Shown piece by piece: positions 1 through 32,563 of a stretch of DNA of 32,563 nt. Each line of letters opens with the position of its first letter. Positions within the stretch are counted from its first letter, which is position 1. Source of the stretch: Candidatus Saccharimonadota bacterium (GTDB lineage Bacteria; Patescibacteriota; Saccharimonadia; Saccharimonadales; UBA4665). The notes under the pieces were generated by a model, which was not told the origin of the DNA, made no database searches, and was given only the letters and a program-made list of their open reading frames with translations. The stretch covers positions 1 through 32,563 of the forward strand of contig DAHWQR010000023.1 in NCBI GenBank assembly GCA_027340655.1, given 5' to 3'. Made by a program: the position numbers and the translations under genes.

Positions 1-286
1 TTAGGTTGTAGGCTTGGAAAATAAGCCCAACATTCCGGGCGCGATAATTAACCAGTTCGCGGTCGTTAAACTTAGAGATATCCTGCCCATCTACGGTTAT
101 GCTGCCAGAGCTTGGCCGATCTAAAGCGCCAAGCAGAGATAAAAGCGTTGTCTTGCCGCTGCCGCTTGGGCCGACAATTGATGCAAAAACTCCTTGGTTA
201 ACTTTAAAGCTGACATTGTCTACGGCGTTAAAACTACCACCGTCTCCGCTCTAAAAGGACTTACTTACTTTATTTACCTCAAGCAT
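1..286 (-). pseudogene. ABC transporter ATP-binding protein (MacB/LolD-type), truncated by window edge, with in-frame TAG at codon 12
   Basis: Reverse-strand reading MLEVNKVSKSF*SGDGGSFNAVDNVSFKVNQGVFASIVGPSGSGKTTLLSLLGALDRPSSGSITVDGQDISKFNDRELVNYRARNVGLIFQAYNL. Walker A (GPSGSGKTT) and Q-loop (FQAYNL) are intact. ATG at 286-284, amber at 253-251. Lies just downstream of its FtsX-type permease. Whether it is a pseudogene, an assembly error or functional is unresolved. Confidence 0.6.
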
Positions 287-291
287 ATCTA

Positions 292-1716
292 TTACTCCAT
301 CCGCATTACTTCTGCCGGTCGTACCTTGGCTATGAACCATGCCGCGATACTACTGCCGGCGACGGCAATAATAATTGCCGCACCAAAGCCGTAGCCGATA
401 ATGCTCCAGCCTACCTCGGCTTTTACGTTGCTAATTTCATTTCTAACTCGACCTAGTCCTCGTCCGCCGGCTACTAATGCTGGGCCGCCGCCGGCAAAAC
501 CGCCATTGCCCCTAAAGCCGCCGCCGGCAAAACCGCTGCTTGAAGGACTACTGCTAGTAGTAGTGGAGGTGGTGCTGTTCTTGACGAGCGTATTAGTTAT
601 CGGGCTAGCAGCGGCAACTCCAATAATGATGCCTACGATGGCCGCCATGACTGCGAAAGTTACGGCTTCACTCACGAACTGAGTAACTACCTTGAGGTTA
701 GAAGCGCCAATGGCCTTAAGTACGCCAATCTCACGTCGCCGCTCACGGGTAATCATGATCATAATCATCAGGATAATTACTGCTCCGGCAACCACTGCGC
801 CAACCAGGCTATACATAGAGACACTGCTGACACTATTCAGTGGTTGAATTGTTTGGTTAGCAATATCCTGGGCGCTTTCAACGTCAGCGCTGCTGCCTAG
901 AACATTTTTAACGGCCGTGGTTACTGTAGCGAGATTATCTTCTGAATCGACAGTTGCAACCGCCGAGGTTACTGCTCCGCTCTGGCCGCTTAAACTTTGC
1001 TCGGTCGGCAAGGATACGATTATGTTATTGCCAAGCGATTGGTTATTGTTGTTTGAGAATATGCCGGCCACCGTTAAAGTTGAGTTGTAGGCCGTAAATG
1101 TAGAACCGACTTTCAAGTTGTTCTTACTCGCCATGCTAGTACTGACCATCGCCTGGTTATTGTCCAGGTTGCCATTAATGAAATTACCGCCGGACAAGCT
1201 CAGGTTATTGCTATTTAGCACATAGGGATTATTGGTGCCGGTAATCGTTATTGGTGGAGAGAAGTTTGACGGAATGGCGCTAAGGCCACCGAAAGTAAAG
1301 GCTCTTAAGCCGCGTTTACTATTAGCATTAATTACAACCGGCGAAGTTAAAGACGTTTGGTTGCTGCTGCTTGTAGAATTTGCGCCAAAGGGTGAAGCCG
1401 ATGCTGAGCCAATCGTCTTTAAACGATCGGTCAGCGTCTCGGTAAGCGAGGTTACGTGCGCTAGCTGAGACACCTTGCTAAGTAAGGTTGTTGTTAAGGC
1501 ATTATTTACTTGGCTGAAGTTGCTAAAACCAGCCGGAGAAATGGTTATGGTATTGCCAGCGCTAGCCTTAACGCTGTTAATCTTTTGATCTACTGCTTTA
1601 TGGGCTACCAGCATGGCCAGCGACAAACCAATGCTTAGAGATAGTATGCCGACGACAGCTATGGTACGAATTTGATTTCGGAAGGCATTTCTGATTCCAC
1701 GGCTAAAAACATTCAT
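292..1716 (-). CDS. MacB/FtsX-type ABC transporter permease with Ser/Gly-rich TM3-TM4 loop
   Basis: 474 aa. N-terminal TM, large extracytoplasmic domain, then the RERRREIGVLKAIGAS motif typical of FtsX-domain permeases and C-terminal TMs. SD AAGGAG upstream of ATG. Confidence 0.88.
   Translation of the reverse strand: MNVFSRGIRNAFRNQIRTIAVVGILSLSIGLSLAMLVAHKAVDQKINSVKASAGNTITISPAGFSNFSQVNNALTTTLLSKVSQLAHVTSLTETLTDRLKTIGSASASPFGANSTSSSNQTSLTSPVVINANSKRGLRAFTFGGLSAIPSNFSPPITITGTNNPYVLNSNNLSLSGGNFINGNLDNNQAMVSTSMASKNNLKVGSTFTAYNSTLTVAGIFSNNNNQSLGNNIIVSLPTEQSLSGQSGAVTSAVATVDSEDNLATVTTAVKNVLGSSADVESAQDIANQTIQPLNSVSSVSMYSLVGAVVAGAVIILMIMIMITRERRREIGVLKAIGASNLKVVTQFVSEAVTFAVMAAIVGIIIGVAAASPITNTLVKNSTTSTTTSSSPSSSGFAGGGFRGNGGFAGGGPALVAGGRGLGRVRNEISNVKAEVGWSIIGYGFGAAIIIAVAGSSIAAWFIAKVRPAEVMRME
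484..536. repeat. 20-bp direct repeat GCCGCCGCCGGCAAAACCGC at 484-503 and 517-536
   Basis: Exact copies with 33 bp period; on the minus strand they encode repeated GFAGGG in the permease loop. Confidence 0.85.
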
Positions 1717-1815
1717 TACTGGCCACTCCTTATGTATTTCCTCTGTTTTTCAGGTTAGCTCAGCTTAAGTTATATACCCTTATCCCTTAGAGTTAGCTTA
1801 AAGAAATGAATAACG

Positions 1816-3063
1816 TTAACTTGAGTGCTGACCGAAAGCTACCCGCTTGATGATAATCTCGTCCATGTTGGCCATAAGAGCCGGCACTAAAGTAAACTCG
1901 CCGTAGCGGTCATTAACGGCATCGGCCGCTTGGGCCAGTGCTCTGCTGTCCAGGCGTTGGTCGTCGAATAAGCCTAGTTGGTAGGGCTTAATAGGCGCCA
2001 AGTCGTAGACTGTTACTCCTATATTGGTCACTAGGCCTGCTAGGTCTATTTCGTCTAGCATCCAGTTTGCAGCTCTGAAAATATCCTGGGTTGCGTAGAG
2101 TGGCGCTGGCGTACGTGTTCGTTTAGACCAGTAGGTATGGTCATTGAATGCCAACCAGAAATGGACGCCGTGTGCTAGATAGGCGTCTTGACGTAATCTT
2201 CGGCCAGCTTTTTCGCAGAGCTTCATTAATAGTCTGGCCAGTTCTTGCTTGTCTTTAGTCTTTTGCCCTAGAGCGTATTGTTGGCCGAAACTTTTACGGC
2301 TAAAATTCTCGCTATCTATTTCGTGCCCGCGCAGGCGCAGATACCAGTAAAAGCCATTAATACTATGGAAGACCTGATGTTTGAGCTTCGGCATCGGGGC
2401 ATCTAAAAACTCGAGCGGCGTGTAGATCCCTGCTAGGTTAAGTCGGGCACTGTAGCGGTGATTAATGCCCGGCAGGTCAATTAGCGTGAGTTTGCTATAT
2501 ACATCCCTGAGATTGCTGGCGCTGATTACATCTAAACCGTCCGGCTTATTTAAGCCAGCCGCTAGTTTAGCTAGGAAGCGGTTCGGACCGATGCCGACGT
2601 TAATAGTAACGTATTCCCCTAGAGATGCTTTAACGTCATCTTTGATCTGCCGGCCAATAGTTTCGAGGGGAGTGCCGCTCCGCAGTGCCGGAGAGCCATC
2701 AAAGTCGATTACGAACTCATCAACGCTTTTTGGCGTAATGGAGCTGGTGTAATTAAGCAGTACTTTTTTGAAGCGCTTATGAGCGTCAAAGTACTTGTCC
2801 GGATCCGGTGTCAGGATAACAATTCCCGGGCATAGCAGCTTAGCCTCTCTGACGCTAGTACCAACCTTTATGCCCTTGGCTTTAGCGTCATAGCTGGCTG
2901 CTATAAGGATGCCCCCGGGAGTATCATAGGCAGCTATTCCGACTGGCCGGTTGCGTAGTAGCGGATTTGCCTGCTGCTCAATTATGGCGAAACAGGAGTT
3001 TAAATCGACATGCATGACCAAAGGCTGATTGGGATTGAGGCCGACCTCGATAGGTGCAGACAT
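1816..3063 (-). CDS. Y-family DNA polymerase (DinB/UmuC-like)
   Basis: MHVDLNSCFAIIEQQANPLLRNRPVGIAA, AASYDAKAKGIKVGTSVREAKLLCP, SVDEFVIDFDG and GIGPNRFLAKLAAGLNKPDG are Y-family palm/finger motifs. The track start is 3096, but the internal ATG at 3063 with upstream GGGAAA looks more likely. Confidence 0.9.
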   Translation of the reverse strand: MSAPIEVGLNPNQPLVMHVDLNSCFAIIEQQANPLLRNRPVGIAAYDTPGGILIAASYDAKAKGIKVGTSVREAKLLCPGIVILTPDPDKYFDAHKRFKKVLLNYTSSITPKSVDEFVIDFDGSPALRSGTPLETIGRQIKDDVKASLGEYVTINVGIGPNRFLAKLAAGLNKPDGLDVISASNLRDVYSKLTLIDLPGINHRYSARLNLAGIYTPLEFLDAPMPKLKHQVFHSINGFYWYLRLRGHEIDSENFSRKSFGQQYALGQKTKDKQELARLLMKLCEKAGRRLRQDAYLAHGVHFWLAFNDHTYWSKRTRTPAPLYATQDIFRAANWMLDEIDLAGLVTNIGVTVYDLAPIKPYQLGLFDDQRLDSRALAQAADAVNDRYGEFTLVPALMANMDEIIIKRVAFGQHSS

Positions 3064-3076
3064 TTGTTTCCCTTTC

Positions 3077-3343
3077 TTACGCTGGTTGGCCGTCACTGAC
3101 GGCCTCTAGTTTCCAGTGCAGGTTGGCTGTGTTAAAGTCCAGCCTGAACCATGTCGCCCGGCCCTCATCTACCAGTTCGAAAATATGGTGCAGGGCCGCG
3201 CCTTGGCGCACGCTGTGATGATAGCCGATTTGACCTACCCGGTAATCCTGATTTTGCCAACGAATTAAGTGTGGCAATGCTTGGCGTTTGGGCGCGCTAT
3301 AGATCATCACCACGCTGACTTCTTGACCGATTTGCTCGCGCAT
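3077..3343 (-). CDS. small conserved hypothetical protein upstream of the Y-family polymerase (possibly DUF6504-like)
   Basis: 88 aa ORF directly upstream of, and on the same strand as, the Y-polymerase. Contains LIRWQNQDYRVGQIGYHH and ATWFRLDFNTANLHWKLEAV, which read as a small beta-rich domain. The DUF6504 resemblance is from memory and was not searched. Confidence 0.6.
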   Translation of the reverse strand: MREQIGQEVSVVMIYSAPKRQALPHLIRWQNQDYRVGQIGYHHSVRQGAALHHIFELVDEGRATWFRLDFNTANLHWKLEAVSDGQPA

Positions 3344-3439
3344 AATAGCTACCTTGATCCTTCCCTTGCTCTCTAGCTAGCAGCCGTGTAGCCGCTACCC
3401 GAGGAGAACTAGTTTTAATTAATAAACTGCTTAAGATAA

Positions 3440-3703
3440 AAGTTTAGAGTTTCGCCAGCCAAAGCGATTAGTGGCTTTGGGCTTGAGCGAACTAAGGGGG
3501 TCCTTCTAAGAACAATGATTCTTGCCTAACCCTTCTAGGACCTAAAGCTTGGGGAAAGGTGATATTAGTGAGTTGCGTAGCTGCTTGGAGCCGTACAAAT
3601 CACGGTTGTAACGTCACGATAAATGAAGATAATAATATCTTGTTTATAGAGGGATCAAGCAGGGACCGTAGTATGCTTGCCTATTAGGAAGTATACTCGT
3701 TTT
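3440..3703 (+). ncRNA. candidate structured non-coding RNA (unassigned family); boundaries approximate
   Basis: No credible ORF in the 474 bp gap. Contains perfect hairpin CCAAAGC-N8-GCTTTGG (3459-3480), enclosing stem GGTCCT(3499-3504)/AGGACC(3537-3542) with inner AAGAA-N6-TTCTT, and a terminal hairpin at 3671-3696 followed by TCGTTTT. Confidence 0.3.
3671..3703 (+). terminator. candidate intrinsic terminator
   Basis: GTATGCTT-G-CCT-ATT-AGG-AAGTATAC (8 bp stem with one GU, plus 3 bp inner stem), followed by TCGTTTT. The T-tract follows on the + strand only. Confidence 0.4.
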
Positions 3704-3817
3704 ATAGCCTTTGGGGCAGGTAAAATAATATACAAGTTGCTCCCTATAATTTATGTACGTAAGATGAAGTAAGATTAGTTTTAAGGTTATTCTTACGAAA
3801 TCTGTTTAGGGTAGTTT

Positions 3818-4636
3818 ATGTCTATGATAGGTAAATCAATTAAACGAATCATTATTACCGTTATTGTACTGGCCATTGGGGTCGGTGGCGGCGTAGCGGG
3901 TGCTTATTGGTACCAGAAGAACCATCCGTATGGTGACACGGTTATCAAGAGTATAGCTGCGTCACCAAAGATTATCGAGGCTAATAGCAACGGGGTATCG
4001 ATTCCGGAACTGGTCAGTAAGTATAATCCGGCAGTTGTTAGCATTGACACCCAAAGTACTTCGTACAGTTTCTTCGGTGGTCCGGTTACTCAGTCTGGCG
4101 AGGGTAGCGGTATGATTTTAACTTCAAACGGCTACATACTGACCAATTACCATGTAGTCCCTCAGGGTTCTCAAAATATAAGTGTAGTTTTGGCTAACCA
4201 GAAAAGTTACAGCGCTCAGGTCGTCGCCTCTGATCCGACCGATGACCTTGCCCTGCTCAAAATTAATGCCACCGGATTAAGCACCGTTATTCTAGGTGAC
4301 TCCAACAGTATTAGTGTTGGAGACGGGGTGATTGCCATAGGCAATGCTTTAGGTCAGTTTCAAAATACAGTAACTAACGGCATTATTTCGGCGACCGGAC
4401 GCACTGTGACGGCTAGCGATCAGAGCAGTAGCAGTGGCGCCGAAACCCTTAACAATTTAATTCAAACCGATGCTGCAATTAATCCAGGAAACTCCGGTGG
4501 TCCGTTAATTTCTACCGACAGCGGACTGGTTATAGGCATCGATACTGCTACTAGCGGTCAGGGCCAGAACTTAAGTTTTGCAATACCAATCGACGTCGCC
4601 AAGAGCTTCATCACTCCTTACGTCGGGTCGCTTTAG
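3818..4636 (+). CDS. membrane-anchored trypsin-like serine protease, HtrA/DegP-like but lacking a PDZ domain
   Basis: N-terminal TM (RIIITVIVLAIGVGGGVAGAYW). Catalytic motifs TNYHVV (His), DPTDDLALLKI (Asp) and NPGNSGGPL (Ser). Ends shortly after the protease domain. Confidence 0.9.
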   Translation: MSMIGKSIKRIIITVIVLAIGVGGGVAGAYWYQKNHPYGDTVIKSIAASPKIIEANSNGVSIPELVSKYNPAVVSIDTQSTSYSFFGGPVTQSGEGSGMILTSNGYILTNYHVVPQGSQNISVVLANQKSYSAQVVASDPTDDLALLKINATGLSTVILGDSNSISVGDGVIAIGNALGQFQNTVTNGIISATGRTVTASDQSSSSGAETLNNLIQTDAAINPGNSGGPLISTDSGLVIGIDTATSGQGQNLSFAIPIDVAKSFITPYVGSL

Positions 4637-5124
4637 CTGTTCTCTTCGCTTTGACTTCCGAATGCTGAGTGAGTAACGCGCTTCATTACACCTTGAAAGG
4701 TTGACTGACCAAAGCCAAACAATAGGGCGATTACGTCAAAAGCGACCGAGTTGCGATCGAAGTTGTTACTGATAGTAACTGCGTTAATTAAGACCACGAT
4801 TAATAGATAGCTAATCAAGCCGTATAGGGCGCCAAGCATTCCGCTAAACATGTGCCACAAACTAAATGGTCCGCTCCACTCTTTTTTCGTAATGATTGAG
4901 TACAAGCTGACTAACAATCCTCCAAGCGTGCCGAACCACAGAACGCTTAGCGGCATATTCTGAAACGGGTACAGTATGTAGTGCGGCAAACTACTCGCAT
5001 AAACGTTTCTAAATATCGGTAACGCCACAAGGACGACGATATAAAAAAACGGCCATACTAGGACCGTCCAATTTAACTTTGCATTATTTGGTGTAGCCAT
5101 TTGATTCCCCTCTTCTCCCACCAC
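4633..5124 (-). CDS. hypothetical multi-TM membrane protein
   Basis: 163 aa with several hydrophobic segments. Its stop codon overlaps the stop of the convergent protease gene (shared TTAG). Confidence 0.65.
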   Translation of the reverse strand: MVGEEGNQMATPNNAKLNWTVLVWPFFYIVVLVALPIFRNVYASSLPHYILYPFQNMPLSVLWFGTLGGLLVSLYSIITKKEWSGPFSLWHMFSGMLGALYGLISYLLIVVLINAVTISNNFDRNSVAFDVIALLFGFGQSTFQGVMKRVTHSAFGSQSEENS

Positions 5125-5206
5125 TTAATAAGGCCATTATTAACCCTAAAATGCCATTCTGTCAATGACTAAGGCTTTAGCAACGGGCCGTCAAAAAGCG
5201 AAACCA

Positions 5207-5638
5207 TCAAGCGCTCTTCTTGTTGATTCTTTTTTCCGGGAAAACCCAGTATTTGTACCAGAGCCAACTCCAGACGGTAAAAAAGGCGCCTGAGATAAAG
5301 AACCCGATATACGGACTGATGCCGATTGACTTCAGCCCATAAATAATTAAGTAGTCTATTACGAAGCCGATACTTTCAATAAATACGTAACGCCCGGCAT
5401 GCTCCATTTCGCTCAGATGCACGCGATCCTTAAACGCCCAAAAGCGTTGGAACAGATAATTGGTGCTCCAGCCGATTGCATCAGCCGCTATTTTAGCTGG
5501 TAACCAGCCCCAGTGCAGAACGCTATAGCCCACCGCAAACACAGCATAACCAATCCAAAAGTAAATGCCACCTCCGGCCAGGTACTTAGCGAAGCGCTCG
5601 ATCTCTTTATGTTGCAGAATGTATTGCTTGATAGGCAT
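5207..5638 (-). CDS. GtrA family membrane protein
   Basis: 143 aa; FAKYLAGGGIYFWIGYAVF, NYLFQRFWAFKDR and WSWLWYKYWVFPEK match GtrA-like topology and motifs. Confidence 0.85.
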   Translation of the reverse strand: MPIKQYILQHKEIERFAKYLAGGGIYFWIGYAVFAVGYSVLHWGWLPAKIAADAIGWSTNYLFQRFWAFKDRVHLSEMEHAGRYVFIESIGFVIDYLIIYGLKSIGISPYIGFFISGAFFTVWSWLWYKYWVFPEKRINKKSA

Positions 5639-5683
5639 GGGTTTTAATATACCCTTATCCGATCAAACTAAGTAGTTAGTGGC

Positions 5684-6580
5684 TTAGTAAGCGGTATGTC
5701 TGCGGGCCGAGAAATTGACTGCTCTAAGTTCGCGTGCCTTTTGAGCTGCTCTAAAGGCGCGCAAGTTATTAAAGCTGGAATCGCCGGAGTGGGCCGGAAT
5801 AACCGAATCAATTTCGTCTCCTTCGCGTATCATGCGGTAAGTGAGATCGATTATTGATTGTTCGCTGGTTTTGGTGTCTCCGCTGAGCAACCAAGCTGCG
5901 TTTTTTGCCCCATTTGTAGTCAAGTCGAGCGCATCGCCGATGTAGAGGACGTTTGATCCGTCAGAACTGCCGCTAATCTTGAACCCCATGCTGCCCCTGG
6001 TGTGACCGGGAACGGCCAAAGCTTTAATCTTTAATTGATCACCAAATGAAATTGTCTCGCCGTCTTCAATAATTTCTGGTTCGATTCCTGGAATTGCGGC
6101 ATCTAAACCGGGAATTCTGTCAGTTAGTATTTGCAACTTTCCTTCACCCCTTCTTTGTCCTTGTAAAACTTCACCATCTGCCGCGCTTACAAAAACTTTA
6201 ATATCGGCGCCTCTATTCAGTAAAGAATGAGGAGCGCCTATATGATCTCGGTGGGCGTGCGTTAATAGCACCGCTTTAATGGCGCCAAGGCCAAGCTCGC
6301 GCTGCTTAATAAAGCGTTCTAATTTTTTAGCATGCTTGTCGATACCGCCGTCGATTAAAACAAGTTCACCGGAGTCGCCAATAGGTACGGGATAAAATGA
6401 GCTATATCCGTCGACAATGCGGGTGCCTCCTCCTGGCAATTGAGCTCCATCCACTAACGGCAAAACACCGGCAGCTTTAGAGACTAAACCGGAGATAAAA
6501 TTTGGGCTCGTTTCGTAATTATCTTGTGTCATGCTTTGCTCAAAGACTATCTTTAAGAGCACTTGCAGTTGCGTCCGCAT
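5684..6580 (-). CDS. MBL-fold metallo-hydrolase
   Basis: LLTHAHRDHIGAP (HxHxDH), VPGHTRGSMGF, YIGDALD and VIPAHSGDS metal-ligand motifs. The start may be the internal Met at 6532 (MTQDNYE). Confidence 0.88.
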   Translation of the reverse strand: MRTQLQVLLKIVFEQSMTQDNYETSPNFISGLVSKAAGVLPLVDGAQLPGGGTRIVDGYSSFYPVPIGDSGELVLIDGGIDKHAKKLERFIKQRELGLGAIKAVLLTHAHRDHIGAPHSLLNRGADIKVFVSAADGEVLQGQRRGEGKLQILTDRIPGLDAAIPGIEPEIIEDGETISFGDQLKIKALAVPGHTRGSMGFKISGSSDGSNVLYIGDALDLTTNGAKNAAWLLSGDTKTSEQSIIDLTYRMIREGDEIDSVIPAHSGDSSFNNLRAFRAAQKARELRAVNFSARRHTAY

Positions 6581-6744
6581 TAGCTCGCTCGGTCTTTTAC
6601 CGCCGTAACTTTAGCGAACAATAGTATATTATACACTAATAACACGCAAAAGTCTATACTACCTCTGTTGATACTAGACAAAATACCAAATACATACTAT
6701 CGTAATAATAGTATTTGAGTTTTAAAAACTTCGAGGGGTAAACT

Positions 6745-7158
6745 ATGGCGCAGCCTAATAATCTTGAAACAAATAGCGATTCAAGCGTACCTATGCGTTG
6801 GGCTGCGAAAAGGGTCGCCTCAGCAGCTATCCTAGTTATATTAATTTTGGGCGGTCTGAGCTATGGAATCTATAGTCTAGTTAATACCGGTTCTTCGCCC
6901 ACAGTTTCAAAGCCTCAATCTTCGTCTTCCTCAAAGACTAAGGCGGCCCTGCCTAAGCAGACTGCCAGTAGCGTTCCGTCTACGTCGACAAGTCAAGCAT
7001 CGAATCCAACTTCTTCTACCAGCCAAACCTCTGGACAGTTAACCAATACAGGTCCTGGCGACGTGGCTTTAATTGGTTTTATAAGTGTTACTTTTGTTGC
7101 CGCACTGGCTCATTACACTTGGCGCAAGCTAACGCTGCGCCGCAACTTTCAAGCCTGA
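6745..7158 (+). CDS. putative surface protein with N-terminal TM/signal anchor, Ser/Thr-rich linker and C-terminal LTNTG sorting-signal-like tail
   Basis: 137 aa: AILVILILGGLSYGIYSLV, then a Ser/Thr-rich linker, then QLTNTGPGD, VALIGFISVTFVAALAHYTW and RKLTLRR. SD GAGGGG upstream of ATG. Confidence 0.7.
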   Translation: MAQPNNLETNSDSSVPMRWAAKRVASAAILVILILGGLSYGIYSLVNTGSSPTVSKPQSSSSSKTKAALPKQTASSVPSTSTSQASNPTSSTSQTSGQLTNTGPGDVALIGFISVTFVAALAHYTWRKLTLRRNFQA

Positions 7159-7628
7159 GTTCTGGCTTTGCTAAATGCTATAGAATGTACAATCTGGCGC
7201 TGATTAGGATACTCTTTGGCTACTAAATAGAGCTTATTGCTAGTTATAACCTTATCCTCAGGCACACTTCGATCAGCGCGTTGGGTGATATGCGGCCGGA
7301 AGTCTGAACCGGTATGCTTCTCGCTAAGTAGCAGGGCGTTGCTGTCGACGATTGCTTGCAGTAGATCTTGGTGCAAGCTAATTATTTCTGACGTCGGTCG
7401 AATCAGAGTTACTTTAGTTTTTCCGGCTCCAAAATTGGCGCTACCAGCTTGATTTAACCTAATCGGGCGATAATTATGGGCTATTGACTCTAGGCCTGTT
7501 AGAAATTTGGGAAGCTTTTCGCCGCTGATCTCAAACCAGGGAACGAGCGTTATATGAAGCGGCCAGCGAGTAAAATGTGCTGTTACATCACCCTGCTCTT
7601 CTGGAATAAGGCAGGCTAAAATAATCAT
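7149..7628 (-). CDS. 2'-5' RNA ligase / 2H phosphoesterase family protein
   Basis: 159 aa with two HxT motifs: HITLVPWF and HITQRADRSV. Confidence 0.8.
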   Translation of the reverse strand: MIILACLIPEEQGDVTAHFTRWPLHITLVPWFEISGEKLPKFLTGLESIAHNYRPIRLNQAGSANFGAGKTKVTLIRPTSEIISLHQDLLQAIVDSNALLLSEKHTGSDFRPHITQRADRSVPEDKVITSNKLYLVAKEYPNQRQIVHSIAFSKARTQA

Positions 7629-7869
7629 TCTAATTGCCCCACAGGCTCTGTTCTATTAATCAAGTAACTTGTTTTTGCCCATGTGTTTAGACCGTTCTTA
7701 TGATGCCGATACATTTAATGTCCACCTGATTAGAAAATATTAATTCATCTATTAGTATAATCTTCTAAGTCAGTTGTTCTTGTTAGTAATATTACATAAA
7801 TAAGCTAAGACAGTACGCGCCGAAACCTGCAGCCTTAGATAGTTTTAGGCGCTATTTAGACTGAAAGGT

Positions 7870-8346
7870 TTAGCCTTTAATAATACGATCGACCAAGTTT
7901 TCGGCTTTTCGATATAAGTTGGGGAGTTTAGCTTTCTCTTCCTTAATCGTGCGGTGCAGTTTGTGCAAGGCAGTTGGGCCGGGGTTTGTCTCTAGCTCGC
8001 TGATCAGTTTCTGAAATTGCATATCCAACTCTTCAATCTCGTCATCGGTCATTTCCTCAAGGCCAATGAATGAATCTCTAGCTCGCTGGTCGGCGGCAAT
8101 AAGTTCGTTAAGTTTAAGCTGGATTGCTTTGCTGTCTCTGTTCTGTTGGTTTTGTAGAGAGAAGACCATGAGAAAAATGATGACGTCGGTTATCGTGGCA
8201 ATCGTCACTAACCAGGTGTTTGAGTAGTTAAAAAACGGACCGCTGACCAACCAAACTAGTACGCCGACAGAAGCTAAGAAGAAAGCAAATGGCGAACTCG
8301 CTGAGTGCGAGATCCATTGCGAAAACCTGGAGATAACTTTGCGCAT
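7870..8346 (-). CDS. low-affinity iron permease family-like membrane protein
   Basis: MRKVISRFSQWISHSASSPFAFFLASVGVLVWLVSGPFFNYSNTWLVTIATITDVIIFLMVFSLQNQQNRDSKAIQLKLNELI. The family pattern is recognisable. Start set to ATG 8346 instead of the track's 8562, which would overlap the divergent bcp gene. Confidence 0.78.
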   Translation of the reverse strand: MRKVISRFSQWISHSASSPFAFFLASVGVLVWLVSGPFFNYSNTWLVTIATITDVIIFLMVFSLQNQQNRDSKAIQLKLNELIAADQRARDSFIGLEEMTDDEIEELDMQFQKLISELETNPGPTALHKLHRTIKEEKAKLPNLYRKAENLVDRIIKG

Positions 8347-8395
8347 TTGTTTTTTCTTAATAGCTACATTATACCTAATTGTTCGGTCGCAGGTA

Positions 8396-8401
8396 TATAA
8401 T
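8396..8401 (+). promoter_or_regulatory. -10 element TATAAT 8 nt upstream of bcp ATG (putative leaderless promoter)
   Basis: TATAAT-TTAAGTGT-ATG; no SD in the gap. Confidence 0.45.
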
Positions 8402-8409
8402 TTAAGTGT

Positions 8410-8886
8410 ATGGCAAACAAAGCAGCAAATTTCAAACTCCAGGATCAAAATGGCGATTGGCATTCGCTTGAAGATTATAAGGGCCACTGGCTGGTACTGT
8501 ATTTTTATCCCAAAGATGACACTCCGGGCTGTACCGCTGAAGCTTGTTCTTTCCGTGATCAAAGAGAGGAGATTGCGGCTCTCGGAAACGTCGATGTTGT
8601 AGGAGTCAGTAAGGATTCAGTCGCCTCGCATAAGAAATTCGCCGATAAGCATCATTTAAACTTTACTTTATTATCTGACCCCGATCATGAAACTATTGCC
8701 GCTTACGATTCCTGGAAACCGCGCCAGTTTATGGGGAAGTCATTTTTAGGCACGGAGCGGAACACTTTTATTATTACTCCAGACGGATTAATTGCTAAGA
8801 AATACGCCAAGGTTAGCCCTAGCGATCACGCTAAAGAAATTATTGCCGATTTAAGGCAATTAGGGGCGGTCTTGGCGGAGAATTGA
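8410..8886 (+). CDS. bcp: peroxiredoxin (thiol peroxidase, Bcp family)
   Basis: FYPKDDTPGCTAEACSFRD active site, VVGVSKDSVASHKKF, LLSDPDHE. Confidence 0.93.
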   Translation: MANKAANFKLQDQNGDWHSLEDYKGHWLVLYFYPKDDTPGCTAEACSFRDQREEIAALGNVDVVGVSKDSVASHKKFADKHHLNFTLLSDPDHETIAAYDSWKPRQFMGKSFLGTERNTFIITPDGLIAKKYAKVSPSDHAKEIIADLRQLGAVLAEN

Positions 8887-9441
8887 GAAAAGTGTAACTA
8901 CTTTGGCTGACTGTTTTGGAGTCATATATGACGGGTGGGACATTCTAGCTGTATTAAGCTTCGAAAACAATGGGATAATCTCGGCCAGAGGCTGATCGTC
9001 TGGTATTATTTCTGGCTCTTCCTCTGGCGGATGCTCGGCGAATATCTCCTGATTATTGATTCTTCTTTCCTCGGGCAGTCTTCTGCTAATTTCAGGCCAG
9101 GTATTGGGCCTGGTTTCAAGCATCATACTAAAGACCTCATCTTTCGGTACGACACTTAGTTTGCTCAAGGTTAAACGCCCTGAATATGGCGCAGTTGTTC
9201 TTTCTATAGTCAGACGGGCTTCTTCTCGAGCCGTACGCCTGGAGGGAGCTTTAACTTCAAAAATAGTAGCCATTGTTATGCCACGACGTAAATCGAGTAT
9301 CTGGACGTCGGCATCTATCAAATCATGGCATATCGCAAATATGATGTTTTCTTGAGACATTTCTTGAACTTCAGGATTAGGCGTGAGTCTATCGCCAAAC
9401 CTTAAACGCGCTCCGGCTACCCAGTCCTTATCTTTTCTCAT
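8860..9441 (-). CDS. hypothetical protein
   Basis: 193 aa ORF without recognisable family. Its 3' end overlaps bcp by 27 bp in convergent orientation. Confidence 0.6.
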   Translation of the reverse strand: MRKDKDWVAGARLRFGDRLTPNPEVQEMSQENIIFAICHDLIDADVQILDLRRGITMATIFEVKAPSRRTAREEARLTIERTTAPYSGRLTLSKLSVVPKDEVFSMMLETRPNTWPEISRRLPEERRINNQEIFAEHPPEEEPEIIPDDQPLAEIIPLFSKLNTARMSHPSYMTPKQSAKVVTLFSILRQDRP

Positions 9442-9490
9442 AGATGGTCAGTAGTATAGGCGCGGCAATATTTAAAAATCAAGTACAAAA

Positions 9491-9506
9491 TGTGAGTTAG
9501 GTCACA
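9491..9506. promoter_or_regulatory. CRP/FNR-like palindrome TGTGA-N6-TCACA
   Basis: Exact TGTGAgttaggTCACA upstream of the minus-strand hypothetical gene (start 9441). No matching regulator seen in the window. Confidence 0.3.
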
Positions 9507-9540
9507 GTTAACTGCTTAGGGGGTATTTTTACAGAGTTTG

Positions 9541-10152
9541 TTAGAACAAGTGTTTGCCGTAGTAGTACCAGAAGTGCTTAATAATGGCCGCTGCCAAAAT
9601 AACAAAAGCCAGGATTAGAATATCCAGATGATGTTTTCGGATTAGCTTGTACCAGCGGTTGCTAGGTAGCCGTTTGTCAATGAGACCTTTATCGGCATTA
9701 AGGAGCGTCGAGTACCAGAAGAGAGTAGTGGTCACTACGTCAATGGTCAGGCAGTACGGGCACAAAGCGTGAATTTGATAAATACTTTTCAGCAGAAGAT
9801 AGTAGGCCCCTGCTAAGCCTAAAGTAAGAAAAGTCTGATAGCTAAGCCAAAACCACTTACTAAACTTTGCATTAGCAAGCATGCCTACGCCGATAGTTAG
9901 CACTACTGCGAATGCGGCTATGCCATAGAACGGATAAGGCAGGCCAAAAATAGAGTCGCCTTTAAAAGTGATCACGTCACCACAACTAATAACCGGATTA
10001 AGGTTGCATGATGGTATGTAGTTTGGGTTGGAATGAATTGCTAAGGTGTCGTAGGACAGCGTGAAGGATGCAAACAGCCCAATTATGCCAGCGATTACTA
10101 ACAGCCACGGGAAAACCTTGGGTAGAGTCCAGTTTAACTTCACGCCAGTCAT
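9541..10152 (-). CDS. vitamin K epoxide reductase (VKOR) family protein
   Basis: 203 aa; four/five TMs; PSCNLNPVISCGD paired cysteines and ALCPYCLTIDVVTT CxxC. Confidence 0.9.
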   Translation of the reverse strand: MTGVKLNWTLPKVFPWLLVIAGIIGLFASFTLSYDTLAIHSNPNYIPSCNLNPVISCGDVITFKGDSIFGLPYPFYGIAAFAVVLTIGVGMLANAKFSKWFWLSYQTFLTLGLAGAYYLLLKSIYQIHALCPYCLTIDVVTTTLFWYSTLLNADKGLIDKRLPSNRWYKLIRKHHLDILILAFVILAAAIIKHFWYYYGKHLF

Positions 10153-10241
10153 TATAACGCCATAAGCTCTGGCTTTCTACATTGATATATAATTAGGCTT
10201 AAGCTTATTTTAAAGTTAGGGGTGGAAAAATTAACTCTCGC

Positions 10242-11258
10242 TTGGTTCAGCTCTCGCTTGGTCTACTCTGGATAATAGATGCCCTACTTCAGCTTGCGCC
10301 ACGAATGTTTACGTCGGCTTTTGCAAATAACATTATTGCGCCAACGGCGCAGGGGCAGCCAGGATTCGTGGCTGCTCTAGTGCATTTTGGCACGCGCATA
10401 ATACTGCTTCATCCGGCAGTAAGTGACACTCTAATTGCCATAATCCAACTACTAATCGGTGGCTTGATTATTTATAAGCGTTCGGTACGCATTGGGTTAA
10501 TAGTCTCTGTCGTCTGGTCGATACTGGTCTGGATCTTCGGCGAAGGTTTCGCAGGTATCTTTAGCGGCCATGCTCTTTTGTTAATGGGTGCTCCGGGAGC
10601 GGCAATCATATACGGCATTCTTGCTTTAGCTCTCTTGCCTGCCCGCTCGAAAGCAAAATCGTTTAACACAAAAAGATCAACCTCGGTTGCTGCATGGTTG
10701 GTTTTTATTTGGGCAGGTTTATGGATTGGAGGAGCGGTTTTACAGCTCTTACCGGGCCAGAACAGTGCTTCGTCGGTCGGGCAGATGATATCTATCAACG
10801 CTAGGCATAGCCCGAGCTGGATTAGGCAGACCGATGCCGACCTAGCACGAACAATAACCGGTCTTAGCCACGGCAGCTCTAAAACAGCTATGGTGAGTGA
10901 AATGGGCATGACTATCGCTTCCTCGACGGGATCGACCAATTCCGGTTATTTGTTAATCTGGCTATTGTCTGTGGTGCAGCTGGCGATCGGCCTGCTTGTC
11001 TTTGCTAATCGTTTTTGGCGCCGTAGCGCACTAGTGGCCGGCATTGTCTTGTCGCTGGCCTTTTGGGTTTTTGGACAGAACTTTGGTGGTATTTTTAGCG
11101 GTCTAGCGACAGACCTAAACAGTGGGCCGTTATTTATACTATTGGCACTCGCGATCCTCGGGACAAAGAACATTAGTCAATATCTGTCTCGAATTGGGCA
11201 AAGGATCGAGCGCTGGCTAATCGGCGCCAATACAAGTCTAAAGGAGCCACTTGTATAA
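10242..11258 (+). CDS. multi-TM membrane protein with two related halves (possibly DoxX-like); start codon ambiguous
   Basis: 338 aa. IFGEGFAGIFSGHALLLMGAPGAAIIYGILALALL and VFGQNFGGIFSGLATDLNSGPLFILLALAIL recur in the two halves. Track start is TTG; an ATT at 10230 lies closer to the AGGGGTGG sequence. Confidence 0.7.
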   Translation: MVQLSLGLLWIIDALLQLAPRMFTSAFANNIIAPTAQGQPGFVAALVHFGTRIILLHPAVSDTLIAIIQLLIGGLIIYKRSVRIGLIVSVVWSILVWIFGEGFAGIFSGHALLLMGAPGAAIIYGILALALLPARSKAKSFNTKRSTSVAAWLVFIWAGLWIGGAVLQLLPGQNSASSVGQMISINARHSPSWIRQTDADLARTITGLSHGSSKTAMVSEMGMTIASSTGSTNSGYLLIWLLSVVQLAIGLLVFANRFWRRSALVAGIVLSLAFWVFGQNFGGIFSGLATDLNSGPLFILLALAILGTKNISQYLSRIGQRIERWLIGANTSLKEPLV

Positions 11259-11287
11259 CCGAGTCTTTGCCCCGGTAAGTTAGGATT

Positions 11288-12499
11288 CTACTCCCAGCGA
11301 AAGACTTTAAATGCTATGGCGTAAATAATAACCATCCAGATTCCCATTACTGCGAGTTGCGGCCCGAGGTCAAAAATACTTTTGCCTTCAGTAAGAATCA
11401 TCCTGGCGCCATCAATTACCGGTGTTAGGGGCACATAATTTGTAACCGTCTGCAGCCACTGTGGCATTAAGAAGCGCGGAAAGAAGACTCCGGTCAGAAA
11501 CATCATTGGGAAAACAATAATATTGCCAAGCGGGGCTACCTGGCGCTCGTTCTTAGCCCAACCACCAAGTGCAAGACCGATGCCTAGAATTAAGATAATG
11601 CCTAAGATCAAAAACAATGATAGTTCTGCAAGATTGCCGACAATCTTAATATGGTAAACCGAGATCGCAATTAGTAGCATGACGCCTAGCGACAGTAAGC
11701 CGGTTACGGCTTGACCGAGCATATTGGACAAGAAGAACTGCCAAACCCGCAATGGAGTTGTGTGCAAACGTCTTAAGATTCCCATTTTCTTGAGTTCCGG
11801 AAAAACGTTCATTGGCCCAAAAATACCAACGCCAAGTATCGAAAAACCGAGCAGTCCGGTGAAAGTATAGTCGAATGCCGTTAGACTGTGCTGGTTAGAG
11901 ACTTCTGAGGTTATTTTTAAGGGTTGGCTAATTTTAACGTAGCGCGCGTTAATGGCATTAAACTGGGATTGCATTATTGAAGCCAGAGCTTGCTCGGCCT
12001 GATCGTTATTTTCAGTGTAGTGGATAATTGCCTGACCGGTAGGCATTCCGTTGATTAGCGTGCCGAAATTCGGCGGTAACTCTACAGCCGTATCAATTTC
12101 TCCGCGGCTCATGCTTTGGTAGGCTTGCGCTAGGGTAGTCACGCTTGGGTTAATGTTAAATATTTTGTTATGCCGAAGATTGGCTACGTAGGTCTTCGCA
12201 AAAGCCGTAGCTGAATCATTAATTAATCCAATTCTTAAAGATATCTGGTTATTACTGCTCAGACTGCCAAAGACAAAGAGAAAAATTAATGGGAAAAGAA
12301 AAGTAAAAAATAGAGCTAGGCGATCTCTGAATACGCGTTTGAGATTGATTACAAAAAATACCCAGACGGTATACAACTTAGTTTGCCATGGCGCCAGCTT
12401 TTTGTGGTTCTTTCTGTTCTTAGATCGTGCTCTATATAGACGCCAGCCGATACGGTAGATTATTATTGCCAACGCTAAAATTATTAAAGCCAGTTTCAT
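11288..12499 (-). CDS. ABC-2 type transporter permease
   Basis: FRDRLALFFTFLFPLIFLFVFGSL, extracytoplasmic domain, RRLHTTPLRVWQFFLSNMLGQ and FLTGVFFPRFLMP. Overlaps the ATPase gene by 4 bp. Confidence 0.92.
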   Translation of the reverse strand: MKLALIILALAIIIYRIGWRLYRARSKNRKNHKKLAPWQTKLYTVWVFFVINLKRVFRDRLALFFTFLFPLIFLFVFGSLSSNNQISLRIGLINDSATAFAKTYVANLRHNKIFNINPSVTTLAQAYQSMSRGEIDTAVELPPNFGTLINGMPTGQAIIHYTENNDQAEQALASIMQSQFNAINARYVKISQPLKITSEVSNQHSLTAFDYTFTGLLGFSILGVGIFGPMNVFPELKKMGILRRLHTTPLRVWQFFLSNMLGQAVTGLLSLGVMLLIAISVYHIKIVGNLAELSLFLILGIILILGIGLALGGWAKNERQVAPLGNIIVFPMMFLTGVFFPRFLMPQWLQTVTNYVPLTPVIDGARMILTEGKSIFDLGPQLAVMGIWMVIIYAIAFKVFRWE

Positions 12500-13272
12500 C
12501 TTGCAGTTCCCTCGCCTAAGCGTTTGCCGGTAAGATCCAGAAATACATCTTCGAGATTAGCTTGTTCGACGTGTTGGGTTTTTTTAAAGCCACGCTTAAG
12601 TAAAGCTTTAATCAGGTTTTTGGGGGTATCGATAGCGATTATCTTCCCGTTATCCATAATTGCCACCCTATCGCAAAGAGCTTCAGCTTCGTCCATGTAA
12701 TGAGTGGTTAGGATAATGCTGATGCCCCGCCGACGAGTCTCCTCGACTAAATCCCAGAGATTACGGCGAGCTTGAGGATCAAGGCCGGTAGTCGGCTCGT
12801 CTAAGAAAAAAACCTTCGGGTTGTGCACTAATGCGGTAACAATTGAAAAGCGTTGTTTTTGACCGCCGGAAAGTTGTTCGACGTACGAGTTTGCTTTGTC
12901 TCCTAGCCCGACTTCATTGAGAAAGTTTAGCGGATCTACCTTTTCGCCATAAGCTGAAGCGAACATTTGGATTAGTTCGGTTAGTTTCGTTTTATCCTGG
13001 AAGCCAGGCGATTGCGGCTGCACCCCTATCATGCCGCGAATCTGGTATGGCTTAGTCGCGACATCTACTCCATCAATACTGGCGCTGCCACCATCTATAC
13101 TGCGCAGCGTTTCAATCATCTCGAGAGTCGTGGTTTTCCCTGCTCCGTTCGGACCGAGAATTCCAAAAATTTCACCGCGGTAAACCTTGAAACTTATGCC
13201 GTCTACGGCAACTGTTTCGTCATATGTTTTGCGCAGATTTTTAACCTTAACCGCCACTTCATTAGAAACCAT
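12496..13272 (-). CDS. ABC transporter ATP-binding protein (drug/antibiotic exporter type)
   Basis: Walker A GPNGAGKTT, signature LSGGQKQR, Walker B VFFLDEPTTGLDP, H-loop TTHYMDEAE. Confidence 0.95.
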   Translation of the reverse strand: MVSNEVAVKVKNLRKTYDETVAVDGISFKVYRGEIFGILGPNGAGKTTTLEMIETLRSIDGGSASIDGVDVATKPYQIRGMIGVQPQSPGFQDKTKLTELIQMFASAYGEKVDPLNFLNEVGLGDKANSYVEQLSGGQKQRFSIVTALVHNPKVFFLDEPTTGLDPQARRNLWDLVEETRRRGISIILTTHYMDEAEALCDRVAIMDNGKIIAIDTPKNLIKALLKRGFKKTQHVEQANLEDVFLDLTGKRLGEGTAR

Positions 13273-13372
13273 GTGAGTCCTCTGCTTAGAACAAATTCAG
13301 TCTTATCATAGCATGCGAAAATTATTGATTATGCTTTGGGAACTTGAATTGTAAATCTTGCGGAGTGTCGTA

Positions 13373-13378
13373 TATAAT
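13373..13378 (+). promoter_or_regulatory. -10 element TATAAT 9 nt upstream of gdh ATG (putative leaderless promoter)
   Basis: TATAAT-GCAAGCTGA-ATG; -35-like TTGTAA 18 bp upstream; no SD. Confidence 0.45.
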
Positions 13379-13387
13379 GCAAGCTGA

Positions 13388-14596
13388 ATGTTAGATACCG
13401 CAAAAGCCCTGGTTAAAAGTGCCGCTCAAAAGCTTGGCTTAAGCCAAACCGAAATCGATCAACTGCTAGCTATAAATAAAGAACATCAGTTTGAGATTGT
13501 ACTAAGCGAAGGCCAGCGTTTGCAGGCCTATAGGGTGCAGCATAATAACCAGCGTGGTCCGTACAAGGGCGGCATCCGCTTCCACCCGGAAGTAGATTTT
13601 GATGAAGTAAGGGCCCTCGCGATATTAATGACCATGAAAACTGCGGCCCTGGATCTGCCTTTAGGCGGGGCAAAGGGCGGAGTTGTGGTAGACCCGCGCA
13701 AACTAAATACGGCCGCCCTCGAGCAGCTAAGTCGCGAGTATGTGCGCCACCTTAAAGATCATATCGGGCCGGATAAAGATATCCCCGCCCCGGACGTAAA
13801 TACTAACTCTACTATCATCGACTGGATGGTAGATGAGTACTCGGTACTTACCGAAGATACATCGAAAGCTAGTTTTACCGGAAAGAGCGTGGCTAAAGGC
13901 GGCAGCTTAGGGCGCGATGCTGCGACCGGTCGCGGCGGCTTGATAGCTCTAATTGAACTGCTTAAACATCAAGGGCTAGAAAAGAAGAAGCTGACTTATG
14001 CCTTACAGGGCTTTGGAAACGTCGGCTCGTTCTTTGCCTCAGTAGCTAGCCATGATTACCCGGAACTCGTTTTAGTAGCGGCTAGCGATTCGGGTAGCGC
14101 CATATATAACGAAAAAGGATTAAGCGCCGAAGAGCTGGTTAAATTTAAAGCTGATGGCGGTCGTTTTAAGGACTACGCCGGTCCGAAACAGATTAGTAAT
14201 GACCAACTGATTGGCCTTGACGTAGATGTTTTAATACTTGCCGCCCTAGGTGACGCAGTTACTGAGCGCAATGTAGATAATGTTAAATCTAAGATAATTG
14301 TCGAATTGGCGAACGGACCGGTTAACGAAGCCGCCTACGAGCGGTTAACGAAAAGGGGCAGTATTATTCTGCCGGATATTATTGCCAATGCTGGCGGCGT
14401 GGTGGTCAGTTATCTGGAATGGCTTCAGAACATGCATGGCGAGAATTGGAGCGAAACGAAAGTTAACGCCGAACTAAAAAAGTACATGACTAATGCGATG
14501 GTCGATCTGCTCAAACTATCCGACCAGCAACATGTTAGTCTAACCGAGGCCGCTTTCATGTTAGCTATCATGCACCTTAAGGGAATTAAAGACTAA
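13388..14596 (+). CDS. gdhA: Glu/Leu/Phe/Val dehydrogenase (glutamate dehydrogenase)
   Basis: GPYKGGIRFHPEVDFDEVRALAILMTMKTAALDLPLGGAKGGVVVDP, DIPAPDVNT, GFGNVGSFFA, ELANGPVN. Confidence 0.95.
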   Translation: MLDTAKALVKSAAQKLGLSQTEIDQLLAINKEHQFEIVLSEGQRLQAYRVQHNNQRGPYKGGIRFHPEVDFDEVRALAILMTMKTAALDLPLGGAKGGVVVDPRKLNTAALEQLSREYVRHLKDHIGPDKDIPAPDVNTNSTIIDWMVDEYSVLTEDTSKASFTGKSVAKGGSLGRDAATGRGGLIALIELLKHQGLEKKKLTYALQGFGNVGSFFASVASHDYPELVLVAASDSGSAIYNEKGLSAEELVKFKADGGRFKDYAGPKQISNDQLIGLDVDVLILAALGDAVTERNVDNVKSKIIVELANGPVNEAAYERLTKRGSIILPDIIANAGGVVVSYLEWLQNMHGENWSETKVNAELKKYMTNAMVDLLKLSDQQHVSLTEAAFMLAIMHLKGIKD

Positions 14597-14698
14597 ACTC
14601 TTTGTAAGGCTACGACAAGCCGCCTCGATAACTTGATACTTCGTTTGTTTTAAGTTACGGTTAAATTATTAAGCTAGCTCCGGCGAGGTAAGCAAAAA

Positions 14699-15595
14699 GT
14701 GGATCACGATGCGGTTGAAATAAAAGGGCTGAGTAAACACTACGGCGGACTAGCAGCCTTGGATAATCTATCTTTGGATGTAAAAGCTGGCGAGATATTA
14801 GGCTATCTTGGACCTAACGGCTCTGGCAAAACGACCACGATACGATTAATGCTAGGAATGATTAAGCCGACCTCCGGTAGCGTTTCGATCTTTGGCTACG
14901 ACGCTCAAACCCAGAAGGACATTGTCCACACTGCTCTTGCCTACGTGCCGGGAGAAGCTAATCTCTGGCCGTCACTAACTGGCATTGAAACACTTCACTT
15001 GCTGTCTAAAGTACATGGTCGAGTAGATTTAAAGTACCGCAAGAAACTTATTCAGCGTTTTGAGTTTGACCCGAACCGTAAGGTTCGTACCTACTCCAAG
15101 GGCAATAAGCAGAAGATTGCCCTAATTGCCGCTTTAGCTTCTCGCGCTGAGCTATTAATTTTAGATGAGCCGACTAGCGGTCTGGATCCGCTGATGGAAC
15201 AGGCCTTTCGCGAAGCCGCGGTTGAGGCTAAGAACCGCGGACAAACTATTTTTTTGTCGTCACATATTTTAGGTGAAGTGGAAGCTCTGTGCGACCGAAT
15301 CGCAGTGCTAAGATCAGGCAAGCTTGTTGAGCTAGGAACGCTTGAGCAGATGAGGCACCTATCTTCATTAACGATTGAGGCAAGCTTTAAGGAGCATCCT
15401 CCTGAAGTTAAGCACATCAATGGGGTTAGCAAGGTAGAGATTAATGGCAATAGTTTAGTTTGCCAGATTAACGGTCCAATAGATGAGCTCTTAAGCGTGC
15501 TTGCTAAAGCGCACCCATTAACTTTAATTAGCCGAGAGCCTTCTCTTGAGGAGTTGTTCTTGGCTCTATACGGTCGTCAAACGGAAGCGAAATAA
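14699..15595 (+). CDS. ABC transporter ATP-binding protein
   Basis: GTG start. Walker A GPNGSGKTT, Walker B LLILDEPTSGLDP, H-loop LSSHILGEVEALCDR. Confidence 0.94.
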   Translation: MDHDAVEIKGLSKHYGGLAALDNLSLDVKAGEILGYLGPNGSGKTTTIRLMLGMIKPTSGSVSIFGYDAQTQKDIVHTALAYVPGEANLWPSLTGIETLHLLSKVHGRVDLKYRKKLIQRFEFDPNRKVRTYSKGNKQKIALIAALASRAELLILDEPTSGLDPLMEQAFREAAVEAKNRGQTIFLSSHILGEVEALCDRIAVLRSGKLVELGTLEQMRHLSSLTIEASFKEHPPEVKHINGVSKVEINGNSLVCQINGPIDELLSVLAKAHPLTLISREPSLEELFLALYGRQTEAK

Positions 15596-15597
15596 CG

Positions 15598-17268
15598 ATG
15601 CCGCCCAGTGTCGCTCAGACTAGTTCAAGTCTTAAAAATTTGCGAGGCAGTAAGAGTGCGATTTCTTGGTTTACGTTTCGTCGGAGCGTTTTTGGCGGCC
15701 TGCTGTTTGGATTATTTGCGACTGCCGAAAGTTACGCTCAAGGACGCGGCATAATTGCCGCTTTCCCGAACCTAACTCAAAGAGCATTGATTATTCACGG
15801 GCTGGCTAATAACGCTGCACTAGGTTTGTTCTATGGAGATAAAACAGCCAATATCGTTAGCCCGAGCGGGTATATGGTTTACCGGATCATGCCTATACTA
15901 GTTCTGGTTGCCGCAATCTGGGCCATGACCATCACTACTAAAATGCTACGCGGACAAGAAGAAAATGGTCGCTGGGAATTGCTGCTTAGCGGACCGTTTA
16001 GTTCCGGCCAAGCAACATTAAAATCTGTTCTAGGTATTTTCGGCGTCTTTGTTAGCAGTTTTTTAGTTTTTGGACTGACGCTCGCGCTACTCAGCTCTAA
16101 GGGTGCTTTTAGGCTTACCTTGGGCGGTAGTCTCTACTTTGCGCTATGCATATTGGCCGGAGGGATTATTGGGTTGGCAATCGGCGCTATTACCTCTCAA
16201 TTAGCGGCCACCCGCCGCAGTGCAATGCTTTATGCCGCTGCTCTTATCATCGTGTTTTTTGCTGTCAGGGCGGTTGCAAACATTATTAATGGTTTAATTT
16301 GGCTCAAGAATTTGACGCCTTTTGGTTGGATCGATAAATTACGTCCTTTTTATTATGCTCAGCCGATCTGGTTCTTGCCGATAGTATTGTTTGCGGGAGT
16401 ATGTTTAGTCAGTGCTATTTTGCTTTCATCGAAGCGGGATTTGGGTCAAAGCTTGATAGCAGATAAGGACAGCGCCAAACCGAAATTTGGTTTACTCAAT
16501 TCTCAGCTGGGACTAAACTTCCGCTTGCTGCGCAATGTTTTGTTTGGCTGGTTGCTTGGCGGTGTAGCCTTTGCTACTTTGATCGCTTCAATTGACAAGA
16601 CTGTTGCGAAGACCTTGGGTAGTAGTGGCAGTAAAGGAAGGTTAATTAAAACTTTTTCTAACCTGACCGGAAACCCTGATTCTCGGATTGAAATTGCTTA
16701 TCTTAGCGCCGCCGGTTTTTTTACGATAACACTGCTTTTGATTATGACGGCAAATTATCTAAGTGCATTACGAGACGAAGAAACCAGTGGCCGGCTGGAC
16801 AACCTGATTAGCGGAACGCTTAGCCGTGGCTACTGGCTCTATGCGCGTCTGGCGCTAGTGCTTGGTGCAGCTGTAACAATCACCTTTATTACCAATGTCG
16901 TGATTTGGGCTTTGGCTGCCGCACAAGGAATAAGCGTCAGTTTTCTAACCCTAGTCCTGGGCGGCTTAAATATTCTTGGCCCTCTAATGCTATTACTAGG
17001 TATAGGGGTGATGGTGTACGGGTTAGTGCCTAAAGTTTTAAGTATTGTAATGTATGCGCTAATCGGCTGGTCTTTTACGATAGACATTATTTCATCGGCG
17101 CTTAAATTGAGTAAAGGATTCAGCGACACCTCGCTATTGCACTATGTTTCTTTAGTGCCGGCGGCTAATCCTAACTGGCGAACGTTTACGCTAATTAGTC
17201 TAATTGGCTTAGCTGGTATTCTAATTGGCGCAATCGTTTTCGATCGTCGTGATTTACAGATTGAGTAG
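15598..17268 (+). CDS. ABC exporter permease (polyketide-antibiotic-exporter-like, about 12 TM)
   Basis: 556 aa, two repeated 6-TM halves with LRGQEENGRWELLLSGPFSSGQ and LRDEETSGRLDNLISGTLSRGYW. Starts 2 bp after the ATPase stop. Confidence 0.87.
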   Translation: MPPSVAQTSSSLKNLRGSKSAISWFTFRRSVFGGLLFGLFATAESYAQGRGIIAAFPNLTQRALIIHGLANNAALGLFYGDKTANIVSPSGYMVYRIMPILVLVAAIWAMTITTKMLRGQEENGRWELLLSGPFSSGQATLKSVLGIFGVFVSSFLVFGLTLALLSSKGAFRLTLGGSLYFALCILAGGIIGLAIGAITSQLAATRRSAMLYAAALIIVFFAVRAVANIINGLIWLKNLTPFGWIDKLRPFYYAQPIWFLPIVLFAGVCLVSAILLSSKRDLGQSLIADKDSAKPKFGLLNSQLGLNFRLLRNVLFGWLLGGVAFATLIASIDKTVAKTLGSSGSKGRLIKTFSNLTGNPDSRIEIAYLSAAGFFTITLLLIMTANYLSALRDEETSGRLDNLISGTLSRGYWLYARLALVLGAAVTITFITNVVIWALAAAQGISVSFLTLVLGGLNILGPLMLLLGIGVMVYGLVPKVLSIVMYALIGWSFTIDIISSALKLSKGFSDTSLLHYVSLVPAANPNWRTFTLISLIGLAGILIGAIVFDRRDLQIE

Positions 17269-17270
17269 GC

Positions 17271-18158
17271 TCAAGCCTGATCGCTGGCCGGCTGTACTTT
17301 GCTGTTATGCTGCAGATATTGCACTAAGCGTACGATGAGATATGCGGCAAAAACGACGCTTACGATAAAGAAACTGACCGGATAAGGCACGTAATAGGAC
17401 GTGAACAAACCAATCCAGGTGGCAGCTAAGGCTACAGCCACCGATACGCCAATTCCTTGCAGTGGGTGCTGAGTTAGACGTTGGGCAATTGAGGCCGGAG
17501 TAACTAGCAGTGCAAAAATTAATAGTACTCCGACCACCTGAACCGAAATTGATAGGGCCAGCGATATTAACAGCATAAAAATAATGTTCATTCCAAGCAT
17601 TGAAATGCCACGTGCTTCAGCGACGTCTTCATCGAGCGAAGTGAATAACAGCCTTCGGTAGAGTACGGCAACGGCACTAATTATGACTAAGGCAGCAATC
17701 CAAGTCAGGGTTACGTCGCCAGAACTAATGCCAAGAATTTCTCCAAACAGTAACGAGTAAGCTTCGGTTGCATAACCTTTGTAAAGGCTAATGAAGAGTA
17801 CGCCGAGGCCTAGCATAAAGGCCAGTACGTTACCGATCTGAACGTCCCTGCTGGCGGCTTTTTTACCTAAAGCGGCCATTGCTAAACCACCGCCGCCGGT
17901 AAAAATAAGTAAACCAAACAGGGGGTTAATATTTATTAGTACGGCACCCGCAGCGCCTGCGAATCCGGCGTGCGAAAGCGCGTGGGCGGCAAAAGCCAGC
18001 CTGCGGATAACTACAAAATAACCGACAATTCCAGCAACTATCGCAACTACACTGCCCGCTTCAAAGGCGTGCTGCATGAATGCGTATTGCCACATCGTGT
18101 GCAGATCAGTCCACAAGTTTAGACTAAAGCCGCTAGATAACACGGCAAACCTATTCAT
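17271..18158 (-). CDS. metal ABC transporter permease (ZnuB/MntB family)
   Basis: ABC-3 permease motifs: LSHAGFAGAAGAVLININPLFGLL, LFGEILGIS, DEDVAEARGI and LLVTPASIAQRL. ATG at 18158 overlaps the upstream ATPase stop; the track start is 18182. Confidence 0.9.
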   Translation of the reverse strand: MNRFAVLSSGFSLNLWTDLHTMWQYAFMQHAFEAGSVVAIVAGIVGYFVVIRRLAFAAHALSHAGFAGAAGAVLININPLFGLLIFTGGGGLAMAALGKKAASRDVQIGNVLAFMLGLGVLFISLYKGYATEAYSLLFGEILGISSGDVTLTWIAALVIISAVAVLYRRLLFTSLDEDVAEARGISMLGMNIIFMLLISLALSISVQVVGVLLIFALLVTPASIAQRLTQHPLQGIGVSVAVALAATWIGLFTSYYVPYPVSFFIVSVVFAAYLIVRLVQYLQHNSKVQPASDQA

Positions 18159-18939
18159 GGTGTATCGCCTCCTCGGTTCCAAGTACTGCCAGCCGGCCCC
18201 GGCTATCTCGCAATACTTCTATAGGGGCATCATAAAGCTCTGACAGTTTCTGATTAGTGACAATTTCGCTCGGCTTTCCAGCCGCAACCTTGCCGTTGGC
18301 GATATAGATAATTCGGTCAACTACCGGCAGAAGCGGGTTGATGTCATGGGCGATTAAAATAACTGAGAGTTTTTCGGCTCTAGCAATACGGTTAATAATT
18401 GATACCAACTGTACCTCGCGACGTATATCTAAGTTAGCCAGGGGCTCATCGAGCAGTAATAAGTCTGGTTTACCAACTAGCGCTTGGGCTAGGAAGATAC
18501 GCTGCTGCTCCCCTCCGGATAATTCGCTTAACGGGCGGTAAGCAAGATCGGTAGCGTCAACTAATTTTAAGATATCGATAGCTGCTTTCCGCTCATGATG
18601 CGCAGTCGCGCCAAAAGCAAAGCCCCACTTATTGCCAAAAGTCCCTAAGCGTACATACTCAAGCGCCTGGATTCTAGTTTCCGAATCAATAATTCTGCGC
18701 TGTGGAATGTAGCTAATTTTTGGGTTTCCACGCTTCGGTGCTTCGCCTAATATTTCTAAATTGCCGGACAGCGGTTTCTCTAGTCCTAGCAGCAAGCGAA
18801 ATAGCGTCGTTTTGCCGGCCCCGTTAGCTCCTAGCAGGCCGACAAATTCGCCAGGTTCAATACTAAAAGTCGCATCATGCCAGATTGCTTTATTGTTATA
18901 CCCGGCGCTTAATTTTTCGGCTTTAACTAAATCGGTCAT
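18151..18939 (-). CDS. metal ABC transporter ATP-binding protein (ZnuC/MntA family)
   Basis: Walker A GANGAGKTT, signature LSGGEQQR, Walker B LLLLDEPLANLD, IAHDINPL. Confidence 0.93.
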   Translation of the reverse strand: MTDLVKAEKLSAGYNNKAIWHDATFSIEPGEFVGLLGANGAGKTTLFRLLLGLEKPLSGNLEILGEAPKRGNPKISYIPQRRIIDSETRIQALEYVRLGTFGNKWGFAFGATAHHERKAAIDILKLVDATDLAYRPLSELSGGEQQRIFLAQALVGKPDLLLLDEPLANLDIRREVQLVSIINRIARAEKLSVILIAHDINPLLPVVDRIIYIANGKVAAGKPSEIVTNQKLSELYDAPIEVLRDSRGRLAVLGTEEAIHHE

Positions 18940-18956
18940 CTATTCCTCTATTATAG

Positions 18957-19895
18957 CTATTGTTTTGTAGTATTAGTTGATTGCGCTAATGCATTTTGGA
19001 TGTTGGTGAGTATGTTATTCATCCAATCCTGGAAACTCAGATTTGGCGGTTCGATCGTCTCGCTAACGCCAACGATCGGAATATGCTGCGCGATGGCTAA
19101 TTTTTTGATACTGTCAGTCAAAGGAGTTATGGTCTGGGTGTTATACACTAGGAGCTTAACTTGACCGCTCTCCAGTTGTTGCTGAAACTGTACTACGCTA
19201 TTGGCTGGCGGATCATTGCCCTCGGCGACAGCCTCCATAAATGCCGGCGGCGAAATTAGATTTAAGCCAATTGCCTGAGACATATAGACAAAAATGTCTT
19301 CAGTGGCCGCAACTTTAACACCTGCAAACTGTTTCTTAATAGCATTGATTCGGTCTTGGTATAAAGCGAGTTTGGATTGAAGAATATTGTATTGCGATTT
19401 GAAATAGCTACTGTCGCTAGGGGCCAGGCTTATTAAATCCTGCTCCATCTTATATATCACACGGTTAACGTAGCTCGGACTATACCAGAAGTGCGGGTTG
19501 TCGCCGTTCTTCTTTCCTAATAAAGAAGCCACGTTTAAAACCATTTGCTTTGGATTTGGCGCAGCACTCAGCAGTTTATCTCCCCAGCTGTCATAACCGG
19601 CGCCGTTTAGAATTACTAAATTAGCACTGGCGAAATCCCGGGCATCAGTTGCATTGCTCTCATATTCGTGCGGATCGGCATTGGGGTCAGTTACGATAGA
19701 TGTCACCTTAGTCTTCGAGCCGCCTAACTGCGAGACCAAACTGCCCCAAAAGTCTTCACCGGCAACTATGCTGAGCTGCGAAGATGAATTTGTAACCTTT
19801 TGAGCGTTACTTAAAAGAAGAGAAATAATTACGCCGCTCACCGCAAGCAGCGCCAGAATTGCAAGAGTCCACTTAGTAGCTTTGGTTTTAGACAT
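18957..19895 (-). CDS. metal ABC transporter substrate-binding protein (ZnuA/MntC family, Mn-type ligand pattern)
   Basis: DPNADPHEYE, NPHFWYSPSYV and ATEDIFVYMSQAIGL, in operon with permease and ATPase. N-terminal hydrophobic signal. Confidence 0.9.
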   Translation of the reverse strand: MSKTKATKWTLAILALLAVSGVIISLLLSNAQKVTNSSSQLSIVAGEDFWGSLVSQLGGSKTKVTSIVTDPNADPHEYESNATDARDFASANLVILNGAGYDSWGDKLLSAAPNPKQMVLNVASLLGKKNGDNPHFWYSPSYVNRVIYKMEQDLISLAPSDSSYFKSQYNILQSKLALYQDRINAIKKQFAGVKVAATEDIFVYMSQAIGLNLISPPAFMEAVAEGNDPPANSVVQFQQQLESGQVKLLVYNTQTITPLTDSIKKLAIAQHIPIVGVSETIEPPNLSFQDWMNNILTNIQNALAQSTNTTKQ

Positions 19896-20003
19896 TATCC
19901 TATGATAACGGGCAAATCAAGATATTTGCAAATATGTTGCAGAAATATAAATAATTGTTACATTTTTCGGACCCTGGCATTAGGCAAGATAAGTAAAACA
20001 TGT

Positions 20004-20009
20004 TATTAT
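20004..20009 (+). promoter_or_regulatory. -10 element TATTAT 9 nt upstream of sigma factor ATG
   Basis: TATTAT-ACATATACT-ATG; no SD. Confidence 0.4.
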
Positions 20010-20018
20010 ACATATACT

Positions 20019-21320
20019 ATGAGTAACGAGACTAGCATTGAGAATGGTCGATTATTAAACGAGTCATTGGCATTTTCCGCTCGTCTCTTGCCCCGTGAGC
20101 TCTCAAATCAAGTAGTAGCTGAAGTTATTCAAATAGATTTCGTAAATCCACCTGAGCCTGCCAGCCAGCTGCCAGAAGTTGAGGTAAATAGTCTCTCGCC
20201 AGCCAATATTCCAAATGATCCAATGTTCAAGGAACGAGCTAGACCGTCCTACGCAAATCGTGTCCGGGTAATAGATGACTTTATTTCGATATATCAAGAC
20301 ACTGAGCAAGTTCAAAAAGCGATTCTTGCTTATCGGCGTAATACCCAGCCCGTTATGTACGATCAAAATTCGCTGACCCAGTACATGCGGCAGATTAGCA
20401 AGTATCCTTTGCTAACTAAAGAAGACGAAGCGAGGTTGTTTGGAGCGCTTGACCGCGGGGTTGAAATATTCTCTAAATTAACCGATCGAAGAGTGCCCAA
20501 AAAGTTTGAGGGCGATCTCATAGATGCCACTATTGCGTTTAACAAGATATATCTCTCTAATTTAAAGTTAGTTGTTAATGCTGCTGCTTCCAAGTTTCGT
20601 AAGCCAAATTCAGCTAGTTCAGAGCAGCAGGACTATATTCAAGAAGGTAACATGGCTCTAGGAGAAGCCATTAAAAAGTTCAATGTCTCAAAGGGCTATA
20701 AGTTTTCTACTTATGCGACTTGGTGGCTTAGACAAAGAAGTCAGCGTTCGCACGCCAAGAATGGACGGGATTTTAAAATCCCTACTGATGTCCAGAACGA
20801 ATTTGACATTGTCTTAGCTGCAAGGAACGAATTTTATGAAAAGCATCATTACCTTCCGTCAGTAAATGAGATTTCTCAGATTTTAGAAAAACCAGAGACT
20901 GAAATTAACGACCTGATTGTATCTTGCACCCGCGAAGTCAGTTCATTGGAGGAGCCAGTAGAAAAATGGGGTAGCCGTGAATTAGCTGAAGTAATTGAAT
21001 CGCCTTCAGGAATCGAGCCCTTTATGGGGCACCTAATATTGCGGGATTTAATAGAAACGGCAATCCAGAATGCCGATTTGTCGCGCGACGAAATGTTGGT
21101 ACTGAGTTTTAGGTACCATATATTTTTCCCAGCTCTAGCTAACAAACAGAAACTTTTTAATAGTGACGGCCATAAATCGTATGACGACGTTTTTAGATCA
21201 CTTGATTCAGATAAGACCAGTGGCTTTAAGCTTTTGGGCAGTCTGCTAGGGTGCCCCGTAACATACTTAAGCGGGCTTGAGATTTCTGCTTTACGCAAGC
21301 TTAGACCTTTCGTTAGCTAG
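20019..21320 (+). CDS. sigma-70 family RNA polymerase sigma factor with divergent region 4
   Basis: Region 1.2/2: NSLTQYMRQISKYPLLTKEDEARLF, NLKLVVNAAASKF, DYIQEGNMALGEAIKKFNVSKGYKFSTYATWWLRQRSQRS. Region 3: IPTDVQNEFDIVLAARNEF. Region 4 remnant: LLGSLLGCPVTYLSGLEISALRKLRPF. Start reassigned to ATG 20019 (MSNETS). Confidence 0.88.
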   Translation: MSNETSIENGRLLNESLAFSARLLPRELSNQVVAEVIQIDFVNPPEPASQLPEVEVNSLSPANIPNDPMFKERARPSYANRVRVIDDFISIYQDTEQVQKAILAYRRNTQPVMYDQNSLTQYMRQISKYPLLTKEDEARLFGALDRGVEIFSKLTDRRVPKKFEGDLIDATIAFNKIYLSNLKLVVNAAASKFRKPNSASSEQQDYIQEGNMALGEAIKKFNVSKGYKFSTYATWWLRQRSQRSHAKNGRDFKIPTDVQNEFDIVLAARNEFYEKHHYLPSVNEISQILEKPETEINDLIVSCTREVSSLEEPVEKWGSRELAEVIESPSGIEPFMGHLILRDLIETAIQNADLSRDEMLVLSFRYHIFFPALANKQKLFNSDGHKSYDDVFRSLDSDKTSGFKLLGSLLGCPVTYLSGLEISALRKLRPFVS

Positions 21321-21366
21321 AGTTTGAGAAATTAAGGCCAGACACGTTAAGTAGTACAATGTTTAT

Positions 21367-21684
21367 GTGCATAGCGCATCTTCATTTCTTGGTGTAGTTA
21401 TTCTCATAACGGTAGTTGCTATTTTTGTTGCCACTACCGTTATTGGTCGACGCCGCGGCTATGGATTCGGCAACTCTACTATAGTTCGTTGTCTTAAAGG
21501 TCATCTTTTTACTACTGTATGGATTCCCGGAGGTTCTTTTAAATCGATTCGTTTGGGGTTTTACAGGTTTCAGTACTGTCCTGTCGGTAGGCATTGGACA
21601 CTGGTTCGCCCAGTCAAAGAGGCAGATCTATCTGAACAAGAAAAACATTTTGCGGCTGAGCATCGTGACTCGAGAATTCCTTAG
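21367..21684 (+). CDS. small membrane-anchored protein with Zn-ribbon-like C-H...C-H pattern
   Basis: 105 aa, GTG start, N-terminal TM, then RCLKGHLFTTVWIPGGSFKSIRLGFYRFQYCPVGRHWTLV. Confidence 0.65.
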   Translation: MHSASSFLGVVILITVVAIFVATTVIGRRRGYGFGNSTIVRCLKGHLFTTVWIPGGSFKSIRLGFYRFQYCPVGRHWTLVRPVKEADLSEQEKHFAAEHRDSRIP

Positions 21685-21752
21685 GTCGCTGTACTAGGCT
21701 TCTATCTCTAACAATACCTTTCGCTAAGCATAAGTGAGATAATGCTAGTGCT

Positions 21753-22928
21753 ATGTTTGGCTTTAACTGGATTGACGGGTTAATAATTATAGCCTTAGCG
21801 AGCGCCTTCTACTACGGGATTAAGATCGGAGTTGTTAGCTTATTCTTTTGCTTTGCCAGTTTCTTTGTGGCACTTTTCGCGTTTGGGTGGCTACTGCCGC
21901 ACATTTACTCGATTGGCGACAACAGTGTTCTTGCGGTTATTAACGGCAACTTAGTTCTGGCGGCGGCGGTGCTTGCAGCAATATGGGGTTATCGGCTTGG
22001 GAGGCGGATGCACGCAAAACTCAAGCATCATCTCGACTGGCATAGAGCCGAATCATTAGTCGGCCTTACGCTTAGTTTAAGTTCAGCTCTCTTAGTAGTC
22101 TGGCTACTGGCTGCTGGAATTGGGTCACTTCCCTTTGGGTGGCTGAGTAACAGTGCCAACAACTCGTTTATAGTCAAAAAACTAAACTTGTTACTTCCTG
22201 CCGCGCCAACGGTTTTTGAAGAGTTTGCTCGCTATGTTAATCCCAACTATCCACTTCAAGTTTTCGATAAACTGGCTCCTAATTCTTCTATTGGTATAGC
22301 TCAATTACCGAGTGGTGTACCCCAAGCGGTCAGAAATGACAGCTCTAGAGTGGTGCGGGTAACCAGTTTTGGCTGCGGCGGGATTGTTGATGGTTCGGGT
22401 TTTGTAGTCAGCAAGGATTTAGTTGCCACTAACGCTCACGTGATTGCCGGCATAAGGCATCCGGTAGTTAAGCTTGGAAGCCAGGGATATGTAAGCACTC
22501 CGGTACTGTTTGATCCAAACCAGGACATTGCCTTACTTTATATCCGCGGCTTAAAGGTTGAACCGTTAATTTTCTCGGCCAGTCCGCTTAGTATTAACCA
22601 GACGGTTTACGCTGCGGGTTTTCCAAAAAGCATTTATCGGATCTCGCCGGGACGGGTATTGAATAATTACCCGGTGGTCGGTTCTAACATCTATGGCTTA
22701 GGCAGTATCACTTGGCCAAGTTATGAGCTGTCGGTAAATATTACAAACGGAAGTTCAGGCGGACCACTCCTAAAGGCTGATGGTCATGTTGCGGGAATTA
22801 TCTTTGCCCAGAGCAAAAATAAGCCATTCATTGGCTACGCACTAACCACTTCTAACCTTATGGGTGACATTCAAAAGCTTGGTTCGAGCATTAACTCCGC
22901 CGGAACTGGTAGCTGCTATAAGGGTTAA
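21753..22928 (+). CDS. CvpA-domain/trypsin-like membrane serine protease (MarP-like)
   Basis: Four N-terminal TMs (IDGLIIIALASAFYYGIKIG...), then GSGFVVSKDLVATNAHVIAG, DIALLYI and NGSSGGPL. Confidence 0.88.
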   Translation: MFGFNWIDGLIIIALASAFYYGIKIGVVSLFFCFASFFVALFAFGWLLPHIYSIGDNSVLAVINGNLVLAAAVLAAIWGYRLGRRMHAKLKHHLDWHRAESLVGLTLSLSSALLVVWLLAAGIGSLPFGWLSNSANNSFIVKKLNLLLPAAPTVFEEFARYVNPNYPLQVFDKLAPNSSIGIAQLPSGVPQAVRNDSSRVVRVTSFGCGGIVDGSGFVVSKDLVATNAHVIAGIRHPVVKLGSQGYVSTPVLFDPNQDIALLYIRGLKVEPLIFSASPLSINQTVYAAGFPKSIYRISPGRVLNNYPVVGSNIYGLGSITWPSYELSVNITNGSSGGPLLKADGHVAGIIFAQSKNKPFIGYALTTSNLMGDIQKLGSSINSAGTGSCYKG

Positions 22929-22930
22929 AC

Positions 22931-24643
22931 CTAGTTTGCCTGCGAGTCGGCTAATGTTTCTTCGTGGATGTATTTGCCGCCTCTCATCCAAGAAGCTACG
23001 GCGGCAATCAGGCAAGCGCCAATTGCAAAACTGAGCACAATAACCAGCCCATGCTTAAACGGCTGTCCAATGATTTGCGGGAAATACTCCTTTGAGGTGA
23101 GGTGTGTTGCAGCGCTCGGTTTGAGCTTGCTTAGAACGCTAGGTCCAAGCAGTGTCTTTAACGGATTGTAACCTAAGAAGGCCGCAAATAAATAACTCAC
23201 CGCCGGCAAATGGGACAAATGGGTAGCAATGCCTGCGGAGACACCATTTAAAGTCAAGGCCCGGTATAGACTTCCAGGTACGCTGGCTGAAAGACCGATA
23301 ATCATTAACGTAAAAAAGACGCCGATCGATAAAGGCATACCGACGTTCTGAAAAGTTGCACGCATCCCGGAGGCCACACCGCGGAACCTAGCGGCTACCG
23401 AATTCATGATGCCGGCCGTGTTTGGAGAAGAGAACATGCCAAAGGCCAAGCCGTTAATGAGCAAGATTATAGCAAAGGCCCAGTACGGGAAATTCACAGG
23501 CAATAGCATCATTAGGCCAAAACTCAGGGCCGCTAACAGCATGCCGCCGGTAGCAAAAGGACGGGCTCCAAATTTATCGGATAGTATTCCAGACAGCGGG
23601 CCAGCGATGAGGAAGCCGGCAGTCGTCGGCAGCATATAAATGCCAGCCCATAGGGGGGTTTGGGCAAAACTATATCCATGAAGAGGCAGCCAGATTCCCT
23701 GGAGCCACATGATTAGCATGAACTGTAGCCCGCCTCTACCTACTGCAGCCAGCAGTCCGGCAATATTGCCGGCTGTAAAAGCCCGAATTTTAAATAATGA
23801 AAGATTAAACATCGGCTGTTGGACCTTGCGCTCAACGAAACCAAATAACGCCAAAACCAGTATTCCTGCAGCAATCAGGGTTATGACCATTGGATCTCCC
23901 CAGCCCATTGCCGATGCGCCATAAGGTTTGATGCCGTATGTTATGCCAATGAGCAACATTGCTAAGCCGGTGGCGAAGGTTATGTTTCCGAACCAATCAA
24001 TTTTCGCTGGATGAAAGATGTCTATTTCTTTTAGGGCCACGTAAGACCAGATGATGCCAATGATGCCGATCGGGACATTAAATAAGAATACCCAGCGCCA
24101 AGAAAACTGAGCTAGAAAACCGCCAACTAATATTCCAATAAAGGAGCCACCCATGGCCGATATCTGATTAATGCCAAGCGCCATACCGCGTTGGTTCTCT
24201 GGGAATGCATCAGTTAGGATAGCTGCCGAATTAGCCATCAGCAAAGCTCCGCCTACTGCCTGAACCATTCGGAAAATTATTAATTCCAGCGCTCCGGCAG
24301 ACCCATGGCTCCAGGTTAGGGCTGCAGCTAAGGCTCCAAGCGTAAAGACAATGAACCCGAGATTATACATCTTAACCCGCCCAAACATATCGCCTAGTCG
24401 TCCTAAAGTGACAACTAGAACCGCCGTAACCAGCATGTAGCCAAGTAAGATCCAAAGCAAATAAGTAAAACTGTCCGGACTAAGCGGGTTAATATGGATT
24501 CCCCGGAAAATAACCGGCAGAGCAATGATCAGGCTGGTGGCGTTCAATGCCGCCATAAGCATCCCGAGCGTGGTATTGCTCAGGGCAATCCACTTATATT
24601 TTGGACTCTGTCGATCGGCGTGGCGTAAGACGTTACTTAGCAT
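22931..24643 (-). CDS. MFS transporter, DHA2/EmrB-QacA family
   Basis: 570 aa, about 14 TM; GRLGDMFGRVKMYNLGFIVF, RMVQAVGGALLMANS, FSWRWVFLFNVPIGIIG. Confidence 0.93.
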   Translation of the reverse strand: MLSNVLRHADRQSPKYKWIALSNTTLGMLMAALNATSLIIALPVIFRGIHINPLSPDSFTYLLWILLGYMLVTAVLVVTLGRLGDMFGRVKMYNLGFIVFTLGALAAALTWSHGSAGALELIIFRMVQAVGGALLMANSAAILTDAFPENQRGMALGINQISAMGGSFIGILVGGFLAQFSWRWVFLFNVPIGIIGIIWSYVALKEIDIFHPAKIDWFGNITFATGLAMLLIGITYGIKPYGASAMGWGDPMVITLIAAGILVLALFGFVERKVQQPMFNLSLFKIRAFTAGNIAGLLAAVGRGGLQFMLIMWLQGIWLPLHGYSFAQTPLWAGIYMLPTTAGFLIAGPLSGILSDKFGARPFATGGMLLAALSFGLMMLLPVNFPYWAFAIILLINGLAFGMFSSPNTAGIMNSVAARFRGVASGMRATFQNVGMPLSIGVFFTLMIIGLSASVPGSLYRALTLNGVSAGIATHLSHLPAVSYLFAAFLGYNPLKTLLGPSVLSKLKPSAATHLTSKEYFPQIIGQPFKHGLVIVLSFAIGACLIAAVASWMRGGKYIHEETLADSQAN

Positions 24644-25217
24644 CGGTTTTGGAACTATTTAATTTTTCACTCCATTGATCGAGAGTTAAAACTTCGGCTT
24701 GTCGAGGGAAAACTTTTTCTGTTAGAACTCGGTGGACTTCTTCATCTTGGTCAGAGCTACAGTCTGATAGTACACTCAGCATATAGTCTTTGTCGGCCGC
24801 ATAGCGCAGCGTGCTCAAGACAACACCGCTAGTGGAAACGCCGCACAGAATCAACTCCGTAATTCCCTGGGCATTTAAGATCATCTCTAAATCGCTGCCG
24901 GCAAAAGCGCTGACCCGTTTTTTAGCAATTACCAGTTCGTCATCTCGCGGTTCGATTACCGGTTTAGTCAGATCGCTAGTCTCGTCCATGTTCCATGACC
25001 GCTCGCGTAAGGCTCCAAACATCTTATTGTTCTGGCTTAATTCGGGGTAGCCTTTGCGGAAACGGACAACTACGAACATTACCGGAATGCCTGATTGACG
25101 GGCGACGTCTACGGCTTTTGAAACACGCTGAACGTATTCTGCCGCTCGGTCACCAAGATTGTTTATAATCCCCTGCTGAACGTCCATAACTAAAAAAGCT
25201 TTTTTTCGGTCATTCAT
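24633..25217 (-). CDS. isochorismatase family cysteine hydrolase
   Basis: MDVQQGIINN (Asp), IAKKRVSAFAGSDL (Lys), ILCGVSTSGVVLSTLRYAADKDY (Cys). SD AAGGAGG. Overlaps the MFS gene. Confidence 0.9.
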   Translation of the reverse strand: MNDRKKAFLVMDVQQGIINNLGDRAAEYVQRVSKAVDVARQSGIPVMFVVVRFRKGYPELSQNNKMFGALRERSWNMDETSDLTKPVIEPRDDELVIAKKRVSAFAGSDLEMILNAQGITELILCGVSTSGVVLSTLRYAADKDYMLSVLSDCSSDQDEEVHRVLTEKVFPRQAEVLTLDQWSEKLNSSKTDAK

Positions 25218-25432
25218 AAGATTCCTCCTTTTGATGGTCCGGAGTTATTGCATTTGCTGCCATGTTTGAGCAATCGTTATCTGCAACAAGACTTCAACCG
25301 GCCAATGTTTATCCGGTAGGTACCGGCTTATTATCTTTAGTATAGCCAAAAAGTCAGAAATGTGCCCGCTAATTTATTAAAATATAGTTTAAATAAAGTA
25401 TTAGTTATCTATATATGTCTGAGGAAGGGTTT

Positions 25433-26197
25433 TTACTTGACCTCTTTGCTCATAAATTGCTTAACGCTTGCCACGGTATCCATGAATTGAGCCGGGAATA
25501 TAATGGTGCTGTTTTTGTCGGATGAGATTTCAGTTAGGACTTGAAGATTGCGCAATTGCAGTGCTATCGGGTGTTTGGATATTACGTCGGCTGCTTTTGC
25601 TAAAGCAGCTGCAGAAAGTTGCTCTCCTTCAGCAGCGATGATCTTGGCTCGCTTCTCCCGTTCGGCTTGAGCCGCTGCGGACATCGCACTCTGCATATTC
25701 TCCGGCAATTTAATGTCTTTTAGCTCCACCATACTGACTAGGACCCCCCACTTTTCGGTAGTTTCATCTAAGATTGATTTTATTGCCAGGTTAATTTTTA
25801 TGGTCTGACTAAGAATGTCATCCAGCATATTTTGTCCGATCACGTTCCGCACAGTGGTTTGTGCTATTTGGTAGATTGCCGACTCAACGCTTTCAATTGC
25901 TACAACCGATCTAATAGCATCCGCTACTTGGTAATAAGCTACAGCAGCTACGTCAATTGAGACGTTGTCTTTAGTTATAACCTTCTGGGAATCAACGGGA
26001 AGGGTTATGATACGCAAGCTAATTTTCTTGAGGTTATCGATGAAGGGAATGATAAAGCAAAGACCAGGCTGTTTGACATCTTTCCTAATTTTACCCAGTC
26101 TAAAAACCACTCCGAGCTCGTACTGTTTAATAATTCTTAGACTGCTTGGAACTAAAACAAGTATTAGAATTACTATGATAAAGAGCAAAAAACTCAT
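25433..26197 (-). CDS. SPFH/band 7 domain protein (slipin/stomatin-like)
   Basis: IIKQYELGVVFRLGKIRKDVKQPGLCFIIPFIDNLKKISLR, DNVSIDVAAVAYYQVADA, SAAAQAEREKRAKIIAAEGE. Confidence 0.93.
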   Translation of the reverse strand: MSFLLFIIVILILVLVPSSLRIIKQYELGVVFRLGKIRKDVKQPGLCFIIPFIDNLKKISLRIITLPVDSQKVITKDNVSIDVAAVAYYQVADAIRSVVAIESVESAIYQIAQTTVRNVIGQNMLDDILSQTIKINLAIKSILDETTEKWGVLVSMVELKDIKLPENMQSAMSAAAQAEREKRAKIIAAEGEQLSAAALAKAADVISKHPIALQLRNLQVLTEISSDKNSTIIFPAQFMDTVASVKQFMSKEVK

Positions 26198-26275
26198 GCC
26201 TAGCCTCTATTTACTAACTATATCTTCTGCTTTAATCGGGTAGTTTGCAAGGATAAGGTCTATGCCCTAGCCATT

Positions 26276-26530
26276 TTAGTTGCGGGTTTTTAGCATTAAA
26301 CGCAAGTTTGCAATGTATTGGTCATGATCAAGCTTGGGGTGAGCCATGAGGTAGGCCATATGTTTCTCGACAAACGGAATTTGTCCACTTGGATAAACCG
26401 CCGAGTTTGCACTGTACGAAGAGGGTTTGGTGTTTAGCGCTGGATTGCGCTCGAGCTCGATTAGCTTTTCACGTACCCTGCCCTCAAGTAACCTTTTGGC
26501 CACTGCTTCGTTTATGAAATGGTTTGCCAT
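26276..26530 (-). CDS. hypothetical protein
   Basis: 84 aa ORF with GGAAGG SD, between same-strand genes. Confidence 0.6.
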   Translation of the reverse strand: MANHFINEAVAKRLLEGRVREKLIELERNPALNTKPSSYSANSAVYPSGQIPFVEKHMAYLMAHPKLDHDQYIANLRLMLKTRN

Positions 26531-26556
26531 AATGATTGCCTTCCAATTGCTAGGCT

Positions 26557-27723
26557 CTAACTATTAATGAAGGTTAAAGCGTATCCTACCTTACCGGCTC
26601 TTCCGGCTCGTCCGATACGGTGAATATAGTCAGAGTAATTATTAGGTTGGGAATAATTTATAACGTGCGTAATGTCTGGCACGTCAATTCCACGCGCCGC
26701 TACGTCTGTTGCTACCAGTATCTTGACTTCGTCGTGCTTAAACTTGCTTAGTGAACGTTGGCGTTGTCCTTGGCTCTTTCCGCCATGAATTGAGTCAGCG
26801 CTAAAGCCGCGGGCAATTAATTCGTTAGATAGGCGTTCAACACCACGCTGAGTGTCGTCAAAAATGATCACCTTGCTTACTTCCTTGCTAATTAGCAAAT
26901 CGTGCAGCTTAGAAATCTTTTCGCTGGGGTGCGAGAATCGAACTACATTTTGATTAATGCTTGAGCTGGAGTCGCTGGTCTTAACTAATATTGATAGCGG
27001 ATCTTTTGAGAAGGTTTCGATTAATGATTTGACTCTAGTATCTAGCGTCGCCGAAAAGAAGAATGATTGACGGATTGGGTTTAGCTGCTGCAGGATATTT
27101 TTGACGCTTACCAAAAAACCCATGTCTAACATGCGATCGACTTCGTCTAATACTACAATGCTAAATGTGCCGAGCTTAATGCTGCCGCGGTCCATATGAT
27201 CCTTGATCCGGCCGGGAGTACCAACTACTACTTGAGGTGCATTCCTAAGGTCTCTTAATTGTTGGCCAATACTTGCACCGCCAATAAGTACGGCGCTGCG
27301 AAGGTTGCTGCCTCGAGCAAAAGAAACAATGTCGGAGTTAATCTGCTGAGCTAACTCTCGGGTTGGAGCAATAACTAAGGCTCGTGAATTACTAAGCATA
27401 ATTTTGTGCAGTAAAGGAAGAGCAAAGGCTGCCGTCTTGCCAGTCCCGGTGTCGGCGACACCAATTATGTCCCTTCCTTCAAGCGCAGGAAGAATAGCCT
27501 GGTCTTGAATGGGCGACGGCTGGACATAACCCTTGGCGCGCAAATTGGTCTTTAGCAGGGGGTTAATATTAAAATCCTCGAAACTGTGTTTAGCAACGTA
27601 GACTTCGGTTTCAGAAGCTTGAGCGCTATTCACGAATTTAGCAGGGTCAATGTAAGCCTTTTTGATACCACGAGAAGCTGAGCCTTGTCGGCGTGGGGGG
27701 TGATTTGATGAGTGATAAGACAT
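26557..27723 (-). CDS. DEAD-box RNA helicase
   Basis: GVADTGTGKTAAF, APTRELAQQ, VVGTPGRIKD, VLDEVDRMLDMGF, FFFSATLD, DVAARGIDVPDITHVINY, HRIGRAGRAGK. Confidence 0.95.
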   Translation of the reverse strand: MSYHSSNHPPRRQGSASRGIKKAYIDPAKFVNSAQASETEVYVAKHSFEDFNINPLLKTNLRAKGYVQPSPIQDQAILPALEGRDIIGVADTGTGKTAAFALPLLHKIMLSNSRALVIAPTRELAQQINSDIVSFARGSNLRSAVLIGGASIGQQLRDLRNAPQVVVGTPGRIKDHMDRGSIKLGTFSIVVLDEVDRMLDMGFLVSVKNILQQLNPIRQSFFFSATLDTRVKSLIETFSKDPLSILVKTSDSSSSINQNVVRFSHPSEKISKLHDLLISKEVSKVIIFDDTQRGVERLSNELIARGFSADSIHGGKSQGQRQRSLSKFKHDEVKILVATDVAARGIDVPDITHVINYSQPNNYSDYIHRIGRAGRAGKVGYALTFINS

Positions 27724-27730
27724 AAAAAAA

Positions 27731-27804
27731 GAATCCTTTATTAGTTAGTTGTTTAGTTATACTGCGGTTGTTGAAATCGAGTAATAACTTACTAACCCGG
27801 ATTC
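27731..27804 (-). promoter_or_regulatory. structured 5' UTR with SD-sequestering three-segment inverted repeat
   Basis: GAATCC/GGATTC, GTTAGT/ACTAAC and AGTTAT/ATAACT are collinearly nested. The 3' GGATTC arm contains the SD (AAAGGA). Confidence 0.45.
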
Positions 27805-27822
27805 ATCAATTACAATGCTTGT

Positions 27823-27851
27823 ATAATATCACAAAATTAACAGACTAACAA
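27823..27851 (-). promoter_or_regulatory. promoter of DEAD-box helicase: TTGTTA-N17-TATTAT
   Basis: Minus strand TTGTTA(gtctgttaattttgtga)TATTAT; predicts a 5' UTR of about 90 nt. Confidence 0.55.
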
Positions 27852-27903
27852 AAGAATTATTCAGATTCAGCCTTTGCTGGAGTTGACAGCCCCGGCCGGA
27901 CCG

Positions 27904-28695
27904 TTAGTCGGCCCTAAAAAGGTAGTTGCGAATTTGAGGGGTAACCCGGCTTGCTTCTTGCCATTCTTGATTCCAGATGTACATTCGGTAACCGTGCTTT
28001 TTTAACCATTCAACTACGTCTTCCGGTTTATTGTGAAAGCGCGACAAATGCCGGGCTTCAATTTCAACCAAGATATAAGGTTTAAACTTGGCAATTGTTT
28101 TAGTGCCTCCTTGGAAGACTTGCTTCTCTGCCCCTTCGACGTCAATTTTAAGGAAATTAAGTTTTTTAATATGCTCTCGTTCGCAAAACTCATCTAGGGT
28201 GTCTACATGGACCTCGACTTCCCTGTGGTTTCTAAATTCGCTATTCGACCCTAGTCCATTAGCTTCACCGGCCAGGAAAGAACGTCCGGTTATCGGGCCG
28301 AATTTCCCCAAGGGAACACTAATTATTGATGTGCCGCTTTGTGACCCCAGAGCTAAACTAAAGTTAGAAACATTTAAATGATTTTTGGTACCTAGTAAAC
28401 GCGACAAAGCCGGGTGGGCGAAAATAAGCGGTTCAATACTCAGTACCCTACCCTTAGGACCGACTAATTTTGATAATTCGACAGTATATAGTCCTGCAGC
28501 CGCTCCGACATCTATACAGACGTCGCCTTCTTTAATAATTTCAGCTAGTCCGAGCATCTCAGGTTCGACATATGGAGTCAGATGGGCCACTAGCCTGACG
28601 CAGCTAGCGGTCAGTTTAGTGCGCAGCATTGAACGGTTTTTGCGCACAGTCTTATTATTCATAGGTACAAAACTCATAACTCTATATCTTATATT
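27904..28695 (-). CDS. FkbM family methyltransferase
   Basis: VCIDVGAAAGLYTVELSKLVGPKGRVLSIEP, LNFLKIDVEGAEKQVFQGG, PYILVEIEARHL. Start at 28719, or more likely an internal Met (MSFVP/MNNK); end given at the stop 27904. Confidence 0.87.
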   Translation of the reverse strand, partial: NIRYRVMSFVPMNNKTVRKNRSMLRTKLTASCVRLVAHLTPYVEPEMLGLAEIIKEGDVCIDVGAAAGLYTVELSKLVGPKGRVLSIEPLIFAHPALSRLLGTKNHLNVSNFSLALGSQSGTSIISVPLGKFGPITGRSFLAGEANGLGSNSEFRNHREVEVHVDTLDEFCEREHIKKLNFLKIDVEGAEKQVFQGGTKTIAKFKPYILVEIEARHLSRFHNKPEDVVEWLKKHGYRMYIWNQEWQEASRVTPQIRNYLFRAD

Positions 28696-28780
28696 AAAGC
28701 GGGCAGAATTAGGATACAAAATTGTCGATTAAACATTAGTCTGGTTCGCTATGCATGTAGAGACTCAATTTAGAGAGCAT

Positions 28781-29107
28781 TTAATAGTCTTCATTTCTTT
28801 TGTCTAATCCGTCCTTAACCCCGAGTTGATAAGCGGAAATAACGTCCAGCGGGTCGTCCCCCTCGCTCATGTCTAAGCCGATAGTGATGCCGCCATGAAC
28901 GGCTTCTACGAAACGTTCGGTTATGAATTGTATTTGCGAATTTGTAACTCCGGGTATTAGTGCCCGCAGAAATGGTTCGAGCGTTTCGTCGCTATGCACT
29001 ATATGCCTAGCAGTTGCTTCGTAGGGAATGTACTCCTGCTCGAAATTAGGCATACTATAAATGTTACCAGACCGCAAATATTCATCAATGCGTTTTATGG
29101 TCCACAT
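28781..29107 (-). CDS. hypothetical protein
   Basis: 108 aa ORF just downstream of the NUDIX gene on the same strand; no recognised family. Confidence 0.6.
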   Translation of the reverse strand: MWTIKRIDEYLRSGNIYSMPNFEQEYIPYEATARHIVHSDETLEPFLRALIPGVTNSQIQFITERFVEAVHGGITIGLDMSEGDDPLDVISAYQLGVKDGLDKRNEDY

Positions 29108-29123
29108 TCCACTAACAAGCGAC

Positions 29124-29558
29124 TCATAATTTTGAATGGTAGTAATCTCTAAACTGCTTATACTCGTCGGCTGAAATGAATTTTTCGGGACTAGAGAGAA
29201 TGCTACCGGGTTCCACCCAGATGCTCCTAGAATGCTCTTCGGAAAGAGCTACTTTTCCTGCTTTAAACTGAGCGTCAAAGTAGATAACTAAGACCCGGTA
29301 GTCTTGATTATTTTTTGCGTAATGCCTCTTTGAAACAAATATAACTTCGCCAAGCTCACATTCGAAACTTTCGCCTAGTTCCTCGCGAATTTCTCTAGTC
29401 AGGACCTCCTTTAGGTCAAGTTCTACTTCCGATTCGTCCATGCGGCCGCCGGGAAAATCATAGAGACCGCTAGGTGTTATTAGAAGAAGTATTTTGTTGC
29501 CTTTTCTAACTATCGCTTTTGCTCCTACCTGAAAATACGCGAAATTATATAGGCCCAT
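29124..29558 (-). CDS. NUDIX hydrolase
   Basis: FPGGRMDESEVELDLKEVLTREIREELGE, a NUDIX box with an apparent 3-residue expansion before REIREELG. Confidence 0.88.
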   Translation of the reverse strand: MGLYNFAYFQVGAKAIVRKGNKILLLITPSGLYDFPGGRMDESEVELDLKEVLTREIREELGESFECELGEVIFVSKRHYAKNNQDYRVLVIYFDAQFKAGKVALSEEHSRSIWVEPGSILSSPEKFISADEYKQFRDYYHSKL

Positions 29559-29719
29559 GAAGTTATTATATGCGCATTGGGGTTCTAGATTTTAGGCTAG
29601 CTTCTAGGTGGTTTATGAGGTTTTCTTTGTGCGTTTTGTTATCCACTTAAATTAGGCCGCCGTCGTTAAGTCTTGGGATGATAAATAACTATAAGCGTTT
29701 TGTTATATGATAATTAACA

Positions 29720-31627
29720 GTGCTAGACGATAAAATTCAAAAAGCAATAGAAGAGGGGGTGTCGAAAGGCATACCAATAGACTATATTGCCTACAGTCTG
29801 GAGAGGGCCGGTTGGCCGGTCCAAATGGTCCAAGAAGAGGTCAATAAGTGGCTGGTTAATAACGGTAGATACCATAAGACTACCGAATTTAAAGATTGGC
29901 TTAAGAAGTACTATAAGCAAGCTATTCCGGGCATAATCATCATGACATTTTTTAATGTTATAGCTGACGGCATTGCCCTGCTCAAACCAGTACCTCTAAA
30001 GATTCTAGCTGACTCAGTTTTTGGAACCATCCCGGCTCCCGGAATATTGAAGCCGTATACCGGGACTAGTAAACTAATCATTTTTATATCGCTGATGACT
30101 TTAGCTATCTTTTTAGTGGGGTCGGTCTTCGGCGTTTTTAAGGACTATGTTCTAAATAAGATTAGCTTTAGCTTGAATAAAAGTGTTAAGGAAGAGTCCT
30201 TTAGGCATATTTTGCACCTGCCACTCTACCACGAAGGTAGACTTGCCAAAGGCGACTATATTTACCGACAAAATGACGTAACGACTAGCCTGTCCGACCT
30301 GACTCTGAACTCGGTATCGGTAATCTCGGAGTCAATCATTTTGATCATTGGAGTATTAATAATTATGCTCAAGATTAATGCTCCCCTTGCTGTGATTACC
30401 CTTGTGATGATTCCCTTCCTAATACTGTCTGTTAAAAAATTCGGCCCAATGATGTCTAAGTTTGGAAAGCTGCTAGTTACTCTTCAGAGTAAGATGTCGT
30501 CCCTGATCACCGAATCAATCGATAACACCGAGACAGTGCAAGCCTTTACTCTGCAAGAAAGACAGGTTGATAGATTAAAGGATGTCTGGCAAAAGACATA
30601 TGATGTAACCAAGAAAGCCATCATTTGGAGTGATATCTTTAATTTCTCTAATGGTCTGGTAGTAATTTTCGGAACCTCACTGGTCATATATCTGGGAGGC
30701 AGCGAAGCCTTAAAGCACCAGTTTTCCCTAGGTGATCTACTGCTATTTATGACCTATATGGGCTATTTAATAGCACCAATCCAGAACATTACCGAACAAG
30801 TTACGGTGCGTCGTCAAAAGCTGGTCAACGTCAGACGAATCTATGAGGTACTTACGGATCACGAGAATATCGAGTACCAACAACAGGATGTTAGGATTGG
30901 CAGGAGTATCGGCAGAATTGATTTCCAAAATGTTACCTATGCCTATAACGATAAAGTTATCTTAGATCAAATCAATATGACAATCATGCCCGGCGAGAAG
31001 ATCGGAATTATTGGTCCCAGTGGTGCCGGAAAAAGTACTCTACTTAGATTGCTTGATTTGTATCTAGAACCGACTGCTGGGCGAGTCTTAATTGACGGAA
31101 AAGATATTCAATCTATTAGTTTGCATGATCTAAGGAAGAATATTGCTTGGGTAAGTCAATTCCCTCAACTATTTGCAGATACCATTGAAAATAATATTAA
31201 GGATGGAGATATTGACAGAGAGCTATCGCCAGATGAACTAGCTTGGGCTTCAAGGGCCGCGAATATTGAAGAATTTATTTCTAAGTTGCCACTTAAAGAC
31301 CAATCTATTGTTGGAGAGGGCGGCTCAAGCCTAAGTGGTGGTCAGAAGCAGAGAATATCTATAGCCAGAGCTCTCGTAAAGAATGCGCAGATTATTTGTT
31401 TGGATGAGCCTACTTCAGCTCTAGACACCCAGTCTGAAATATACATTCAAAAATCGATTGGGGAGTTAATTAATGGCAAAACTGTCTTACTAGTTACTCA
31501 CAGGATCCCCCTTCTTAGCTTGATGGATAAGATATATGTATTAAACGAAGGAAAACTTATAGACGTTAATCAGTTTGGCGGTCTCGAAAAATATCTATTT
31601 GAACTTAATAAAGCTGGCGGATTATAG
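29720..31627 (+). CDS. ABC transporter, MsbA/LmrA-like fused permease-ATPase with extra N-terminal helical domain
   Basis: GTG start. ABC_membrane domain, then GPSGAGKSTLLRLL, LSGGQKQRISIARAL, IICLDEPTSALD, VTHR. The first ~65 aa are an additional helical domain. Confidence 0.93.
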   Translation: MLDDKIQKAIEEGVSKGIPIDYIAYSLERAGWPVQMVQEEVNKWLVNNGRYHKTTEFKDWLKKYYKQAIPGIIIMTFFNVIADGIALLKPVPLKILADSVFGTIPAPGILKPYTGTSKLIIFISLMTLAIFLVGSVFGVFKDYVLNKISFSLNKSVKEESFRHILHLPLYHEGRLAKGDYIYRQNDVTTSLSDLTLNSVSVISESIILIIGVLIIMLKINAPLAVITLVMIPFLILSVKKFGPMMSKFGKLLVTLQSKMSSLITESIDNTETVQAFTLQERQVDRLKDVWQKTYDVTKKAIIWSDIFNFSNGLVVIFGTSLVIYLGGSEALKHQFSLGDLLLFMTYMGYLIAPIQNITEQVTVRRQKLVNVRRIYEVLTDHENIEYQQQDVRIGRSIGRIDFQNVTYAYNDKVILDQINMTIMPGEKIGIIGPSGAGKSTLLRLLDLYLEPTAGRVLIDGKDIQSISLHDLRKNIAWVSQFPQLFADTIENNIKDGDIDRELSPDELAWASRAANIEEFISKLPLKDQSIVGEGGSSLSGGQKQRISIARALVKNAQIICLDEPTSALDTQSEIYIQKSIGELINGKTVLLVTHRIPLLSLMDKIYVLNEGKLIDVNQFGGLEKYLFELNKAGGL

Positions 31628-31633
31628 CATCTA

Positions 31634-31661
31634 TTGTTTTATTTACCTGAATACGTATAAT
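31634..31661 (+). promoter_or_regulatory. promoter upstream of the terminal ORF: TTGTTT-N16-TATAAT
   Basis: -35 TTGTTT (31634-31639), 16 bp spacer, -10 TATAAT (31656-31661). Confidence 0.5.
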
Positions 31662-31708
31662 TTTAATCAGATTAAATCTGAATAAAAATCATTAAAAAAA
31701 GGTGAAAA

Positions 31709-32563
31709 ATGAATCCTACTGAGGGCAACAATAACGGGTCATTCGGGTTTTTGAAAATATTTAGAGGTAACAAGAATGGCGCATCTCAAGGTGCTGCCAT
31801 CTCGCCCAGCTCCGCTACCCCTCAACCAATAATTAACACTAACCTACCTCCCGCCTCTCAAATGAACGCTGACATCAAACAGGTTGGAATAGAACAGGAT
31901 CTGTCTAACGCAACCGCACAAGACTCTGCTCATTCTGCAATTGCAGGGTCCAGCAGTGGCTATCCATCTTCTTCTCAAATGAACGCTGACATCAAGAAAC
32001 TTGGCCAACAAAACGATATTCGCCAAGAAAAAGCGTTGAATCAGCAGATTGCTGCAGATGTAAAACCCGTAGCTGCTAATACCTTGCCTTGGAACTATGC
32101 AATGGACACGTTGCATACCAATATCTCAAATCCAGCCGTACTCAATAAAATTACAAACAATTCTGCAGGGATACAATTTAACGGTAATGGGCTTAGCGAT
32201 GGGAAGGGCGCAATTGATAGCGTTACTATCGGTGGGCACACCTATACTGACCTAGGACATATTAACGGTGCTATTAAGTTTGTTTTGGATGATAAATCTT
32301 CGAGCGTAGCGGCTTCCGCTTCGCATGCCCAGAGCTTATCCCCAAGCCATACATTTAGTAATGGCGCAGTTACTGGTTCATCATCTACGACATCCCCCAG
32401 CTCTACATTGGGTAATGGCGCAGTTACTGGTTCAAGCTTTCCTCCGTCGTCGACCTATGCAGTCCCTCGTGCGCAAGACAACGCTAACTCTAATATAATA
32501 GTTGGCACCGGCGAAACTGCAGCCACCGCCAAAAATATAGCCGATTCGGGTTGGGCTGAAAAA
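31709..32563 (+). CDS. Ser/Thr/Asn/Gln-rich repeat-containing protein, 3' truncated by window edge
   Basis: ATG with upstream GGTG. Open for 285 codons with no stop to the window end; missing from the supplied track. Contains repeated SQMNADIK and NGAVTGSS segments. Confidence 0.75.
   Translation, partial: MNPTEGNNNGSFGFLKIFRGNKNGASQGAAISPSSATPQPIINTNLPPASQMNADIKQVGIEQDLSNATAQDSAHSAIAGSSSGYPSSSQMNADIKKLGQQNDIRQEKALNQQIAADVKPVAANTLPWNYAMDTLHTNISNPAVLNKITNNSAGIQFNGNGLSDGKGAIDSVTIGGHTYTDLGHINGAIKFVLDDKSSSVAASASHAQSLSPSHTFSNGAVTGSSSTTSPSSTLGNGAVTGSSFPPSSTYAVPRAQDNANSNIIVGTGETAATAKNIADSGWAEK
31856..31995 (+). repeat. 23-bp direct repeat TCTCAAATGAACGCTGACATCAA at 31856-31878 and 31973-31995
   Basis: Exact copies 117 bp (39 codons) apart, in frame, encoding SQMNADIK. 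Confidence 0.9.
32359..32434 (+). repeat. 22-bp direct repeat TAATGGCGCAGTTACTGGTTCA at 32359-32380 and 32413-32434
   Basis: Exact copies 54 bp (18 codons) apart, in frame, encoding NGAVTGS. Confidence 0.9.

Follow-up and report, generated by a model that had tools for sequence, protein, structure and literature searches.

A conserved Shine-Dalgarno-burying leader of a Saccharibacteria DEAD-box helicase gene and its probable alternative fold

Translational riboswitches and ribosomal-protein leaders work through a segment with two possible partners, one lying upstream and the other in the Shine-Dalgarno (SD) region. The DEAD-box helicase DeaD of Escherichia coli has been proposed to be under feedback through its own leader, and structured RNA is also found in Saccharibacteria-type genomes, for example the LOOT motif and other candidate RNAs of candidate phyla. 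In the case of E. coli cspA, a new transcript can take an SD-exposed fold in the cold, and it is this fold that is translated (PMC9947658). CrhR of Synechocystis, another DEAD-box helicase, is reported to be autoregulated at both the transcriptional and the post-transcriptional level in a temperature-responsive manner, by a mechanism that was left open (PMC3485376). Our literature search, which covered open-licence papers, returned no description of the leader that is presented here, which precedes a helicase gene of Saccharibacteria. It has no counterpart in Rfam 15 and seems to be a new conserved RNA element of these ultrasmall, mostly uncultivated bacteria.

The helicase locus and the distribution of its leader

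The window, a stretch of 32,563 nucleotides (contig DAHWQR010000023.1), belongs to a Saccharibacteria-type genome of 535 kb in 36 contigs, whose nearest named relatives are Saccharibacteria metagenome-assembled genomes. It encodes a DEAD-box helicase whose best solved relative is CshA; CshA is also its nearest NCBIfam model, with a score below the cut-off of that model. The gene starts with an ATG at 27723 on the minus strand and shows the following layout.

27846..27851, minus strand: -35-like hexamer TTGTTA (read from the sequence)
27823..27828, minus strand: -10 hexamer TATTAT, extended, with TGA before it (read from the sequence)
27724..27816, minus strand: predicted leader of 93 nt, from the predicted start A27816 to the base before the ATG (match to covariance model R1 at 27712-27818, E 1e-10)
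27734..27739, minus strand: SD, AAAGGA (read from the sequence; predicted unpaired fraction about 1% at 37 °C in the full leader)
27724..27730, minus strand: U7 run between P1, the outer stem of the fold described below, and the AUG (at least five U in 64 of 77 homologous leaders)
26557..27723, minus strand: DEAD-box RNA helicase of 388 aa (domain matches to DEAD and Helicase_C)

The promoter, TTGTTA-N17-TATTAT, matches at 9 of 12 positions and carries a TG ahead of the -10. In homologues, TGCTATAAT-like versions of the -10 lie in the same place, 6-7 nt ahead of a conserved AUUGU. An earlier reading of this locus from the sequence only had placed the promoter, three paired 6-bp segments, the SD and the T7 run, and all these coordinates are correct on the minus strand. 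Its leader of about 90 nt was likewise well located and comes to 93 nt when counted from A27816, the transcript start itself being a prediction.

How widely is this leader kept? Of 100 genomes of the order searched with R1, which was built from 26 homologous leaders, 65 contain exactly one match each. All 77 distinct matches contain the helicase start codon, with the same helicase gene directly downstream each time, and in the matches examined only the helicase gene lies downstream of the element. Among 147 genomes drawn from the class, 28 have a match, and one of these 28 belongs to a different family that lies outside the order; in a phylum-wide search of 380 genomes the matches fell only in the same order. 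This class-wide conservation is a point that the sequence-only reading did not contain.

The leaders of homologues at 53-96% protein identity follow a common plan, which begins with an extended -10, AUUGUU, (A)AUGAAUCCGGGU and a variable part, and continues with ACUCGAUUUCAUU, ACAAUCG, a further variable part, AAAGGAUUC, the U-run and the AUG. A known Rfam family was ruled out as its source: against Rfam 15 there was no match in the window at the gathering score, and the loci of 22 relatives gave no leader match at E<=1.

Genomes without a match to R1 fall into two groups: 22 of 39 lack a close helicase homologue, and the other 17 have one behind a leader that is diverged or rearranged. Since several of the 22 are 99-100% complete, the helicase is dispensable in the class.

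Helicase genes are also preceded by other kinds of leader. Family f35 (L185, L187, L231-L243) has a second conserved plan on the same helicase gene, AUUGCAUU..AUGAAUGUCGAGCCUCUUUC .. AAAUAUCCUCUCGCUGUUCU .. CUGCA .. CGAAAGGGUUAUU, in which the SD is predicted to pair with UAUCC. The f35 leaders are more diverged; a subset keeps the outer stem in other letters, and most pair the SD elsewhere or weakly. In three Moranbacteria loci (L033, L035, L039) the helicase leader, at about 190 bases ahead of the start, folds into a different long structure, in which an invariant hairpin CGCUGUAUGCGACAUACAGC is accompanied by UUUACUUUU-like segments that pair over a long range with AAAAGUAAA-like ones. A contig labelled Moraniibacteriota (L030) carries the helicase with a Saccharibacteria-type leader, its outer stem being AUGAAUC/GAUUCAU and its U-run absent, through either mis-binning or transfer. 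Two contigs labelled Spirochaetes (L026, L028) have in common, ahead of their DEAD-box helicase genes, a conserved and apparently structured stretch that does not resemble the Saccharibacteria leader. About 190 bases upstream of one Patescibacteria helicase (L032) lies a nearly perfect, very long hairpin of -74 kcal/mol, which could be an inserted inverted repeat.

A fold that buries the Shine-Dalgarno sequence

The sequence-only reading had proposed that the leader forms a long hairpin with the SD in its outermost 3' arm. This fold, here called state A, consists of three nested helices.

27799..27804, minus strand: P1 5' arm GAAUCC, a segment also used by state B (RNAfold, compensation, arm-swap)
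27731..27736, minus strand: P1 3' arm GGAUUC, overlapping the SD (RNAfold, compensation, arm-swap)
27791..27796, minus strand: P2 5' arm GUUAGU (RNAfold, arm-swap)
27740..27749, minus strand: P2 3' arm ACUAACUAAU, in two near-equal registers (sequence, RNAfold, arm-swap)
27784..27789, minus strand: P3 5' arm AGUUAU (RNAfold, arm-swap)
27755..27760, minus strand: P3 3' arm AUAACU (RNAfold, arm-swap)

The core GGA of AAAGGA sits within GGAUUC, the outermost 3' arm. The inner 3' segments had been given as ACTAAC (27749-27744) and ATAACT (27760-27755) on the minus strand; the two inner helices have alternative, nearly equal registers one repeat unit apart (ACUAAC or ACUAAU), and it is the sequence ACUAACUAAU of its 3' arm that lets P2 pair in both.

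RNAfold assigns the leader -17.4 kcal/mol, outer stem included. Judged on this one predicted fold, the hairpin is marginal and lies modestly above chance, with 8 of 200 shuffles folding as well (z -1.76). The comparison across genomes carries more weight. The outer stem shows changes on both sides at 4 of 7 pairs. When P1 and four inner pairs are scored as one set, all 500 shuffles stay short of the real alignment on each of five measures. RNAalifold agrees for the outer stem, which is all that its plain mode returns; with RIBOSUM scoring it returns state B. Replacements identified by eye include GAACCC/GGGUUC, GAUCC/GGAUC, UGAUCC/GGGUCA and AGAUCC/GGAUUU. Among f35 and other outliers the stem is rebuilt, again by eye, as GAAUAC/GUAUUC in L229, L245 and L248, and comparable rebuilding is visible as GAAUGU/ACAUUC in L189 and as AAUGAUCU/AGGUUAUU in L181.

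In the inner helices the letters vary freely while the pairing stays. Their own arms reach a mean of -14.1 kcal/mol versus -8.5 for swapped arms (z -19, 0/5000), with a reversed-arm control at z -2.7; for the outer stem the arm-swap gives z -5.7 over all 77 leaders and only -1.8 over 16 non-redundant ones. The SD is paired with a probability of 0.96; shuffles give 0.77, and 66 SD-led leaders taken from a related genome give 0.65. A tree-based pairwise covariation test found no significant pair in either state A or state B; the set holds few substitutions, and we therefore regard this outcome as uninformative and let it weigh on neither side. A chance hairpin is rejected on the cross-genome comparison despite the marginal z of the single sequence. 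The proposed hairpin with its SD in the outer 3' arm is thus borne out by RNAfold, compensation and arm-swap. Its proposer had held that missing covariation in homologous leaders would speak against it; what these leaders display is compensation in the outer stem and arms that fit their own partners. Read from sequence, the SD-burying structure is well supported.

Does this hairpin sense heat? A thermosensor had been suggested, and the SD is indeed paired within the hairpin, as expected if warming melted the structure and set the SD free. The predicted opening of the SD, however, averages 3-6% over 10-58 °C, which leaves the SD paired to 94% or more on average throughout this range; in the window the predicted opening stays at 0-10%. 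A heat RNA thermometer of the ROSE or fourU kind was rejected, as no opening of the SD is predicted until above 58 °C; the fourU feature, UUUU opposite the SD, is absent in the window, where the GGA of the SD faces UCC. We regard a heat-type thermometer as very improbable.

A competing 5' hairpin

State B, a second arrangement that had not featured in the earlier reading of this locus, emerges both from RNAalifold with RIBOSUM scoring and from the fold of L082, the closest relative.

27812..27816, minus strand: outer helix 5' arm AUUGU, at the transcript 5' end (alignment pairing, arm-swap)
27761..27765, minus strand: outer helix 3' arm GCAGU (alignment pairing, arm-swap)
27802..27809, minus strand: middle helix 5' arm UUGAUGAA (alignment pairing, arm-swap)
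27768..27775, minus strand: middle helix 3' arm UUCAACAA (alignment pairing, arm-swap)
27795..27799, minus strand: inner helix 5' arm CGGGU (alignment pairing, arm-swap)
27778..27782, minus strand: inner helix 3' arm ACUCG (alignment pairing, arm-swap)

The pairs are AUUGU with ACAAU (GCAGU in the window), (A)AUGAA with UUCAU(U), and CGGGU with ACUCG, and the fold spans the transcript 5' end through GAAUCCGGGU together with the ACUCG..UUCA..ACAAU region. Its 5' arm starts at the predicted first base of the RNA, and the SD is left free. Because state B takes up the GAAUCC of P1, the two states are mutually exclusive.

In the alignment, 84.5% of the state B cells pair, a share that drops to 32-50% once the partner is displaced by 1-3 columns. 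The arm-swap gives z -5.1 (0/5000) and, for the 16 non-redundant leaders, z -3.2, with the reversed-arm control at 0.4. State B is also rebuilt in divergent leaders, with UAGAAGUGAA opposite UUCGUUUCUA in L018 and L021, and UAUGAA opposite UUCGUA in L143 (the same leader as L004). Its pair counts do not exceed those of column shuffles; state B fails to beat the shuffles and the per-pair null because its columns vary little. Just before the SD is made, the partner of the SD is already paired at 0.29 versus 0.14-0.20 in controls, which lends weak support to state B at that length. We treat state B as an alternative fold that is probable rather than proven, and less secure than state A.

Two other explanations touch on this second fold. 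The leader could be a static SD-masking hairpin that holds the helicase at a low constant level, state B being incidental; state A is strongly predicted and conserved by itself. This is improbable in our view, as the copies preserve the complementarity behind state B, and the conserved AUUGU of the 5' end is partnerless in state A. The central ACUCGA, UUCAU and ACAAU, in turn, are strongly conserved beyond the needs of one fold, which could mark a candidate binding site at which one fold is stabilised by a ligand or by a protein, either the helicase or some other RNA-binding one, following the logic of ribosomal-protein leaders and riboswitches. The double use of these segments in states A and B accounts for much of their conservation, though, and the gene downstream is the helicase alone, with no ligand-linked gene; a binding site of this kind is rather improbable.

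When would state B exist at all? Its GAA-UUC pairs have a predicted probability of 0.87 once transcription is just past ACAAU, 0.73 ten bases later and 0.23 just before the SD is made; in the full leader this falls to 0.03, where P1 stands at 0.87. Since equilibrium already prefers the inner helices of state A before the SD is made, state B would be relevant only if kinetically trapped. In the complete leader at 37 °C, state A is predicted to beat folds with a free SD by about 6.6 kcal/mol (in the window, -17.4 against -14.0). The barrier from B to A, estimated along a heuristic path, is about 14 kcal/mol at 37 °C and rises to 18 at 15 °C, which by this estimate would be high enough for state B to persist if formed first. 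For two close relatives (L112, L127) the prediction for the full leader has state B as the dominant fold; the balance between the states is therefore a fine one in the clade of the window.

Possible modes of control and comparison with known systems

The reading that we favour, with a little less than even confidence, sees in the leader a bistable cis-regulatory RNA that acts on translation and serves the helicase gene alone; through it the helicase, possibly along with cold, would control its own translation. Fresh transcripts would fold into state B first and be translated from their free SD. State B would then refold to state A, the predicted stable end state, across a high barrier, and GAAUCC would pair with the SD-bearing GGAUUC and block the ribosome. 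An abundant DEAD-box helicase, as an RNA-refolding enzyme, would speed this conversion and thereby exert negative feedback; a shortage of helicase, or cold, would prolong state B and raise expression. We infer the regulation by the leader and, from predicted energies, the order of folding and its barrier. A self-unwinding feedback switch had been suggested by the sequence-only reading, and it is plausible because every element found sits on the helicase gene and nowhere else, while the heat thermosensor offered beside it is unsupported. A bolder version, possible but doubtful, makes the leader a sensor of RNA-folding capacity: a trapped fold would be converted to the SD-burying one by the helicase's own job, and the cell would read helicase activity directly, throughout Saccharibacteria.

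Temperature could also pick the fold by itself, in the manner of cspA and with no feedback by the helicase. The two alternative folds, a type of gene that is often cold-induced and the higher barrier predicted at 15 °C are all consistent with such a cold sensor, and cspA exposes its SD in a cold-formed structure (PMC9947658). Yet equilibrium favours the SD-burying fold at every temperature computed, more so in the cold, and any cold response must therefore be kinetic. A sensor driven by temperature alone is quite unlikely.

The U-run, whose significance had been overlooked, bears on a further alternative. Five or more U adjoin the AUG in 64 of 77 leaders versus 3 of 325 ORFs from a related genome and the window, one of the three being this helicase gene, and blocking of the SD alone gives no explanation for this position. 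Such a run could act as the tail of a terminator or as a spacer without structure. Following straight after the stem, it could complete state A as an intrinsic terminator before the AUG, with state B as antiterminator and the helicase or another factor deciding; mutually exclusive folds are the classic layout of such a transcription attenuator. The base stem, however, has just 6-9 bp with about three G-C pairs below a very long arm, and a terminator scan found no compact G-C-rich terminator stem-loop. The U-run is absent in 13 of 77 leaders and in several distant relatives, where P1 and the pairing of the SD are kept; moreover, the stem invariably includes the SD, a feature that a terminator could do without. 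As copies lacking the U-run keep the SD pairing and the scan returned no compact terminator, we rank control of translation above attenuation, which is unlikely, although both may act.

If feedback by the helicase holds true, its dosage would shift a 93-nt leader between two folds and alter translation. The leader would then be a compact, testable model for studying how a general enzyme of RNA remodelling gauges its own activity. Inducible control in Saccharibacteria still requires development (PMC11665869), and the leader may serve as a natural expression-control part for these bacteria.

How does this leader relate to what has been described elsewhere? In contrast to the LOOT motif and similar RNAs, it is without an Rfam match (E<=1, 22 loci). 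With the riboswitch and ribosomal-protein-leader platforms it has in common that one segment, GAAUCC, is shared between a probable upstream hairpin and the pairing of the SD, but it has a single gene as its target and no matching Rfam family. Like CrhR and DeaD, it concerns a DEAD-box helicase whose expression is proposed, here from predicted folds, to depend on its own activity; it differs in its compact, conserved, putative SD-burying switch, none being described for CrhR or DeaD in the literature covered. Compared with cspA, the gene, the sequence and the length are others, and the closed form is predicted to be favoured at all temperatures. The two leaders would nevertheless resemble each other in alternative folds that differ in SD exposure, which are predicted here and supported to different degrees, and both stand ahead of a gene for a protein that remodels RNA structure. 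Both cspA and CrhR are best taken as analogies for this leader rather than as classes of which it is a member.
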